A stretch of DNA of 64,000 nucleotides from Stella humosa (GTDB taxonomy: Bacteria; Pseudomonadota; Alphaproteobacteria; ATCC43930; Allostellaceae). The position numbers and the translations under genes were made by a program. This document shows positions 1 through 64,000 of the stretch, one piece after another; position 1 is the stretch's first letter, and each line of letters opens with the position of its first letter. The notes below the pieces were generated by a model that ran no database searches, had not been told where the DNA came from, and worked only from the letters and a program-made list of their open reading frames with translations. Location: assembly GCF_006738645.1 (NCBI RefSeq), contig NZ_AP019700.1, forward strand, positions 5,514,351-5,578,350, read 5' to 3'.

Positions 1-1
1 G

Positions 2-412
2 GACGCCCAGCACCTGGCGACCGAACTGGCAGTGCGCTACCAGCGCGACCGGGCGCCGATCGCCGCCATCGCGCTGACCACGGACAGTTCGGCACTGACC
101 GCCATCGGCAACGACCTGGGCTTCGAACAGCTCTTCGCCCGCCAGGTGCAGGCGATCGGGCGAGCCGGCGACGTCGCCATCGGCATCACCACGTCGGGCC
201 GCAGCGCCAACGTCGCCCGCGGGCTCGAGGCCGCGCGCGCGATCGGCATGCACGCCGCCGCCTTCTCGGGCGGGACCGGCGGAACGCTGGCCGGGCTGGC
301 CGATCCCCTGATCCTCGTGCCGTCGACCACGACGGCGCGGATCCAGGAAATGCACATCACCATCGGCCAGATCCTGTGCGGGGCGCTGGAGCGGCGTCTC
401 GGCCTGGTCTGA
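2..412 (+). CDS. gmhA: Phosphoheptose isomerase GmhA (5' end cut off by window)
   Basis: Sedoheptulose-7-phosphate isomerase, cytoplasmic, first step of ADP-heptose synthesis for the LPS inner core. The visible 136 residues are the C-terminal two thirds of a SIS domain. The frame is open to the window edge and reads DAQHLATEL before the GTG at 32, so the true start lies upstream. Family hallmarks are LTTDSSALTAIGNDLGFE, the sugar-phosphate loop TSGRSANV, and the late QEMHITIGQILCGALE helix carrying the conserved Glu/His. It lies 24 bases before hldE, the next pathway enzymes, so the two are very likely co-transcribed. Confidence 0.93.
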   Translation, partial: DAQHLATELAVRYQRDRAPIAAIALTTDSSALTAIGNDLGFEQLFARQVQAIGRAGDVAIGITTSGRSANVARGLEAARAIGMHAAAFSGGTGGTLAGLADPLILVPSTTTARIQEMHITIGQILCGALERRLGLV

Positions 413-436
413 TCCGGCAAGCGGCGGACCCCAGCG

Positions 437-1906
437 ATGACCCAGGCACACAACGCCGATCTCGCCCAGCGCATCGACCAACTCGCCCGCGTGCGGGTGC
501 TGTGCGTCGGCGACGTCATGCTCGACCGCTACATCTACGGCTCGGTCGAGCGCATCTCGCCGGAAGCGCCGATCCCGGTCCTGCGCATCCAGCGCGAGTC
601 GGACATGCTGGGCGGTGCCGGCAACGTCCTGCGCAACCTGCTGGCGCTCGGGGCGGAGGTTTGCTTCCTGTCGGTCGTCGGCGACGACCCGGCCGGCCGC
701 GAGATCCAGGCGATCATCGCCGCCGAGGAGCGGGTCGAGCCGCACCTGTTGTCGGAGCGCGCGCGCACGACGCCGATCAAGACCCGCTACGTCGCCGGCC
801 AGCAGCAACTCCTGCGGGCGGACCGCGAGACGGTGGCGCCGATCGCCGAGGCCCTGCGCGAGGATCTGGTGCACCTGGCCCGCTCCGCCGCTACGGAGCA
901 ATCGGTCGTGGTCCTCTCGGACTATGACAAGGGAGTGTTGCGGCAGGGGGTGGCGGCCGGCGTCATCGCGGCTGCCCGCGCCGCCGGCAAGATCGTCATC
1001 GTCGACCCCAAGGGCTCGGACTACACGCGCTATCGCGGCGCCAACGTACTGACCCCCAACCGGCGCGAACTGGCCGAGGCGACCGACATGCCGGTCGGCA
1101 CGGCCGAGGAGATCGTGACCGCGGCCCGCCGACTGATCGGCCGGCTCGACCTCGACGCGCTGCTGGTGACCCGCAGCCAGGACGGCATGACGCTGGTGGA
1201 GCGCGATGGCGCGATCCACCACCTGCCGGCCGAGGCCCGCGAGGTGTTCGACGTTTCCGGCGCCGGCGACACGGTGCTGGCCGCCTTCGCGACGGCGATC
1301 GGCGCCGGCTTCTCGTTCCGCGATGCGGCCCGCTTGGGCAATGTCGCGGCCGGCCTGGTGGTCGGCAAGATCGGCACCGCCGTCGCCCATTCGGTCGAGC
1401 TGATGCGGGCGCTGCGGGCGGGCGACATCGGCCGCAGCAACGTGAAGGCGCTGCCCTTCGCCGCCGCACTCGATCGCGTGCGCGGCTGGCGGCAGGAGGG
1501 GCTGTCGGTCGGCTTCACCAACGGCTGCTTCGACCTGCTGCATCCCGGCCACATCGCCATGCTGAAGGCCGCGCGCGCGACCTGCGACCGGCTGGTCGTC
1601 GGCTTGAACGCCGACGAGTCCGTCGCCCGCCTGAAAGGCCCCAACCGGCCGGTGCAGAACGAGGGCGCGCGCTCGACGGTGCTGGCCTCGCTGGCCGACG
1701 TCGACCTGGTCGTCATCTTCACCGAGGACACGCCGCAGAACCTGATCGAGGCGGTCCGGCCCGACGTGCTGATCAAGGGGTCCGACTACACCATCGACCA
1801 GGTGGTGGGGGCGGACTTCGTCCAGGCCTCGGGCGGTCGCGTGGTCCTGGTCGACCTGGTTCCCGGCTTCAGCACCACCGCCACGGTCGCCAAGCTGATC
1901 GGCTGA
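437..1906 (+). CDS. hldE: Bifunctional heptose-7-phosphate kinase / heptose-1-phosphate adenylyltransferase HldE
   Basis: Catalyses phosphorylation of D-glycero-D-manno-heptose-7-phosphate and, in the second domain, ADP transfer to the heptose-1-phosphate, giving the precursor of LPS core heptose. The 489 residues match the fused two-domain family. The N-terminal PfkB/ribokinase-like domain has GGAGNV near residue 59 and the catalytic DVSGAGDT loop near 271. The C-terminal cytidylyltransferase-like domain begins at about 355 with [12 protein letters not shown] (HxGH nucleotide-binding motif near 369). It follows gmhA directly. The phosphatase gmhB is not visible in this window. Confidence 0.97.
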
Positions 1907-1913
1907 GCCCGCG

Positions 1914-2291
1914 CTACGACGAGCGCGCGCGGGATGCCCAGATCGCCGCCAGGAACAACCCCTTGGCGCGTGGCAGCACGAGCAGGCAAAGCGCAAGCGA
2001 CACCGTGACCAGCAGGGCCGTGATCGCCCAGTCCGGCATGCTGCCGTAGCGGACGAGCGCCAGGGCGAGCGGCGCCACCAGGTGCCCGACGATCAGGATA
2101 GTGAGCCAGGGCGGGGCATCGTCCGCCCGCAGCTCGCCCCACGCCTCGCCGCAGACGGCGCAGCGGTCGACCTGACGCAGGTAGGTTGCGAACAGCCGGC
2201 CCTGGCCGCAGTTCGGGCAGCGCCCGCGGAGCGCGCGCCGGATCGACAGGAATGTATCGCGCCGTTCGCCCTGGATCATCGCCATGGCCAT
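1914..2291 (-). CDS. DUF983 family small membrane protein
   Basis: A 125-residue protein with an N-terminal zinc-ribbon-like segment (CPNCGQGRLF, then CAVCGEAW, about 20 residues apart) followed by two hydrophobic segments near residues 62-80 and 87-105. This is the usual architecture of the DUF983 family, whose function is not established. Three in-frame ATGs (2291, 2285, 2279) lie within 12 bases; the first is used here, but the third is equally possible. It converges on hldE with 7 bases between the stops. Confidence 0.8.
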   Translation of the reverse strand: MAMAMIQGERRDTFLSIRRALRGRCPNCGQGRLFATYLRQVDRCAVCGEAWGELRADDAPPWLTILIVGHLVAPLALALVRYGSMPDWAITALLVTVSLALCLLVLPRAKGLFLAAIWASRARSS

Positions 2292-2330
2292 CCATCGCCC
2301 CTTTGGCCCGGTCTGTCCATGGCAGCCCGC

Positions 2331-2798
2331 CTATGACAGCAGCGCCGGTTCCAGGTCGTGACGGCCGGGGTCCTCCAGGCGGCCTAGGCGGAGGGAGGCG
2401 GTCAGGGCAAAGCGCAGCGTCACCGCCCGCCGCCTGGCGGCCACCACCGGGTGGCGCGGCGCCTCGCGCACCAGGGCGGCTCCGAAGCCGTCGGCGATCA
2501 GCAGGCCGGCATCCTCCGGCAGGGCCGGCAGCGGAAAACCGGAGGGGACGGCGAACAGCAGCGCGTCGCAGAAATCGCGATACTCGGGCCATTTGCGGTC
2601 GGCTCGCAGGTCGGCCAGCGAGGTCTTCACCTCGACGATGACGATCTCGCCGCGGCGATCGATGCCGGCCACGTCGGCGCGTCGCCCCGATGCCAGGACC
2701 AGCTCAGTGACGGTCGCGAAGCCCAGATCGCCCAGCGCCCGCCGTACGCCCCGGGCCAGCAGGCGGGCCAATGCCGGTTCGGCTTCGGGGCCGGCCAT
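2331..2798 (-). CDS. mmcB: MmcB family DNA repair protein
   Basis: 155 residues beginning MAGPEAEPALARLL. It matches the alphaproteobacterial MmcB family of putative restriction-endonuclease-like nucleases linked to DNA damage repair in Caulobacter. The core shows VTELVLASGRRADVAGID followed by EIVIVEVKTSLADLRADRKW, the D...ExK arrangement of a PD-(D/E)xK fold, then YRDFCDALLFAVP. The ATG at 2798 was chosen because a longer frame would overlap the preceding pmtA gene by 167 bases and is out of character. The gap to pmtA is 7 bases, which implies one transcript. The function is inferred from the family; the catalytic motif is visible. Confidence 0.82.
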   Translation of the reverse strand: MAGPEAEPALARLLARGVRRALGDLGFATVTELVLASGRRADVAGIDRRGEIVIVEVKTSLADLRADRKWPEYRDFCDALLFAVPSGFPLPALPEDAGLLIADGFGAALVREAPRHPVVAARRRAVTLRFALTASLRLGRLEDPGRHDLEPALLS

Positions 2799-2805
2799 GC
2801 GACCG

Positions 2806-3441
2806 TCAGCCGCGGTCCCGCGCCACCGCCACGCCCGGGACCCGGGTGTAGCGCCACACGGCGGCCGGCGGCACGTTGCGCCAGACGCGGCAGACGCGGC
2901 GGCCCTGGACGGCGAAATGCCGCAGCGGGATCGGCGAGACGACGCCATAGGTGAACTGGATGAAGCGGCCATCCGGATGCAGGATCTCGAACCCGCCTTC
3001 CACCACCCGGCGCACCAGGCTGCGCGGCAGGGACACCAGCGGCAGGCAGGAGACGATGGCCGACAGGGTCTCGACCCCCTCGGCCTGCATCAGCGCCGGC
3101 AGCTCGCCGGCATCGCCCTCGATGACGCGGATGGCCGGGAAGCGCTGGCGCAGCACGGCCGCCATGGCGGGATCGCGCTCCAGTGCCAGGAACCGCTCGG
3201 GCGGTACGCCCGATTGCAGCAGGGTGGCGGTGATCGGGCCGGTGCCGGCACCCAGCTCGACGATGGCGCCCGGCACCGACAGGTCGAGCTGGGCCGCCAT
3301 CGCCCGCCCCAGGCTGCGCCCGCTGGGCCAGACCGAGCCGATGCGCGTCGGCGCCTGCACCCACTTCCACAGGAAGAGGGCGGCATCCCGTCGCGAACGG
3401 CCGGGCGATGGGGCATCCCCGTGGTGCGGCTGGTCTTGCAT
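2806..3441 (-). CDS. pmtA: Class I SAM-dependent phospholipid N-methyltransferase (PmtA-like)
   Basis: 211 residues. The N-terminal FLWKWVQAPTRIGSVWPSGRSLGRAMA segment and IVELGAGTGPITATLL (SAM-binding motif I), FLALERDPAM (motif II) and VIEGDAG are typical of the Rhodobacter-type phospholipid N-methyltransferases related to rRNA adenine dimethylases. These convert phosphatidylethanolamine toward phosphatidylcholine at the membrane. The ATG at 3441 is preferred because the upstream residues are Arg/Trp/Cys-rich and non-native. First gene of a pmtA-mmcB transcript, divergent from the glutamate dehydrogenase gene. A small-molecule or 16S rRNA substrate cannot be excluded from sequence alone. 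Confidence 0.78.
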   Translation of the reverse strand: MQDQPHHGDAPSPGRSRRDAALFLWKWVQAPTRIGSVWPSGRSLGRAMAAQLDLSVPGAIVELGAGTGPITATLLQSGVPPERFLALERDPAMAAVLRQRFPAIRVIEGDAGELPALMQAEGVETLSAIVSCLPLVSLPRSLVRRVVEGGFEILHPDGRFIQFTYGVVSPIPLRHFAVQGRRVCRVWRNVPPAAVWRYTRVPGVAVARDRG

Positions 3442-3470
3442 CAGGACGGAACGGCTTTCTGCGAGGGAAC

Positions 3471-3482
3471 GTTGCCGGCAAC
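3471..3482. promoter_or_regulatory. 12-base perfect palindrome in the pmtA / glutamate dehydrogenase divergent gap
   Basis: GTTGCCGGCAAC lies 30 bases upstream of the pmtA start, in the 198-base divergent region 3442-3639. It is the only clean dyad there and could be an operator half-site. With this GC content, chance occurrence is possible and no regulator is assigned. No convincing sigma-70 promoter could be picked in the gap. Confidence 0.25.
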
Positions 3483-3639
3483 CTAGCCGGCGGACGATGA
3501 CCGGACAACGACACCACCGCCGGCCCTGGCAGGCGGTCGCCCAGCCCCACCATCCATTCACGCCGAAGTGTCGTCACGGCGACGCGGTTTTGCCGTAGGC
3601 TGGGGCCAGGTCGAAAAGCAGCGGATCGGGGAAAGCACC

Positions 3640-6600
3640 ATGCCGGAACAGGCAGACCGACTGAAGGACGAACGGATCGCGCAGGCAGCCGGACTGGCCG
3701 CCCAACGCCTGTCCGGCACACAGGCCGAGGCGGCGGCCCGGTTCGTCCAGCTGTTCGCCCGCAACATGGCGCCCGAGGACGTCGCCGCCTTCGCACCCGA
3801 AGACCTGTACGGGGCGGCGCTCAGCCTGCTTGCGTTCGCCGGGCAGCGCCCGGCAGGCAGCGCCAAGGTGCGCGTGCTCAGCCCCCGGGCCGATTCGGAG
3901 GGCTGGTCCTGCCGCCACGCGGTGGTCGAGATCGTCAACGACGACATGCCGTTCCTGGTCGATTCGCTGGTGGCCGAGCTGCAGCGCCAGGAGGTGGCCG
4001 TCCATCTCGTGGTCCATCCGGTCATCGCCGTCGAGCGCGAGGGCGAGCGGCTGGTATCGGTCGGCACCGGCCAGGCCCGCGAATCGATGATGCATATCGA
4101 GATCGCCACGCAGGCCGACCCGGCCCGGCATGAACAGATCCGCGCCAGCCTGCTGGAGGTGCTGGCTGATGTCCGTCGCGCCGTCACCGACTGGCCGGCG
4201 ATGCGGGAGCGGATGGCGGCCGCACAGAAGACGCTGGCCGCCGAGGGCGGCAGCCTGCCAGCGGACGAGCGCGCGGAGGCCGACGCCTTCCTCGACTGGC
4301 TCGTCCATAACCATTTCACCTTCCTCGGCTGCCGCGACTATGCGTTTGGCGTGGCCGACGACAATGGCGCCGGCATCGCCATCGTCCCCGGGTCCGGGCT
4401 GGGCGTGCTGGCGGAGGAGGCAGCCCCGCTGTTCGACGGGCTGCGCCACTTCACCGCCCTGCCGGCCGAGGTCCAGGACTTCCTGCGCCAGCCGACCGCA
4501 CTGGTGGTCACCAAGGCCAGCCACCGTGCGCGCGTCCATCGTGCGGCACCCATGGACGTGATCGCGGTCAAGCGCTTCGACCAGTCGGGGGTGCCCACGG
4601 GCCTCAGCGTCTTCACGGGCCTCTATACCTCGCAGGCCTACAGCGGCAGTTCGCGCACCATCCCGATCCTGCGCCGCAAGGTGCTGCGGGTGATCGACCG
4701 TGCCGGCTTCGACCCGCGCAGCCACGACGGCAAGGCGCTGCAGCACATCCTCGACACCTATCCCCGCGACGAACTGTTCCAGATCGACGAAGCGACCCTG
4801 TTCGCGATCGCGCGCGGCATCATGCATCTGGAGGAGCGGCCGCGGGTGGCGCTGTTCGTGCGCCCCGATCCGTTCGAGCGCTTCGTCTCCTGCCTCGTCT
4901 ATGTGCCGCGCGACCGCTTCGATACCGCGCTGCGCCAGCGCTTCCAGGCGATCCTGGCCGCCGCCTTCGCGGGTGAGGTCGTCTCGTTCAACACGCATCT
5001 GGGCGAGTCGGCGCTGGCCCGCGTGCATTTCGTCGTGCGCACGACGCCCGGCGCCATCCCGGCCTATTCCGCCGACGAGATCGAAAAGTTACTGACGGAG
5101 TCCGGCCGGTCATGGCGCGACCGGCTGAAGGAAGCGCTCGACGCACGCATGGGCGAGACCGAGGTGCAGGCGACCCTGGCCCACTGGGGCGACGCCTTCC
5201 CGGCCGGCTATCGCGAGCGGTTTTCCGCATCGGTCGCGGTGACCGAGATCGACCGGGCGCTGGAGGCGCGTGCCCGCGGCCTGGCCCTGCACCTGTTCCG
5301 GCCGGTCGAGATGCCGGCCGCCGAGGTCCGGCTGAAGGTCTATCACCCGGACGCGGCGATGCCGCTCTCCGACATCATCCCGGTGCTGGAGAACCTGGGC
5401 TTCCGGGTGTTGAACGAGATACCGGACACCCTGCGCCCGGCCGATGGCGGATCTGCCGTCTGGATCCATGATTTCGGGCTGTCCGCGCCCGACGGCGCCG
5501 ATCTCGACATCGAGGCGCTGCGGCCGCTGATCGAGGACGGCTTCCGCGCCGTGTGGACGGCGCTGGCCTCCAACGACGGCTTCAACCGCCTGATCCGGGT
5601 GGCGCGCCTGTCCTGGCCGGAAGCCCGCATCCTGCGCCTCTATGCCCGCTACCTGCGCCAGGTCGGGTTCCCGCTGAGCCAAGCGTTCGTCGAAGACACG
5701 CTGGTCGCCCAGCCGCGCCTGGCCCGCCTGTTGGTCAACCTCTTCACCGCCCGCTTCAACCCGGCCGCGGCCACCGACCGGCTGACCCGGGCAGCCGGCG
5801 TCGTCGAGGCGATCGAGCATGCGCTGGACGCCGTGCAGAGCCTGGAGGAGGACCGCACGCTGCGCGCCTTCCTGACGCTCATGCGGGCGACCCTGCGCAC
5901 CAACCACTACCAGCAGGACGCGGACGGGCGGCCCAAGACCTACCTGTCGGTCAAGCTCGACAGCCAGGCGATCGACTTCCTGCCGCTGCCCAAGCCGATG
6001 GTCGAGGTCTTCGTGCATTCGCCGCGCACCGAGGCGATCCACCTGCGCGGTGGCAAGGTCGCCCGCGGCGGCATCCGCTGGTCGGACCGGCGCGAGGATT
6101 TCCGTACCGAGATCCTGGGGCTGATGAAGGCCCAGATGGTGAAGAACGCCGTCATCGTCCCGGTCGGCTCCAAGGGCGGCTTCGTCGTCAAGCAGCCGCC
6201 GGCGACGGGTGGCCGCGAGGCGCTCCAGGCCGAGGTCGTCCACTGCTACCGCACCCTGATGCAGGGCCTGCTCGACATCACCGACAACCTGGTCGACGGC
6301 GCCGTTGTGCCGCCGGCCGACGTCGTGCGCCACGACCAGGACGACCCCTATCTCGTGGTCGCCGCCGACAAGGGCACGGCCACCTTTTCCGACATCGCCA
6401 ACGGCATCGCCGGCCAGTACGGTTTCTGGCTGGGCGACGCCTTCGCCTCGGGCGGCTCCAAGGGCTACGACCACAAGGCCATGGGCATCACCGCGCGCGG
6501 CGCGTGGGAGGCGGTGAAGCGGCATTTCCGCGAGGCCGGCACCGACATCCAGACCACCGCCTTCACGGTCGTGGGCGTCGGCGACATGTCGGGCGACGTC

Positions 6601-8475
6601 TTCGGCAACGGCATGCTGCAATCCCGCGCCATCCGCCTGCTGGCGGCCTTCGACCATCGGCACATCTTCATCGATCCCAAGCCCGATGCGGAGCGCAGCT
6701 ACGAGGAGCGCCAGCGCCTGTTCGCCCTGCCGCGGTCGAGCTGGGCCGACTATGACCGCAGCCTGATCTCGGCGGGCGGCGGCGTCTTCGAGCGCAGCGC
6801 CAAGTCGGTCGCCGTCAGCCCCGAGATCGGCCAGCTTCTCGGCATCGGCCGCGAGCGTGTCACCCCGGCCGAGCTGATGCGCGCGATCCTGCAGGCCGAC
6901 GCCGACCTTCTGTGGTTCGGCGGGATCGGGACCTTCATCAAGGCGGCCGAGGAAAGCCACGCCGATGCCGGCGACAAGGCCAACGACGCCATCCGCATCG
7001 ACGGCGCCGAGGTGCGCGCCCGCGTCATCGGCGAGGGCGCCAACCTGGGCGTCACCCAGCGCGGGCGGATCGAGTATGCGCTGAAGGGGGCCGGGGGCAA
7101 GGGCGGGGCGATCAACACCGACGCCATCGACAATTCGGCCGGCGTCGACACCTCCGACCATGAGGTGAACATCAAGATCCTGCTGGATGCGGTGGCCGCC
7201 GCCGGCGACCTGACCGGCAAGCAGCGCGACCGGCTGCTGGTGGAGATGACCGACGAGGTGGCGGGCTTGGTGCTGCGCCACAACTACCTGCAGACACAGG
7301 CGCTGACGGTCGAGCAGGCGGAAGCGCCCGTCCTGCTGGCCGCGCACGGCCGAGCGATGCAGGCGTTCGAGCAGCGTGCCCGCCTCGACCGCGCGGTCGA
7401 GCTGCTGCCCGACCGGGCCGGACTTGCCCGCCGCGCCCAGGACAAGGCCGGGCTGACTCGCCCCGAACTGGCGGTGCTGCTGGCCTATTCCAAGATGGCG
7501 ATGTTCAACGCCATCGTCGCCTCGCCCCTGCCCGACGATCCGGGGCTCGACGACGACCTGCTCGACTATTTCCCCCAGCCCATCGAGGACCGGCTGCCCG
7601 ACGCCTGCCGCAGCCACCGGCTGCGGCGCGAGATCGTGGCGACCGTCGTCACGAACGCGCTGGTCAACCGTGCCGGCATCGCCTTTGCCTCCTCGGTCGC
7701 CGATGCGACCGGGGCCGACTGGGCCGACATCGCCCGCGCATGGCTGGCCGCCCGCGACATCTTCCGCCTCGATGCCTATTGGGCCGCCGTCGAAGCGCTG
7801 GACGGCCAAGTGCCGGCCGGGACCCAGACCGGCCTGCTGCTGACGGCGCGCCAGCTCGTCGAGGCGGCGATGCCGCACCTGCTGGCGGCGGTCGCGCGCG
7901 ATCCCAGCCTGGGATCGGTCGTGGCCCGCTACGCGTCCGGGGCAGCGGCCGTCGAAGCTGATCTGGCGTCACTGCTGCCGGCAGACCAGGCCCAGGCACT
8001 GGCCGTCCGCATCGCTGCCATCGCCGATAGCGGCGTACCGGAAGATCTGGCCCGGCAGGCGGCGGCCTTCGAGCGGTTGGCCGCCGCCCTGCCGATCGCC
8101 GACCGCGCGGCGACGGCCGGTGCACCGTTCGAACGGGTGGCACGCCTGCATTTCGCGATCGACGCCCGCTTCCACCTCGACCGGCTGATGGCCGCGGCCG
8201 ATGCCATTGCCGACGGCGATGCCTGGGCCCGGCGCGCGGCATCGGCCGCCCGCGAGGACCTGGCCCATGCCCAGGACGACCTGCTGTCGGGCGTGCTGGC
8301 CATGGCTGGCGCGGACGGCGACCCGTCGGCGGCGCTGGCCGAATGGAGTGCGGCCCATGCCCAGGCGGTCCAGCGCATCGACGCCTTGTCGGCCGAGCTG
8401 GAGGCACAGCCGCGCATCGACCTCGCCATGCTGACGGTGGCGACCCGCTCGCTCCGTTCGGCGGTGGATGTCTGA
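3640..8475 (+). CDS. NAD-specific glutamate dehydrogenase, large (~180 kDa) class
   Basis: Catalyses NAD-dependent oxidative deamination of glutamate to 2-oxoglutarate and ammonia. The 1611-residue length fits the large bacterial NAD-GDH class (GdhB/GdhZ type). The catalytic domain lies near residues 780-1280: RGGIRWSDRREDFRTEILGL, PVGSKGGFVVK, DDPYLVVAADKGTATFSD, GSKGYDHKAMGITARGAWE, and the dinucleotide motif TVVGVGDMSGDVFGNGML near 978. The ~780-residue N-terminal region is regulatory (ACT-like) in this family, and the C-terminal ~330 residues form a helical domain. The ATG at 3640 is preceded by a GGGGA ribosome site; the 24 residues upstream in frame do not look native. Confidence 0.95.
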   Translation: MPEQADRLKDERIAQAAGLAAQRLSGTQAEAAARFVQLFARNMAPEDVAAFAPEDLYGAALSLLAFAGQRPAGSAKVRVLSPRADSEGWSCRHAVVEIVNDDMPFLVDSLVAELQRQEVAVHLVVHPVIAVEREGERLVSVGTGQARESMMHIEIATQADPARHEQIRASLLEVLADVRRAVTDWPAMRERMAAAQKTLAAEGGSLPADERAEADAFLDWLVHNHFTFLGCRDYAFGVADDNGAGIAIVPGSGLGVLAEEAAPLFDGLRHFTALPAEVQDFLRQPTALVVTKASHRARVHRAAPMDVIAVKRFDQSGVPTGLSVFTGLYTSQAYSGSSRTIPILRRKVLRVIDRAGFDPRSHDGKALQHILDTYPRDELFQIDEATLFAIARGIMHLEERPRVALFVRPDPFERFVSCLVYVPRDRFDTALRQRFQAILAAAFAGEVVSFNTHLGESALARVHFVVRTTPGAIPAYSADEIEKLLTESGRSWRDRLKEALDARMGETEVQATLAHWGDAFPAGYRERFSASVAVTEIDRALEARARGLALHLFRPVEMPAAEVRLKVYHPDAAMPLSDIIPVLENLGFRVLNEIPDTLRPADGGSAVWIHDFGLSAPDGADLDIEALRPLIEDGFRAVWTALASNDGFNRLIRVARLSWPEARILRLYARYLRQVGFPLSQAFVEDTLVAQPRLARLLVNLFTARFNPAAATDRLTRAAGVVEAIEHALDAVQSLEEDRTLRAFLTLMRATLRTNHYQQDADGRPKTYLSVKLDSQAIDFLPLPKPMVEVFVHSPRTEAIHLRGGKVARGGIRWSDRREDFRTEILGLMKAQMVKNAVIVPVGSKGGFVVKQPPATGGREALQAEVVHCYRTLMQGLLDITDNLVDGAVVPPADVVRHDQDDPYLVVAADKGTATFSDIANGIAGQYGFWLGDAFASGGSKGYDHKAMGITARGAWEAVKRHFREAGTDIQTTAFTVVGVGDMSGDVFGNGMLQSRAIRLLAAFDHRHIFIDPKPDAERSYEERQRLFALPRSSWADYDRSLISAGGGVFERSAKSVAVSPEIGQLLGIGRERVTPAELMRAILQADADLLWFGGIGTFIKAAEESHADAGDKANDAIRIDGAEVRARVIGEGANLGVTQRGRIEYALKGAGGKGGAINTDAIDNSAGVDTSDHEVNIKILLDAVAAAGDLTGKQRDRLLVEMTDEVAGLVLRHNYLQTQALTVEQAEAPVLLAAHGRAMQAFEQRARLDRAVELLPDRAGLARRAQDKAGLTRPELAVLLAYSKMAMFNAIVASPLPDDPGLDDDLLDYFPQPIEDRLPDACRSHRLRREIVATVVTNALVNRAGIAFASSVADATGADWADIARAWLAARDIFRLDAYWAAVEALDGQVPAGTQTGLLLTARQLVEAAMPHLLAAVARDPSLGSVVARYASGAAAVEADLASLLPADQAQALAVRIAAIADSGVPEDLARQAAAFERLAAALPIADRAATAGAPFERVARLHFAIDARFHLDRLMAAADAIADGDAWARRAASAAREDLAHAQDDLLSGVLAMAGADGDPSAALAEWSAAHAQAVQRIDALSAELEAQPRIDLAMLTVATRSLRSAVDV

Positions 8476-9972
8476 GTGACGGAGCGGCGGCCGGCGGCCG
8501 CCTTCCTCGACCATGTGGCGGTCGACCGCGACGAGGCCGCCGCGATCCCGGTGCAGATCGCGCGGCGCCTGCGGGACCTGATCCTGGCGGGCGGGCTGGC
8601 GCGCGGCGCCCGCCTGCCGTCGACACGCCGCCTGGCCGCCATCCTGGCGGTGTCGCGCACCACGGCGACGGCGGCGGTCGACATCCTGGCGGCCGAGGGC
8701 TTCGTCGAGGCGCGGCACGGATCGGGCACCTATGTCGCAGCCCAGTTGCCGGCCGACCGGCTGGCCCGGGCGGCATCGCCCCCCGGACGGGCGCAGCCCG
8801 GGCCGGCCCTGTCCCGGCGCGGAGAGGTCCTGGCGGCCGGTAGCTGGATCGCGTCGGCCGGCCACCTGTTCACCCCCGGCCTGCCCGCGCTCGACGCCTT
8901 TCCCATGGGCGACTGGCGCCGTGCGCTGGTCCGCGCCCAGCGGCTGCACGGCCGCGGCCTGCTGCACCAGACCGATCGGCGCGGCTGGCCGCCGCTGCGG
9001 GCAGCCATCGCGGCCTATGTCGGGCCGGCGCGCGGCGTCGTCTGCACCCCCGACCAGGTCGTGATCCTGGCCAGCGCACGCCAGGCGGTATCGTTGGCCG
9101 GTAACCTGCTGGCCGACCCGGGTGATTCGGTATGGGTCGAGGACCCGGGCTATCCCGACGCCCATGCTGCCCTGCGCGCGGCCGGCCTGGTGCCGGTGCC
9201 GGTGCCGGTCGACGGCGCTGGGATGGACGTGGCCGAGGGCCAGCGCCTGGCGCCGGCCGCCCGCCTGGCCGCCGTCACGCCCTCGCACCAGTATCCGCTC
9301 GGCGCCATCATGAGCCTGGAGCGGCGCGTGGCGCTGCTGGACTGGGCGCGGAGCGCCGGCGCGGTCATCGTCGAGGACGATTACGATGGCGAGTTCCGCT
9401 ATGGCGGCCGGCCGATCACGGCACTCTACGGCCTGGATGGCGGCGACCGCGTCCTCTATGTCGGCAGCTTCAGCAAGGCGATGTTCCCGTCGCTGCGACT
9501 GGCCTACCTGGTCGCGCCGCCCGGGCTGGCCGCCGCGGTGGCCGAAGCCCGGCGCGCCGCCCATGCCGAGCCCCCGGCTCTGACCCAGGCGGCCCTGGCG
9601 GAGTTCGTGGCGGGCGAGGCTTTTACCGCGCATATCCGGCGCATGCGCCTGCTCTACCGCGCGCGCCAGGATGCCCTGGTCGCGGCCGTGCGCCGCCACC
9701 TGGACGGGGTCCTGACCGTTGCGCCGTCGGAGGCCGGCATGCACCTCGTCGGCCACCTCCACCCCGATTTCGACGATCGTGCGGTGGCGGCAGCGGCCGG
9801 CCGCGACGGCATGGGGTTGACCGCCCTGTCGCGCTTTGCCGTTGGTAGCCGGCGCCGAAACGGCCTGGTCATGGGCTATGCCGCCCACGATTCGGCGCTC
9901 CTCGAGGACGGCGTTCGGCGCTTGGCACGGATCATCGACGCGCTGGGAAGTGGCCCGGAATATCCGTCGTAA
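8476..9972 (+). CDS. MocR-type transcriptional regulator (GntR HTH fused to PLP aminotransferase fold)
   Basis: 498 residues. Residues ~20-90 are a GntR winged helix (AAIPVQIARRLRDLILAG, RLPSTRRLAAILAVSRTTA, GFVEARHGSGTYVA). Residues ~120-490 are a fold-type-I aminotransferase domain with the Schiff-base lysine in YVGSFSKAMFPSLRLAY. MocR regulators such as PdxR and GabR sense PLP or amino-acid adducts. The GTG start abuts the glutamate dehydrogenase stop codon (TGA GTG). The next gene, 76 bases downstream, encodes a flavin-binding PNPOx-like protein, so a vitamin B6 or amino-acid circuit is plausible. The target genes are an inference. Confidence 0.92.
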   Translation: MTERRPAAAFLDHVAVDRDEAAAIPVQIARRLRDLILAGGLARGARLPSTRRLAAILAVSRTTATAAVDILAAEGFVEARHGSGTYVAAQLPADRLARAASPPGRAQPGPALSRRGEVLAAGSWIASAGHLFTPGLPALDAFPMGDWRRALVRAQRLHGRGLLHQTDRRGWPPLRAAIAAYVGPARGVVCTPDQVVILASARQAVSLAGNLLADPGDSVWVEDPGYPDAHAALRAAGLVPVPVPVDGAGMDVAEGQRLAPAARLAAVTPSHQYPLGAIMSLERRVALLDWARSAGAVIVEDDYDGEFRYGGRPITALYGLDGGDRVLYVGSFSKAMFPSLRLAYLVAPPGLAAAVAEARRAAHAEPPALTQAALAEFVAGEAFTAHIRRMRLLYRARQDALVAAVRRHLDGVLTVAPSEAGMHLVGHLHPDFDDRAVAAAAGRDGMGLTALSRFAVGSRRRNGLVMGYAAHDSALLEDGVRRLARIIDALGSGPEYPS

Positions 9973-10048
9973 GTGGCTGCTGTGGGAAGGCCACTCGGCC
10001 GTTAGGTTCGGCCTCTCGCCACCCCTTGCCTCGCGGACGAGCCGACCC

Positions 10049-10741
10049 ATGGACAGCAGCAGCAAGACCGAGACCCCCGCCACCGGATCCTACAAGACGA
10101 CGCCGCGGACGCGGATGCGGCGCCTGCCCAAGCGGGCGCATTACGACCGCGAGACCGTCCATGGGATCCTGGATGCGGGCTTCGTCTGCCATGTCGGCTA
10201 TGCGATCGACGGTCAGCCCTATGTGACGCCCACGACCTACTGGCGGCACGAGGACCGGGTCTACTGGCACGGCTCGTCGGCCAGCCGGATGCTGCGGAAC
10301 ATCGCGGCCGGGGTGCCGGTCTGCTTCACGGTGACCCACATCGACGGCTTCGTCATGGCGCGGTCGGGCTTCCATCATTCCGTCAACTATCGCTCGGTCA
10401 TGGCCCTGGGCGTGGCCCAGGCGGTGACCGACGCGGCCGAGAAGGAACAGGCACTCGACGCCTTCATCGAGCGGCTGTTTCCCGGCCGCACGGGCGAGCT
10501 GCGCCCGTCGACCAAGCAGGAACTGAAGGGGACCCTCGTCGTCGGCATGGACCTGGCCGAGGTATCGGCCAAGGTGCGCACCGGTCCGCCGGTCGACGAC
10601 GAGCCGGACTATGCGCTGCCGGTCTGGGCGGGCGTGCTGCCGATCCGCACGACCTTCGGCCCGCCCGAGTCCGACCCGCTGCTGGCCCCCGGCATCCCGG
10701 TGCCGGACTATCTGGCGGGCTTTGCCCTGGATACCAAATGA
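10049..10741 (+). CDS. Pyridoxamine 5'-phosphate oxidase-like / NimA-like flavin-nucleotide-binding protein
   Basis: 230 residues. The core RMRRLPKRAHYDRETVHGIL, GFVCHVGYAIDGQPYVTPTTY, RVYWHGSSASRMLRN and CFTVTHIDGFVMARSGFHHS follows the FMN-binding split-barrel proteins of the COG3467/NimA group, which are annotated as PNPOx-related. Substrates of this group are mostly unknown, so PNPOx activity should not be assumed. The ATG at 10049 is chosen because the residues upstream in frame belong to the shadow of the MocR gene. Its stop overlaps the next start by 4 bases (ATGA), indicating translational coupling with the VOC protein. Confidence 0.8.
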   Translation: MDSSSKTETPATGSYKTTPRTRMRRLPKRAHYDRETVHGILDAGFVCHVGYAIDGQPYVTPTTYWRHEDRVYWHGSSASRMLRNIAAGVPVCFTVTHIDGFVMARSGFHHSVNYRSVMALGVAQAVTDAAEKEQALDAFIERLFPGRTGELRPSTKQELKGTLVVGMDLAEVSAKVRTGPPVDDEPDYALPVWAGVLPIRTTFGPPESDPLLAPGIPVPDYLAGFALDTK

Positions 10742-11181
10742 AGAAGCGGACGGGCGATCCCTGGATGCCCGCGCCCGAATACGGACGCGGTCTGACCGGC
10801 CTCGGCGTCAACCTCCTGGTCGCCGACATCGCCGTGGCCGTCGCCTTCCAGCGCGCGGTGCTGGGAGCCGAGCCGGTCTATGCCGATGCCGATTTCGCGG
10901 TGATGCGCGGCTGTGGCGCGGAGTGGATGCTCCATGCCGACCATACCTACGACCGCCACCCGCTGCTGCGACGGACAATGGAGAACGGCGCCCGCGGCTC
11001 CGGCATGGAGCTTCGCCTGCACGGCATCGACCCCGACCGGGCGGAGGCGGCCGCCCTGGCGGCCGGCTACGAAGTCATGGCCAGCGCCGCCGACAAGCCA
11101 CACGGGCTGCGCGAGGCCTACATCATCGACCCGGACGGCTATGTCTGGGTGCCCGACATTCCGCTGCGGCGGCCCGATTGA
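10738..11181 (+). CDS. VOC (glyoxalase/bleomycin-resistance) superfamily protein
   Basis: 147 residues with the betaalphabetabetabeta signature of the VOC fold: GLGVNLLVADIAVAVAFQRAV at residues 20-40, an acidic ADADFAVMR strand, GSGMELRLHGIDPDRAEAAA in the middle, and the closing REAYIIDPDGYVWVPDIPL. Metal ligands cannot be fixed with confidence. Members are dioxygenases, isomerases or binding proteins, so no reaction is assigned. It is translationally coupled to the flavin-binding gene upstream and 5 bases before the GNAT gene, forming a three-gene cassette. Confidence 0.8.
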   Translation: MKKRTGDPWMPAPEYGRGLTGLGVNLLVADIAVAVAFQRAVLGAEPVYADADFAVMRGCGAEWMLHADHTYDRHPLLRRTMENGARGSGMELRLHGIDPDRAEAAALAAGYEVMASAADKPHGLREAYIIDPDGYVWVPDIPLRRPD

Positions 11182-11186
11182 GGATC

Positions 11187-11642
11187 ATGTCTATGACCAG
11201 CCCACTCGTCGTCCGCCCCGTCGCTCCCGGCGACCACGCCCGGTGGCTGCCTCTCTGGGAGGGATACAATACCTTCTACGAGCGGGTGGCAGCACCGGAG
11301 GTGACCGCCATGACCTGGGCGCGGTTCTTCGATTCCTACGAGCCCGTCCATGCGCTGGTGGCCGAACAGGACGGAGCCATCCTTGGCATCGTCCACTACC
11401 TCTTCCACCGCAACACCTCGATGATCGGGCCGACCTGCTACCTGCAGGACCTGTTCACCAGCCAGGCCGCGCGGGGCAAGGGCGTCGGCCGGGCGCTGAT
11501 CGAGGCCGTCTACGATCGCGCCCGCCAGGCCGGGGCCGGCCGCGTCTACTGGATGACGCACGAGACCAACCGCACGGCCATGCGGCTCTACGACCAGGTG
11601 GCCGAGCGCTCGGGCTTCGTCCAGTACCGCAAGAATCTCTGA
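11187..11642 (+). CDS. GNAT family N-acetyltransferase
   Basis: 151 residues. The acetyl-CoA pyrophosphate loop is LQDLFTSQAARGKGVGRALIEAVYDRARQ (Q/RxxGxG/A form, QAARGKGVGRAL), followed by VYWMTHETNRTAMRLYDQVAERSGFVQY, the typical motif B end with NxxAxxLY. The substrate is unknown; single-domain GNATs of this type often acetylate small amines. The start at 11187 lies 5 bases past the VOC stop. It converges on the aminotransferase gene with 9 bases between. Confidence 0.85.
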   Translation: MSMTSPLVVRPVAPGDHARWLPLWEGYNTFYERVAAPEVTAMTWARFFDSYEPVHALVAEQDGAILGIVHYLFHRNTSMIGPTCYLQDLFTSQAARGKGVGRALIEAVYDRARQAGAGRVYWMTHETNRTAMRLYDQVAERSGFVQYRKNL

Positions 11643-11651
11643 CCGGCCGCC

Positions 11652-12824
11652 CTATCCCATCCGGCTTTCGGCCAGCCGGCGCGCCATCTCGGGCATGGCG
11701 TCACCATCGACGTTGGCGAAGGCGAAGCGGATGAAGTCCTCCTGTCCCGGGCCGAAGGCACTGCCCGGGACGGTGAGGATGCCCAGGTCCTGGGCCAGGT
11801 GGCGGGCCACGTCCTTCGACCCGCGTCCGCGATGGGGGTGGCGGACATAGGCGAAATAGGCCCCGCAGCTCACCAGCTCGTAGCCCGACGCGTTGGCGCG
11901 GAAGGCCGACTCCAGCGTCTTCACCCGCTCGCGCATCGTCCGGCGGTTGGCATCCACCCAGGGCGCCAGGTGCCCCAGGCCATAGAGGGCGGCCTCCTGC
12001 CCGATGCGGGGTGCGGCGATGGCGACGCAGTCCATCGCCTTGGTCAGCTGCTCGATCATCGCCGGGCCCGCGGTGACGGCGCCCACCCGGTGGCCCGCCA
12101 TCGCGAAGGCCTTGGAGAAGCTGTAGAGCTGGATCAGCGTCTCGGACCAGTCCGGACGGGTGAAAAGGTCGTGGGCCGGGCCGTCCGTCGGCAGGAAGTC
12201 CTTGTAGGTCTCGTCCAGCACCAGGGCGATGCCGTGATCCCGCGCCAGGTCATGGAAGGCGGCGATGGCTTCCGGCGGATAGATGGCGCCGGTCGGGTTG
12301 TTGGGCGACACCAGCACGATGGCGCGCGTGCGCGGGCCGATCAGGGCGGCGGCTTCTGCCGGGTCGGGTACGCCGCCGCGGTCCGGCCGGAACGGCAGGT
12401 GCACCGCGCGGATGCCCAGCATGTCCAGCCACATCTGGTGGTTGAAGTAGTAGGGCAGCGGCAGGATCACCTCGTCGCCCGCCTCGGCCAGCGTCATCAT
12501 CGCCAGGCAGAAAGCCTGGTTGCAGCCGGCCGTGATGGCGACGTTGTCGGCCGCCACCGGCCCGCCATAGGCACGGGCGATATGGTCGGCGAAGGCCGCA
12601 CGCAGCGGCGCCAGACCCACGATCGGCGCGTAGCGCACGATCTCGGGATCGGCCAGGCGCTCCTGCAGGTGGCGCGTGGCCGCGGCCGGCGGCGCGTGGC
12701 GCGGCACCGCCTGGGCCATGTCGATCAACGGACGGGCGGGGGGCCGGCCGGCAAGCCAGCCATGCACCTCGGCGATCGGCGGCTCGACCACCGCGCCGAG
12801 CAGGGAATTCAAGCGATAGGCCAT
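11652..12824 (-). CDS. PLP-dependent class I/II aminotransferase
   Basis: 390 residues, full length for fold-type-I aspartate-aminotransferase-like enzymes. Visible elements are AGCNQAF (cofactor phosphate), SPNNPTGAIYPPEAI near 173, VLDETYKDF near 203, and the Schiff-base Lys238 in YSFSKAFAMAGHRVG. The closing FIRFAFANVD segment carries the substrate-carboxylate Arg. The amino donor and acceptor are not determinable. It lies 39 bases downstream of the TPR-glycosyltransferase gene on the same strand and is probably co-transcribed, but no functional link is obvious. Confidence 0.9.
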   Translation of the reverse strand: MAYRLNSLLGAVVEPPIAEVHGWLAGRPPARPLIDMAQAVPRHAPPAAATRHLQERLADPEIVRYAPIVGLAPLRAAFADHIARAYGGPVAADNVAITAGCNQAFCLAMMTLAEAGDEVILPLPYYFNHQMWLDMLGIRAVHLPFRPDRGGVPDPAEAAALIGPRTRAIVLVSPNNPTGAIYPPEAIAAFHDLARDHGIALVLDETYKDFLPTDGPAHDLFTRPDWSETLIQLYSFSKAFAMAGHRVGAVTAGPAMIEQLTKAMDCVAIAAPRIGQEAALYGLGHLAPWVDANRRTMRERVKTLESAFRANASGYELVSCGAYFAYVRHPHRGRGSKDVARHLAQDLGILTVPGSAFGPGQEDFIRFAFANVDGDAMPEMARRLAESRMG

Positions 12825-12863
12825 GATCCGGACGGGTCGTCGAAAGGGGCGGCCACCATGCGC

Positions 12864-14336
12864 CTATCGGCGGCCGGCGAGCAACTGGTCGAGCGCCACC
12901 CCGGCCGCCTGGATGGCCGGTTGCCAATCGCCCGCCCGTTCCTGGCGGCAGATGCGCTGGCCGGCATACCAGGGGGTCGCGCCGTCGAACCAGGACCACA
13001 CCTGGCCTCGGCCGCGCGCCAGCAGCACGGCCGACGGCACGCCCAGCCCGCCCGCCACATGGGCGGTGGTGTTGCTGACCGTGACCACGGCATCGAGTGC
13101 GGCCACCTGGGCGGCCACGCCATCCAGGTCGCCCAGCGGGTCGATCGCCGGGTCGCGATGGATATCCACCCCCAGCGCCGTCCGGGCCATCGCCCGGTCG
13201 CCGTCGGTGTCGCCATATTGCAGGTCGATGAAGACGGCCGGCCGCGCCAGGATCGGTCCCCAGTCGGCCAGGCTGGACGACTTGGCGGCCGCCGCCCGCC
13301 GGTTGGCGCTGCGCCAGGACAGGCCGACGATGGGGCCCGAACCCATCCGGCGATAGCGCGCGCGGATGCCGGCAGCAGCAGCGGGGTCCGCCCGCAGGGG
13401 CGGGGCGTGCGAGAAGGCCCTGGCATCGAGCGCCCGGAGCAGGTCGACCGCGCCGCACTGGATGTCGGCCGCCATCGCCTCGGGCGCCGGCGGGTCCTGG
13501 CGGGCGGCGACCGTGAAGGCCGGGAACGAACGGGCGAAGAGGGCGGCCAGGCGCGGCGCGCATTCGAGCACGACGCGGCCGACCCGCGCCGCCGCCTCTG
13601 CCAGCAGGGCCGAGGCCCAGATTTCTTCCCCCAGTCCCTGCTCGCCCCAGACAAGGAGCGTGCGGTCGGGTGCCGCCTCGCCCTTCCAGGCCGGCTGCGG
13701 GAAAGGCCGGGGCGGGGCACCGGCCAGCGCCCAGCGCAGGTCGAGGTCGGGAAATGCTGCCTCCAGGCGGCCGGCCTTCAGCAGCGCCATCAAAAGCCGC
13801 GGCGAGCCGAAGCCCTGCTGGCGGCGCTGGGCCAGGGCCCGCTCGACCGCGATCGCCAGGGCATCGAGAGCGCCGCGCGCGTCGACGATCTCGACGAGCC
13901 GGGCCAGCAGTTCCAGGTCCTCGCCCGACCGGGCCAGCGCCCTGTGCACCGTCGCCTCCGCCTCCTCCAGCTCGCCCGCTTCGTAGAGCAGGTCGGCCAG
14001 GCGCGGCCAGGCCGGCGACGGGTCGGCCGAGCAGTCCATCGCCGCCCGCGTGTCGGCGATCGCCATGGCCAGATCGCCGACACGCTGGGCCAGGCCCGAC
14101 CGCGCGAGATACGCCGACGGTTCGCGCGGTGCTGCCGGCAGCAGCCGGTCGGCCAGTGCGGCAGCGGCATCGGCACGCCCGGACTTGCCCAGCGTCACCA
14201 CCAGCCCTGCCAGCATCCGCGCGGCCGCGCGCGGCAGGGCGCGGCCGTCGGCGAGGGCGGCTTGCGCCGCGGTGATCGCGCCGTCCCAGTCGCGCTGCCG
14301 GATCCGCTGCGCGGTCTGGGTCAAGGGGTCGTCCAT
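12864..14336 (-). CDS. TPR protein with C-terminal glycosyltransferase-like (GT9/GT41-type) domain
   Basis: 490 residues from the ATG at 14336; the longer frame upstream overlaps the divergent amidase and is not native. Residues ~1-170 are helical TPR repeats (AAQAALADGR, DRLLPAAPREPSAYLARSGLAQRVGD, ADLLYEAGELEEAEATVHRALA). Residues ~220-490 resemble the GT-B C-terminal half in TPR-linked glycosyltransferases: LLVWGEQGLGEEIW, GLSWRSANRR, VVTVSNTTAHVAGGLGVPSAVLL, then W and GDW elements near the end. Related proteins sit in flagellin or polysaccharide glycosylation loci. The acceptor is unknown. It is divergent from the amidase. Confidence 0.8.
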   Translation of the reverse strand: MDDPLTQTAQRIRQRDWDGAITAAQAALADGRALPRAAARMLAGLVVTLGKSGRADAAAALADRLLPAAPREPSAYLARSGLAQRVGDLAMAIADTRAAMDCSADPSPAWPRLADLLYEAGELEEAEATVHRALARSGEDLELLARLVEIVDARGALDALAIAVERALAQRRQQGFGSPRLLMALLKAGRLEAAFPDLDLRWALAGAPPRPFPQPAWKGEAAPDRTLLVWGEQGLGEEIWASALLAEAAARVGRVVLECAPRLAALFARSFPAFTVAARQDPPAPEAMAADIQCGAVDLLRALDARAFSHAPPLRADPAAAAGIRARYRRMGSGPIVGLSWRSANRRAAAAKSSSLADWGPILARPAVFIDLQYGDTDGDRAMARTALGVDIHRDPAIDPLGDLDGVAAQVAALDAVVTVSNTTAHVAGGLGVPSAVLLARGRGQVWSWFDGATPWYAGQRICRQERAGDWQPAIQAAGVALDQLLAGRR

Positions 14337-14397
14337 CGCCGGCAATCTGGCATGACGGCAGGCGTGGCAGCAACGGAGCCGGGCCAACGATCCCCGA

Positions 14398-14426
14398 TTG
14401 ACGGATTCCGGCCGGGCTGCACTACT
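14398..14426 (+). promoter_or_regulatory. Possible promoter of the amidase gene
   Basis: TTGACG at 14398-14403, a 17-base spacer, and ACTACT at 14421-14426, 34 bases before the amidase ATG. The -35 matches five of six consensus bases; the -10 is poor. It is the best candidate in the 124-base divergent gap. Confidence 0.3.
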
Positions 14427-14460
14427 CCCCCTCCTTCCCCGCCAGCCGGAGCCCTTCCCG

Positions 14461-15903
14461 ATGCCGCTCTCCGAATTGACCCGCATGACCGCCGTGGAGG
14501 CGGTGCGGCGCCTGAAGGCGCGCGAGATCCAGCCGGCCGACCTGATCGACGCCGCCATGGCCCGCATGGACGAGGTGGAGCCGGCGGTGAACGCGCTGCC
14601 CACCCGCTGTCCCGAGCGGGCGCGGGCGGCGGCTGCCGCCCTGCCGCGCCATGCCGGCGACCCCGACGCGCCGGGCTGGCTGGCCGGCCTGCCGGTTGCG
14701 ATCAAGGACCTGCTGAACGTGGCCGGGGTGCGCTCGACCCAGGGATCGCCGATCTTCGCCGACCACATCCCCGAGCGGTCCGACCTGGTGGTCGAGACGC
14801 TGGAGCAGCGCGGCGGGATCGTGCTGGCCAAGTCCAACACCCCGGAATTCGGCGCCGGCGCCAACACCTTCAATCCCGTGTTCGGCAAGACGCGCAACCC
14901 CTGGAACACCAGCCTGACCTGCGGCGGCTCCTCCGGCGGGTCGGCGGTCGCACTGGCGACGGGCGAGGTGTGGCTGGCGAGCGGGTCCGACCTGGGCGGC
15001 AGCCTGCGCATCCCGGCCAGCTTCTGCGGCATCGTCGGCATGCGGCCGTCGCCCGGTCGGGTGGCGCGCGGGCCCAACTACAACATCCCCGACGACCTGG
15101 CGATCGAGGGGCCGATGGCGCGCAACGTCGCCGACGTGGCCCTGATGCTGGACGCCATGGCCGGCCCCGCGGCCGAGGACCCGACCACGCTGCCCTTGCC
15201 GGCCCTGCCGTTCCAGGACGCGGTGCGCAACCCGACCCGGCCGGTGCGGGTCGCCTTCTCCCCCAACCTCGGCTTCCTGCCGGTCCATCCGGAAGTGGCC
15301 GAGGTGGCCGAGCGCGCCGCCCGCCGCTTCGAGGCCATGGGCATCCCGGTCGACCGGGCGACGCCGGACTTCTCCGACGCGCAGGAGATCTTCCAGACCT
15401 TGCGCGCCCTGTTCTTCGTCACCGACAAGGCCGAGCTGCTGCGCACCAAGCGCGACCAGCTGAAGCCCGACGTCATCTGGAACATCGAGAAGGGCATGAA
15501 GCTAGACGCCGACGCGATCGGCCGGGCGGTGCGCGCCCGCTCTGCCCTGCTGGCCCGCGTCGGCCGCTTCTTCCAGACCTACGACGTGCTGCTGACGCCG
15601 GCCGTCATCGTGCCGCCCTTCGACGTCGACACGGTCTCGGTGCGCAAGGTGGGCGACGTGGAGTTCGACAACTACATCGACTGGCTGTCGATCACCTATG
15701 CGCTGAGCATGACGCGCTGCGCCTCGCTGTCGCTTCCGGCCGGGTTCCTGGCCGACGGGCGCCCGGTCGGGCTGCAGATGGTAACCCGGGCCAATGGCGA
15801 GGCGCCGCTGCTGTCGGCCGCCTGGCTGCTGGAAGAGGCGCTGGGCCTGCGCGATCTGGTGCCGATCGACCCGCGCACGGGACCGGCCCTGCCGCCGTCC
15901 TGA
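14461..15903 (+). CDS. Amidase signature family enzyme
   Basis: Hydrolyses an amide bond; the substrate is unknown. The 480 residues carry the complete Ser-cisSer-Lys triad: Lys82 in PVAIKDLLN, Ser157 in GGSSGGSAVA, and nucleophile Ser181 in GSDLGGSLRIPASFCG, spaced as in FAAH-type enzymes. The ATG at 14461 has a GGAG ribosome site; the in-frame TTG at 14398 is rejected because the intervening residues do not fit the family. No transporter or gatABC partner is adjacent, so a GatA role is unlikely. Confidence 0.93.
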   Translation: MPLSELTRMTAVEAVRRLKAREIQPADLIDAAMARMDEVEPAVNALPTRCPERARAAAAALPRHAGDPDAPGWLAGLPVAIKDLLNVAGVRSTQGSPIFADHIPERSDLVVETLEQRGGIVLAKSNTPEFGAGANTFNPVFGKTRNPWNTSLTCGGSSGGSAVALATGEVWLASGSDLGGSLRIPASFCGIVGMRPSPGRVARGPNYNIPDDLAIEGPMARNVADVALMLDAMAGPAAEDPTTLPLPALPFQDAVRNPTRPVRVAFSPNLGFLPVHPEVAEVAERAARRFEAMGIPVDRATPDFSDAQEIFQTLRALFFVTDKAELLRTKRDQLKPDVIWNIEKGMKLDADAIGRAVRARSALLARVGRFFQTYDVLLTPAVIVPPFDVDTVSVRKVGDVEFDNYIDWLSITYALSMTRCASLSLPAGFLADGRPVGLQMVTRANGEAPLLSAAWLLEEALGLRDLVPIDPRTGPALPPS

Positions 15904-15913
15904 CCGGCAGGCG

Positions 15914-16171
15914 TCAGCCGGGGGGTGGCGACGCCCCCCGGCCGTAGCCCTCGATCCAGCGGCGGCCAAGCTCCGTCACGGCCACGACCGCGCCCTGCCC
16001 GGGCGCGGGCTTGCGCACCACCAGCCCGCGATCGACCGCCTCCTCCCACACCGTCAGGCGCGGGCAGGAGGTCCGCCAGGCGTCGATCACCTCGCCATAG
16101 GGGCGCGGCCGGCGGGCCACCCATTCGACGAGGTCGAGCAGCAGCGGGTCGAGCGGATCAGGCGTCGTCAT
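15914..16171 (-). CDS. Small conserved protein of unknown function, possibly winged-helix-like
   Basis: 85 residues: LLLDLVEWVARRPRPYGEVIDAW, CPRLTVWEEAVDRGLV, and AVTELGRRWIEGYG. The pattern of a helix, a helix containing LTVWEEA, and a strand-like VVAVTELGRRWI is compatible with a compact winged-helix fold as in MarR-like proteins, but this is only a visual resemblance. The start at 16171 overlaps the permease stop by 4 bases, so it is translated with the upstream TauE/SafE gene. I do not recognise a named family. It may be a regulatory partner of the permease. Confidence 0.65.
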   Translation of the reverse strand: MTTPDPLDPLLLDLVEWVARRPRPYGEVIDAWRTSCPRLTVWEEAVDRGLVVRKPAPGQGAVVAVTELGRRWIEGYGRGASPPPG

Positions 16172-16914
16172 GCGGGCACCACCAGCAGCCAGGAACCCTG
16201 GATCAGGAAATAGCCGGCGATCACGGTGATGATGTGGCCGGCCCAGCGGCGATACTGGGTGTCCGTCATCGCCTCGAGGAAGCGCCGGGCGAGCGTGGTG
16301 CCCAGCATCGAAGCCAGGATCGCCATGACGGCCAGCTTGGGGTCGAGCTGTCCGGCATCGGCGATCATGCCGCCGAAATAGGCGAGCTTCATGCCGTGCC
16401 CCAGGATCTGGCAGGTCGCCTTGGTGGCGACGATCTGGCGCCGGTCCAGCCGGCCGCCCAGGAAGAAGCTGTCGAGCAGCGGGCCCGACACGCCGGTCAG
16501 CAGCATCAGCGTCATGCAGGCAGCGCCGTAGCCAACCCCCTGCACCGCGCTCTCCGGGTCGGGGGCCAGGCTCGCCGGGGCCAAGCGCAACAGGAAGGGC
16601 GTCAGGCCGAGGAAGATGAAGGCGACCGGCTTGCTCGGCACATAGCTCCAGATCGACCAGGCGACCAGGGCCAGCAGGGCGCCGCCGGCATAGGCGGCGA
16701 CCGACCGCCAGCGCACATGGCGCCGCCACAGCCAGGCCCGCCAGCCATTGGACGCCATCTGCGTCACCGCATGCAGGACCATCGCGGTCGGCACGGGCAG
16801 GAAGGCCAGCAGCACCCCGATCAGCACCATGCCGCCCGCCATGCCGAACAGGCCCGACAGGAAGGCGGTGGCCACCATCACCAGGCCCAGGAACAGCATC
16901 ATCAGCGGGGTCAT
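16168..16914 (-). CDS. TauE/SafE (TSUP) family sulfite/organosulfonate-type permease
   Basis: 248 residues from the ATG at 16914. It has about eight hydrophobic segments in two homologous halves: LFLGLVMVATAFLSGLFGMAGGMVLIGVLL near the N-terminus and GYGAACMTLMLLTGVSGPLLDSFFLG at the start of the second half, as in TSUP transporters. These move sulfite, sulfoacetate or related anions, or are uncharacterised. It is divergent from a LysR gene 111 bases away, a common layout in which the regulator controls the permease, and is translationally coupled to the 85-residue protein. Confidence 0.85.
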   Translation of the reverse strand: MTPLMMLFLGLVMVATAFLSGLFGMAGGMVLIGVLLAFLPVPTAMVLHAVTQMASNGWRAWLWRRHVRWRSVAAYAGGALLALVAWSIWSYVPSKPVAFIFLGLTPFLLRLAPASLAPDPESAVQGVGYGAACMTLMLLTGVSGPLLDSFFLGGRLDRRQIVATKATCQILGHGMKLAYFGGMIADAGQLDPKLAVMAILASMLGTTLARRFLEAMTDTQYRRWAGHIITVIAGYFLIQGSWLLVVPA

Positions 16915-17025
16915 TGCAGCAGGCGCCCTCCATGCGCCCTTGCCTATCTGCCCTTTGCCGGGGCCGCGCAAACCGAGTTATGTTGCCCTCACCCTCAGCT
17001 TTCCTGATGGTGTGGGCCTGATGGT

Positions 17026-17961
17026 ATGGGAATGTCGCGCCGCCTGCCCTCGCTGAACGGCATCAAGGCCTTCGAGGCCGCCGCGCGCACCGGCGGCTTC
17101 GCCGCGGCGGCAGCAGAGCTCAACGTGTCGCCGGCCGCGATCAGCCGCATGGTGCAATTGCTGGAGGCGCGCCTGGGCGTGGCCTTGTTCGAGCGCCGGG
17201 CCAATCGCCTGGTGCCGACCGCGGCGGGGCGCAGCTATCATGCCGGCCTGACCCCGCTGCTGGATGCGCTGGCGGCCCTGACGGACCAGGTGACCGCCGC
17301 CTCGGCCAGCCGGGTGCTCACCATCGGCGCCGGGCCGACCTTCGCCAGCCGCTGGCTGATCCCGCGGCTGGCCGATTTCCGCCGGCAGGCGCCCGACATC
17401 GCGGTGCGCTTCACCACCGGCGGCGGCGGCGTGCCCTTCTCGGACGACTGGACCTGCGGCATCACACTCGGCCTGGGGCGCTGGCCCGGCCTGGTGGCCG
17501 AGCGCCTGTTCGCAGCCGACCTGCTGCCGGTCACCGCGCCTGCGCTGGCCGCCCGCCTGGGACATCCGGCCGACATCGACCCTGCCGCCATGATCCGGGT
17601 CGCGCACGCACCCGAGGACTGGCCGCTGTGGTTGGCCGCGGCGGGCCTGCCCAGGACGACCGCACGCGGGCCGGAGTTCCAGTATTACGGCCAAGCGCTC
17701 CAGGCCGCGGGCGACGGGGTGGGGGTCGCCATGGGTATTCGCCCCTATATCGACGACGATCTGGCTGCCGGCCGACTGGTCTCCCCCTTCCAGCTAACGG
17801 TGCCGAAGGGGCAGCAATGGTACCTGCTCTATCGCGGGGCGGTGCGCGACGACCCGGGCTTCACAGCCTTCCGGCGCTGGCTGATCGCCGCGGCAACCGG
17901 GCCGGCCGGCACCGAGGCGGACATGGCTGCGGCTTGCCGTCCCGCCATGCCGCTTCTATAA
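17026..17961 (+). CDS. LysR family transcriptional regulator (GcvA-like)
   Basis: 311 residues. The HTH at residues ~7-65 reads RLPSLNGIKAFEAAARTGGFAAAAAELNVSPAAISRMVQLLEARLGVALFERR, typical of the GcvA/AmpR branch, and the remainder is a two-lobed ligand-binding domain. Alternative ATGs are at 17032 and upstream at 17021 (other frame); 17026 is kept as the longest plausible start. It probably controls the divergent TauE/SafE operon; no clear T-N11-A box could be chosen in the short gap. The ligand is unknown. Confidence 0.88.
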   Translation: MGMSRRLPSLNGIKAFEAAARTGGFAAAAAELNVSPAAISRMVQLLEARLGVALFERRANRLVPTAAGRSYHAGLTPLLDALAALTDQVTAASASRVLTIGAGPTFASRWLIPRLADFRRQAPDIAVRFTTGGGGVPFSDDWTCGITLGLGRWPGLVAERLFAADLLPVTAPALAARLGHPADIDPAAMIRVAHAPEDWPLWLAAAGLPRTTARGPEFQYYGQALQAAGDGVGVAMGIRPYIDDDLAAGRLVSPFQLTVPKGQQWYLLYRGAVRDDPGFTAFRRWLIAAATGPAGTEADMAAACRPAMPLL

Positions 17962-18039
17962 CCGCCCGGTTTTGCGCCGCACAATGACGGTCGCGGCCTT
18001 GCCCGTGGCCGTGCCCCATCGCAACCGGAACGGCGATCC

Positions 18040-18492
18040 ATGGACCAGGTGCCCCCCCGCCTCGACAATCTCGTGGGTTTCTTCCTCGAGGACCTGCATG
18101 TCGGGATGTCGGCGCGCATCGCCCGCACGGTGACCGAGGCCGACATCCTGATGTTCGCCGGCGTATCGGGCGACACCAACCCGCTGCACCTGAACGAGCT
18201 TTACGCCCAGGGCACCATGTTCCGCGGCCGCATCGCCCACGGCATCCTGACGGCCAGCCTGATCTCAGCCGTGTTCGGGACGCTGCTGCCCGGCCCGGGT
18301 GCCGTCTACGTGACGCAGAACCTGCGCTTCAAGGCACCGGTGCGCGCCGGCGACACGGTCGATACCCGCGTCACCGTGGCCGATATCGTGGCCGAGAAGA
18401 AGCGCGTCACCATGCAGGCGGTCTGCCGGGTGGGCGAGCGCGTCGTGGTCGACGGCGAGGCCATCCTGATGGTGCCGTCGCGGCCGGCGTAA
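18040..18492 (+). CDS. MaoC-like (R)-specific enoyl-CoA hydratase
   Basis: 150 residues with a single hot-dog domain. The active-site motif DTNPLHLNELYAQGTMFRGRIAHG matches (R)-hydratase PhaJ/MaoC enzymes, with Asp and His in D-x4-H spacing. Likely reaction: reversible hydration of trans-2-enoyl-CoA to (R)-3-hydroxyacyl-CoA, linking beta-oxidation with polyhydroxyalkanoate supply or related acyl metabolism. It precedes ribF by 57 bases on the same strand. Confidence 0.87.
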   Translation: MDQVPPRLDNLVGFFLEDLHVGMSARIARTVTEADILMFAGVSGDTNPLHLNELYAQGTMFRGRIAHGILTASLISAVFGTLLPGPGAVYVTQNLRFKAPVRAGDTVDTRVTVADIVAEKKRVTMQAVCRVGERVVVDGEAILMVPSRPA

Positions 18493-18549
18493 CTTCCCGC
18501 CACGCGGCCATCCAGGCGCAGTACCCATCGAGGCGAACACAAGGACGCC

Positions 18550-19494
18550 ATGCGGATCATCCGGCATTGGGACGAGACGGCGGCGCGGCTGGGCGCGGTG
18601 CTGGCGCTCGGCAATTTCGACGGCGTCCATCGCGGCCATCGGGCCGTGATCGGGGCCGCGCGCGCCGAGGCCCGGCGGCTGGGCGCGCCGGCCGGGGTGC
18701 TGACGTTCGAGCCGCACCCGCGCCAGCTTTTCCGCCCGGACGACCCGCCCTTCCGCCTGACGCCGTTTCGCCTGAAGGCCCGCCTGATGGAGGAGATGGG
18801 GCTGGACGTGCTCTATGCCCTGCCGTTCGACCGCGCCTTCAGCCAGCTTACCGCCGACGCCTTCATCGCCGAGGTGCTGGTCGCCGGGTTCGGGGTGCGC
18901 CATGTGGTGGCGGGGCAGGATTTCGTCTTCGGGCATGACCGCGGCGGGTCCATGGCGCTGCTGGCCGCGCGCGGCGCGGCGCACGGCTTCGGCGTCACCA
19001 CGGCCGACCCGGTGGTGCTGGACGGCGCGGTCATCTCGTCGAGCCGCATCCGCCGGCTGCTGGAAACGGGCGCGCCGGCCGAGGCGGCCCGCCTGCTGGG
19101 CCGGCCTTGGGAGGTCGAGGGCCGGGTCGAAGCCGGCCACCAGCGTGGGCGGACGATCGGCTTTCCCACCGCCAACATCGCGCTGGGCGACTGCCTGCGC
19201 CCGGCGGTCGGCGTCTATGCCATCGAGGCCCGGCTGGACGCGCCCGACGCCCCCATATGGAAGGGGGTAGCGAATTTCGGCCGCCGGCCCACCGTCGACG
19301 GCACTTCGCTATGGCTCGAGGTGCATCTTTTCGACTATTCGGGCGACCTGTACGGCCGCCACCTGCGGGTCGCCTTGCGCGAATACTTGCGCGGCGAGCG
19401 CAAATTTGATGGTTTGGCCGCGCTGAAGGCCCAGATTGCCGATGATGCAGCACAGGCCCGGGCGCTTCTCGAAGCACCTGCCGCCACCGTTTGA
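18550..19494 (+). CDS. ribF: Bifunctional riboflavin kinase / FAD synthetase RibF
   Basis: Converts riboflavin to FMN and then FAD in the cytoplasm. The 314 residues are standard. The N-terminal adenylyltransferase domain has LGNFDGVHRGHRAV at residues ~20-33 and VLTFEPHPRQLFRP; the C-terminal flavokinase domain has RGRTIGFPTANI near 199-210 and WKGVANFGRRPTVDG. It begins the classic ribF-ileS-lspA run, 38 bases before ileS. No FMN riboswitch-like structure was recognised in the short leader. Confidence 0.96.
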   Translation: MRIIRHWDETAARLGAVLALGNFDGVHRGHRAVIGAARAEARRLGAPAGVLTFEPHPRQLFRPDDPPFRLTPFRLKARLMEEMGLDVLYALPFDRAFSQLTADAFIAEVLVAGFGVRHVVAGQDFVFGHDRGGSMALLAARGAAHGFGVTTADPVVLDGAVISSSRIRRLLETGAPAEAARLLGRPWEVEGRVEAGHQRGRTIGFPTANIALGDCLRPAVGVYAIEARLDAPDAPIWKGVANFGRRPTVDGTSLWLEVHLFDYSGDLYGRHLRVALREYLRGERKFDGLAALKAQIADDAAQARALLEAPAATV

Positions 19495-19532
19495 CCCGGC
19501 CCCAGATTAGGGCCACCCGACCAGAGGACCCG

Positions 19533-22397
19533 ATGGCGAAGGACTACAAGGCGACCGTCTTCCTGCCGCAGACCGATTTCCCCATGCGGGCCGGCCTGCC
19601 GGCGATGGAGCCGAAGCTGCTGGCCCGCTGGGCCGAGAACGATCTTTTCGCGCGCCTGCGCCAGACGGCGGCGGGGCGGGAGAAGTTCATCCTCCATGAC
19701 GGCCCGCCCTATGCCAACGGCAACCTGCATATCGGCCACGCCCTCAACAAGATCCTGAAGGACGTCATCAACCGCTCGCAGCAGATGCTGGGCCGCGACG
19801 CCAACTATGTCCCGGGCTGGGACTGCCACGGCCTGCCGATCGAGTGGAAGATCGAGGAGAAGTACCGCGCCGCCGGCCGCGACAAGGACGCCGTGCCGAT
19901 CGACGAGTTCCGTCGCGAGTGCCGCGAGTTCGCCGACCACTGGATCGGCGTGCAGAAGGCCGAATTCCGCCGCCTGGGCGTCGAGGGCGACTGGGACCGG
20001 CCCTACACCACCATGGCCTACCCGGCCGAGGCGCAGATCGTCCGTGAGATCGGCCGCTTCCTGATGAATGGCGGGCTGTTCCGTGGCTCGAAGCCAGTGA
20101 TGTGGTCCGTGGTCGAAAAGACCGCGCTGGCCGAGGCCGAGGTCGAGTACCACGACCACACCTCGAACACCGTCTATCTGCGCTTCCCCGTCGCCACCGC
20201 GTCGCGGCCGGAGCTGGACGGCGTTTCCATGGTCATCTGGACGACGACGCCCTGGACCATGCCCGGCAACCGGGCCATCGCCTATGGCGCCGACATCCCC
20301 TACGTCGTGGTCGAGGTGACCGAGGCGGCCGAGGGCAGCCTGGCGCGCGTGGGCGAACGGATGCTGCTGGCCGAGGCGCTGGTGCCGGCGGTGGCGGCCG
20401 CCACCGGCATCGCCGGCCATCGCGTCGCAGCCAGCCTGTCCGGCGTCGACCTGGCGGGCACCGTCTGCCGCCACCCGCTGGCGGGCCATCCCGGCGCCGA
20501 CGGTGGCTACGACTTCCCGGTGGCACTGCTGGCGGGCGACTTCGTCACCACCGATCAGGGCACCGGGCTGGTCCACATGGCCCCCGGCCATGGCGCCGAC
20601 GACTACGAACTGGCGCTGGCGCACGGCATCACCGCGCCCCAGACCGTGTCCGAGGACGGCAGCTACTTCCCCCATGTGCCGCTGTTCGCGGGCCGGCGGG
20701 TGCTGACCCCCTATGGCAAGAAGGGCGATGCCGACGAGGCCGTCATCGCGGTGATGACGGAGGTGGGCGCGCTGCTGGGCCGCGGCACGCTGCTGCATTC
20801 CTATCCCCACTCCTGGCGTTCGAAGGCGCCGCTCATCTTCCGCAACACGCCCCAATGGTTCATCTCGATGACCACCAACGGGCTGCGGGACACCGCCTTG
20901 GCGGCGATCGACGACACCCGCTTCGTGCCGCCGCAGGGCCAGAACCGCCTGCGCAGCATGATCGAGACCCGGCCGGACTGGTGCATCTCGCGCCAGCGCG
21001 CCTGGGGCGTGCCCATCGCCATCTTCGTCGAGAAGAAGACGGGCGAGCTGCTGCGCGACCAGGATGTGGTCGACCGCATCGCCGCCGCCTTCGAATCCGA
21101 GGGGGCCGACGCCTGGTACACCAGCCCGCCCGAACGCTTCCTCGGCCCCGGTCGCGACCCGGCCGACTACGAGCAGGTGAAGGACGTGGTCGACGTGTGG
21201 TTCGACTCCGGCTCCACCCACAGCTTCGTCCTGGAGCAGCGGCCGGAGCTGGCCTGGCCGGCATCGCTCTACCTGGAAGGCTCGGACCAGCATCGCGGCT
21301 GGTTCCATTCCTCGCTGCTGGAATCCTGCGGCACCCGCGGGCGCGCACCCTACGACGCCGTGCTGACCCATGGCTTCGTCATGGACGAGCAGGGCCGCAA
21401 GATGTCAAAGTCGCTGGGCAACGTGACGGCCCCGCAGACGGTGATCGACGAGTACGGCGCCGACATCCTGCGCCTGTGGGTGGTCAGCGCCGACTATTCC
21501 GAAGACCTGCGGATCGGCAAGGAGATCCTGAAGCACCAGTCGGAGATGTATCGCCGGCTGCGCAACACGCTGCGCTACCTGCTGGGGGCGCTCGACGGCT
21601 TCGATCCAGCCGAGAAGGTGGCCGCGGCCGACATGCCGGAGCTGGAGCGCTGGGTGCTGCACCGGCTGGCCGAGACCGACCGCACGGTGCGGCAGGCCTG
21701 TGCCGACTTCGAGTTCCATGCCATCTTTACCGCCCTGCACAATTTCTGTGCGGTCGACCTGTCGGCCTTCTACTTCGACATCCGCAAGGACGCGCTCTAC
21801 TGCGACGCGCCCGATGCGCTGCGCCGGCGCGCCTGCCGCACCGTCATGGACCAGATCTTCGACTGCCTGACGGCCTGGCTGGCACCCATCCTCTGCTTCA
21901 CCGCCGAGGAAGCCTGGCTCGCCCGCCATGGCGATGCACCGGAAACCAGCGTGCATCTGCGCCTCTTCCCCGACATCCCAGCTTCCTGGCTGGACGAGGC
22001 GCTGGCCGCCAAGTGGCAGACGGTGCGCGAGGTGCGTCGCGTCGTCACCGGCGCGCTGGAGCTGGAGCGGGCGCAACGCCGCATCGGCGCCAGCCTGCAG
22101 GCATCGCCCGTCGTCGCGGTGACGCCGGCGCAGGCGGCAGCCTTCGCGGGGCTGTCGCTGGCGGAGATCGCGATCACGTCTTCGGCCGCGCTGACCGTCG
22201 TCGAGGGAGAGGCGCTCGAGAATGCCTTCCGGCTCGACGACGTGCCGGGGGTGGCGGTGGTGCCGCGCCTGGCCGACGGCCAGAAGTGCCAGCGCTGCTG
22301 GCGCATCCTGCCGGAGGTAGGCCAGGTCGCCCGGCATGAGGACCTTTGCGTGCGCTGCGCCGAGGCGGTGCCCGGCCTGACCAGCGAAGCCGCATGA
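19533..22397 (+). CDS. ileS: Isoleucyl-tRNA synthetase
   Basis: Class I aminoacyl-tRNA synthetase charging tRNA-Ile. 954 residues from the ATG at 19533 (GAGGA ribosome site; an upstream in-frame start at 19491 would add 14 unlikely residues). The HIGH motif is at residues 66-69, KMSKS at 623-627, with the CP1 editing domain between (WTTTPWTMPGNRAI). The C-terminal zinc-binding end CQRCWRILPEVGQV...CVRC is present, as in bacterial-type IleRS. The stop overlaps lspA by 4 bases. Confidence 0.98.
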   Translation: MAKDYKATVFLPQTDFPMRAGLPAMEPKLLARWAENDLFARLRQTAAGREKFILHDGPPYANGNLHIGHALNKILKDVINRSQQMLGRDANYVPGWDCHGLPIEWKIEEKYRAAGRDKDAVPIDEFRRECREFADHWIGVQKAEFRRLGVEGDWDRPYTTMAYPAEAQIVREIGRFLMNGGLFRGSKPVMWSVVEKTALAEAEVEYHDHTSNTVYLRFPVATASRPELDGVSMVIWTTTPWTMPGNRAIAYGADIPYVVVEVTEAAEGSLARVGERMLLAEALVPAVAAATGIAGHRVAASLSGVDLAGTVCRHPLAGHPGADGGYDFPVALLAGDFVTTDQGTGLVHMAPGHGADDYELALAHGITAPQTVSEDGSYFPHVPLFAGRRVLTPYGKKGDADEAVIAVMTEVGALLGRGTLLHSYPHSWRSKAPLIFRNTPQWFISMTTNGLRDTALAAIDDTRFVPPQGQNRLRSMIETRPDWCISRQRAWGVPIAIFVEKKTGELLRDQDVVDRIAAAFESEGADAWYTSPPERFLGPGRDPADYEQVKDVVDVWFDSGSTHSFVLEQRPELAWPASLYLEGSDQHRGWFHSSLLESCGTRGRAPYDAVLTHGFVMDEQGRKMSKSLGNVTAPQTVIDEYGADILRLWVVSADYSEDLRIGKEILKHQSEMYRRLRNTLRYLLGALDGFDPAEKVAAADMPELERWVLHRLAETDRTVRQACADFEFHAIFTALHNFCAVDLSAFYFDIRKDALYCDAPDALRRRACRTVMDQIFDCLTAWLAPILCFTAEEAWLARHGDAPETSVHLRLFPDIPASWLDEALAAKWQTVREVRRVVTGALELERAQRRIGASLQASPVVAVTPAQAAAFAGLSLAEIAITSSAALTVVEGEALENAFRLDDVPGVAVVPRLADGQKCQRCWRILPEVGQVARHEDLCVRCAEAVPGLTSEAA

Positions 22398-22885
22398 GCC
22401 GCGCCGTCCTGGGCTTGGTGGCGGCGGCCGTGGTCTTTGCCGCCGACCAGGTCAGCAAAGAGTGGATGCTGGACTATCTGGCGGTGCAGGGGCCGCTCGG
22501 GCGCGGCCGCTTCGTGCCGGTGACCGACTTCTTCAACCTCGTGGTGGTGTGGAACCGCGGGGTCAGCTTCGGCCTGTTCGCCGGCCATGACGACATGGTC
22601 CGCTGGGCCTTGTCGGGGCTGGCGGTGGCGGTGTCGGTGGTCCTGGCGGTATGGCTGTTCCGCACCCGGGTCGGCCTGGTGGCGCTGGGGCTGGGCTGCG
22701 TCATCGGCGGCGCCATCGGCAATGTGGTGGACCGCGTCCGCTTCGGCGCGGTGTTCGATTTCCTCGATTTCCATGCGTTGGGCTATCACTGGCCGGCGTT
22801 CAACGTCGCCGACTCCGGCATATTCGTCGGGGTCGCCGCGTTGTTGCTCGACGGGTTGTTCAGCCGGCGGGAAGGGCATACATAG
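22394..22885 (+). CDS. lspA: Lipoprotein signal peptidase II
   Basis: Inner-membrane aspartic protease that cleaves prolipoproteins before the lipidated Cys. 163 residues with four membrane segments and the conserved motifs FAADQVSK, NRGVSFGLF, GGAIGNVVDRVRFGAVFDF and FNVADSGI; the catalytic Asp pair lies in the last two. Translationally coupled to ileS (ATGA overlap), the usual arrangement. Likely substrates encoded nearby are the DUF3035 lipoprotein, MltA, the MbnP-like protein and the 47-residue lipoprotein. Confidence 0.97.
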   Translation: MSRAVLGLVAAAVVFAADQVSKEWMLDYLAVQGPLGRGRFVPVTDFFNLVVVWNRGVSFGLFAGHDDMVRWALSGLAVAVSVVLAVWLFRTRVGLVALGLGCVIGGAIGNVVDRVRFGAVFDFLDFHALGYHWPAFNVADSGIFVGVAALLLDGLFSRREGHT

Positions 22886-22892
22886 GTCGGCC

Positions 22893-23486
22893 ATGAGCGA
22901 GCAAGCGAAGTGCTACGGGATCTCCGGCGTCACGCGCGTGGGCATCCTGGCCATGGTGGCCCTGGCAATGGGCGCCTGCGGCAACCTCCGCCAGCAGATG
23001 GGGCTGGACAAGCAGACGCCGGACGAGTTCCGCATCGTCGCCCGGCCGCCACTCAGCCTGCCGCCGGACTACGCGCTGCGACCGCCGCAGCCTGGGGCCG
23101 CCCGGCCGCAGGAGGCGACTGTCGTCGACCGCGCCAAGCAGACCGTGTTCCGCATCGAACCTTCTGCGGCGGCACCGACGCGTGAGTTGCCGGCTGGCGC
23201 CAGTGCCGGCGAGTCGGTCCTGCTGCGCCAGGCCGGCGCCGACCGGGCCGACCCCAATATCCGCGAGGTCCTGACCAAGGAAGGTGTCGGTGCCGAGCAG
23301 CCGGAGCGCGGCGTGGTCGAGCGGCTGGCCTTCTGGCGCAGCGCGCCCGAAGCCGGCGTCGTCGTCGACCCGCAGCGCGAGGCCCAGCGCCTGCGCGAGA
23401 ACCAGGCGCTCGGCCGGCCGGTCACCGAGGGCGAGACGGCGGTCATCCGCCGCCGTCGGCGCGGCCTGTTCGAGGGCATTCTCTGA
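22893..23486 (+). CDS. DUF3035 domain lipoprotein
   Basis: 197 residues. A type II signal sequence ends at lipobox Cys29 (LAMGAC). The mature part starts with the family signature KQTPDEFRIVARPPLSLPPDYALRPPQPG, continues with a low-complexity region, and ends in an Arg-rich tail IRRRRRGLFEGIL. DUF3035 proteins are alphaproteobacterial lipoproteins of unknown role found after lspA. The spacing of 7 bases from lspA supports co-transcription. It is probably anchored in a membrane facing the periplasm. Confidence 0.88.
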   Translation: MSEQAKCYGISGVTRVGILAMVALAMGACGNLRQQMGLDKQTPDEFRIVARPPLSLPPDYALRPPQPGAARPQEATVVDRAKQTVFRIEPSAAAPTRELPAGASAGESVLLRQAGADRADPNIREVLTKEGVGAEQPERGVVERLAFWRSAPEAGVVVDPQREAQRLRENQALGRPVTEGETAVIRRRRRGLFEGIL

Positions 23487-23617
23487 GCGAGGCCGCCTAC
23501 CGACTCGGACCCGCCGATCCGGGCGGCAGGTTTCCGCCGATGGGTGCGTGCGCCAGGATCCGTCCTGTGCCGGATCGTCGATTGGACATGGCGCCGATCG
23601 GCGCGAAAGGAAACGGG

Positions 23618-24997
23618 ATGAAACGTCGGATCCGGTCGGTCGTCGCCCATGCGCTCGGCCAGACAGTGGCCGCGATCGGCCTGCTGGCCGTGCTGGCCGG
23701 CCCCGCCGCGGCGGCCAATGAAGGCCGCCTGTCGCCCGAGGCGGTGGTCCTCGACAACGGGCTGACGCTGGTCGTCGTCTCGAACCCGCAGATGCCGGCG
23801 GTCGCCCACTACGTCTTCTACAAGGTGGGCTCGATCGACGAGCCCTGGGGCAAGTCCGGCATCGCCCATTTCCTGGAACACCTGATGTTCAAGGGCACGC
23901 CGACCGTGCCCGACGCCACCTTCTCGCGCGTGATCGCCAGCAATGGCGGGCGCGACAATGCCTTCACCAGCTACGATTTCACCGGCTACTACCAGATGCT
24001 GCCCGCCGACAAGCTGCCGCTGGCGATGGAGATGGAGGCCGACCGCATGGCCAACCTCGCCTTCACCGAGGCACAGGTCGAATCGGAGCGCCGCGTGGTG
24101 CTGGAGGAACGCTTCTCGCGCACCGACAACAGCCCGTCCGCGCAACTGCGCGAGCAGACCCGGGCCGCCCTCTATCTCAACCATCCCTACCGGCTGCCGG
24201 TGATCGGCTGGGAGCAGGAGATCCGCCAGCTCGGCCATGCCGACGCGCGCGCCTTCTACGAGCGCTGGTACGCCCCCAACAACGCCATCGTCGTGGTCGG
24301 CGGGCGGGTGACGATGGCCGAGGCCAGGCCGATGGCCGAGCGCACCTATGGCCGTATCGCCGCCCGGCCGCTGCCGCCGCGCACGGTAGTGCAGGAACCG
24401 GCCCGCGTCGCCGAGACCCGCATCGAGATGGCGAGCGAGCGGGTGCGCCAACCCTATGTGAACCTGGCCTACATCGCCCCCAGCCTGTTCACCGGCGATA
24501 CCCGGCACGCCTATCCGCTGGAGGTGCTGGCCACCATCATGGGCAGCGGCGTTTCCAGCCGGCTGAACCGGGCGCTGGTCCTGGAGGGCTCGCTGGCGGT
24601 ATCGGCCAGCACGAGCTACGACAGCAACCAGCGCGGCCCCGCCACCTTCAACATCTTCGCCACCCCGCGCCAGGACGTGCCGGTCGCCGCCGTGGAAGCC
24701 GCCATGGCGGCCGAGGTCGCCCGCATCCTGAAGGATGGCGTGACCGAGGCAGAGCTGGCCCGCGCCATCCGCCGGGTCCAGGATTCGGCCGTCTATGCCC
24801 GCGACAGCCTGTCCGGCCCGGCCCGCATCGTCGGCAGCGCGCTCGCGATCGGATTGCCGCTGGAAGAGGTCGACGCCTGGCCCGAGCGCGTCGGCGCGGT
24901 GACCGCGGCCGAGATCGCCGCGGCCGCCCGCCACGTCTTCCGCTCCGAAAATCTCGCCACCAGCATCCTGCTGCCCAAGCGGGCGCAGGGTTCGTGA
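23618..24997 (+). CDS. M16 family zinc peptidase, catalytic member of a pair
   Basis: 459 residues with a Sec signal peptide (~residues 1-33, ending GPAAAAN). The inverted zinc motif HFLEH is at residues 84-88, with the third ligand Glu in the ESERRVVLEER helix further on, so this subunit should be active. It is followed by an M16 protein lacking HxxEH; pitrilysin-like periplasmic proteases of alphaproteobacteria commonly act as such active/inactive pairs. The ATG at 23618 has an AAAGGAAA ribosome site. The substrate is unknown; unstructured peptides are likely. Confidence 0.93.
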   Translation: MKRRIRSVVAHALGQTVAAIGLLAVLAGPAAAANEGRLSPEAVVLDNGLTLVVVSNPQMPAVAHYVFYKVGSIDEPWGKSGIAHFLEHLMFKGTPTVPDATFSRVIASNGGRDNAFTSYDFTGYYQMLPADKLPLAMEMEADRMANLAFTEAQVESERRVVLEERFSRTDNSPSAQLREQTRAALYLNHPYRLPVIGWEQEIRQLGHADARAFYERWYAPNNAIVVVGGRVTMAEARPMAERTYGRIAARPLPPRTVVQEPARVAETRIEMASERVRQPYVNLAYIAPSLFTGDTRHAYPLEVLATIMGSGVSSRLNRALVLEGSLAVSASTSYDSNQRGPATFNIFATPRQDVPVAAVEAAMAAEVARILKDGVTEAELARAIRRVQDSAVYARDSLSGPARIVGSALAIGLPLEEVDAWPERVGAVTAAEIAAAARHVFRSENLATSILLPKRAQGS

Positions 24998-25011
24998 GGG
25001 GAAACGCCGCC

Positions 25012-26394
25012 ATGCCGCCCTTTCCCCGCCGCCTCGTCACAGCCCTGCTGATCCTGATTCCGGCAGCGGTCGCCGCGCCGGCGGCCGCACAGGCGCCGGC
25101 AAATTCTGCATCGGCCAGGCCGGCTGCCATCGAGCGGGTGGTCAGCCCAGGGGGCATCGAGGCCTGGCTGCTGACCGACCGGTCGCTGCCGCTCCTGGCC
25201 GTGTCCATGTCGTTTCCCGGCGGCACCGCGCAGGACAAGCCGGGCAAGGAGGGTGCGGCCGACCTTGCGGCCCAGGTGATGACCGAAGGGGCGGGCGACC
25301 TCGACGCAGAGGCCTTTCGCGCCAAGCTCGAGGATCTGTCGACCAGCCTTTCGGTCTCTGCCAGCCGCGATTCGATGAATCTGTCCTTTCGCACGCTGAG
25401 CCGCTATCGCGACGATGCGCTGGGCCTGCTGCGACTGGCCCTGCTGCAACCGCGCTTCGACGAGGACGCGCTGAAGCGGGCCAAGGAGCGCCAGCTTTCC
25501 GACCTGGCGCGCGCCGCCACCTCGCCGGGCGAGATCGCCCGCGACCTGTGGTGGCGGGTGGCGTTTGCCGGCCATCCCTATGGCCGCGACGGCGACGGAA
25601 CGGAAGCCTCCGTCCCGGCGCTGACCGCCGACGATCTGCGGGGCGTCTGGCGCGACCAGATCGCCCGCGAGGGGGTCAAGATCGGCGTCGTCGGCGATAT
25701 TGACGCTGCCACCCTGGCACCAATGCTGGATGCGCTGCTGGGCCGGCTGCCCGCCAAGCCCGCGCTTTCGCCCGTGCCGCCCGTTGTCGCGGGCGGGGGC
25801 GGCGATGTGCTGATCGTGCAGCGCAAGCAGAGCCAGAGCGTCGTCACCTTCGGCGCCCCCGGCCTGAAGCGCGACGACCCCGACTTCGAGGCGGCCCACC
25901 TCGTCAACTACATCCTGGGCGGCGGCGGCTTCAGCGCCCGGCTGATGCGCGAGGTGCGCGAGAAGGCGGGCCTGGCCTATTCCGTCGGCACGGGCCTCGG
26001 CACGCTGGACGCCACCGGCTTCGTGCAGGGCAACGTCGCCACTGCCAACGGTGCCGTCGCGCGCTCGATCGAACTGATCCGGCAGGAGCTGGGCCGGATG
26101 GGCAGCGAAGGCCCGACCGAAGCCGAGCTGGACAACGCCAAGGGGTCGGTCATCGACTCGTTTGCCCTCAATCTCGACTCGACCATCCGCATCGCCGGCT
26201 TCCTGGTCAGCCTGCAACGCGACGGGCTGGGCATCGACTATCTCGAGACGCGGGCCGACCGCTTCCGCCGCGTGACACTGGCTGACGCCAAGCGCGCCGC
26301 CGCCCGCATTTTCGATCCGGTGCGGCTGCTGTTCGTCGTCGTCGGCGAGCCGGAGAGCCTTCAGGCCACGCGCGCGCCACCTGGCGCGTTGTAG
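25012..26394 (+). CDS. M16 family peptidase-like protein, non-catalytic member
   Basis: 460 residues with a signal peptide (LLILIPAAVAAPAAAQA). M16 fold segments are visible (MSFPGGTAQDKPGKEGAADLAAQVMTEG, FGAPGLKRDDPDFEAAHLVNYILGGGGFSARLMREVREKAGLAYSV), but the HxxEH zinc site is absent: the aligned position reads KEGAADLAAQ. It is likely the partner subunit of the active protease encoded 14 bases upstream. A GTG at 24994 overlapping the previous stop is an alternative start; the ATG at 25012 has GAGGGGA before it. Confidence 0.92.
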   Translation: MPPFPRRLVTALLILIPAAVAAPAAAQAPANSASARPAAIERVVSPGGIEAWLLTDRSLPLLAVSMSFPGGTAQDKPGKEGAADLAAQVMTEGAGDLDAEAFRAKLEDLSTSLSVSASRDSMNLSFRTLSRYRDDALGLLRLALLQPRFDEDALKRAKERQLSDLARAATSPGEIARDLWWRVAFAGHPYGRDGDGTEASVPALTADDLRGVWRDQIAREGVKIGVVGDIDAATLAPMLDALLGRLPAKPALSPVPPVVAGGGGDVLIVQRKQSQSVVTFGAPGLKRDDPDFEAAHLVNYILGGGGFSARLMREVREKAGLAYSVGTGLGTLDATGFVQGNVATANGAVARSIELIRQELGRMGSEGPTEAELDNAKGSVIDSFALNLDSTIRIAGFLVSLQRDGLGIDYLETRADRFRRVTLADAKRAAARIFDPVRLLFVVVGEPESLQATRAPPGAL

Positions 26395-26429
26395 GCCTGT
26401 CGCAGACAACCCGCCCGGACGGACCAACG

Positions 26430-27728
<1,299 letters not shown>

Positions 27729-27735
27729 CGCCGGC

Positions 27736-29535
27736 ATGGCCATCCGCCTGCTGCCCTCGGTCGTCGTCAACCGCATCGCCGCGGGCGAGGTGGTCGAGCG
27801 GCCGGCAGCCGCGGTCAAGGAACTGGTCGAGAACGCGCTGGACGCCGGCGCGCGTCAGGTCGCGGTCACCCTGGCCGATGGTGGCCAGTCGCTGATCGTC
27901 GTCGCCGACGATGGCTGCGGCATGGCGCCGGACGACCTGGAGCTGGCCGTCGAGCGCCACGCCACCTCCAAGCTGCCGGGCGACGACCTGGAGCAGGTGG
28001 CGACGCTGGGATTCCGCGGCGAGGCGCTGCCGTCGATCGGCGCCGTTGCCCGCCTGTCGATCACCAGCCGGCCGGCCGGCGCCGACAGCGCCTGGATCAT
28101 CCAGGTCGAGGGGGGTGCCAAGGGTGCGCCGCGCCCGGCCGCCCACCCGCCGGGGACCCGGGTCGAGGTCCGCGACCTCTTCTATGCCACCCCGGCGCGG
28201 CTGAAATTCCTGAAGTCGATCCGGGCCGAGCGCGACCATGTCGTGGATGCGGTGCGGCGCCTGGCCATGGCCCATCCCGCCGTCGCCTTCACCGTCACGG
28301 AGGACGGCCGGACGCTGCTGCGCTACGCCGCCGAGGCGACGACCGAAGGCGAAGCCGGGCGCCTGGCCCGCCTGGGACAGGTGCTGGGCCAGACGTTTCG
28401 GGAGAATGCGCTGGCGGTCGCGGCCGAGCGCGAGGGCATGCGGCTGTCGGGGTTTGCCGGCCTGCCGACCTATCACCGGGCGACCGCGGCCGAGCAGTAC
28501 CTGTTCGTCAACGGCCGGCCGGTGCGCGACCGGCTGCTGTTCGGCGCGGTGCGCGGGGCCTATGCCGACGTGCTGGCGCGCGACCGCCACCCGGCCGTCG
28601 CCCTCTTCCTCGACATGCCGGCGGACCTGGTCGACGTGAACGTCCACCCGGCCAAGACGGAGGTCCGGTTCCGCGACACCGGGCTGGTGCGGGGGCTGGT
28701 CGTGGGCGCGCTGCGCCATGCGCTGGCGGCCGCCGGCCATCGGGCCAGCACCAGCGTGGCCGAGGCTGCGCTGGGTGCCTTCCGGCCGATGGGTGCCGGC
28801 ACCGGGTTCGCCCCACCGACCGGCGGTGGCGGCTGGATCAATCCCGGGCTGGCGCAACAGCTGGCGGCATTCCAGGCGCCCTCGCCGCGCCTGGCCCTCG
28901 ATCTGCCACCGGCGGCACCGGTGCCGGCCACCGAAGGCGCAGCCGATGCGATGGCGCAGCCGCTGGGTGCCGCGCGCGGCCAGCTTTTCAACACCTACAT
29001 CGTGGCCGAGACGCCCGACGGGCTGGTGCTGGTCGACCAGCACGCCGCCCACGAGCGGCTGGTGCACGAGCGCATGAAGGCGGCCCTCGCCGCCAGCGGC
29101 ATCAAGCGGCAATCGCTGCTGTTGCCGGAGGTGGTCGAGATGGAGCCGGCCGCGATCGACCGGCTGGTCGCGCGGGCGGGCGAACTGGCCGAACTGGGGC
29201 TGGTGCTGGAGGCATTCGGCCCGGGTGCCGTCGTGGTGCGCGAGATCCCGGCGATGCTGGGCGACACCGACGTGCCGGCCCTGGTGCGCGACCTGGCCGA
29301 TGAGTTGGCCGAGCTGGGCCAGGCCTTCTCGCTGAAGGAGCGCCTCGATGCGGTTTCGGGCACGCTCGCCTGCCATGGCAGCGTGCGCGCCGGGCGACGG
29401 CTGTCGGCCGACGAGATGAACGCCCTGCTGCGCCAGATGGAAGTCACGCCCAACAGCGGCCAGTGCAACCACGGCCGGCCGACCTATGTCGAATTGAAGC
29501 GCGCCGATATCGAGAAACTGTTCGGGCGCCGATGA
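27736..29535 (+). CDS. mutL: DNA mismatch repair protein MutL (endonuclease-type)
   Basis: 599 residues. The N-terminal GHKL ATPase domain has [28 protein letters not shown] and [11 protein letters not shown]. The C-terminal domain keeps the endonuclease motif [12 protein letters not shown] plus [11 protein letters not shown] and CNHGRPT, so this MutL should nick DNA during mismatch repair, as in bacteria lacking MutH. It starts 7 bases after pgi and ends the ribF-to-mutL run, facing a hairpin that separates it from the convergent MbnP-like gene. Confidence 0.97.
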
Positions 29536-29538
29536 CGG

Positions 29539-29563
29539 TCCCGGCGGCGACGGGCCGCCGGGA
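29539..29563. terminator. Perfect 10-bp hairpin between convergent mutL and MbnP-like genes
   Basis: Left arm 29539-29548 (TCCCGGCGGC), five-base loop, right arm 29554-29563. It starts 4 bases after the mutL stop and lies 25 bases beyond the stop of the gene on the other strand, so it could end transcripts from both sides. No T-run follows on either strand, so intrinsic termination is uncertain. Confidence 0.5.
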
Positions 29564-29587
29564 TGTCAGGCCTCCGGGACGTCAGGC

Positions 29588-30673
29588 CTACTGAACGAAG
29601 CCAGGCCGGAAGAAGGATTGCGGCGGGGCATAGGCCCCGGGCGTGGTCAGGCCAAGGCGCGAGGCCAAGCCAAAGCAATCCGGATCGCCGGCGGTCGACT
29701 GGCAGCCGGCCGGCGTCCCCGGCGTGTTCACATCGACGTTGGAAGACGCGAGCAGCGCCCGCAGGTCGGCGATCACCACGTTGCTGCCGGTATCGAAGTC
29801 CGGGAACGTCACGCGCATGCGGGTCGGAAAGCCGCATCCGGGCGGACTGTAAGGGCCGGGCGGATAGGCCGCGCAGTCGGCGCCGCCGATATGGACCGGG
29901 AAACCATAGGGTGCGACCACGACCACGCCCGGCTGGACGTAACCAGGCTGGACATAGACCGGCTGGCCATAGGCGGGCGGGTAGGGCAGCGGTGCCGGCG
30001 CGAAGGCGCCCGCGATGGGCGCCCGGTAGGGGCCCAGTGGCAGGCCGGTCGTCGCCATGTCGACCTTGAGGAAGCGGAAGCCGCCAGGGGCCGGCCAGGC
30101 CAGGTCGGGATTGTTCAGCGGCGAGGCGGCCAGCGCCGGGGATCCGACATTGAGCTGCGGTGGCACACCCAGCACGAAGGTCAAGCCGCGATAGCGGCCC
30201 GGCGGCAGTGCGCCGGTGACCGTCTGGCGCGTGTCGGCGGTGCCGCCGGCGCAGGGACCGCTGCCATCCTCGAAATCGAGCAGGGCCACGTTCTGGTACT
30301 GCCAGCGACCGTCCTGCACGAGGTTCATCGGCACCGCGCGACCGGAATCGTCGATCAGGGCGACCTCGGAGACGTAGAAGCGGAAGTCGGCCGGCAGGAT
30401 GGTGGAGCCGGTAACCCCGATCCCACCGTAGGCAGCCCCGCACTGGAAGCCGGCATCCCCGACGGTGCCGGCGAAGCGGATGGTGTGGATGCCGTCGCTG
30501 GGAACACCAGAAGAGGCCGGCACATTGCCCGGCGTGCGCCAGCGCGCCTGCTGCGTCGCGGGATCGAGGCGGACCGCTGCCTCGCCCGTGAGGTCACCCG
30601 TGGGCGGGGGCGTCTGGCAGGCCGCCAGGAGCGTCAGGCCGCTGATCGCCAGCAGCGGAAGGGTACGGGCCAT
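29588..30673 (-). CDS. MbnP family copper-binding-like lipoprotein
   Basis: 361 residues; lipobox Cys19 (LLAACQ). The family core is recognisable: RFYVSEVALIDDSGRAVPM, WQYQNVALLDFEDGSGPC, PPGRYRGLTFVLGVPPQLN, NNPDLAWPAPGGFRFLKVDM, FPVHIGGADC and the late Cys pattern PAGCQSTAGDPDC. In the metallo-mystery-pair system MbnP binds copper after a partner diheme enzyme, MbnH, converts a Trp to kynurenine. Here no diheme gene is adjacent, the usual W-x-W reads W193-P-A-P, and a Pro/Tyr/Val-rich insert sits at ~212-258. A periplasmic or surface copper role is inferred only. Confidence 0.72.
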   Translation of the reverse strand: MARTLPLLAISGLTLLAACQTPPPTGDLTGEAAVRLDPATQQARWRTPGNVPASSGVPSDGIHTIRFAGTVGDAGFQCGAAYGGIGVTGSTILPADFRFYVSEVALIDDSGRAVPMNLVQDGRWQYQNVALLDFEDGSGPCAGGTADTRQTVTGALPPGRYRGLTFVLGVPPQLNVGSPALAASPLNNPDLAWPAPGGFRFLKVDMATTGLPLGPYRAPIAGAFAPAPLPYPPAYGQPVYVQPGYVQPGVVVVAPYGFPVHIGGADCAAYPPGPYSPPGCGFPTRMRVTFPDFDTGSNVVIADLRALLASSNVDVNTPGTPAGCQSTAGDPDCFGLASRLGLTTPGAYAPPQSFFRPGFVQ

Positions 30674-30790
30674 GATTGTCTCCAGCGTCGCCGATGGAAG
30701 CCGCGGGGCGCCACCGTGGCGGCTTTGCGAATTCGGCTGCGGTAACGATGGAGCGGGCGGTTGGTTCCAACACAGCCCGGACTTGGCAAT

Positions 30791-30812
30791 GGCGTGGCCC
30801 GCGGGCCACGCC
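30791..30812 (-). terminator. Perfect 10-bp hairpin downstream of metK and the small lipoprotein gene
   Basis: GGCGTGGCCC at 30791-30800 and its complement at 30803-30812 with a two-base centre. A second inverted repeat (30822-30830 / 30835-30843) straddles the stop codon of the small lipoprotein gene. Together they probably mark the end of the minus-strand metK transcript. There is no T-run after the stem. Confidence 0.4.
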
Positions 30813-30829
30813 GGCAGACGGGGCGGGCG

Positions 30830-30973
30830 CTACTGCGCCCGCCGTTCCTGCCCGGTCCGCTTGACGGCGACCGGGTCGGACGTCGCCTCTTCGCCGACCA
30901 TGTCGAAGCGCGGCGCGCACGCAGCGGTGGCAAGCAGCGCCACCGACGCCAGCATCAGCAACACCCCGCGCAT
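30830..30973 (-). CDS. Predicted 47-residue lipoprotein
   Basis: The product starts MRGVLLMLASVALLATAAC with a type II signal sequence and lipidation Cys19 (preceded by TAA), leaving a mature peptide of 29 residues, charged and ending KRTGQERRAQ. It starts 8 bases after the metK stop and would be co-transcribed. The signal peptide, N-terminal charge, hydrophobic core and lipobox are all in the expected order, which argues against a chance frame. No family is recognised; small entericidin-like or anchor lipoproteins are possible analogues. Confidence 0.6.
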   Translation of the reverse strand: MRGVLLMLASVALLATAACAPRFDMVGEEATSDPVAVKRTGQERRAQ

Positions 30974-30981
30974 GGTCGCGT

Positions 30982-32151
30982 TCACGACAGCGCCTGCTTG
31001 ATCGAATCGACGAGGTCCAGTCGCTCCCACGAGAAGCCGCCATCGGCATCCGGCGCGCGGCCGAAATGACCATAGGCCGCCGTGCGCGCGTAGATCGGCC
31101 GGTTCAGCGACAGGCGCTCGCGGATGCCCCGGGGGGAAAGGTCGACGATCGAGGGCAGGATCGCCGCCAGCTTCTCCTCGTTCTCGACGCCGGTGCCGTA
31201 GGTGTCGACATAGACCGACAGCGGCTTCGACACGCCGATGGCGTAGGATAGCTGGATTGCGCAGCGATCGGCCAGGCCGGCCGCGACGACGTTCTTGGCC
31301 AGGTAGCGCGCGGCATAGGCGGCCGAGCGGTCCACCTTGGTCGGATCCTTGCCCGAGAAGGCGCCGCCGCCGTGGGGTGCCGCGCCCCCATAGGTGTCGA
31401 CGATGATCTTGCGGCCGGTCAGTCCGCAGTCGCCATCGGGACCGCCGATGACGAAGCGGCCGGTCGGGTTCACGTAGAACTCGTCCTCGCCGCACATCCA
31501 GCCCTTGGGCAGGCAGTTCAGGACGTGCGGGCGGACGATCTCGCGCACCTCGGCCTGGTCGAGATTCTCGGCATGCTGGGTGGACACGACGATGGAGGTC
31601 GCGCGCACCGGCCGGCCGTTCTCATAGAGCAGGGTGACCTGGCTCTTGGCATCCGGCCCGAGGCCGGGGGCGGCACCGGAGTGCCGGGCTTCGGCGAGGG
31701 AACGCAGGATGGCATGCGCGTAGTGGATCGGCGCCGGCATCAGGCTTTCGGTCTCGCGGCAAGCGTAGCCGAACATGATGCCCTGGTCGCCGGCGCCCTC
31801 GTCCTTGTTGCCGGCGGCATCGACGCCGACGGCAATGTCGGCCGACTGGGCATGGACGAGAACGTCCACCTTGGCGTTCTGCCAGTGGAAGCCTTCCTGC
31901 TCGTAGCCGATATCCTTGACCGCGTGGCGGGCCGTGGCTTCGAGCATGTCGGGCGTGATCGAGGACGGTCCGCGCACCTCGCCCGCCAGGACGATGTGGT
32001 TGGTCGTCGCCAACGTCTCGACCGCCACCCGCGCCTGCGGATCATGGCCGAGAAAGAGATCGACGATGGCGTCGGAGATCCGGTCACAGACCTTGTCGGG
32101 GTGACCTTCGGCGACCGATTCGCTGGTGAACAGATAGGAACCGCGGGGCAC
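30982..32151 (-). CDS. metK: S-adenosylmethionine synthetase
   Basis: Makes SAM from methionine and ATP. 389 residues, full length. Key motifs are [22 protein letters not shown] at the N-terminus, [12 protein letters not shown] (adenosine/methionine-binding loop) near 121-132, and the P-loop [19 protein letters not shown] near 260-278. It lies 74 bases downstream of an XRE regulator on the same strand, a standard alphaproteobacterial pairing. I found no recognisable SAM riboswitch in the 74-base leader. Confidence 0.98.
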
Positions 32152-32225
32152 GGGCGACGCCTCGTCTTGGGGAAGGACAGTGGAACTTCGTGCCGGCCGC
32201 CGCCGGTTCCGTCAAGCGGTTTCGG

Positions 32226-32699
32226 TCAGATCGGCGGAGTCTGGTCGGCGACCGCCAGGGACTTCGTCAGTTCGAAGAGGCGCTTGCGGACGCCGTTGTC
32301 CGGGATGCGATAGTAGGCGCGCACCAGATCCATGGTCTCGCGCTTGGCCAGCGGGTCTGGCTCATAGGCGGTCGCGGTCGAGGCCGACAGGCCGCGACGG
32401 GCGCGGGACGTCGGGCCCAGCGCGGTATCGGCCATCTCCTCGAAGAAATAGGCGATCGGCACTTCCAGCACGCGCGACAGGTCGAAGAGTCGGCTGGCGC
32501 CGATGCGGTTGGCACCGCGCTCGTACTTCTGCACCTGCTGGAAGGTCAGCCCCAGGGCCGCGCCCAGTTTCTCCTGGCTCATGCCCAGCTCGATGCGGCG
32601 CTTGCGGACGCGCTGGCCGACATGAACGTCGATGGGGTCGGGCGCATCCGCCTTGGCACGGGTGGAGCCCTTCTGGGGGCCGCGGGACGATTCAACCAT
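32226..32699 (-). CDS. XRE family HTH regulator preceding metK
   Basis: 157 residues with a Cro/C1 HTH at ~27-82: RVRKRRIELGMSQEKLGAALGLTFQQVQKYERGANRIGASRLFDLSRVLEVPIAYFFE. The C-terminal ~70 residues end RAYYRIPDNGVRKRLFELTKSLA, as in the conserved alphaproteobacterial regulator family found between lnt and metK. The regulated genes are unknown; metK control is plausible from position. Confidence 0.9.
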   Translation of the reverse strand: MVESSRGPQKGSTRAKADAPDPIDVHVGQRVRKRRIELGMSQEKLGAALGLTFQQVQKYERGANRIGASRLFDLSRVLEVPIAYFFEEMADTALGPTSRARRGLSASTATAYEPDPLAKRETMDLVRAYYRIPDNGVRKRLFELTKSLAVADQTPPI

Positions 32700-32744
32700 T
32701 TCTAGAACCTGACGCGAGTGGGCGGGACAACTTAATGGTGTGGG

Positions 32745-32772
32745 TATGTAAAGTACCGTACGCCCGCGTCAA
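32745..32772 (-). promoter_or_regulatory. Possible promoter of the XRE-metK unit
   Basis: On the minus strand, TTGACG at 32772-32767, a 16-base spacer and TACATA at 32750-32745, 45 bases before the XRE ATG. The -35 is good, the -10 weak. It overlaps a short inverted repeat (CGCCCG/CGGGCG) just after the lnt stop. Confidence 0.3.
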
Positions 32773-32785
32773 CGGGCGCATCATG

Positions 32786-34363
32786 TCAACTGTGCAATGT
32801 TCGCCGGCGCCGTGTGACGAAAGCCAAGCCCCAGCACAGCAGCGCCAGCAGAACAGGGACCGCCAGTCCTATGCGAGCATAGAATGGTGCGGCTATCGGC
32901 CGCGGCAGTGCCGCGTCGAGAACGCCCGCCGCATCCAGCGCCAGGCGGGCCTGTTCCCGCCCGTAGGCATCGAATACCGCCGATATGCCGTTATTGGCCG
33001 AGCGGACCAGCGGCAGGCCTTCTTCCACGGCGCGGGCGCGCGCGATCTCCAGATGCTGGAATGGCCCGGCGGTGCGGCCGTACCAGCCGTCATTGGTCAG
33101 GTTCAGCAGCCATTCGGGACGTCGGGTCGGGTCGACGACCCGGCTGGGAAAGATGACTTCGTAGCAGATGAGCGGACCGACCGGGGGCAGGCCCGGCAAG
33201 TCCAGCGTGCGCGGGCCGGGCCCGGCCGAGAAATCTATGCTGCCGGCCGTCACCTTGCCCATGCCGAGCCGGCCGAGGATGGCGCGCAGCGGCAGGTACT
33301 CGCCGAACGGCACCAGATGGGCCTTGTCGTAGCTGCCGACGATCGCACCCTGGGGGTCGATCGCCTGCATGGCGTTCCACACCATCGGCGGGTCGGTCGG
33401 CGTGGGCGTGGTGCGGTTCGTGCCGGTCAGCAGCAGACCGGCTGGCGGGGCAGCCGCGGCCAGCGGGGCCCGGCGCTGCGGGTCGCGGTCGAGGAAGGAC
33501 GGGCCGGCCGTCTCCGGCCAGACGACGTGGGTCACCCGCTCGAAGCCCGGCCCCTGCGACAGGTCGATGTGCCGGCGGAGGATGCCCTCGCGCGCGGCGG
33601 GGTTCCATTTCAGGGTCTGCGGGATAGAGGCCTGCACCAGCCGCAGGCGGACATCGGGAACCGTCGCGTCCGTTGCCCCCGACAACCGCACGAAGCCGAA
33701 AACCGCAACAATTGCCACCAGGCCGGCCGACACCGCCAGCGGCGCCCAACGAGAGCTGCCGCTTCCGGCCAGGGCCGCCGGCGCGCCTGCGGCCAGCACG
33801 GCCACCAGCCCCAGGCCCAGCACGCCCACCAGGGAGGCGGCCTGGAACGTGGCGTCGCTGAAGCCCCAGACCTGGCCGATCAGGTTCCAGGGGAAGCCCG
33901 ACAGAAACCAGGTGCGGATCCATTCGGCGATCGACCAGGCGGCGGCAAGCGCCAGAACCCGGCCGAGGCCAGTCGCCCGCGTCGCCCAGGCGGCCAGGGC
34001 GGCTGCCCCGGTCAGCGCGGCCAGCAGGGCCGGCAACCCGGTCACGGTGAAGGGCAGCAGCCACCAGAAGCTGGCGATGTCGATGAAGAGCGCGGCTGCG
34101 ATCCAGTAGAGGCCGACCGTGAAATAGCCGAACCCAAACCACCAGCCGAGCGCGAATGCGGTACGGGCGCGTGCGGCACCGTCCAGTTGCCAGATGAGCC
34201 CCGTGAAGGCGACGAACAGCGCCGGCAGCAGGTAAAGTGGCGGCAGGGCCAGCGCGCCCGCCGCCCCGAGCAGGAAGGCGAGCCCCCAGCGGCGCCATCC
34301 GGCCACGCCGGAAACGCCGGCTGCCAGGCGCGCCGGGCCGGAAGCCGCGCTCGACGGCGTCAC
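32786..34363 (-). CDS. lnt: Apolipoprotein N-acyltransferase
   Basis: Inner-membrane enzyme that N-acylates the lipidated Cys of lipoproteins. 525 residues: about six N-terminal membrane segments, then a periplasmic nitrilase-like domain with the Glu-Lys-Cys triad in VVWPETAGPSFL, DKAHLVPFGEYLPLR and LICYEVIFP. A C-terminal membrane anchor (GLAVPVLLALLCWGLAFVTRRRR) closes it. The start overlaps the corC stop by 4 bases. Together with lspA in this window, most of the lipoprotein maturation pathway is represented. Confidence 0.96.
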   Translation of the reverse strand: MTPSSAASGPARLAAGVSGVAGWRRWGLAFLLGAAGALALPPLYLLPALFVAFTGLIWQLDGAARARTAFALGWWFGFGYFTVGLYWIAAALFIDIASFWWLLPFTVTGLPALLAALTGAAALAAWATRATGLGRVLALAAAWSIAEWIRTWFLSGFPWNLIGQVWGFSDATFQAASLVGVLGLGLVAVLAAGAPAALAGSGSSRWAPLAVSAGLVAIVAVFGFVRLSGATDATVPDVRLRLVQASIPQTLKWNPAAREGILRRHIDLSQGPGFERVTHVVWPETAGPSFLDRDPQRRAPLAAAAPPAGLLLTGTNRTTPTPTDPPMVWNAMQAIDPQGAIVGSYDKAHLVPFGEYLPLRAILGRLGMGKVTAGSIDFSAGPGPRTLDLPGLPPVGPLICYEVIFPSRVVDPTRRPEWLLNLTNDGWYGRTAGPFQHLEIARARAVEEGLPLVRSANNGISAVFDAYGREQARLALDAAGVLDAALPRPIAAPFYARIGLAVPVLLALLCWGLAFVTRRRRTLHS

Positions 34364-35265
34364 TTGGCGATGATCTCCGGCGCCGCGGCGCGGCGCACGC
34401 GCAGCCGCCGGATGCGCCGCGGGTCGGCATCGAGGATCTCGAACTCCGCCCCCGATTCGTGGCGCACGACCTCGCCGCGCGCCGGCACGCGGCCGGCGAA
34501 GCTGGCGACCAGGCCGCCGATGGTGTCCACGTCCTCTTCCTCGGCCGCTTCGCCGAGCGGCACGCCGGTGCGCGCCTCGACATCGAACGGCGAGGCGCGG
34601 CCGTCGACGAGGAAGCTGCCGTCCGGCCGCTCGACGATCTCCGGCGGCGTGGTGACGACGTCATGCTCGTCGTCGATCTCGCCAACGATCTCCTCGACCA
34701 GGTCCTCGATGGTGACCAGGCCGTCGATGCCGCCGAACTCGTCGACGACCAGCGCCATGTGGATGCGTGACAGCCGCATCTGCTGCAGCAGGTCGAGCAC
34801 GCGCGTGGAGGGCGCCACGAACAGGACGCGGCGGACGAAATTCTCGATGCGGGGGGATTTGCCGGCGTCGAGGAAGCCCAGCACGTCCTTCACATGGACC
34901 ATGCCGATCACCTCGTCGAGGGTGCCGCGATAGACCGGCAGGCGCGAATGCTGCTCCTCGGCGAACCGGCGGACCAGGGTGGCGAAGCTGGTGCCGGCCT
35001 CGATCGCGACGATGTCCGCCCGGGGCACGGCCACGTCGCGGGCCGTCTCGTCGCGCAGGCGCAGCACGTTGGCGATCAGCGTGCGCTCATGGGCGTCGAC
35101 CGGCCCGTCTTCCTGGGACCGCTCCTCGATCAGCTCGGCGATCGAAGGGCCGAGGCCGTTGTCCGACTGGGTCGCGCGCTTGCCACGCCACCAGTCGCGC
35201 AACCGTCGCAGGCGCGGGCGCTGGGCCCCCGGCCCGCTACTAGGTCGTCCGTCGCTTTCGCTCAT
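34360..35265 (-). CDS. corC: CorC/HlyC-type CBS-domain protein
   Basis: 301 residues from the ATG at 35265. It contains two CBS domains (~70-195: TARDVAVPRADIVAIEAGTSFATLV, LDEVIGMVHVKDVLGF, VLDLLQQMRLSRIHMALVVDEFGGIDGLVTIEDLVEEIVGEI) and a C-terminal transporter-associated CorC_HlyC domain (~210-295). There is no membrane domain, so it is the soluble type encoded between ybeY and lnt and linked to magnesium/cobalt efflux. It lies 2 bases after ybeY. Confidence 0.94.
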   Translation of the reverse strand: MSESDGRPSSGPGAQRPRLRRLRDWWRGKRATQSDNGLGPSIAELIEERSQEDGPVDAHERTLIANVLRLRDETARDVAVPRADIVAIEAGTSFATLVRRFAEEQHSRLPVYRGTLDEVIGMVHVKDVLGFLDAGKSPRIENFVRRVLFVAPSTRVLDLLQQMRLSRIHMALVVDEFGGIDGLVTIEDLVEEIVGEIDDEHDVVTTPPEIVERPDGSFLVDGRASPFDVEARTGVPLGEAAEEEDVDTIGGLVASFAGRVPARGEVVRHESGAEFEILDADPRRIRRLRVRRAAAPEIIAK

Positions 35266-35267
35266 GG

Positions 35268-35732
35268 TCACGCCGCCTCCTGGTAAGGATCGGCGATACC
35301 GAGGGCCGCAAGTGCCCGGACCTCCAGCGGCTCCATTTCTGCCGCATCCTCCGTGGTTTCGTGGTCGTAGCCCAGCAGGTGCAGGGTGCCGTGGACGACC
35401 AGGTGGGACAAATGATCGGCCAGCGGCTTGCCGGCTGCCGCCGCCTCCGCCGCCGTCGTCTCGTAGGCGATCGCGACATCGCCCAACAGCAGCGGGTCGC
35501 CGGCCGTGAAGGACAGCACGTTGGTCGGCTTGTCCAGGCCGCGATAGTCGTTGTTCAACTGGCGCAGCAGGGTGTCGTCGGCCAGTAGCACGGCCATCTC
35601 CGGGCTGCCTGCGGGCGGCACCGGGGCGACCGCCAGCGCGGCGCGGACGGCGCGGCGAACCAGGCCGCGGGGGTCTGCCACGGCGTCGCGCCAGGGCCGA
35701 TGGTCGATGCGGATGCCGATCCGGAGGGGCAT
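35268..35732 (-). CDS. ybeY: Endoribonuclease YbeY (rRNA maturation factor)
   Basis: Single-strand endoribonuclease needed for 16S rRNA 3' processing and ribosome quality control. 154 residues with the zinc site H-x3-H-x5-H in HLVVHGTLHLLGYDH and the preceding LNNDYRGLDKPTNVLSF signature. It lies 18 bases after phoH, in the conserved phoH-ybeY-corC-lnt order. Confidence 0.96.
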   Translation of the reverse strand: MPLRIGIRIDHRPWRDAVADPRGLVRRAVRAALAVAPVPPAGSPEMAVLLADDTLLRQLNNDYRGLDKPTNVLSFTAGDPLLLGDVAIAYETTAAEAAAAGKPLADHLSHLVVHGTLHLLGYDHETTEDAAEMEPLEVRALAALGIADPYQEAA

Positions 35733-35750
35733 GGTCGTGCGGTCGGGTCT

Positions 35751-36758
35751 CTAGCGCGGGTAGCGGCCGGTCCCGGCAGCGGGGGGCCGGGCCGGGCGCG
35801 CGTCGTAGGCCCGCACGATGCGGGCCACCAGCGGGTGGCGGACGACATCGGCGTCGGTGAAACGCGCGAAGCCGATGCCCTCGACATCGGCCAGCGTCTC
35901 GATCGCATCGGTCAGGCCGGACAGGGTGCCCGAAGGCAGGTCGATCTGCGACAGGTCGCCCGTGACCGCCATCCGCGCGTCGGCGCCGAGCCGGGTCAGG
36001 AACATCTTCATCTGGCTGGGCGTGGTGTTCTGCGCCTCGTCCAGGATGACGAAGGCGTTGGCGAGCGTGCGCCCCCGCATGAAGGCGAGCGGCGCCACCT
36101 CGATCTCGCCCGAGGCCATGCGCTTGGCGATCTGATCGCTCGGCAGCATGTCGTGCAGGGCGTCGTAAAGCGGTCGCAGGTAGGGGTCCACCTTCTCGCG
36201 CAGGTCGCCCGGCAGGAAGCCCAGCCGTTCGCCTGCCTCCACCGCCGGCCGCGACAGGATGATGCGGTCGACCTCGCCCGCGATCAGCCGGTCGACGGCA
36301 CAGGCGACGGCGAGATAGGTCTTGCCGGTGCCGGCCGGGCCCAGGCCGAAGACCAGGGAATGGGTGCGCAGCGCGCGGATGTATTCCGCCTGCATGGGCG
36401 AGCGCGGCGAGATCGCCCGCTTGCGCGTGCGGATCGTCAGTTCGTCCGACCACAGGCTCTGCCCGCCGCCGGGGGCCGCGTCGATGCCGAGGCGAATGGC
36501 CGCGTCGACCTCGCCCGCCTCGACCGCCATGCCCTTCTCCAGCCGGCGGTAGAGTGCCTCCAGCGCCGAGCGCGCGGCACCGACCGCCGCCGGCTCGCCG
36601 GTCACGACGAGCTGGTTGCCGCGCGAGACGATGCGCACGCCGAGCGCCTTCTCGATGCGGCCCAGATGCGCGTCATGCTCGCCATAGAGCAGCGCCAGGA
36701 GGGCATTGTCCGGAAACTCGAGGTGGATCGGGGTCGCGGTGGCCGGCAGGCTGCTCAT
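35751..36758 (-). CDS. phoH: PhoH-like ATPase
   Basis: 335 residues. An N-terminal KH-like segment (~15-80, [23 protein letters not shown]) precedes the PhoH ATPase domain with Walker [12 protein letters not shown] and Walker [11 protein letters not shown], followed by the sensor [10 protein letters not shown]. PhoH/YbeZ works with YbeY in RNA processing. The start overlaps the miaB stop by 4 bases. Confidence 0.95.
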
Positions 36759-38173
36759 GCCGCCGCACCCATGCCCGCTGCGCCCATGGCAACCGCACCC
36801 AGGCCAGTGGTCTCGCCCGTAACGATGCGGCCGGCCAGGCTGTTCGTGCCGGCGGCCTCGATGTCGACCGCCAGCTCGCAGCCGATCAGCCGTTCCGCGC
36901 CGTCGACATGCACCGACTGCAGCCAGGGCGTCCGGCCGACGAGCTGGCCTGGATGGCGGCCACGCTTCTCGAACAGCACGGGCACCCGCCGGCCGACCGT
37001 GGCGCGATTGAAGGCGTCCTGCTGGGTCCGCAGCAGATCCTGCAGCGCGGCCAGCCGGCCGGCCTTCACGGCCTCGTCGACCTGGACCGGCTCGGACGCG
37101 GCAGGAGTCCCGGGCCGCGGGCTGTACTTGAACGAGAAGGCCTGGGCGAAACCCGTCGCGGCGATCAGGTCCATGGTCTGGGCGAAGTCCGCGTCGCTCT
37201 CGCCCGGGTAGCCGACGATGAAATCCGAAGAGAGCGCGATGTCGGGCCGGGTGGCGCGCAGGCGGTCGACGATGCGGCGATAGTCGTCGGCGGTGTGGCG
37301 GCGGTTCATCCGCGCCAGCAGCCGGTCGGAGCCCGACTGCACCGGCAGGTGCAGGAACGGCATGAGCTGCGGCACGTCGGCATGGGCGGCGATCAGGTCG
37401 TCGTCCATGTCGCGCGGGTGCGAGGTCGTGTAGCGGATGCGGCGAAGGCCATCGACCTCTGCCAGGGCCCGTATCAGCCGACCAAGGCCCCATTCGCCGC
37501 CGCTGCCGCCGGCGCCATGCCAGGCATTGACGTTCTGGCCGAGCAGGGTGATCTCGCGCGCGCCCAGCGTCACCAGGCGCCGGGCCTCGGCCAGGATGTC
37601 GGCCGCCGGGCGCGAGTATTCCGCACCGCGGGTGTAGGGCACGACGCAGAAGGTGCAGAATTTGTCGCAGCCCTCCTGCACCGCCAGGAATACCGACACG
37701 TCCTGCGGCTCGCTCTGCTGCGGCAGCGAATCGAACTTGGATTCGACCGGGAAGTCCGTGGCGACGATGCCCCGGCCAGGTGCCGGGCCGCCGGGGGCAG
37801 CCGCGCGCGTCGCCCGCGCGATCAATTCCGGGAGCTGGTGGTAGGATTGCGGGCCGACGACGATGTCGACATGGGGTGCGCGGCGCACGACCTCCGCCCC
37901 TTCGGCCTGAGCGACGCAGCCGGCCACCGCCAGCAGCAGGTCGCCGCCTTCGGCGCGGCGCTGGACCTTGAGCGGGCGCAGGCGACCCAGCTCGGAATAG
38001 ACCTTCTCGCCGGCCTTCTCGCGGATATGGCAGGTGTTGAGAATGACGAGGTCGGCCTCGTCCGCCACATCCGTCAGGGCATAGCCGAGCGGCGCCAGGA
38101 CATCCGCCATGCGGGCGGAGTCGTAGACGTTCATCTGGCAGCCGTAGGTTTTGAGATGGAGTTTCTTGGTCAA
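36755..38173 (-). CDS. miaB: tRNA-2-methylthio-N6-dimethylallyladenosine synthase MiaB
   Basis: Radical SAM methylthiotransferase acting on A37 of tRNAs. 472 residues if the TTG at 38173 ([15 protein letters not shown], matching the usual N-terminus) is the start; a TTG at 38197 would add 8 residues. There is no ATG option. It has the UPF0004 cluster cysteines (YGCQMN, LNTCHIR, VAGCVAQ), the radical SAM motif CDKFCTFC, and a C-terminal TRAM domain (~375-445) plus a Gly/Ala-rich tail. A good promoter lies upstream, making miaB a likely first gene of miaB-phoH-ybeY-corC-lnt. Confidence 0.94.
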
Positions 38174-38246
38174 TGCCGTAAGGCCCCGTTCGCGCAAGTC
38201 ACACGCCCCCTGGCGGGCGGATCATCATGGATTCGGGGTCGCACGG

Positions 38247-38274
38247 ACCCTATCACCGGCCGGAACGCTGTCAA
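38247..38274 (-). promoter_or_regulatory. Probable sigma-70 promoter of the miaB operon
   Basis: On the minus strand a perfect TTGACA at 38274-38269, 16-base spacer, and TAGGGT at 38252-38247. It lies in the 163-base gap after olsA and 74 bases before the preferred miaB TTG. It suggests that the long minus-strand run is served by more than one promoter. Confidence 0.55.
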
Positions 38275-38336
38275 GTGACGCCTGGATGACGGAATCGCAA
38301 GGGGCTGTCGCGCCGCGATCGCCGGCAAGGCCGCGA

Positions 38337-39182
38337 TCAGGCCGCCGCCACATGGCCGGCATCGGCGGGCGGCGGGGCTGGCCGGCGGGCGATGGACAGC
38401 CAGCGGCCGGCCAGCGCCCGGTCCATCCCCGCGACGATGACCTGCCGGCAATGGGCGGCGAGCGCCTTGCGCGAGCCGAAATCGTCGATCGTCACGGGCG
38501 CGTGAAACTCGACCGACACCGTGCAGTCGCCCAGGCCGGCCAGTTTCCACAGATGCAGGCCCAGCTCCATGTCGCCATACCAGGCATAGAACGGGCGCAG
38601 CCCGTGCCCGAGCGGAATGCCGTCGAGCCGGACATAGGCGATGGTGACGGGCTGCACCGTGACGGGCCGGCCGTCGATGCGCTGCTCGGCCGCGCTGAAG
38701 AGAGCTGTCTTGAAGGGCAGGACGCGGTTGCCGTCGCTGCTGGTGCCCTCGGGGAAGAGGATCAGGCTGTCGCCGATCTCCAGCCGCCGGGCGATCTCGT
38801 TGCGCTGGCCGGCGGTGTCGGTCCGGCGCTGCCGGTTGACGAAGACCGTCCGCTGCAGGCGGGCGAGCCAGCCGAACAGCGGCCAGCCGGCGACTTCGGC
38901 CTTGGCCACGAAACTGCCGCCGATCAGCGAACCCAGCACGCCGATGTCCAGGTAGGAGCAATGATTGATGATGTAGAGCGTCGGCTGCGCGCGCGACCGC
39001 TCTCCATGCCGCTCGACGCGCATGCCGAGGATATGCAGGCAGATCCGGTGGTAGATCAGCGGCAGCGCGGTGGCCGCGCGGCGGGCCCGCAGCGTGACCA
39101 GGACCCACTGCACCGGCATCAGCGCAAGGGTGAACGAGAAGTAGAATGTCAGCCGCCAGGCCGCGAGCAGGGAGGATCCCAT
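38337..39182 (-). CDS. olsA: Lyso-ornithine lipid O-acyltransferase (PlsC-like, OlsA)
   Basis: 281 residues with one N-terminal membrane segment. The acyltransferase motifs are NHCSYLD (HX4D) and FPEGTSSDGNRVLPFK. General PlsC members acylate lysophosphatidate, but the gene directly follows olsB by 5 bases, so acylation of lyso-ornithine lipid to ornithine lipid is the likely reaction. The ATG at 39182 is preferred over longer frames, which would overlap olsB. Confidence 0.87.
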   Translation of the reverse strand: MGSSLLAAWRLTFYFSFTLALMPVQWVLVTLRARRAATALPLIYHRICLHILGMRVERHGERSRAQPTLYIINHCSYLDIGVLGSLIGGSFVAKAEVAGWPLFGWLARLQRTVFVNRQRRTDTAGQRNEIARRLEIGDSLILFPEGTSSDGNRVLPFKTALFSAAEQRIDGRPVTVQPVTIAYVRLDGIPLGHGLRPFYAWYGDMELGLHLWKLAGLGDCTVSVEFHAPVTIDDFGSRKALAAHCRQVIVAGMDRALAGRWLSIARRPAPPPADAGHVAAA

Positions 39183-39187
39183 GCCCC

Positions 39188-40054
39188 TCACCCTTCCCGC
39201 GACCGACGCTCGTAATGCTTGTAGTACTTGTCCGTGACGAGATCGGTCTTCACCACGATGCAGATGTCGGTGGTGTTGAACTGCTCGTCCACCACCGCCC
39301 CGTCGCCGACGAAGCCGCCCAGCCGGAGATAGCCCTTCACCAGCGGCGGCAAATCGGCCAGCGCGCGCAGCGGCTCGATCGTGTCGGCCGGCAGCATGCG
39401 CATGTCGACATAGCGGTCGGCCACCGCGCGCGGGCGCAGGTGGGGCGGGGCCAGATGGTGGTGGTAGAGATAGGAAAGCGGCACCGCCAGCGCCGACGGA
39501 TCGGTGCCGGGCAGGCTGGCACAGCCGAACATCAGGGCGATGCGGTGGCGGAAGACATATTCGGCGATGCCGCGCCACAGGAGCTGCATGGTCGGCCGGG
39601 TGCGATAGCCGACATCGACGCAGGAGCGCCCGAGCTCCAGGATGTCTTCCGGCAGGGCCTCCAGCTGCGAGATGTCGTACTCGGCGGCCGTGTAGAAGCC
39701 GCCATGGCGACGGGCCGCCTCGCGCCGGATCAGGCGATAGGTACCGACGACCGAGGATGCGCCTTCGCCGCGCGAATGGTCGATGACCAGCAGATGGTCG
39801 CAGAGCGGGTCGAAATCGTCGAAGTCGCGCGCCAGCCGGGCCATCTCGGGCGTCGGGCGGGCCGCCATCTCTTCATAGAAGACCCGGTAGCGCAGCGCCT
39901 GCGAGGCATCGATATCGGCCTCGTTGCGCGCCAGCCGAACTTCCATGGTGCCGGAGCGGATCGACAATCCGTCCGCCCCCCATTGCGGCCCGGACGCCGA
40001 ATCGCCGGACTGGCCCTCCTCGGGGGAGCAGGCAGAGTTTGTTTCGGCTGACAT
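39188..40054 (-). CDS. olsB: L-ornithine N-alpha-acyltransferase (OlsB)
   Basis: Transfers a 3-hydroxyacyl group to ornithine, the first step of phosphorus-free ornithine lipid synthesis. 288 residues of the GNAT-like OlsB family: ALRYRVFYEEM, DHLLVIDH, VVGTYRLIRREAA, FYTAAEYDI, ILELGRSCVDVGYRTRPTMQLLW and FVGDGAVVDEQFNTTDICIVV. The first ~40 residues are low-complexity. It is 11 bases after fur and 5 before olsA. Ornithine lipids often rise under phosphate limitation, but no Pho box could be recognised here. Confidence 0.92.
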   Translation of the reverse strand: MSAETNSACSPEEGQSGDSASGPQWGADGLSIRSGTMEVRLARNEADIDASQALRYRVFYEEMAARPTPEMARLARDFDDFDPLCDHLLVIDHSRGEGASSVVGTYRLIRREAARRHGGFYTAAEYDISQLEALPEDILELGRSCVDVGYRTRPTMQLLWRGIAEYVFRHRIALMFGCASLPGTDPSALAVPLSYLYHHHLAPPHLRPRAVADRYVDMRMLPADTIEPLRALADLPPLVKGYLRLGGFVGDGAVVDEQFNTTDICIVVKTDLVTDKYYKHYERRSREG

Positions 40055-40065
40055 CGCGATCCGGA

Positions 40066-40527
40066 TCAGGGCTTCTTGGCGCGATCCGGCCGGTCCAGCG
40101 GAACGCCGTACAGCTCCAGCCGGTGGCCCACCAGCTTGAAGCCCAGGCTGGCGGCGATGCGTTCCTGGAGCGCCTCGATCTCGGAATTGTGGAATTCGAT
40201 CACTCGGCCGCTTTCGACATCGATCAGGTGGTCGTGGTGCTCGTCCGGCGTCTCCTCGTAGCGCGCACGCCCATCGCCGAAATCATGGCGATTGAGGATG
40301 TCGGCCTCTTCGAAGAGCCGCACGGTGCGATAGACGGTGGCGATCGAAATGCGCGGGTCTATTTCGGTCGCACGGCGATGAACCGATTCGACGTCCGGGT
40401 GGTCGCTGGAATCCGACAGCACCTGCGCGATGATGCGCCGCTGCTCGGTCATTTTCAGGCCCTTGTCCATGCAAAGGCGTTCGATACGCGAGGGCACCTG
40501 GCTCTCCGTGTTCGGTCGGTCCATCAT
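40066..40527 (-). CDS. fur: Fur family metalloregulator (Fur/Mur type)
   Basis: 153 residues. Winged helix: GLKMTEQRRIIAQVLSDSSDHPDVESVHRRATEIDPRISIATVYRTVRLFEEADI. The metal site segment EHHDHLIDVESGRVIEFHNSEIE has the regulatory His/Glu ligands but lacks the CxxC structural zinc site, as in alphaproteobacterial Fur/Mur proteins, which may respond to manganese as well as iron. The ATG overlaps the rimI stop (TAATG). Irr is less likely because the Irr heme motif is absent. Confidence 0.92.
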   Translation of the reverse strand: MMDRPNTESQVPSRIERLCMDKGLKMTEQRRIIAQVLSDSSDHPDVESVHRRATEIDPRISIATVYRTVRLFEEADILNRHDFGDGRARYEETPDEHHDHLIDVESGRVIEFHNSEIEALQERIAASLGFKLVGHRLELYGVPLDRPDRAKKP

Positions 40528-41063
40528 TATACCCGCTTACGGGTTGCACGACCATGGTAGCCGGGTCGGTAATCGGAATCAGCAATACCAACCAAACCAT
40601 TAGCGCGAACGCGAGTGAACAGCAAGGCAGTGACCGCAGGGCCCCGCGGCCGGCGATAGTAGCCGGGCCGGATGCCGACCTGCCGGAAGCCGGCCGCGGC
40701 ATAGAGTGCCACCGCCGCCGCGTTGTCCTCCGCCACTTCGAGATGGACCCTGTCCACCCCGTCCGGCAGCACGGCCAGCAGGTGGTCGAGCAGCATCCGT
40801 CCCGCCGCCCGCCGGCGATGGGCGGGGTCGACGCCGATGGTCAGGATCTCCGCCTCGTCGACGACGGACCGCCAGAGCGCCAGGCCGATCGGGCGGTCGC
40901 CCGCGACCAGTGCCGCCCCCACCACGCCCGGCTGGGCCAGCAGGCCGTCCCAGGCATCGGCCGGCCATGGCTCGGCTGGAAAGCAGGCCGCGTGCAGCAG
41001 CGCCAGCCATTCGCCGTCGCCAGGACCGATCGCTTCGATTCGGCCGGGCGGCAGCGCCGTCAT
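40527..41063 (-). CDS. rimI: Ribosomal-protein-alanine N-acetyltransferase RimI
   Basis: 178 residues, a GNAT with EILTIGVDPAHRRRAAGRMLLDHLL (acetyl-CoA loop) and VHLEVAEDNAAAVALYAAAGFRQVGIRPGYY, the standard RimI ending. It acetylates the N-terminal Ala of ribosomal protein S18, although broader activity is common. It overlaps tsaB by 4 bases upstream and fur by one base downstream. The C-terminus is about 20 residues longer than usual. Confidence 0.9.
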   Translation of the reverse strand: MTALPPGRIEAIGPGDGEWLALLHAACFPAEPWPADAWDGLLAQPGVVGAALVAGDRPIGLALWRSVVDEAEILTIGVDPAHRRRAAGRMLLDHLLAVLPDGVDRVHLEVAEDNAAAVALYAAAGFRQVGIRPGYYRRPRGPAVTALLFTRVRANGLVGIADSDYRPGYHGRATRKRV

Positions 41064-41734
41064 GCCGCGGCCGGCGGCAGGCTGACGTCGGGCGGGCGCA
41101 GATAGACCGGGCGCGGCGGCAGCAGCGGCTGGCCCGCCGCAAGCATGGCCGCGGCCGCGGCCGCCAGCACGGCGGCATCCGCGGGGCCGTCATGGACGAC
41201 GATCGCGGGCACGCCGGATGCGGACAAGGCCGCGGCGACCAGGCGGGCCGCGTCGCCGGCGACGGCGATCGGGGCTGCCGCCCCCCAGCCGGACAGACGG
41301 GCGGCGATGCCGGACGGGGTGGCCACGAAGGGCTCGCCCGCGCCCTCCTTTGTCAGGATCCGGACGAAGACCTCCTCCCGCCGGCTGTCGATGGCCAGCA
41401 GCAGGGGGCGGGCGCCGCCGGCCGCCCGTGCGTGCACGTCGAAGCTCGAGATGCCCCAGGCGGGGATGGCTGCCGCGATGGCGATGCCCTGGGCGAGAGC
41501 CAGGCCGACGCGCAGGCCCGTGAAGCTGCCGGGACCAACCGTCGCCACCACCGCGTCTAATTCGGCGGCCGCGGTTCCGGCATCGGCCAGGACCGACCGG
41601 ACCAGGGGTGCCAGATGGGCGGCGTGGCCGCGATCGGTCACCAGCCGCCGCGCGGCCAGGACGGCCCCATCCCGCCAGACGGCGGCCGAGCCGGCCCCCC
41701 CGGCAGAATCGATCGCCAGCAGAGTCAGGCCCAT
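41060..41734 (-). CDS. tsaB: tRNA threonylcarbamoyladenosine biosynthesis protein TsaB
   Basis: 224 residues of the ASKHA fold: LLAIDSAGGAGSAAVW at the N-terminus, HAAHLAPLV, VVATVGPGSFTGLRVGLALAQGIA near 62-85, and AIDSRREEVFV. TsaB is the scaffold for TsaD and TsaE in t6A synthesis at tRNA position 37. First gene of the tsaB-rimI-fur-olsB-olsA unit, divergent from the dipeptidase gene with a 60-base gap. Confidence 0.95.
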   Translation of the reverse strand: MGLTLLAIDSAGGAGSAAVWRDGAVLAARRLVTDRGHAAHLAPLVRSVLADAGTAAAELDAVVATVGPGSFTGLRVGLALAQGIAIAAAIPAWGISSFDVHARAAGGARPLLLAIDSRREEVFVRILTKEGAGEPFVATPSGIAARLSGWGAAAPIAVAGDAARLVAAALSASGVPAIVVHDGPADAAVLAAAAAAMLAAGQPLLPPRPVYLRPPDVSLPPAAA

Positions 41735-41794
41735 AGCCTGCCATGCCGTTCGATGCTAGCCAAGCCGACGCCAACGCACGACAGCGGATGACCC

Positions 41795-42343
41795 ATGCTC
41801 GTACCCGTGGATGCCCAGCAGAGCGGCATCATCGTGACCCTCGCCTATGGTACGCCGGACAACCTGTCCGGCCGGCCGATCTATCTCAACCCGATCTGCC
41901 TGCTGCAGGTGGAAGCGGCCGCCAAGCTGGCCCATGCCGCCCGACTGGCGCAGGCCCTGGGCCTCGGCCTGCAGATATTCGACGCCTATCGCCCGCCCGA
42001 GGCGCAATGGCGCCTGTGGGAGGCCTGCCCCGACCCGACCTTCGTGGCTGACCCGCGCCGCGGCTCGCCCCATTCCCGCGGCATCGCCATCGACCTGACC
42101 CTGGTGGACGGCAACGGGCGGGCGCTGGAGATGGGCACCGGGTTCGACGCCGTCGTCGACCAGTCGCACCATGCCCGCACCGACGTCTCGCCGGAAGCGC
42201 AGCGCAACCGGCTGCTGCTGCTGGGTCTGATGACGGCGGCCGGCTGGGACAACTACAGCAAGGAGTGGTGGCACTATCAGCTTTTCGACGCCAAGCGCTA
42301 TCCGCTGATCGCCGACGGCGCGATGGCACCACCGCTCATGTAG
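41795..42343 (+). CDS. D-alanyl-D-alanine dipeptidase (VanX/DdpX family)
   Basis: 182 residues. Zinc and catalytic motifs are complete: Arg66 in FDAYRPPEAQW, His93 and Asp100 in SPHSRGIAIDL, and Glu157/His160 in KEWWHY. It hydrolyses D-Ala-D-Ala, in Gram-negatives usually to recycle cell-wall dipeptide as with E. coli DdpX. No signal peptide is evident, so it is likely cytoplasmic. No vanA/vanH or ddp transport genes are near, so glycopeptide resistance is not implied. Confidence 0.9.
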   Translation: MLVPVDAQQSGIIVTLAYGTPDNLSGRPIYLNPICLLQVEAAAKLAHAARLAQALGLGLQIFDAYRPPEAQWRLWEACPDPTFVADPRRGSPHSRGIAIDLTLVDGNGRALEMGTGFDAVVDQSHHARTDVSPEAQRNRLLLLGLMTAAGWDNYSKEWWHYQLFDAKRYPLIADGAMAPPLM

Positions 42344-42352
42344 CGGGCGAAC

Positions 42353-42376
42353 CCGCGCGATCACATGATCGCGCGG
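42353..42376. terminator. Perfect 10-bp hairpin between convergent dipeptidase and nfuA
   Basis: CCGCGCGATC at 42353-42362, loop ACAT, and the complement at 42367-42376. It spans the nfuA stop codon and lies 10 bases after the dipeptidase stop. Probable bidirectional terminator, without a T-run. Confidence 0.45.
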
Positions 42377-42915
42377 ACCTCCTGCACCTCGGGCACATAG
42401 TGGCGCAGCATGTTCTCGATGCCGCTCTTCAGCGTGGCGGTGGAGCTGGGGCAGCCGGCGCACGAGCCCTGCATGTGCAGGTAGACGACCCCGTCCTCGA
42501 AGCCGTGGAAGACGATGTCGCCGCCATCCTGGGCGACGGCGGGCCGCACCCTGGTTTCCAGCAGTTCCTTGATCTGCGCCACCACTTCGCTGTCCTCGCC
42601 GGCATCGGCCACGACATCGCCGGCCGCCTCGGGGAGGATGGTCGGCCGGCCCGAGGTGAAGTGTTCCATCACCATGCCGAGGATGGCGGGCTTCAGCACG
42701 TACCAGTCCTTCTCCGCGGTCTTGGTCACGGTGACGAAGTCGCTGCCGAGGAACACGCCGGAAACGCCGTCGACATCGAACAGGCGCTGGGCCAGGGGAG
42801 AGCGGCCGGCGGTGGTGCGATCGGCAAAGTCGGCGGTGCCGGACGCCATCACTTCGCGGCCCGGCAGGAACTTCAGCGTGGCCGGGTTGGGGGTGGTTTC
42901 GGTCTGGATGAACAT
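42361..42915 (-). CDS. nfuA: NfuA-type iron-sulfur carrier
   Basis: 184 residues: an N-terminal Nfu domain (MFIQTETTPNPATLKFLPG, VSGVFLGSDFVTVTK) and a C-terminal NifU domain with the cluster-binding CAGCPSSTATLKSGIENML. It carries and delivers [4Fe-4S] clusters to target enzymes; MiaB and LutB in this window are the sort of clients involved. The 100-base gap to the upstream Usp gene holds no clear feature. Confidence 0.95.
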   Translation of the reverse strand: MFIQTETTPNPATLKFLPGREVMASGTADFADRTTAGRSPLAQRLFDVDGVSGVFLGSDFVTVTKTAEKDWYVLKPAILGMVMEHFTSGRPTILPEAAGDVVADAGEDSEVVAQIKELLETRVRPAVAQDGGDIVFHGFEDGVVYLHMQGSCAGCPSSTATLKSGIENMLRHYVPEVQEVRAIM

Positions 42916-43015
42916 GGGCGTGCTCCCGGGCGGCAGGGGCGAATGGAACTACCCCCAATCTGGGCGGTCGGGCCCGGCCGATCAACCATCCTTGGAGGAG
43001 GGTCTTGGCGTGCGC

Positions 43016-43477
43016 TCAGGCCAGCGCCGCGATCTGCGCGTCGGTCAGCGATCCCGGTACGATCGTGACGGGCACCTTCAGGCGGTGCGAGTATTTGCCG
43101 GCCAGGTAGCTGATCAGCGGGCCCGGCCCATCGGGGGAGGTCGATGCTGCCAGCACCAGGATCGAGATCGACGGGTCCTCGTCGATCAGTTCCAGCAGCG
43201 CCTCGCGCCGCCGGCCCTCGCGGATGTAGACGACCGGCAGGGAGCCGGCCATCGGTTCGACCTCGGCCGCGACCTTCATCAGGAGCGCCTCGGCCTCGGC
43301 CCGCTTCTCCTCGCGCATCAGTTCCTTGACGCCCATCCACTGGCCGTCGTCATCCGTGTCGATGACGTAGAGGAGGGCTACGCGCCCGCCCGTCCGCCGG
43401 GCGCGGCGGCAGGCATAGCGCAGCGCCACCTTCAACTCGTCGCTTTCGTCGACGACGACCAGGAAGATACGCGGCAT
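43016..43477 (-). CDS. Universal stress protein (UspA) family
   Basis: 153 residues from the ATG at 43477 (MPRIFLVVVDESDELKVALRYA). A TTG at 43510 would add 11 residues and leave a 6-base gap to the previous gene, so the start is uncertain. The fold elements VALLYVIDTD, ISILVLAASTS and the C-terminal KVPVTIVPG are seen; a full GxxGxxxG ATP-binding loop is not obvious. It follows the TIGR02186 gene and is likely in the same transcript. Confidence 0.85.
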   Translation of the reverse strand: MPRIFLVVVDESDELKVALRYACRRARRTGGRVALLYVIDTDDDGQWMGVKELMREEKRAEAEALLMKVAAEVEPMAGSLPVVYIREGRRREALLELIDEDPSISILVLAASTSPDGPGPLISYLAGKYSHRLKVPVTIVPGSLTDAQIAALA

Positions 43478-43516
43478 GGCGGACGGAGCCTCGGTCTGCA
43501 CGACGGTCAAGGAACT

Positions 43517-44263
43517 TCAGTTCCGGCGGAAGATGATCCCCGCGAGCCATCCTGCCATTCCGGCTACCAGCACGGCAATGATGCCGTAGATGGCGGCATA
43601 GCGGTGGGCGATGTCGGCCATATCGGCGCCGACGCCGATCTTGCTGACGACGAGCGGCGTCGCCTGGGCCGCCACCACCTCGCCGTCGCGCACCAGGAAG
43701 ACGTCGACCGTGTAGGTGCCCGTCGGCACGTTCGCCGGAAAGCGGATGTTGGTCCGGAACAGCCGTTCGCCCAGGAAACGCACCTGGCCCGCCTCGGTGA
43801 CGAACAGTCCTTCGTCGGTCTTGCTGCGCACGAGCGCGTCGCGGAACAGCTCGATCGTCTCGGGCGAGCGCTCCCGGCGGGCATCGAAGCGCAGGGCGCT
43901 GGTGCCGAACTGCTCGCGCAGGCGCAGCGTCGGGGAGGTGAAGGTCTCGATATCCCGCGTGGTGGCGATCGCGTAGTAGGCCGGCACGCGCTCGAACCGC
44001 ACGCTCTGGACGTTCATCCAGAAACCGGCCACCCGCCCCTTGCGGCGGACGGTGGCCAGCCCCTCGGGCCCGCGCACGAGCACCACGACGTCGCCCGGGC
44101 CATCGGTCGCCCCGAACAGCACGACGTCGCTGCCGGTGAAGCCGGTGGTGATGGCGATCAGATGACTGGAAACATCGGCCGTCAGCGGATCGGCGGCGGC
44201 CGGCCGTGGCGCCAGGGCCAGCATCAGGGCCGCGAACAGGAGAAGGGCGAGGCGCGCCGGCAA
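43517..44263 (-). CDS. TIGR02186 family membrane-anchored periplasmic protein
   Basis: 248 residues: signal peptide ~1-24 (ending RPAAA-D), a predicted beta-rich periplasmic domain (~25-215), and one C-terminal membrane helix (IYGIIAVLVAGMAGWLAGIIF) with a short cytoplasmic RRN tail. Conserved stretches include LIAITTGFTGSDVVLFGAT, FWMNVQSVRFERVPAYYAIATT, FRTNIRFPANVPTGTYTVDVFLVRDG. The family has no known function but is typically found beside TauE/SafE permeases, as here (14 bases downstream). Confidence 0.85.
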   Translation of the reverse strand: MPARLALLLFAALMLALAPRPAAADPLTADVSSHLIAITTGFTGSDVVLFGATDGPGDVVVLVRGPEGLATVRRKGRVAGFWMNVQSVRFERVPAYYAIATTRDIETFTSPTLRLREQFGTSALRFDARRERSPETIELFRDALVRSKTDEGLFVTEAGQVRFLGERLFRTNIRFPANVPTGTYTVDVFLVRDGEVVAAQATPLVVSKIGVGADMADIAHRYAAIYGIIAVLVAGMAGWLAGIIFRRN

Positions 44264-44277
44264 GGGGATGCGCCTGC

Positions 44278-45195
44278 CTAGCGCCGCTGGGTGACGACGG
44301 TGAAGATGTCGCCCGGCGTCAACGTCAGGTCGACCAGCAGCTTGCCGGCGACGACCAGCAGCAGCAAGGCCAGCAGCCCGCGAAGCTGCTCGCCGCGCAG
44401 GCGCTGGCTCATCACCGAACCGAAATGCGAGCCGACCACCCCGCCGATCAGCAGGATGAAGGCCAGCAGGGCATCGACCGTCTGGTGCTGGATCGCCTGC
44501 AGCAGCGTGGCGCTGGCCGCCACGAAGACGATCTGCACCTGGGCCGTGCCCGGCACCACCTGGGTCGGCATGCCGAGCAGGTAGATCATGGCCGGGACCA
44601 TGATGAAGCCGCCGCCCACGCCCATGACGCCCGACAGGATGCCGATGCAGAAGCTGAGGGCCAGCGGCATCAGCACGCTGATGTAAAGGCGGGAGCGCGG
44701 AAAGCGGACCTTGAAGGGCAGGCCGTGGGCCCAGTAGTGCTCGTGCAGGCGGCGCCGGCCGCCGGTCGAATGACGGCGGCGCAGAAAGGTGCGCGTCGCC
44801 TCGATCGCCATCAGCGTGCCGACCGTTCCGAGCAGCACGACGTAGCTGAGCGAGATGAAGAGGTCGATCTGGCCGAAACGCCGCAACAGGCCGAACAGCA
44901 GGACGCCGACCACCGAGCCGACGAAGCCGCCCGCGACGACGACGCCCGCCATGCGCATGTCGATGGTGCGGCGGCGCCAGTGGGCGTAGGCGCTGGTGAC
45001 GCCGCCGGCGATCACCTGGTTGGCGGTCGAGGCCACGGCTACCGCGGGCGGGACACCGATGAAGATCAGGAACGGCGTCATCAGGAAGCCGCCGCCGACG
45101 CCGAACACGCCGCCCAGGAAGCCCACCCCCGCACCGAGCCCGATCAGCAGGAAGATGCTGACGGACATTTCGGCTATCGGAAGGTAAACGCTCAT
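44278..45195 (-). CDS. TauE/SafE (TSUP) family permease
   Basis: 305 residues with about eight membrane segments in two halves. The first half has GLGAGVGFLGGVFGVGGGFLMTPFLIFIGVPP and the second SFCIGILSGVMGVGGGFIMVPAMIYLLGMP, the duplicated GVGGG motif of the family. A basic loop (~130-165, RRRHSTGGRRR) separates them. Sulfur oxyanions or organosulfonates are typical substrates; the actual one is unknown. Head of a permease-TIGR02186-Usp unit, 120 bases past trpS. Confidence 0.9.
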   Translation of the reverse strand: MSVYLPIAEMSVSIFLLIGLGAGVGFLGGVFGVGGGFLMTPFLIFIGVPPAVAVASTANQVIAGGVTSAYAHWRRRTIDMRMAGVVVAGGFVGSVVGVLLFGLLRRFGQIDLFISLSYVVLLGTVGTLMAIEATRTFLRRRHSTGGRRRLHEHYWAHGLPFKVRFPRSRLYISVLMPLALSFCIGILSGVMGVGGGFIMVPAMIYLLGMPTQVVPGTAQVQIVFVAASATLLQAIQHQTVDALLAFILLIGGVVGSHFGSVMSQRLRGEQLRGLLALLLLVVAGKLLVDLTLTPGDIFTVVTQRR

Positions 45196-45216
45196 GGTCC
45201 GGGGTAAGGCCAGCCG

Positions 45217-45251
45217 GAAAAAGAATCGGGTCCGGCCAATGCCGGACCCGA
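45217..45251 (-). terminator. Rho-independent terminator of trpS
   Basis: An 11-bp perfect stem (45226-45236 with 45241-45251, loop CAAT on the plus strand) followed in the minus-strand direction by ATTCTTTTTCC. It lies 65 bases after the trpS stop. The stem plus T-run is the clearest intrinsic terminator in the window. Confidence 0.8.
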
Positions 45252-45315
45252 ATCGGAGGCTACGCCGAAGACCCCGTCGGCGGAAGGGTCTACCGCCCGC
45301 CGGGGCCCGAACTTG

Positions 45316-46323
45316 CTAGCCGTGTTGCGGACGCAACATGCCGACCATCTCGTAGATCTCCGCCAAGTGCGGGGCGGCGACCGCGTTGGCACGCTCCGCC
45401 CCACGCGCGAGGATGGCATCGACATGGTCGGGCGCCGCCACCAGGCGCTTCATCTCCGCCCCGATCGGTCCCAGGACCGACACGGCGAGGTCCGCCAGCT
45501 TTTCCTTGAAGCCCGAGAACTGGGCACCGGCGAACTCCGCGATCGCCGCATCCCGATCGATGCTGGCCAATGCGGCATAGATGTCGAGCAGGTTCTCGGC
45601 CTCTGGCCGGTCGGCCAGCCCCTCCACGCTGTCGGGCAGCGGCAACGGGTCGGTCTTGGCGCGCCGGATCTTGAGCGCGACCGTCTCGGCATCGTCGGTC
45701 ATGTTGATGCGCGAATAGTCCGACGGGTCGGACTTGCTCATCTTCTTGGTGCCGTCGCGCAGGCTCATCACCCGGGTCGCGGTGCCGAGAATCTGGGGTT
45801 CCGGCAGGGGGAAGTATTCCACCCCGTAGGCGCGGTTGAAGGCGCCGGCGATGTCGCGCGCCAGCTCCAGATGCTGCTTCTGGTCCTCGCCGACCGGCAC
45901 GTGGGTGGCCTTGTAGAGCAGGATGTCGGCGGCCATCAGCACCGGATAGGAATAGAGGCCAAGGCCCGCCATGTCCTTCTGCTTGCCGGCCTTCTCCTTG
46001 AACTGGGTCATGCGGTTGAGCCAGCCGAGCGGCGTCAGGCAGCCGAGCACCCAGGCCAGCTGCGAATGGCCGGCCACCGTGCTCTGGTTGAAGATCGTGC
46101 AGTGGTCCGGGTCGACGCCGGCCGCGATGTAGGCGGCGGCCACCTCGCGCGTGCTGGCGCGCAGGCCGGCCGGGTCCTGCGGCAGGGTGATCGCGTGCAG
46201 GTCGACGATGCAGAAGATGCAGTCGTAGTCGTGCTGCAGGCCCACCCAGTTGCGGATCGCGCCCAGATAGTTGCCGAGGTGCAGATTGCCGGTCGGCTGG
46301 ATGCCGGAGAAGATTCTGTTCAT
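45316..46323 (-). CDS. trpS: Tryptophanyl-tRNA synthetase
   Basis: 335 residues from the ATG at 46323 ([26 protein letters not shown], containing the HIGH-equivalent HLGN). KMSKSDPS is present near residue 200, with [29 protein letters not shown] before it. Class I synthetase charging tRNA-Trp. It is 52 bases after murJ and last in the minus-strand run, followed by a strong terminator. Confidence 0.97.
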
Positions 46324-46375
46324 CTGGAAGGTCCCGCAGGATGGTCGGCGGTTATCGCCGTGCCCGCCGGGCCGG

Positions 46376-47929
46376 TCAAGCGCGCCGCCGCCGCAGCATC
46401 CCCCGCAGCTCCGAAGGGTGGGCCGCCCCGAGGGCCAGCGCCGCCGCGCCATAACCGGCAATGCCGATCGCAACTAGGCCGCCCAAGCCAGCGAAGCGAC
46501 CGACGGGGCCGGCCGCCGCCAGCCAGCCACCGATCAGCCAATCGGCCGCCCAGAGCAGCCCGGCCATGACCGCGACCGCCGCCAGGATGCGCGGCAGCCG
46601 GGCCAGCATCGCCCGGTCGGGCCGGAAATGGCCGCGCCGGCCAAGGATCGCCAGCATGACCGCCAGCGACAGCCATCCGGCCACCGTGGTCGCCAGCGCC
46701 ACCCCGACATGGCCGAGCGGTGCCATCAGAGCCAGGGTCAGCCCGGCATTCACCAGGAAGGACATGGCGGCAATGCGCACCGGGGTGCTCGTGTCCTCAC
46801 GCGCGAAGAAACCGACGACGACGACACGGCTCAGCACGAAGGCCGGCAATCCGCACGCATAGGCGATCAGCGCCGCGGACGTGGCCGCGGTATCTTCCGG
46901 CCCGAAGGCGCCGCGCTCGTAGAGCGTGCGGACGATCGGGTGAGCCAGGACGGCCAGGGCCATCGCGGCTGGCAAGGTGACGACGAGCGCCATCGCCATG
47001 CCCTGGCCGTGGGTCTTGTGCGCGGTCTCGGGCGTGGCCGAGCGCAGCTCGCGGGCAAGCTGCGGCAGGACGGCGGTGGCAACCGCGATGCCGACGATGC
47101 CGAGCGGGAGCTGGTTCAGCCGGTCGGCATAGTAGAGATGGGCGATGGCACCGGCCGGGAGCAGCGAGGCCAGCATGGTCGAGACGAGCAGGTTGATCTG
47201 GGTGATGCCCGCCCCGATCACCCCCGGCCCCATCAGCCGCAGCAGGCGGCGGGTGTCGGGCGTCAGCCGGGGCCATGGCAGCCCGAGCGGAATGCCGGCG
47301 CGCGCTGCCGCCATGGCGAGCCACAGGAACTGCAGCACGCCCGCCACCGCCACCCCCCACGCCAGCGCGTGGCCCGGCGTCGGGAAGCGGTCGGCGAACA
47401 GCATCAACGCCACGATCAGCGACAGGTTGAGCAGGATCGGTGCGGAGGCCTGGGCCGCGAAACGGTCGAGCGCGTTGAGGACGCCGCCATAGAGCGCCAC
47501 CAGCGAGATGAAGGCGAGGTAGGGGAAGGTGATGCGCGTCAGGTCGACGGCCAGCGCGAAGCGCAGCGGCTCGTCGGCGAAGCCGGGCGCGATCGCGCGC
47601 ACCACCCAGGGCATCGCCAGTTCGGCCGCCACGACCAGCGCCAGCAGGACGACCAGCAGGAAGGCCAGTGCATCCTCGGCGAAGACCCGCGCCTCGGCCC
47701 GGCCGCGCTGGGCCGCCCGGCCCGCGAACAGCGGCACGAAGGCAGCGCTGAAGGCGCCCTCGGCGAAGAGCGCCCGGAACAGGTTGGGCAGCCGCAATGC
47801 CACCACGAAGGCATCGGCAACCGGCCCCGCGCCGAGGAAGGCCGCGGTCAGCACCTCGCGGGCGAAGCCCAGAACCCGGCTGACGGCGGTATAGCCGCCC
47901 ACCGTCGCCACCCGCTGCAGCAACGCCAT
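46376..47929 (-). CDS. murJ: Lipid II flippase MurJ
   Basis: 517 residues with about 14 membrane segments of the MOP superfamily. The N-terminus [66 protein letters not shown] is highly characteristic; the conserved Arg residues of the central cavity lie here. It flips lipid II across the inner membrane for peptidoglycan synthesis. It lies between HIT and trpS. Confidence 0.96.
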
Positions 47930-47968
47930 GCGATCGGCCCTCCGGCCCAGCCGTCTATCGGCCGGGCG

Positions 47969-48343
47969 CTATTCCTCGGCGGCCCGCGGCAGCATCCGCC
48001 CGAGATCGCGCCCGCCGACCAGATGGACGTGGAAATGCGGCACTTCCTGCCGGCCGTCGGCGCCATGGTTCGCCAGCAGGCGATGGCCCGAGGCATCGAT
48101 GCCACGCTCGCGCGCGATGCGCCCGATGGCGCGGACGAAGGCCACGATCTCCGCCTCGCTCGCCGCTTCGGCGAAGTCCTGGGCCGAGGTGTAGTGGCCT
48201 TTGGGGATCACCAGCACATGGGTCGGCGCCAGCGGCCGGATATCGTCGAAGGCCAGGACATGCTCGTCCTCAAAGACCTTCCGGCAGGGGATCTCGCCGC
48301 GCAGGATGCGGGCGAAGATATTCGAATCGTCGTAGGCCATCAT
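47969..48343 (-). CDS. HIT family (histidine triad) hydrolase
   Basis: 124 residues from the first of two tandem ATGs (48343; MMAYDDSNIFARILRGEIPC). The active-site triad is HFHVHL near residue 103, preceded by HVLVIPKGHY and RLLANHGADGRQEV. It belongs to the HINT/HinT branch that hydrolyses purine nucleoside phosphoramidates. It is commonly placed after hisE in alphaproteobacteria; 45 bases separate them here. Confidence 0.92.
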   Translation of the reverse strand: MMAYDDSNIFARILRGEIPCRKVFEDEHVLAFDDIRPLAPTHVLVIPKGHYTSAQDFAEAASEAEIVAFVRAIGRIARERGIDASGHRLLANHGADGRQEVPHFHVHLVGGRDLGRMLPRAAEE

Positions 48344-48388
48344 TCCCACCTTCAGCCGACTGTCCGGTTGCGGGCGCTCGCCTGATGC

Positions 48389-48751
48389 TCAGGCCGGCGG
48401 GCGGGCCGCCTTCTCGGCGATCCCCGACCGCCCTTCCCGGCGCGCCAGCGCGGTCCATACGGCGTCGGGGCTGACGCCTGCCGACGCCCACAGCACCAGC
48501 AGATGATAGAGCAGGTCGGCGCTCTCGTCGGCCAGGCGATCGGGCCGGCCCAGCACCGCCTCGATCACGGCCTCGACCGCCTCCTCGCCCAGCTTCTTGG
48601 CGGCGGCGGGCGCCCCGCCCGCCAGCAGCTTGGCCGTGTAGGAGCTCGCAGGGTCCGCACCCCGGCGGGCGTCGATCGTGGCGAACAGCCGGTCGAGCAC
48701 CCGGGCATCGGGAGAGGGGCCATCGAGGGTGGCGGCGTCGAGGTCCGTCAT
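48389..48751 (-). CDS. hisE: Phosphoribosyl-ATP pyrophosphatase HisE
   Basis: 120 residues. Second step of histidine synthesis, hydrolysis of PR-ATP to PR-AMP. The signature is [32 protein letters not shown] followed by [19 protein letters not shown]. It is stand-alone, not fused to HisI, and translationally coupled to hisF by a 4-base overlap. HisI is not in this window. Confidence 0.95.
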
Positions 48752-49506
48752 GGCCGCATCGGGATGCCGGCGGCCGACAAGTGCGCCTTCGCCTCAGCAA
48801 TCGTGTAGGTGCCGAAATGGAAGATGGACGCTGCCAGCACCGCCGAGGCGTGGCCGTCGCGGATGCCGTCCACCAGATGGTCGAGGTTGCCGACCCCGCC
48901 CGATGCGATGACTGGCACGGTGACGGCATCGGACACGGCCTGGGTCAGGCCGATGTCGAAGCCGCGGCCGGTGCCGTCGCGGTCCATCGAGGTCAGCAGC
49001 AGTTCGCCTGCCCCCAGATCGACCATGCGGCGGGCCCATTCGACGGCATCCAGCCCGGTCGCGCGGCGGCCGCCATGGGTGAAGACCTCCCACCGGCCGG
49101 GCGCAGTCGCCTTGGCGTCGATGGCGACGACGATGCACTGCACGCCGAACTTCTCGGCCCCCTCGGCCACGAATTCCGGCCGGGTCACGGCCGCGGTGTT
49201 GATCGACACCTTGTCCGCACCGGCCAGCAGCAGCTCGCGGATGTCGGTCAGCGTGCGAACCCCGCCGCCGACCGTCAGGGGCATGAAGCATTCCTCGGCC
49301 GTGCGCGAGACGACATCGAAGATGGTTCGCCGGTCCTCGTGGCTGGCGGTGATATCGAGGAAGCACAGCTCGTCGGCGCCGGCCTTGTCGTAGACGCGCG
49401 CCTGCTCCACCGGGTCGCCGGCATCGACCAGATCGACAAACTGCACGCCTTTGACCACGCGGCCGTCCTTGACGTCGAGGCAGGGGATGATGCGGGCCTT
49501 CAGCAT
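48748..49506 (-). CDS. hisF: Imidazole glycerol phosphate synthase, cyclase subunit HisF
   Basis: 252 residues, TIM barrel. Catalytic Asp11 in [19 protein letters not shown] and the second Asp in [10 protein letters not shown] are visible, with [14 protein letters not shown] near 180. It uses ammonia from HisH to make ImGP and AICAR. It lies 2 bases after hisA. Confidence 0.97.
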
Positions 49507-49508
49507 GG

Positions 49509-50228
49509 CTAGGCCGCCAGCGCCTGCAGGGCCTCGTCGGGCGCCAGCCGGCCGTCATAGAGGGCCCGCCCGACGACGACGCCGGCAATGACGCCGGTCG
49601 CCTTCACGGCGTGGATGTCGGCGATGCCGGCCACGCCGCCAGAGGCGATCACGGGGATCGAGACCGCGCGGGCCAGTTCGGCCGTGGCCTCGACATTGAC
49701 GCCGACCAGCGCACCGTCGCGGTCGATGTCGGTGTAGATGATCGCGGCCACGCCAGCATCCTCGAAGCGGCGCGCGAGATCGAGTGCGGTCGTCTCGGCC
49801 GTCTCGACCCAGCCTTCGACCGCGACCCGGCCGCCGCGGGCATCGATGCCGACCACGACCCGGCCGGGATGAAGCCGGCCGGCCGCGCGCACCAGGTCGG
49901 GATCGCGCAGGGCGACCGTGCCCAGGATGACGCGGCGGATGCCGGCCGCGAGCCAGCGCTCGATCGCCGCCATGTCGCGGATGCCGCCGCCGAGCTGCAC
50001 CGGCACGTCGACCGCCGCCAGGATGGCGGCCACCGCCGCCTGGTTGACCGCGCGCCCATGGATGGCGCCGTCGAGGTCGACCAAATGCAGCCACGGGAAC
50101 CCGGCCTGGGCGAAGAGCTGCGCCTGGGCTGCCGGGTCGTCGTTGTAGACGGTGGCCTGGTCCATCGCGCCGCGCAGCAACCGCACGCAGCGCCCCTCCT
50201 TCAGGTCGATGGCAGGGTAGAGGATCAC
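49509..50228 (-). CDS. hisA: ProFAR isomerase HisA
   Basis: 239 residues starting at GTG 50228 ([19 protein letters not shown] with catalytic Asp8). This start overlaps the GNAT stop by 4 bases and removes a non-native 26-residue extension. It has [28 protein letters not shown] and [14 protein letters not shown] (second Asp). It isomerises ProFAR in histidine synthesis. Confidence 0.96.
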
Positions 50229-50764
50229 TGGTCCAGCCTCTTGTAATAGTAGCGTCCGGCCACCGGCGCGCCGTCGACGACGGCATAGAGGGGATGGGTC
50301 CCCCAATGGACGAAGCCCAGATTCTCGTAGTGGGCGATGGCGGCGGTCTGCGTCTCTCGGACATCGAGGTTGAGGAGCTGGTAGCCCTCGTCCCGGGCCG
50401 CCGCGCAGACCGTGACGACGAGTTCGCGGGCCAGCCCGTGCCCGCGCGCCCAGGGCGCCACGAAATGGGTCGTCATGGTGGCCGCGTGGGCCTGTACCTC
50501 GTTATGGCGCGAGGGGCGCGACATCTGGGCGGACGCGGCGATGACGCCGTCGAGCCGACCGACGAACAACCGGCGCTCGGGCACCAGCAGCACGCCCTTC
50601 CAGTAGGCCTCCATGACCTGGCGCGGCGGCGGCGTCAGCCAGCCGAAGCCGCCGCCGGCGCGGATCGCCGCCTCGGCGGCGTCGCACAGGTCCGCCAGGT
50701 CGCCCTTGGCGAAGCGAGTCATCTCCTCGATGCCGATCGTCGCGGCCAGGCTGTTCACGCTCAT
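50225..50764 (-). CDS. GNAT family acetyltransferase inside the his operon
   Basis: 179 residues. The C-terminal GNAT core reads [64 protein letters not shown]. The N-terminus has [29 protein letters not shown], a pattern I associate with this his-linked alphaproteobacterial group. The start at 50764 gives a 4-base overlap with hisH, and the stop overlaps hisA by 4, so it is coupled on both sides. The substrate is unknown; a link to histidine metabolism is inferred from coupling only. Confidence 0.85.
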
Positions 50765-51402
50765 GGCCGCCATGCCAGGAAGGATGCGAGCAGGCCGAGG
50801 CCAGCCGCCTGGCTCTTCTCGGGGTGGAACTGCGTGCCGATCAGGTTGTCGCGGCCGACGACGGCCGCGATCGGGCCGCCATAGTCGGTTTCGACCAGCA
50901 GGTCGGCCGGCCGCTCCGGCCGGATGGCATAGCTGTGCACGAAATAGACGTGGTCGCCCTGGCGGAGGTCGCGCAGCACCGGGTGGCCGGGCACCGGCCC
51001 CAGTTCGTTCCATCCCATGTGTGGGATCTTCAGTTGCGGATCGGTCGGCTGGATCACGCGCACCTCGCCCGCGATCCATCCCAGGCCGGGATGGACGCCG
51101 TGCTCGACGCCGCGCTCGGCCATCAGCTGCATGCCGACGCAGATGCCGAGGAAGGGACGGCCGCCGCGATGCACCGCCTCTTCCAGCGCCTCTATCATGC
51201 CGGGCACGTCACCCAGGCCCCGCCGGCAGTCGCCGAACGCCCCCACGCCCGGCAGCACCACATGATCGGCGCGGCGCACGATATCGGGATCGGCGGTGAC
51301 GGCGACCGGGCGCGGGTCGCCCGAATCGCGGGCGGCGCGCGCCAGCGCCTTGGCGGCCGAGCGCAGGTTGCCCGACCCGTAGTCGACGACGGCGATGGTC
51401 AT
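50761..51402 (-). CDS. hisH: Imidazole glycerol phosphate synthase, glutaminase subunit HisH
   Basis: 213 residues. Class I glutamine amidotransferase with Cys88 in [15 protein letters not shown] and the His/Glu pair in [10 protein letters not shown]. It supplies ammonia to HisF. The ATG at 51402 gives the standard N-terminus [15 protein letters not shown]. It lies 10 bases after the DUF2628 gene. Confidence 0.97.
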
Positions 51403-51412
51403 GCTGCACCCG

Positions 51413-51784
51413 TCATGCGTAGGCCCCGTCCCAGCCCTGGCGGCGGTCGGCCCAGCGCCGCAGCGCGGCATCGGCCGAGCGGCCGGTCGTGGGGCCGTCC
51501 TCGACATAGCCGCGCCAGTAGAGCTGCCGGCGGAACAGGTCGTTGGCCTCGGCCGCGAAGAGGAACCGGAAGGCCACGGTCACCAGGCCCGCCTCGGTCG
51601 TGCCGAGCCAGCCATGCACCCAGGCCGCCACCAGCAGCAGGTCCGCCGCCAGCACCAGCAGGGTCAGCAGCCACAGGCGATGGCCGGCCGCCCACAGGAT
51701 CGGCAGCGGCAGCGCCGACCAGGCGAAGCCCTCGCGCACGGCGATCGCGTCGTCGGCACGGACATGGACCGAATAGACCCGCAT
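51413..51784 (-). CDS. DUF2628 membrane protein
   Basis: 123 residues: [38 protein letters not shown], two or three hydrophobic segments (~25-60 and ~65-85), then [23 protein letters not shown], the DUF2628 pattern. The function is unknown. It is placed between hisB and hisH with gaps of 4 and 10 bases, a position shared by many Rhodospirillales his operons. Confidence 0.85.
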
Positions 51785-51788
51785 CGGA

Positions 51789-52376
51789 CTAGAGGACGCC
51801 CTTGGTCGAGGGCACCGAGCCCGCCTGGCGCGGATCCAGCGTCATCGCCGCGCGCAGCGCCCGGGCCAGGCCCTTGAAGCAGCTTTCGACGATGTGATGG
51901 TTGTTCTCGCCGTAGAGATTCTCGATATGCAGCGTCAGCCCGGCGTTCTGGGCGAAGGCCTGGAACCATTCCTTGAACAGCTCGGTGTCCATGTCGCCCA
52001 ACTTGGGGCGGGTGAAGACCACCTTCCAGATCAGGTAGGGCCGGTTCGAGGCATCGAGCGCCACGCGCGTCAGCGTCTCGTCCATCGGGATCAGCGCATC
52101 GCCCCAACGGGTGATGCCCTTGCGGTCGCCGGCCGCCTGGGCGAAGGCCTGGCCCAGCGCGATGCCGACGTCCTCGGTCGTGTGATGGAAATCGATATGC
52201 AGGTCGCCTTCGGCCCGCACCTTGATGTCGAACAGCCCGTGGCGCGCGAGCTGGTCCAGCATGTGGTCGAGAAAACCGATACCGGTCGCGACATCGGCCG
52301 TGCCGCTGCCGTCGAGGTCGACGGACACGGCGATGCGCGTCTCCTTGGTGTTGCGCTCCACGGTGGCGCGGCGCAT
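51789..52376 (-). CDS. hisB: Imidazoleglycerol-phosphate dehydratase HisB
   Basis: 195 residues, monofunctional IGPD. Metal-binding repeats: [30 protein letters not shown] and [23 protein letters not shown]. It starts [15 protein letters not shown] at 52376. First gene of the minus-strand his operon, divergent from hslV. A TATAGA at 52419-52414 on the minus strand could be its -10 box, with no clear -35. Confidence 0.97.
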
Positions 52377-52493
52377 GGGCGTCCTCGGATGGTGGCCTGG
52401 GGGTTCCGGCCGTTCTATAGCCCGAAGCGCCCGCCCGCGCCACCCGAAGCGGGCCATCGGGACCGCGGCCGCCGCCGGTGCGGCGCCTGCGCT

Positions 52494-52522
52494 CTTGATC
52501 GCGGGCGCGCCGCCCCCCATCC
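52494..52522 (+). promoter_or_regulatory. Heat-shock sigma-32 (RpoH)-type promoter of hslVU
   Basis: CTTGATC at 52494-52500, a 14-base spacer, and CCCCATCC at 52515-52522 closely match the sigma-32 pattern CTTGAAA-N11-16-CCCCATNT. Position is apt: it faces hslVU, a known heat-shock operon, and leaves an untranslated leader of about 70 bases. That leader contains a 6-bp hairpin (52555-52560 / 52565-52570, loop CGTC), alternatively an outer 7-bp pairing (52552-52558 / 52577-52583). Confidence 0.65.
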
Positions 52523-52601
52523 TCTTGGCCGCAACCATTCCGATCGCGCGCGGCCGGGACCGTCGTCCCGCCGCGACCCGGCCCCCAACATCAAGAGACG
52601 A

Positions 52602-53150
52602 ATGACAGACCGCGAGCCCCCCGCCTGGCACGGCACAACCATCCTTTGCGTCCGCAAGGCCGGGCGCGTCGCCATGGCCGGCGATGGACAGGTGTCGATG
52701 GGCCAGACGGTGATGAAATCGAACGCCCGCAAGGTGCGCCGCATCGGCAATGGCAGCATCATCGCCGGATTTGCCGGCGCCACGGCGGACGCCTTCACCC
52801 TGTTCGAGCGCCTGGAAGCCAAGCTGGAGGCCCATCCGAGCCAGTTGGCGCGCGCTTGCGTCGAGTTGGCCAAGGACTGGCGGACCGACCGCTACCTGCG
52901 CCGACTGGAGGCGATGATGGCGGTGGCCGACGGCAACGTGTCGCTGCTGCTGTCGGGCAATGGCGACGTGCTGGAGCCCGAGGACGGCATCATCGCCATC
53001 GGCTCCGGCGGGTCCTATGCGCTGGCCGCCGCGCGCGCGCTGATCGACCGCGACGACATGGATGCCGAGGCGATCGCCCGCCGTTCGCTCGCCATTGCGG
53101 CAGAAATCTGCGTCTACACCAACGACAAGATCATCGTCGAAGCCCTATGA
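52602..53150 (+). CDS. hslV: ATP-dependent protease peptidase subunit HslV
   Basis: 182 residues. A short propeptide ([11 protein letters not shown]) precedes the catalytic Thr12 of [28 protein letters not shown], as expected for this proteasome-like N-terminal threonine hydrolase. [15 protein letters not shown] is the conserved late motif. It forms dodecamers capped by HslU and degrades misfolded proteins. An AAGAGACGA ribosome site precedes the ATG; the stop overlaps hslU by 4 bases. Confidence 0.97.
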
Positions 53151-54463
53151 CCGACTTTTCCCCCCGCGAGATCGTCTCCGAGCTGGACCGCCACATCGTC
53201 GGCCAGAACGACGCCAAGCGCGCCGTCGCCATCGCCCTGCGCAACCGCTGGCGCCGCCAGCAGCTGCCCGAGGACCTGCGCGAGGAGGTCCTGCCCAAGA
53301 ACATCCTGATGATCGGGCCGACCGGCGTCGGCAAGACCGAGATCGCCCGGCGCTTGGCGAAGCTGGCCCAGGCGCCCTTCCTGAAGGTCGAGGCGACCAA
53401 GTTCACCGAGGTCGGCTATGTCGGCCGCGACGTCGAGCAGATCATCCGCGACCTGATCGAGATCGCGATCCAGATGACCAAGGACCGGCTGCGCAAGGAG
53501 GTCGAATCGAAGGCCGAGCTGCGGGCCGAGGAGCGCGTGCTGGACGCCCTGGTGGGCGACAATGCCAGTGCCGAGACGCGCCAGAAGTTCCGCAAGATGT
53601 TGCGCGAGGGCCAGATCGACGATCGCGAGATCGAGCTGCAGGTGGCCGACGGCAACCCGCTCGGCCAGCTTCCGACCTTCGAGGTGCCGGGCATGCCGGG
53701 CGCCAGCGTCGGCATGCTGAACCTGGGCGACATCTTCGGCAAGGCCATGGGCGGCCGGACCAAGCCCCGGCGGATGACCGTCAGCCAGTCCTACGAGGTG
53801 CTGATCAAGGAGGAGGTCGAGAAGCTGCTGGACCAGGAGCGGGTGGTGCAGGAGGCGATCCGCGCCGTCGAGCAGAACGGCATCGTCTTCCTGGACGAGA
53901 TCGACAAGATCTGCGCGCGCTCGGGCGAGCGGGTGGGCGGCGACGTCAGCCGCGAGGGCGTCCAGCGCGACCTGCTGCCACTGATCGAAGGCACCACCGT
54001 CAGCACCAAGCACGGCCCGGTGAAGACCGACCATGTGCTGTTCATCGCGTCGGGCGCCTTCCATACGGCCAAGCCGTCCGACCTGCTGCCGGAGCTGCAG
54101 GGCCGGCTGCCGATCCGCGTCAACCTGAACGCGCTCGTCCGCGACGACTTCCGCCGCATCCTGACCGAGCCGCACGCTTGCCTCATCACCCAGTACAAGG
54201 CGCTGCTGAAGACCGAGGAGGTGACGCTCGACTTCACCCCCGACGGCATCGACGCCCTGGCCGACCTGGCCGTCGCGATCAATGCGTCGGTCGAGAATAT
54301 CGGCGCGCGCCGGCTGCACACGGTGATGGAGCGGCTGCTGGAGGAGGTCAGCTTCTCGGCCACCGACAACCCCGACACCACGCTCGTCGTCGATGCCGAC
54401 TATGTCCGCCGGCAGGTGGGCGAGCTGGCCAAGAACACCGACCTGTCGAAGTTCATCCTCTAG
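53147..54463 (+). CDS. hslU: ATP-dependent protease ATPase subunit HslU
   Basis: 438 residues, AAA+ unfoldase. Walker [16 protein letters not shown], pore loop [13 protein letters not shown]-domain (~110-240), Walker [12 protein letters not shown], and the C-terminal NTDLSKFIL tail that docks into HslV. It is coupled to hslV. Confidence 0.98.
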
Positions 54464-54481
54464 CACCGGGGCGGCGCGCCC

Positions 54482-54985
54482 ATGCTGTTGCCGGCGGCAA
54501 TCCTGGTCCTGGTCGCGGGCGCGCTGGTGGCCTGGTTCGCCCGGCGCCGCCTGCCGCGGCCATGGAACCGGGTCGCCGCCGTGGCGGCACTGGCGCCCGG
54601 TGGCCTGATCGTGGCCGCCCTGGCGGCCGGCCTGGCGACGGGCTGGCTGAACTGTGCCGACCGGCCACTATGGCAACGCCTGACGGATGACGGGCGCTTC
54701 CTGGTGCGGGCGACCGCGATCGCCTGCGAGGGCGGCCAGACCAGCTACAACGTCGTGGTCGAGGAACAGAAGCCGGACGGCGGCGGCAAGGTGCGGGCGA
54801 TCTGGCGCAGCTTCGGCAGCCCGGTGCCGGACGGCGTCGACCACCGCCCGCCCGCCACGTTCGCCATCCGTGCCCATGACGGCAGTCCAGCCCGGCTGCC
54901 GGTGCCGCCGGCCGAAGTGACGCTCGAAGGCAAGGACCTGGCGCCATCGCGCATGTGGTCGTTCCATCTGGGCCGGGCGATCTGA
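54482..54985 (+). CDS. Hypothetical membrane protein
   Basis: 167 residues. Two N-terminal hydrophobic segments (~3-20 and ~33-53) flank a basic loop (FARRRLPRPWNR), followed by a ~110-residue soluble part beginning with NCADRPLWQRLTDDGRFLVRATAIACEGGQTSYNVVVEEQ. I recognise no family. The ATG lies 18 bases after hslU, so it may be expressed with the heat-shock operon. It ends 4 bases from the convergent XRE gene. Confidence 0.6.
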   Translation: MLLPAAILVLVAGALVAWFARRRLPRPWNRVAAVAALAPGGLIVAALAAGLATGWLNCADRPLWQRLTDDGRFLVRATAIACEGGQTSYNVVVEEQKPDGGGKVRAIWRSFGSPVPDGVDHRPPATFAIRAHDGSPARLPVPPAEVTLEGKDLAPSRMWSFHLGRAI

Positions 54986-54989
54986 CCCT

Positions 54990-55415
54990 TCACCCGGCTT
55001 CGGCCGTCTCCGGCTTGGCGACGGGTGCTGCTGCGGCCCGCCGGCGACCCGGCCGCGGGCGCTCTGCCGCGTCGAGCAGGCGGTGCATCGCTTCCACCGT
55101 GGCCGGCGACAAATGCCGCATGCTGCGCGCCATGCGGTTGGCAAGCTCGGTCGCGCGCGGGCCCAGGCCCGAAGTGTCGACCACGACGCGGGGATGCGAC
55201 AGGCGGGCGGCGCGCTCCAGCGCTTCGGCATCGTCCCAGATGATGCCGAAATATTCGCAGACCTGGATGAGGAGGGCGCGGCTCGGCCGTCCCTTGCGGC
55301 CATGCTCCAGCGCCGACAGGTAGGCGGCCGAGATCTGCAGGTCGCACGCCATCGCCTTCAGCGTGATGCCGCGCTCGGCGCGCAGGCCGCGGACGGCTTC
55401 GCCGAACGGCGTCAC
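54990..55415 (-). CDS. XRE family HTH regulator, last gene of the PqqD-HprK-GT cassette
   Basis: 141 residues starting at GTG 55415 (TPFGEAVRGLRAERGITLKAMACDLQISAAYLSALEHGRKGRPSRALLIQVCEYFGI). The HTH occupies ~1-62; the rest has RVVVDTSGLGPRATELANRMARSMRHLSPATVEAMHRLL and a basic, Ala-rich tail. The start overlaps the GT2 stop by 4 bases (GTGA), supporting both the start choice and coupling to the cassette. Related regulators also occur near hslU in other alphaproteobacteria, so its link to the cassette is not certain. Confidence 0.82.
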   Translation of the reverse strand: MTPFGEAVRGLRAERGITLKAMACDLQISAAYLSALEHGRKGRPSRALLIQVCEYFGIIWDDAEALERAARLSHPRVVVDTSGLGPRATELANRMARSMRHLSPATVEAMHRLLDAAERPRPGRRRAAAAPVAKPETAEAG

Positions 55416-56104
55416 GCCGGGCCGGCCCGGCGGCGATGCAGCGAGGCCCGAATCGCCCGCACATAGTCGAGCCGGCGGTCGTCGCCGCGGTGGCGGCCGA
55501 TGTTGGAGAGGTGCAGCCGCCGGTGCAGCACCACCTCCGGCAGCACGGCGTAGCGCAGACCGGCATCGGTCGCCCGCAGGGTCCAACTGATGAACTCCGC
55601 CACCCGCAGGTCCGTCTCGAACACGCCGATCTGCTCGAACACCGTTCGCCGCGCGACCATGGCGCCCGAGATCAGGGCTGGCATCGTGCCCTCGGGAACG
55701 TGCACGGTCTCGCGTTCCTCGGTCGACAGGTCCGGGCTGGCGAACTGGGCGGCGTGGCCGAACACCATCGCCAGCCCCGGGTCGCGGCGCAGCGGTTCCG
55801 TCAGCACCGAACAATGGTCGGGCGACCAGAGGTCGTCGGAATCGAGAAACGCCACATACTCCGAGGTGGTCTCCACCAGCGCGCGGTTGCGCGCGGCACC
55901 GATGCCGCCGGGCGGGATCACCAGGACCTCCGGCCGGAGTGGATGGCGCGCAGCGACGGAGCCGCTGTCGTCGGTCGAGCCGTCATCGACGACGATGACC
56001 CGGGCGGGCGGCTCGTCCTGCGCGGCAACGCTGTCCAGCGCCTCGGTGATGTAACGGGCACCGTCGCGGACGGGCATGATCAGGGTAAGAGAGCCGTCGG
56101 TCAT
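55412..56104 (-). CDS. GT2 family glycosyltransferase (second in cassette)
   Basis: 230 residues, GT-A fold. LTLIMPVRDGARYITEALDSVAAQ at the N-terminus, VVDDGSTDDSG, GIGAARNRALVE and the metal-binding FLDSDDLWSPDH. In the region where many GT2s have an ED base the sequence reads ETDLRVAEFISWTLRATDAGL, followed by LPEVVLHRRLHLSNIGRHR, an ending I associate with GT2s in small peptide/polysaccharide loci. No membrane segments. Donor and acceptor unknown. 4-base overlaps on both sides. Confidence 0.85.
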   Translation of the reverse strand: MTDGSLTLIMPVRDGARYITEALDSVAAQDEPPARVIVVDDGSTDDSGSVAARHPLRPEVLVIPPGGIGAARNRALVETTSEYVAFLDSDDLWSPDHCSVLTEPLRRDPGLAMVFGHAAQFASPDLSTEERETVHVPEGTMPALISGAMVARRTVFEQIGVFETDLRVAEFISWTLRATDAGLRYAVLPEVVLHRRLHLSNIGRHRGDDRRLDYVRAIRASLHRRRAGPA

Positions 56105-56874
56105 GCGCTGGAATCCACCTCGACGATGAACTCCTCCAGTCCCGGCAGGCGCGCCGGCGGGTTGGAGCGGCGTTTGCGCCGGGCCAGCGAGCGCGAGATA
56201 CAGGTGACGAATGCCTGCCGGAGGGTCACCCGGTCGCGCGTCATGTTGCCGTCATGCATGCGATACAACAGGACGAGCCGGCGCAGCACATGAAGCGCCG
56301 GCTCGCTTTCCAGGACGCGAAAGTACCAGTCCACGTCCTCGCCATAGCGCAACTCCTCGGCGAAGCCGCCCATCCGGTCCCAGAGCGACCGGCGAAACAG
56401 GGCCGCGCCCAGATGCGGGGCGAAGAACGCACCCTCCGGCTGGCCGACGGGTGCCCAGGCGATGACCGCCTCCGGGCTCGTGTACGCATACTGGATCTGC
56501 CCCATCACGCCCTCGACGGCCGGGCGATCGACCATATAGCGCAGCATCCAGTCGAGACGGCCGTCCGGCCATCGGTCATCGACGTCGAGAAAACCGATGA
56601 TGGGCGCGTGCGCCAGGCCGACGCCGGTGTTGCGGGCAGCACCCGGCCCGCGGTTGACGGTTCTCGTGGTGATGATCCGCCCGGCTGCGGCGAGCCCTTC
56701 GCAAAGGTCCGGCGTGGCATCGGTGGAGCCGTCGTCGACGACGACGATCTCGACTCCGCCCAGCCCCTCGGCCTCGATCATCTCGATCGCCCCCGGCAGG
56801 TGGGTCGCGCCGTTGTAGATCGGAATGACGATGCTGACGACCGGGCTGACGGCCGGAACCAGCGCCGCCGTCAT
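56101..56874 (-). CDS. GT2 family glycosyltransferase (first in cassette)
   Basis: 257 residues from the ATG at 56874. VSIVIPIYNGATHLPGAIEMIEAEG, VEIVVVDDGSTDATPDL, GPGAARNTGVGLA, FLDVDDRWPDGRLDWML, and an ED-containing acceptor motif GEDVDWYFRVLE. The C-terminus has RRLVLLYRMHDGNMTRDR. Soluble, cytoplasmic face expected. Overlaps the kinase stop and the next GT2 start by 4 bases each. The acceptor could be a protein, peptide or lipid-linked glycan. Confidence 0.87.
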   Translation of the reverse strand: MTAALVPAVSPVVSIVIPIYNGATHLPGAIEMIEAEGLGGVEIVVVDDGSTDATPDLCEGLAAAGRIITTRTVNRGPGAARNTGVGLAHAPIIGFLDVDDRWPDGRLDWMLRYMVDRPAVEGVMGQIQYAYTSPEAVIAWAPVGQPEGAFFAPHLGAALFRRSLWDRMGGFAEELRYGEDVDWYFRVLESEPALHVLRRLVLLYRMHDGNMTRDRVTLRQAFVTCISRSLARRKRRSNPPARLPGLEEFIVEVDSSA

Positions 56875-57920
56875 GGCGCCAGCCGCTCGACCAGGTCGGC
56901 CACCACCAGCGGCAGGCGCGCCAGGTCGGTACCGGCCGCCAGTTCGAAGCAGGGGACAGCCGCGCAGAGGCGGGTCAGCTTGGCCAGCGTGCCGGGCGCG
57001 CCGCCGGGCAGATGGGCCAGCGTCGTCGGCGCCAACGCCCGGATGGCGACGGCGGCCGGCACCCGGCGCAGGCTGGTCTCGACCAGCCCGGTCACGCGCG
57101 GCACGAGGATGGCGCGAATCGGCATCGATGCCACCAGCGCGTCGGGAAAGCCGTCCTGGCCGAAGACCAGCGCCTTCTCGGGCGGAACGCGGTCGGGATT
57201 CCAGACCCGTTGCGCCAGCCGCGGAAAGCGCCGCAGGGCGTCCTCGGTGAACTTGGCCGTGTTGTAGAGGCTGTGGACGGTCGGCTGCGGCCCGGTATCG
57301 ACCAGGACATAGTCGTCGCCGGCATAGGACAGGCCGCCCTCCAGGCAGGCGATGGTGGTGGTGGTCTTGCCGGCCCCACTGGGGCCGGTGACCAGCACGC
57401 CCGATCCCGGCCGGCCGACGGCACCCGCATGCACCGGCTGCAGCGTGCTGCCGGCCAGCGCCCAATGGAAGATCGGCCGGAACGGGAAGCTGCGCTCCCA
57501 GTAGGGCAACGGCCCGCGCATGTGATAGAGCGCCAGCCGGCGTTCCCGGTCCAGGACCGAGAGTGTTTCGGCCCCCAGTTGGTAGAAGGCATCGAACCCG
57601 TCGTCGGCATGGAGATCGATCTGGCCGCGATGGCCATAGGCGTCCGCCGGCCATGGTGCCGGCGGCAGGGCGCCATCGGCCTCGTCCCAGGCCTGGATGT
57701 CGAGGTCGGACGGGCCGTCATCGGGCAGGCGGATGTGGGCAAGCGCGGCATCGAGGGTCGCAGCGGCGGCTGCGCCCGCCGACAAGATCCGGAAGGCCCC
57801 GTTCCCCAGGCGATAGCGGCGCGCCACCAGGCCACGGGCCCTGGCCGCAGCCTCGAACACCGCCACGGAGTCGGCGAAGAACCCTTGCAGCGCCGGACGC
57901 AGGGACCCCGCAGCCGTCAT
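56871..57920 (-). CDS. HprK-like serine kinase domain protein
   Basis: 349 residues. The C-terminal half is an HPr kinase-like P-loop domain: LQPVHAGAVG at 160-169, Walker A GPSGAGKTTTT at 179-189, and the YAGDDYVLV acidic motif at 199-207. The N-terminal ~150 residues are family-specific with no recognised domain. No HPr or other PTS gene is near. HprK-like enzymes beside PqqD-domain proteins phosphorylate lasso peptides in some loci or belong to uncharacterised HPr-rel systems; the substrate here is unknown. Coupled by 4-base overlaps to PqqD and GT2. Confidence 0.82.
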   Translation of the reverse strand: MTAAGSLRPALQGFFADSVAVFEAAARARGLVARRYRLGNGAFRILSAGAAAAATLDAALAHIRLPDDGPSDLDIQAWDEADGALPPAPWPADAYGHRGQIDLHADDGFDAFYQLGAETLSVLDRERRLALYHMRGPLPYWERSFPFRPIFHWALAGSTLQPVHAGAVGRPGSGVLVTGPSGAGKTTTTIACLEGGLSYAGDDYVLVDTGPQPTVHSLYNTAKFTEDALRRFPRLAQRVWNPDRVPPEKALVFGQDGFPDALVASMPIRAILVPRVTGLVETSLRRVPAAVAIRALAPTTLAHLPGGAPGTLAKLTRLCAAVPCFELAAGTDLARLPLVVADLVERLAP

Positions 57921-58378
57921 GCCTTGGTCGCGGGATCGGGCAGGTCGGCGGCCTTTACCGGCCAGCCGACCTCGTCGACGTCATGCACCGGGTCGAGCGC
58001 CAGCAGTTCCTGGACGTCGGTGAAGCTCTGCAAGGTCAGCAGCTGCGTGAGGTCGGCCGGAAGCTGGGTGGACGGCGCCGGCTTGCCGGCCGGAACCGGG
58101 TCCGCCAGGGCCAGGTCCTCGCCGAGCAGCCCGGCCACGAAGGTATCTATCGCTGCGGCGGCTGTGTCGGCGGGCAGGGCTGCCTCGTCGGCGATGCGCC
58201 GCCGCAGCTCTGCCACCGTCGTGGAATCCACGATCTGCTGCCAGAGCACGGCGCCCACGCCCTGGAGGCTGTAGTAGGTACCGGACTTGAGGTTGATGAT
58301 GACGGCTTCGCCGTCGAGGGTCTCGTGAACGATCGGGTTGCCGCGGGCAACCAGCCGTGTGTCGTCGGACAGATACAT
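57917..58378 (-). CDS. PqqD-domain (RiPP recognition element) protein with acidic C-terminal tail
   Basis: 153 residues. Residues ~1-88 are a PqqD winged helix: LVARGNPIVHETLDGEAVIINLKSGTYYSLQGVGAVLWQQI, then TVAELRRRIADEAALP. PqqD domains present peptide substrates to modifying enzymes. Residues 91-153 form an extra tail with seven Ser/Thr and the acidic motif DVQELLALDPVHDVDEVGWP (121-140). There are no pqqA/B/C/E genes, so this is not PQQ synthesis. First gene of the five-gene coupled cassette, 44 bases after smr. Confidence 0.85.
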   Translation of the reverse strand: MYLSDDTRLVARGNPIVHETLDGEAVIINLKSGTYYSLQGVGAVLWQQIVDSTTVAELRRRIADEAALPADTAAAAIDTFVAGLLGEDLALADPVPAGKPAPSTQLPADLTQLLTLQSFTDVQELLALDPVHDVDEVGWPVKAADLPDPATKA

Positions 58379-58422
58379 GAAGCCCCTGTGGATCGACGCT
58401 GCGAATTCGGTGCAACGCTATA

Positions 58423-58986
58423 CTAGCGGCGGCGGCGCAACAGCAAATATAGGGCACCGCCCCCGCCATCGCGGGGCTGCGCCTCGGTATAGGCCAGGAC
58501 GTGCGGGCGGACCGACGGCTCGTTCAGCCAGCGCGGCACCATGCGGCGCAGGACCCCGCGCTCGGCCGGGCTGCTGTTCCAGCCGCCGCGGCCGGTGATC
58601 AGCAGGATGCAGCGCCGACCCTGCGCCACGGCCGACAGGATGAAGCGATGCAGCGCCGAATGGGCCTCGGCCTGGGTCAGCCCGTGCAGGTCGAGCCGTC
58701 CGTCGATCGCCATCCGCCCGCGCTTCAGCCGCTCCACCGAGCGCGCGTCGACATCGACCGCGGCTCCGGCCTCGAGCGCGACCGGCGAGCGGGCCACCGG
58801 CCGGATCGCCGGCGATGGGGCGGGTGGCCGGCGGGCGTGATCGGCCGGCCGCGCCGGCGCCGCCGGCGGCGGCACCGGCAAGGCCGGCGGCTTGGCCGGT
58901 GCTAAAGCCGGGCGGCCGGTGGCACGCCGGGGCAGCGGAACGACATCGGCGACTGCGCGTCGCCAGAGGTCACGGTCGCGCGCCAT
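58423..58986 (-). CDS. Smr domain protein
   Basis: 187 residues from the ATG at 58986 (MARDRDLWRRAVADVVPLPRR); an ATG at 58998 would add four residues. The middle is Pro/Ala-rich and probably disordered. The C-terminal Smr domain has IDGRLDLHGLTQAEAHSALHRFI and CILLITGRGGWNSSPAERGVLRRMVPRWL, the LDLHG and TGRG motifs of the MutS2-type nuclease domain. The substrate (DNA or RNA) is unknown. The start lies inside the lutC coding end (17-base overlap). Confidence 0.9.
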   Translation of the reverse strand: MARDRDLWRRAVADVVPLPRRATGRPALAPAKPPALPVPPPAAPARPADHARRPPAPSPAIRPVARSPVALEAGAAVDVDARSVERLKRGRMAIDGRLDLHGLTQAEAHSALHRFILSAVAQGRRCILLITGRGGWNSSPAERGVLRRMVPRWLNEPSVRPHVLAYTEAQPRDGGGGALYLLLRRRR

Positions 58987-59707
58987 CGATAGGGGCACCG
59001 GCGCGGCGCTGCTCGATGAGGACGATGTGCAGGCGACGCGGACCGTGGGCGCCGAGCTGGATCTTCTGTTCGATGTCGCCGGTGCGCGACGGGCCGGTCA
59101 CGAAGTTGACGGTGCGCGGCATGCCGCCGCCGGCCGCTGCCTGCCAGGCCCGGAGGCGGCCCCATGCCGTCTCGTACGGGCCCACCACCTGGTCTGCGTA
59201 GAGCACGACGATATGGGTGTCGGGCAGGAAGTTCAGCGTCGTCGGGCGGTCCGCACCCGAGGCCAGCATGAGGGTGCCGGTCTCGGCGATGCCGGCGAAG
59301 GCCGGGGTCAGCGACACCGGGTCGTCGCCCTGCGAGCGGCCGCGATGGATCGACAGCAGCGGCCGGTCCTGCCAGGGAATCGCATCGAGTGCGGGATCGG
59401 GCGACATGACGATGTCGGTCGGCAGATTGTGGCGGGCAAGATACTCGGCCACCACCCCGGGGACGGCGGCTTCGTCCGGCACCCGGTCGACGGTGGTGCT
59501 GACCATCTCTGCCATCTCGACGAACAGGTCGAGCACGGCCGCCGGGGCCCGGTCGGTGCGGGCGGGGATCAGGTTGGCTGGATGCTCGGCCAGCCGGCGT
59601 TCCAGCGGCTCGGCCGCGGCACCGGTGATCGGGCCGCGGCCCAGCGCGCGGCGGACCGCCCCCAGCATCTGGCTGCGGGCGCTGGCGCCCGGCTTGGCAT
59701 CGGTCAT
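58970..59707 (-). CDS. lutC: Lactate utilization protein LutC
   Basis: 245 residues, LUD domain: VMSPDPALDAIPWQDRPLLS, GIAETGTLMLASGADRPTTLNFLPDTHIVVLYADQVVGPYE, and the closing FVTGPSRTGDIEQKIQLGAHGPRRLHIVL. It is a subunit of the iron-sulfur L-lactate oxidation complex LutABC. The ATG at 59707 overlaps the lutB stop by 4 bases. Confidence 0.94.
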   Translation of the reverse strand: MTDAKPGASARSQMLGAVRRALGRGPITGAAAEPLERRLAEHPANLIPARTDRAPAAVLDLFVEMAEMVSTTVDRVPDEAAVPGVVAEYLARHNLPTDIVMSPDPALDAIPWQDRPLLSIHRGRSQGDDPVSLTPAFAGIAETGTLMLASGADRPTTLNFLPDTHIVVLYADQVVGPYETAWGRLRAWQAAAGGGMPRTVNFVTGPSRTGDIEQKIQLGAHGPRRLHIVLIEQRRAGAPIDGARP

Positions 59708-61122
59708 TGCCGGTTCCGTTCGGCCCAGAGATCGCGGAAGGTGCGGCCCTCGGGGGCCGGCATGTCGCGCACCCCGGTCCAGCCGCCGGCCAGCGGCAGC
59801 GAGGCGAACCGGCCGCGCCGCCGCCCGAGGCGGCCCAGCAGGCCGGCGCCGATCTTGGCCGCCAGCCCGTAGAGTGCGGGTCGCGCGGCCAGGAAGGCCC
59901 AGGCGCCAAGGCCCCATCGGGCGGCAGCGGGCCCTAGCCCGCGCTCCACCTGCCGCTCGCGCCAGTGGCGCATCATCTTGGGCAGCGGAATCTTCATCGG
60001 GCAGACGCTTTCGCAGCGGCCGCAGAAGGTCGACGCGTTCGGCAGGTGCCCCGCCTCGTCCACCCCGATCAGGTTGGGCGTCAGCACCGCTCCCATCGGC
60101 CCGGGATAGACCCAGCCATAGGCATGGCCGCCGACAGCCGAATAGACCGGGCAGTGGTTCATGCAGGCCGAGCAGCGGATGCAGCGCAGCATCTCGTGGA
60201 ACTCGGTGCCGAGCATGGCGCTGCGGCCGTTGTCCAGCAGAACGACATGGTATTCCTGCGGCCCGTCGAGGTCGCCCGGACGGCGCGGCCCGGTCGACAC
60301 GGTGGTGTAGGAGGAGAATTCCTGCCCGGTCGCCGAGCGCGCCAGCAGGCGCAGGATGGTCGACACGTCCTCCAGCGTCGGCACCACCTTTTCCAGGCTG
60401 GCCAGGACGATGTGCACCTTGGGCAGGGTCTGCGTCAGGTCGCCATTGCCCTCGTTGGTGACGATGATCGACGAGCCGGTTTCCGCGATCAGGAAGTTGG
60501 CGCCGGTAATGCCGACATCGGCCGCCAGGAACTTGGAGCGCAGGATCGTGCGGGCCTCGTCGCAGAGCTGGCGCGCCTCCGACAGCGGGCGATCGGCCGG
60601 CAGGTCGGTGTGGCTGCGGCGGAAGGTTTCCTCGACGTCGTCCTGGTTGAGGTGGACGGCGGGCGCGATGATGTGGCTGGGCGGCTCCTTACGGAGCTGG
60701 ATGATGTATTCGCCAAGGTCGGTCTCGACCGGCTCGATGCCCTTCTCCTCCAGGAAATCGTTGAGCGCGATCTCCTCGGCGATCATCGACTTGCCCTTGG
60801 TCACGGTCCGCGCCCCGGCGCCGCGGCAGATCTCGAGGATCGTCTCGCGTGCCTCGGCCGCGGTGCGGCACCAGTGGACCTTGCCGCCGCTGGCGACGAC
60901 CTTCTCCTCGTAGCGCTCGAGATACCAGTCGAGATGGGCCAGCGTGTGGTTCTTGATGTCTCGGGCGATGTCGCGAAGCTGCTCGAACTCCGGCAGGGCG
61001 GCAACCGCGACCCGCCGGCGTTCCTGGAAACCGTGCCGCAGGTTCTCCATCGCCCGCTGCAGGCGCGGGTCGCCCAGCGCGCGCTGGGCGTTGTCCTTGA
61101 AGGCATGGGCGGTGGATTGCAT
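59704..61122 (-). CDS. lutB: Lactate utilization iron-sulfur protein LutB
   Basis: 472 residues. An N-terminal LUD domain (TVTKGKSMIAEEIALNDFLEEKGIEPVETDLGEYI, GITGANFLIAETGSSIIVTNEGNGDL) is followed by two 4Fe-4S clusters, CIRCSACMNHCPVY and CGRCESVCPMKIP, and a C-terminal LutB-specific helical region. It transfers electrons in lactate oxidation. The start at 61122 lies 22 bases after lutA. Confidence 0.95.
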   Translation of the reverse strand: MQSTAHAFKDNAQRALGDPRLQRAMENLRHGFQERRRVAVAALPEFEQLRDIARDIKNHTLAHLDWYLERYEEKVVASGGKVHWCRTAAEARETILEICRGAGARTVTKGKSMIAEEIALNDFLEEKGIEPVETDLGEYIIQLRKEPPSHIIAPAVHLNQDDVEETFRRSHTDLPADRPLSEARQLCDEARTILRSKFLAADVGITGANFLIAETGSSIIVTNEGNGDLTQTLPKVHIVLASLEKVVPTLEDVSTILRLLARSATGQEFSSYTTVSTGPRRPGDLDGPQEYHVVLLDNGRSAMLGTEFHEMLRCIRCSACMNHCPVYSAVGGHAYGWVYPGPMGAVLTPNLIGVDEAGHLPNASTFCGRCESVCPMKIPLPKMMRHWRERQVERGLGPAAARWGLGAWAFLAARPALYGLAAKIGAGLLGRLGRRRGRFASLPLAGGWTGVRDMPAPEGRTFRDLWAERNRQ

Positions 61123-61144
61123 GGCGGCCGCTTCTGGTGTCGGG

Positions 61145-61924
61145 CTACTTGGAACCGGGTGCGCCGATCGGCGGCCGGTCGGCCATGTCCGCCAGCACCT
61201 CGGCGACATGGCGCACCGCGACGGGCACGCCCAGGCGCGACAGCTTGCCCGCCATGTTCAGCAGGCAGCCCATGTCGCCGGCCAGCAGGGTGCCGGCGCC
61301 GGTGCGGCGGACATCCTCGGCCTTGTCGGTGACCATGCGGTCGGAAATGGCGGGGTACTTGACGCAAAAGGTGCCGCCGAAGCCGCAGCAGGTCTCCGCC
61401 CCCGGCAGCTCGGTGATCGACAGACCCGCGACCGAGCGCAGGAGCTGGCGGGGCTGCTGCTTCACGCCCAGCTCGCGCAGGCCCGAGCAGGAGTCGTGAT
61501 AGGTGACCGCGCCCTCGAAGCGCGCGGCCACGTGCCTTACGCCGCGGATGTCGACCAGGAACGAGACCAGCTCGTGGCTGCGCTTGGCCAGGTGCTGGGC
61601 CGCCAGCGCCATTTCCGGCTCGTCGGCGAACAGCTCGGGATAGTGGTCGTGCAGCATGCCGCCGCACGAGCCCGAAGGTGCGACCACATAGTCGACATCG
61701 GCGAAGGCGGCGATGACCTGACGGGCGACCTGCTTGGCCCGGGCCTTGTCGCCGGAGTTATAGGCCGGCTGGCCGCAGCAGGTCTGCTGCGGCACGACGA
61801 CCGTGCAACCGGCATCCTCCAGCAGCTTCACCGCGGCAAAGCCGACGGTGGGCCGGAACAGGTCGACCAGGCAAGTGACGAGCAGGCCGACCCGGCAGGG
61901 GGCAGCGTTCGGGGCGTTTTCCAT
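61145..61924 (-). CDS. lutA: Lactate utilization protein LutA (CCG-domain subunit)
   Basis: 259 residues with two CCG cysteine-rich domains: VVPQQTCCGQPAYNSGD and ELPGAETCCGFGGTFCVKYPAIS, plus APSGSCGGML and YHDSCSGLRELG. These bind 4Fe-4S or related clusters as in GlcF/HdrB. First gene of lutABC. No lactate permease or LldR/LutR-type regulator is adjacent in the window. Confidence 0.95.
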   Translation of the reverse strand: MENAPNAAPCRVGLLVTCLVDLFRPTVGFAAVKLLEDAGCTVVVPQQTCCGQPAYNSGDKARAKQVARQVIAAFADVDYVVAPSGSCGGMLHDHYPELFADEPEMALAAQHLAKRSHELVSFLVDIRGVRHVAARFEGAVTYHDSCSGLRELGVKQQPRQLLRSVAGLSITELPGAETCCGFGGTFCVKYPAISDRMVTDKAEDVRRTGAGTLLAGDMGCLLNMAGKLSRLGVPVAVRHVAEVLADMADRPPIGAPGSK

Positions 61925-61978
61925 CTGGGGCCGCAGAATGGGCGTGCCCTGGCGCCCGGTCAACGGGGTGTCCCGGTG

Positions 61979-63211
61979 TCAACGCGCCTGGGGCGGGCGG
62001 ACCCCCTGCGGCAGCAGCAGCCAGTAGCCGCCGCGCGACTTCATCAGGCCGGCCCGTTCGGCGGCCTCGGCGCCGAAGCCCCAGAACACGTCGCCCCGCA
62101 CCGGGCCGCGGATGGCACCGCCCGTGTCCTGGGCCACCATCAGGCGGCGGACGCGGGCGCTGCGCGACAGCGGATCCTCGGCGTCCAGCCAGACCGGCAC
62201 GCCATAGGGCACGAAGCTGGGATCGACGGCGAGGCTGCGGCCGGGCGTGAGTGCCACGCCCTGGGCGCCCAGCGGCCCGTCGCCCTTCAACTCGCGGAAG
62301 AAGACATAGGACGGGTTCTCGTTCATCAGCCGGCCGGCCTCGGCCGGATGGGCGGCGAGCCAGGCGCGGATGCTGGGCATGCTGACGCTCTCGCGCGGGA
62401 TCTGGCCGCGATCGGCCAGCAAGCGGCCGATCGGTACGTAGGCATGGCCGTTCTGGGCCTCGTAGCCGACGCGCAGGACCGTCCCGTCGGTCAGCTTGAC
62501 CCGGCCCGAGCCCTGGATATGAAGGAAGAAGGCATCGACGGCGTCGTCGACCCAGACCAGTTCCAGGCCCCGGCCCTGCAGCGCGCCCGCCTCGATCTCC
62601 GCCCGGTCGGGATAGGGGCGCAGGCGCCCGCCCTCCAGCCGGCCGGCGATGCGCTGGCCGCGCAATGCCGGGCGGAACTGGGCCAGGTCGACCTCCACCA
62701 GGTCGGGCGGGCGGCGCAGCAGGGGGGTGGAGAAGCGCTGGGTGCGGGTGCGCGAGCCGGACAGGAGCGGCTCGTAGTAGCCGGTGAACAGCCCTTCGGT
62801 CTGGTCGCGATCGGCCGCACGCCAGGGCTGGAAGCGGGTTTCGAAGAAGCGGCGGGCAGCGGCGGCGTCATTGGCGGGGACCTGGGCCGCGGCCGTGCAA
62901 ACGACCCGCCAGTCGCCAGCCTTGCCCGAGACGCCCTCCGGCCCGACCGGGCGGGCGGGATCAACCGCGGCGATGCGCTCGCAGGAGCGCCGCAGCGCGG
63001 GCAAGGCCTGGGCCTGATCGTCGGTCGTCCAGCCGGGAAGGTCGGCGAAGCGGGCCGGGGTCAGCGACAGGACGGCCGGGGTCTCCGGTGCCGTCTGGGC
63101 CGCGCCTGGGGTGGGCGGCGGCGGCGCGGGTGCATCGCGATCCCCGCCGCAGGATGCCACCAAACCGACCAGGGCAGCCGCCACCAGCCACCGTGCCCAC
63201 GCAGCCGGCAT
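61979..63211 (-). CDS. mltA: Membrane-bound lytic transglycosylase MltA
   Basis: 410 residues. Type II signal with lipobox Cys21 (GLVASC), a Pro-rich linker, then the MltA barrel (GLFTGYYEPLLSGSRTRTQRFSTPLL, AFFLHIQGSGRVKLTDG) and a C-terminal 3D domain with the conserved Asp residues in VAQDTGGAIRGPVRGDVFWG. It cleaves peptidoglycan to 1,6-anhydromuropeptides at the outer membrane. It is 5 bases after the Tim44-like gene. Confidence 0.95.
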   Translation of the reverse strand: MPAAWARWLVAAALVGLVASCGGDRDAPAPPPPTPGAAQTAPETPAVLSLTPARFADLPGWTTDDQAQALPALRRSCERIAAVDPARPVGPEGVSGKAGDWRVVCTAAAQVPANDAAAARRFFETRFQPWRAADRDQTEGLFTGYYEPLLSGSRTRTQRFSTPLLRRPPDLVEVDLAQFRPALRGQRIAGRLEGGRLRPYPDRAEIEAGALQGRGLELVWVDDAVDAFFLHIQGSGRVKLTDGTVLRVGYEAQNGHAYVPIGRLLADRGQIPRESVSMPSIRAWLAAHPAEAGRLMNENPSYVFFRELKGDGPLGAQGVALTPGRSLAVDPSFVPYGVPVWLDAEDPLSRSARVRRLMVAQDTGGAIRGPVRGDVFWGFGAEAAERAGLMKSRGGYWLLLPQGVRPPQAR

Positions 63212-63216
63212 CTCTG

Positions 63217-63906
63217 CTACTGCGGCGTGGCCGTGGTGACCAGGAGCCAGTTCGGATCGCCCGAACGCGTATCGCGGGCAAAGGTCCAAAGGTCGATCAG
63301 CTCCACCGTCTGGCCCGGCTCGCCATCCACCACCGCGCCCGCGGCATTGCGCACGACGTTGATCTGGTCGGATACGAAGCGGACCGTCACGAAGGCCATC
63401 GGGCCTTCCATGTGGGCCTCGTGCAGATCGACCGCCTTCATGGCGACGATCGTCGTCTCCAGCGTCTGCTTCTGCGTTTCGCGTTCCCGGATGGCATCGG
63501 AGAACTGCGTGTAGACGGAATCGTTCAGCAGCGGCCGCAGGGTATGGATGTCGCCCTGGGCGAAGGCGCCGACGATCATCTCGAACGCGGACTTGGCACC
63601 CTCAACGAAGATGTCGGGGTCGAAGCCACGATCGGCTGCGCGGATCTGCGCGATGCCGGCCTCGGGGCTGATCGGCAGCGTTTCCTGGGGGGCGGGGACA
63701 TCGACCGGCGGCCGGTCCGCGCGCGGCGGCAGCGGGACGACCTTGCCATCGTCGCTGTCCGGCGCATCCTTGCGTCCGAAGATGCCGGTCGGCGGGGGAC
63801 GCTCGTTGCCGGTGCGCCGCCCGAGCACGCTGCGCAGCCGCAGCACGAGGAATGCGGCGATCATCGCGAAGAGGATGATGTCGAAGAGCTGAAAGCCGCT
63901 GTTCAT
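63217..63906 (-). CDS. timA: Tim44/TimA family putative adaptor protein
   Basis: 229 residues. An N-terminal membrane helix (FQLFDIILFAMIAAFLVLRLRSVLGRR), a disordered Pro-rich linker (~30-80), and a C-terminal Tim44-like domain (GFDPDIFVEGAKSAFEMIVGAFAQGD, LRPLLNDSVYTQFSDAIRERE). It is the alphaproteobacterial relative of mitochondrial Tim44, bound to the inner membrane; the role in bacteria is unclear. Start of the timA-mltA pair. Confidence 0.93.
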   Translation of the reverse strand: MNSGFQLFDIILFAMIAAFLVLRLRSVLGRRTGNERPPPTGIFGRKDAPDSDDGKVVPLPPRADRPPVDVPAPQETLPISPEAGIAQIRAADRGFDPDIFVEGAKSAFEMIVGAFAQGDIHTLRPLLNDSVYTQFSDAIRERETQKQTLETTIVAMKAVDLHEAHMEGPMAFVTVRFVSDQINVVRNAAGAVVDGEPGQTVELIDLWTFARDTRSGDPNWLLVTTATPQ

Positions 63907-63994
63907 CGATCCTGCCTTGGGTGACCCGGAATCGGCACGTCCGGGCTCCGTACCCTATGGCTTGCGCACGGCCCGATCCCGTGTAGATAGGACC

Positions 63995-64000
63995 ATGCCA
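63995..64000 (+). CDS. Possible start of a divergent gene cut by the window edge
   Basis: An ATG at 63995 follows a GATAGGA ribosome-site-like sequence, opposite to the Tim44-like gene. In related genomes an FxsA-like gene and secB are often divergent from timA. Only two codons are visible, so no product is assigned. The 88-base gap before it presumably holds both divergent promoters. Confidence 0.3.

Follow-up and report, generated by a model that had tools for sequence, protein, structure and literature searches.

A conserved PqqD, HprK-like kinase and GT2 cassette in Stella humosa, tentatively part of a peptide- or protein-modifying system

Introduction

The linear polyphosphorylated peptides (LPPs) of Bacillota were published in May 2026 (Nat Commun, PMC13381572) and, in the available portion of that article, their core comprises an RRE, an HprK-like kinase, an NTP transferase and an MsbA-like transporter, with a glycosylation that is only predicted and a final product that is not identified. 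Rumen lasso clusters containing HPr kinase, nucleotidyltransferase and GT2 genes had been listed in 2020 (PMC7533575, available in part). As for pseudomycoidin, the accessible sections of a review state that the nucleotidyltransferase PsmN is required for the hexose on phospho-Ser, while allowing a host enzyme to be the one that adds the sugar, and that a His-Lys-Asp-Asp set is important by mutation in lasso kinases (PMC9266682).

Stella humosa is a star-shaped bacterium from soil. A stretch of 64,000 nucleotides of its genome (the window) carries a run of overlapping genes that the first-pass annotation described as a five-gene PqqD, kinase, GT2, GT2 and XRE cassette fitting no RiPP class. 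Here, we compare this locus with its relatives and with the systems above.

Results

A four-gene cassette between smr and xre

The sequence contains each of the five ORFs as well as the four overlaps of 4 bases (ATGA at 57917-57920, 56871-56874 and 56101-56104, and GTGA at 55412-55415). The genes for PqqD, the HprK-like kinase and the two GT2s are confirmed as real (Table 1), the Pfam HprK_C score of the kinase being below the cut-off. At the position of the GEDVDW motif of GTa, GTb has AEFISW. Overlaps of this length are commonplace in bacterial operons, so the earlier suggestion that the products are made in a fixed ratio does not follow from them.

Table 1. Features of the Stella humosa locus (positions in the window)
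Feature	Position	Strand	Basis
PqqD-type (RRE) protein with C-terminal tail, 153 aa	57917..58378	-	PF05402 44.3 bits (Pfam cut-off 23.4); AlphaFold model; best PDB match TbiB1 5v1v_A
Conserved C-terminal tail of PqqD, residues 118-141, containing FTDVQELLALDPVHDVDEVGWP (residues 119-140)	57956..58027	-	homologue alignment
HprK/PEPCK-fold kinase, 349 aa; H164, K185, D202, D203	56871..57920	-	invariant residues; PEPCK-like predicted fold
GT2 glycosyltransferase GTa, 257 aa, motifs FLDVDD and GEDVDW	56101..56874	-	PF00535 82.6 bits (Pfam cut-off 23.3); motifs
GT2 glycosyltransferase GTb, 230 aa, motif FLDSDD	55412..56104	-	PF00535 86.5 bits (Pfam cut-off 23.3); motif
XRE regulator, resident partner of smr, outside the cassette	54990..55415	-	smr-xre adjacency in relatives; HTH_19 40.0 bits (Pfam cut-off 30.2)
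Smr-domain protein, separated from its partner xre by the cassette	58423..58998	-	PF01713 81.0 bits; 44 bp upstream of pqqD

The XRE gene has a different history. An XRE match at E <= 1e-30 was found in 22 of the 43 order genomes searched; smr and xre are adjacent in 19 of these (no more than about 18 bp apart, by visual comparison of coordinates), and in the other three, all Stella, the cassette sits between them. The junction is undivided in Stella vacuolata, and the MAG SJ646 has no overlap between GTb and XRE. On the adjacency in relatives and this missing overlap, XRE was rejected as a member: the cassette has four genes, and smr-xre is an old pair that it has split in three Stella genomes.

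A conserved module in distant lineages

The order PqqD-kinase-GT2-GT2 recurs in other Alphaproteobacteria, in another class of the phylum and in Bacteroidota, with a kinase identity of about 30-42%, which argues for more than a chance arrangement. These loci are usually accompanied by a PF14907 nucleotidyltransferase, a rearranged gene set lies on a mobilizable cyanobacterial plasmid (Crinalium), and both the Bacteroidota and the Crinalium forms include an ABC exporter. Among the 24 mapped loci with a tailed or short-tailed PqqD (a set that leaves out the weak order matches G004 and G010), GT2 genes are present in all 24, the kinase in 19 and a PF14907-type gene beside the cassette in 16, the kinase being missing from the three Stella second loci, G049 and G380. 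The genes thus travel together, which speaks against their being neighbours only rarely. Their flanks differ widely and are no proof of a peptide substrate; between locus L009 and either L008 or L010, the six genes of the Bacteroidota unit are all that is shared.

In the class, a kinase match at E <= 1e-5 appeared in 20 of 385 genomes among the candidates scored (at most 5, 10 or 9 per genome, depending on the search, and 5 in this one). Seven of the 20, two of them Stella, are strong (E <= 1e-15), and all seven, once mapped, proved to have a tailed or short-tailed PqqD in the locus, while the two inspected out of 13 weaker ones (L040 and L041) have a PqqD with no tail. As for plasmids, the PqqD of the window gave no match at E <= 1e-6, the window and Crinalium kinases matched Crinalium alone, and the Crinalium PqqD additionally gave one weak Tistrella match. 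The cassette is, in sum, a conserved module common to distant lineages.

The kinase and the PqqD protein

The kinase has the features of the HprK/PEPCK superfamily, i.e., a P-loop fold with His, Lys, Asp and Asp, although its match to HprK_C covers residues 163-209 only (19.2 bits, Pfam cut-off 33.3). Its predicted fold is PEPCK-like: the 50 Foldseek matches listed are all PEPCKs, with no HprK among them, and the best hit of a PDB sequence search had an E value of 0.066, with HprK at 0.079 over the P-loop region only. The four candidate catalytic residues are invariant in 19/19 aligned homologues, so nothing in the sequence points to an inactive P-loop, and they are placed like the set of the lasso kinases in the accessible sections of the review (PMC9266682), as judged from an alignment without any lasso kinase.

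The AlphaFold model of PqqD (mean pLDDT 81.0) best matches TbiB1 (5v1v_A), a lasso RRE solved with its leader, and the protein is therefore best modelled as a lasso-type leader-binding domain, in agreement with the peptide-presenting role first assigned to it. The lasso PqqD models NF033536 and NF033530 nevertheless score below their cut-offs (39.1 vs 80 and 28.7 vs 70 bits). Beyond this domain, 21 of the 24 proteins (all but the short-tailed G208, G304 and G380; G271b, missed by the automatic tail pattern, was counted as tailed by eye) have a full tail in which D129, H132, G138, W139 and P140 are present in 21/21 and P130 in 20/21, with a mean majority fraction of 0.68 vs 0.46 in residues 14-92. 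No Ser/Thr column reaches 80% in these 21 aligned proteins, which speaks against PqqD itself as a phosphoprotein at a conserved Ser/Thr.

Search for a precursor and a peptidase

ORFs of 30-200 aa with [YW]xxPx[LVIFA] in their first 45 residues were sought in 21 regions, giving 38 matches in 15 of them, some sharing sequence with cassette genes in a different reading frame; all were deemed chance matches, by eye only and with no shuffle control. This looser-motif scan found no LPP-type precursor (YxxPxVLxHQxIxFETxxS) near the cassettes. Going by gene assignments, there is no SpI-type leader peptidase among the four cassette genes or the six-gene Bacteroidota unit, and no B2 protease or macrolactam synthetase among the window cassette and its scanned neighbours or in the annotated Crinalium stretch. 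The earlier remark that a leader peptidase and a precursor ORF are missing hence holds beside the cassette, as far as they can be recognised in this way.

Other Stella loci

Two PF14907 genes lie at other places in the S. humosa genome and none beside the cassette, so that the reported lack of a nucleotidyltransferase is correct locally and wrong genome-wide. A second locus (GT4-PqqD-GT2-GT2, with no kinase) adjoins a PMT_2 membrane protein (30.0 bits, cut-off 26.1) and a further weak GT2 match. These three unlinked loci are present in three of the four Stella genomes and jointly absent from the fourth, S. vacuolata, which lacks the kinase, the tailed PqqD and the PF14907 genes all together. 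As S. vacuolata groups with S. humosa in a tree of five genes from one locus (support 0.959), a joint loss is likely, albeit as one event among four genomes; a search of L073 and of two stretches close to 1.58 Mb did not locate the S. vacuolata site of the second locus.

Two candidate components were discarded in the same comparison. A trypsin-like protease encoded between the two nucleotidyltransferase genes of Stella was rejected as a leader peptidase specific to the system, because S. vacuolata (L153) keeps it without them. The secreted DEGKFG-repeat protein beside the second locus was rejected as a substrate, as all four Stella genomes, the system-free one among them, each have several matches to it.

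Discussion

Relation to described systems

Several PqqD-containing systems can be set apart from the cassette. HPr-rel systems (HPr-rel-A and HPr-rel-B), which include a PqqD protein, likewise have an HprK-related kinase, but the window kinase scores 19.5 and 20.9 bits against TIGR04352 and TIGR04355 (NCBIfam cut-offs 200), and with TIGR04352 the Chitinophaga and Crinalium kinases reach 31.9 and 38.7; the L040 and L041 kinases are likewise below the HPr-rel cut-off (37.9 and 46.2 bits). By these scores the window kinase does not qualify for the HPr-rel-A family. The ScmC/ScmD pair of the SynChlorMet cassette (TIGR04249, TIGR04248) is matched weakly by both kinase and PqqD (16.5 vs 125 and 24.7 vs 100 bits). 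Mycofactocin also employs a PqqD-like protein, and its MftF model (TIGR03965) gives the best NCBIfam score of both GT2s (69.1 and 71.3 bits, cut-off 280), which is likely a generic GT2 likeness; the cassette, unlike mycofactocin loci, has no radical SAM gene.

The closest known system is the LPP module of Bacillota, as described in the available portion of PMC13381572. Both have a discrete RRE, an HprK-like kinase and a YxxP-type motif in play, and the ABC exporter is shared with the Bacteroidota and Crinalium forms. The NTP transferase belongs to the LPP cluster, whereas here it lies elsewhere in Stella and beside the cassette in two thirds of the related loci. In LPP clusters the precursors are separate and a peptidase of the SpI type is present, but next to the cassette neither was found; GT2 genes, in turn, mark every cassette-type locus, unlike LPP. 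The conserved tail of the RRE may be a further difference from LppB, and the cassette hosts are Gram-negative. From the accessible sections of PMC9266682 and PMC7533575, the lasso tailoring of paeninodin and pseudomycoidin shares the kinase residues, a nucleotidyltransferase partner and a B1-type RRE, and the rumen clusters share the GT2 alongside HPr kinase and nucleotidyltransferase, but lasso systems have a precursor, a B2 protease and a cyclase, which neither the window cassette nor the six-gene Bacteroidota unit contains. The statement that the locus fits no RiPP class is thus weakened, even if the tail and the missing precursor and peptidase still distinguish it.

Proposed function and alternatives

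With a probability that we place a little short of even, the cassette forms the bulk of a system for modifying peptides or proteins whose parts are dispersed, and which resembles the phosphorylation and glycosylation steps in the making of LPP and pseudomycoidin. From the gene content and order, the conserved candidate catalytic residues, the fold classes and the joint absence in S. vacuolata, we infer the following steps: the RRE of PqqD would hold a substrate, with its tail gathering the enzymes; the kinase would phosphorylate a Ser/Thr; the PF14907 nucleotidyltransferase, encoded elsewhere in Stella, would add a first sugar onto the phosphate; and the GT2 pair would extend it. The second locus of S. 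humosa may use the same kinase and nucleotidyltransferases. The original scheme of binding, phosphorylation and glycosylation is thereby favoured by the co-travelling module, the lasso-type RRE and the kinase residues, having lost the XRE and the idea that the genome lacks a nucleotidyltransferase. Against the proposal, no substrate was found, the cassette has no peptidase gene, 5/24 loci are without the kinase and 8/24 without a PF14907 gene.

GT2 enzymes are often glycan builders, and the kinase, nucleotidyltransferase and GT2s might act on a small molecule or a surface polysaccharide, with PqqD as a regulator or carrier. One related cassette (G522) lies near an apparent O-antigen-type ABC pair (by eye) and more GT2-like matches, and the PMT_2 protein and weak GT2 match of the second Stella locus point the same way. 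We consider this unlikely, since lasso-type RREs and HprK-type kinases act on peptides in the published cases considered, as far as the available portions of these sources go, and three genomes (g288) have the unit near an apparent sugar ABC transporter operon (by eye) rather than a polysaccharide cluster. It is decidedly improbable that the cassette serves a lasso or LPP pathway with a precursor, protease and cyclase encoded at other sites in S. humosa: the shared RRE, kinase and nucleotidyltransferase types, the GT2 possible in rumen lasso clusters (PMC7533575, available in part) and the scattering of the Stella parts over three loci would suit it, but a compact unit with neither precursor nor protease recurs in Bacteroidota, and the lasso PqqD models score under cut-off. 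That the genes are mere operon neighbours with no common function is scarcely credible; the lack of a kinase in the second Stella locus, G049 and G380 would allow it, yet the order conserved across distant phyla at such kinase identities, amid different flanks, already disfavours it, as does the rearranged set on a mobilizable plasmid.

A further alternative concerns the PqqD tail, which might itself be the substrate, that is, an RRE-precursor fusion with a YxxP-like leader at its start and a D..H.....GWP core, modified while tethered into a fixed cofactor- or tag-like product. The motif [YFL]xxPx[LIVMYF]xx[YF] occurs within the last 60 residues of 17/24 proteins, compared to an average of 0.19 and a maximum of 3 in 500 shuffles, which take no account of relatedness. 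Conservation is higher in the tail than in the RRE core, no separate precursor was recognised near the cassettes, and the structure matched by the RRE model is that of a lasso RRE with its leader bound. Nonetheless, neither the three Stella cassette-1 proteins nor G522 nor the three g288 genomes have the motif. Elsewhere it mostly carries Phe at the position of Tyr or Trp in known leaders, and in its "strict" form it is counted in 8/24, including about two matches outside the aligned position. Moreover, the C-termini vary, the cassette has no leader peptidase, pLDDT after residue 120 drops (63, 55, 55, 40) and, Ser/Thr not being conserved in the tail, the HprK-type acceptor is missing. This makes the fusion rather improbable. 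Less probable again is its tag form, in which the motif would be gripped by its own or a neighbouring RRE and the kinase, nucleotidyltransferase and GT2 pair would turn the core into a phospho-glycan tag or cofactor in at least three phyla, with an unusual acceptor, Asp129 or His132, for want of a conserved Ser/Thr.

If the modifying system proposed above is correct, the kinase and nucleotidyltransferase chemistry of the lasso and LPP peptides of Bacillota would extend to Gram-negative phyla, in a compact unit for which a precursor has not been recognised. The tail of PqqD, whose strong conservation spans three phyla, provides a directly testable handle on the target of the unit, and S. humosa, with the system, and S. 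vacuolata, without it, offer a ready comparison.

The cassette and its insertion site

Between smr and xre in S. humosa (single contig, 5,832,650 bp) lies a cassette that the first-pass annotation had described as five ORFs with four 4-base overlaps, all of which are present in the sequence, with the XRE gene as its fifth member, an assignment that did not hold. Of 43 genomes searched within the order, 34 have a match to smr (E <= 1e-10) and 23 to the XRE protein (E <= 1e-5), 22 of the latter at E <= 1e-30. In 19 of these 22 smr adjoins xre (coordinates compared by eye), and the ends of both matches coincide in 12 of the 19 pairs, including that of S. vacuolata, whose genes overlap through GTGA. 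The other three are Stella genomes, in which the cassette separates smr from xre. Because of this arrangement, XRE is a resident of the site and the cassette consists of four genes, encoding a PqqD-domain protein, an HprK-like kinase and two GT2 glycosyltransferases (GTa and GTb). The GTGA overlap is found again between the end of GTb and xre in S. humosa and Stella sp. ATCC 35155 (5,339,096 bp), and is absent from the MAG SJ646.

The kinase and the tailed PqqD protein

The PqqD, both GT2 and the helix-turn-helix products score above the Pfam cut-offs; the kinase stays below that of HprK_C, with a match confined to the surroundings of the P-loop. Its best AlphaFold model has a mean pLDDT of 81.6, within a wide spread over five models (81.6 to 43.5), and the best 50 Foldseek matches of that model are all PEPCKs (E ~1e-8 to 1e-7, TM 0.45-0.56 by query), with no HprK among these 50. 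HprK itself belongs to the PEPCK superfamily. His164, Lys185, Asp202 and Asp203 are invariant in 19/19 aligned homologues and, judging from their position around the P-loop, would be the His-Lys-Asp-Asp set whose importance in lasso kinases was demonstrated by mutation (PMC9266682). This invariance gives no sign of an inactive P-loop, and the kinase looks active.

The PqqD model (mean pLDDT 81.0) loses confidence in the blocks past residue 120 (63, 55, 55, 40), and its sole structural match below 0.001 is TbiB1 (5v1v_A, E 2.4e-4), the structure of a lasso RRE (the peptide-binding PqqD-type domain) in complex with its leader. Across 21 full-tail proteins, the C-terminal tail (residues 118-141) shows stronger conservation than residues 14-92 (mean majority fractions 0.68 and 0.46): D129, H132, G138, W139 and P140 are invariant and P130 occurs in 20, while no column holds a conserved Ser/Thr at 80%. 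Discrete lasso RREs are described as recognising [Y/W]xxPx[L/V/I/F/A] (PMC13381572), and a resembling leader-like motif, its first place mostly Phe, stands upstream of the conserved tail segment in 17 of 24 proteins, against 0.19 on average in shuffled tails, the shuffles ignoring relatedness. The PqqD proteins of the Stella cassette, of genome G522 and of three related genomes (g288) lack the motif.

Distribution of the module

A kinase scan of the genome collection returned six relatives, two from Stella and four from Bacteroidota (30-34% identity). The Bacteroidota loci share the order PqqD, kinase, GTa, GTb, ABC transporter and PF14907 nucleotidyltransferase, as assigned by Pfam on locus L008 and via 76-97% identity on the other three. 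The six module genes are the only ones that L009 has in common with L008 or L010; L009 and L011 also have flanks in common. A strong kinase match (E <= 1e-15) occurs in 7/385 genomes of the class, two being Stella, and in all seven the kinase locus also encodes a PqqD with a full or short tail. Profile A1, built from tailed PqqD proteins, matches through the tail in 6 of the 385 class genomes and extends into a shortened tail in another three; of 398 phylum genomes, 6 are matched, one of them belonging to another class. In the cyanobacterium Crinalium epipsammum, the mobilizable plasmid pCRI9333.04 carries a rearranged form (PqqD, nucleotidyltransferase, HPr kinase, FkbM, glycosyltransferase and, farther along, nucleotidyltransferase and ABC transporter), a location that hints at horizontal transfer.

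The PqqD-kinase-GT2-GT2 unit recurs in Bacteroidota and other lineages, not always complete: in a hand count, mostly of tblastn matches, of the 24 loci whose PqqD has a full or short tail, which are not independent (the four Bacteroidota, the Stella and the three g288 loci being closely related), GT2 genes occur in all 24, the kinase in 19 and a PF14907-type gene in 16. Its absence from the three Stella second loci and from those of genomes G049 and G380 speaks against the kinase being obligatory. Three related loci (L037, L038 and L105) have a short PqqD tail ending in LDPPLP and two PF14907-type genes each, L037 and L038 also having a kinase and a GT4.

The Stella loci

Three loci are present in each of S. 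humosa, ATCC 35155 and SJ646: the cassette, a second one that reads GT4-PqqD-GTa-GTb, and a third that holds two PF14907 genes. The genome taken as S. vacuolata (5,834,761 bp) has no kinase or PF14907 match; its only PqqD-region match (26% identity, E = 0.004) has no NCBIfam hit at E <= 1e-4, and its third site retains the flanking genes and a trypsin-like protease without the two nucleotidyltransferases. Because S. vacuolata and S. humosa fall together (support 0.959) in a tree of five genes from one locus only (mltA, lutB, lutC, smr, xre), joint loss of the system parts is the simpler reading, suggestive only with four genomes compared.

Additional features of the Stella loci
Locus	Coordinates	Feature	Observation
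L043	3507-5885	792-aa protein beside Stella second locus	No Pfam match at E <= 0.001; common to ATCC 35155, not found in SJ646 region
L043	11252-11587	Small, apparently secreted DEGKFG-type repeat protein (S. humosa C1, ~1.5414 Mb)	Also in other places; matches per Stella genome (n = 4): 11, 7, 5, 9
L045	2396-4520	SJ646 cassette	Two GTa-type genes; no GTb-xre overlap
L119	10022-10885	Trypsin-like protease gene	Between two Stella PF14907 genes

Relation to known systems

Every score against the lasso PqqD, HPr-rel-A, HPr-rel-B and SynChlorMet models is far under cut-off, including that for HPr-rel-A, the family suggested for comparison in the first-pass annotation. The closest known family, the linear polyphosphorylated peptides (LPP) of Bacillota, is described as having a conserved RRE, an HprK-like kinase, an NTP transferase, an MsbA-like transporter, an SpI peptidase and separate YxxP precursors, with LppK phosphorylating a Ser of the core, glycosylation being a prediction and the final product not identified (PMC13381572). 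The module has an RRE, a kinase and a nucleotidyltransferase in common with it, and in some hosts an exporter as well; however, neither a YxxP precursor nor an SpI peptidase was found beside the cassette, and for this reason it is not filed as LPP. Related chemistry is on record elsewhere: BsfK, a lasso kinase, phosphorylates Ser3 of its own precursor (PMC10368454); in pseudomycoidin, hexoses on phospho-Ser need the nucleotidyltransferase PsmN, although a host enzyme may be what adds them (PMC9266682); and Butyrivibrio lasso clusters that also encode a nucleotidyltransferase, an HPr kinase and a GT2 were catalogued in 2020 (PMC7533575). RRE-glycosyltransferase fusions occur in candidate new clusters according to the RRE-Finder paper, whose main text does not contain the word 'kinase'. 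A title and abstract search of open-licence literature, which does not prove absence, brought up lasso, LPP and general papers and none on tailed PqqD with paired GT2s.

The four-gene unit is real and conserved, and probably transferable. By analogy, it would most simply work in the same way as LPP and lasso tailoring, and it is likely a phosphorylating-glycosylating module of that kind, with a putative substrate and an unexplained, conserved tail, in a new setting.
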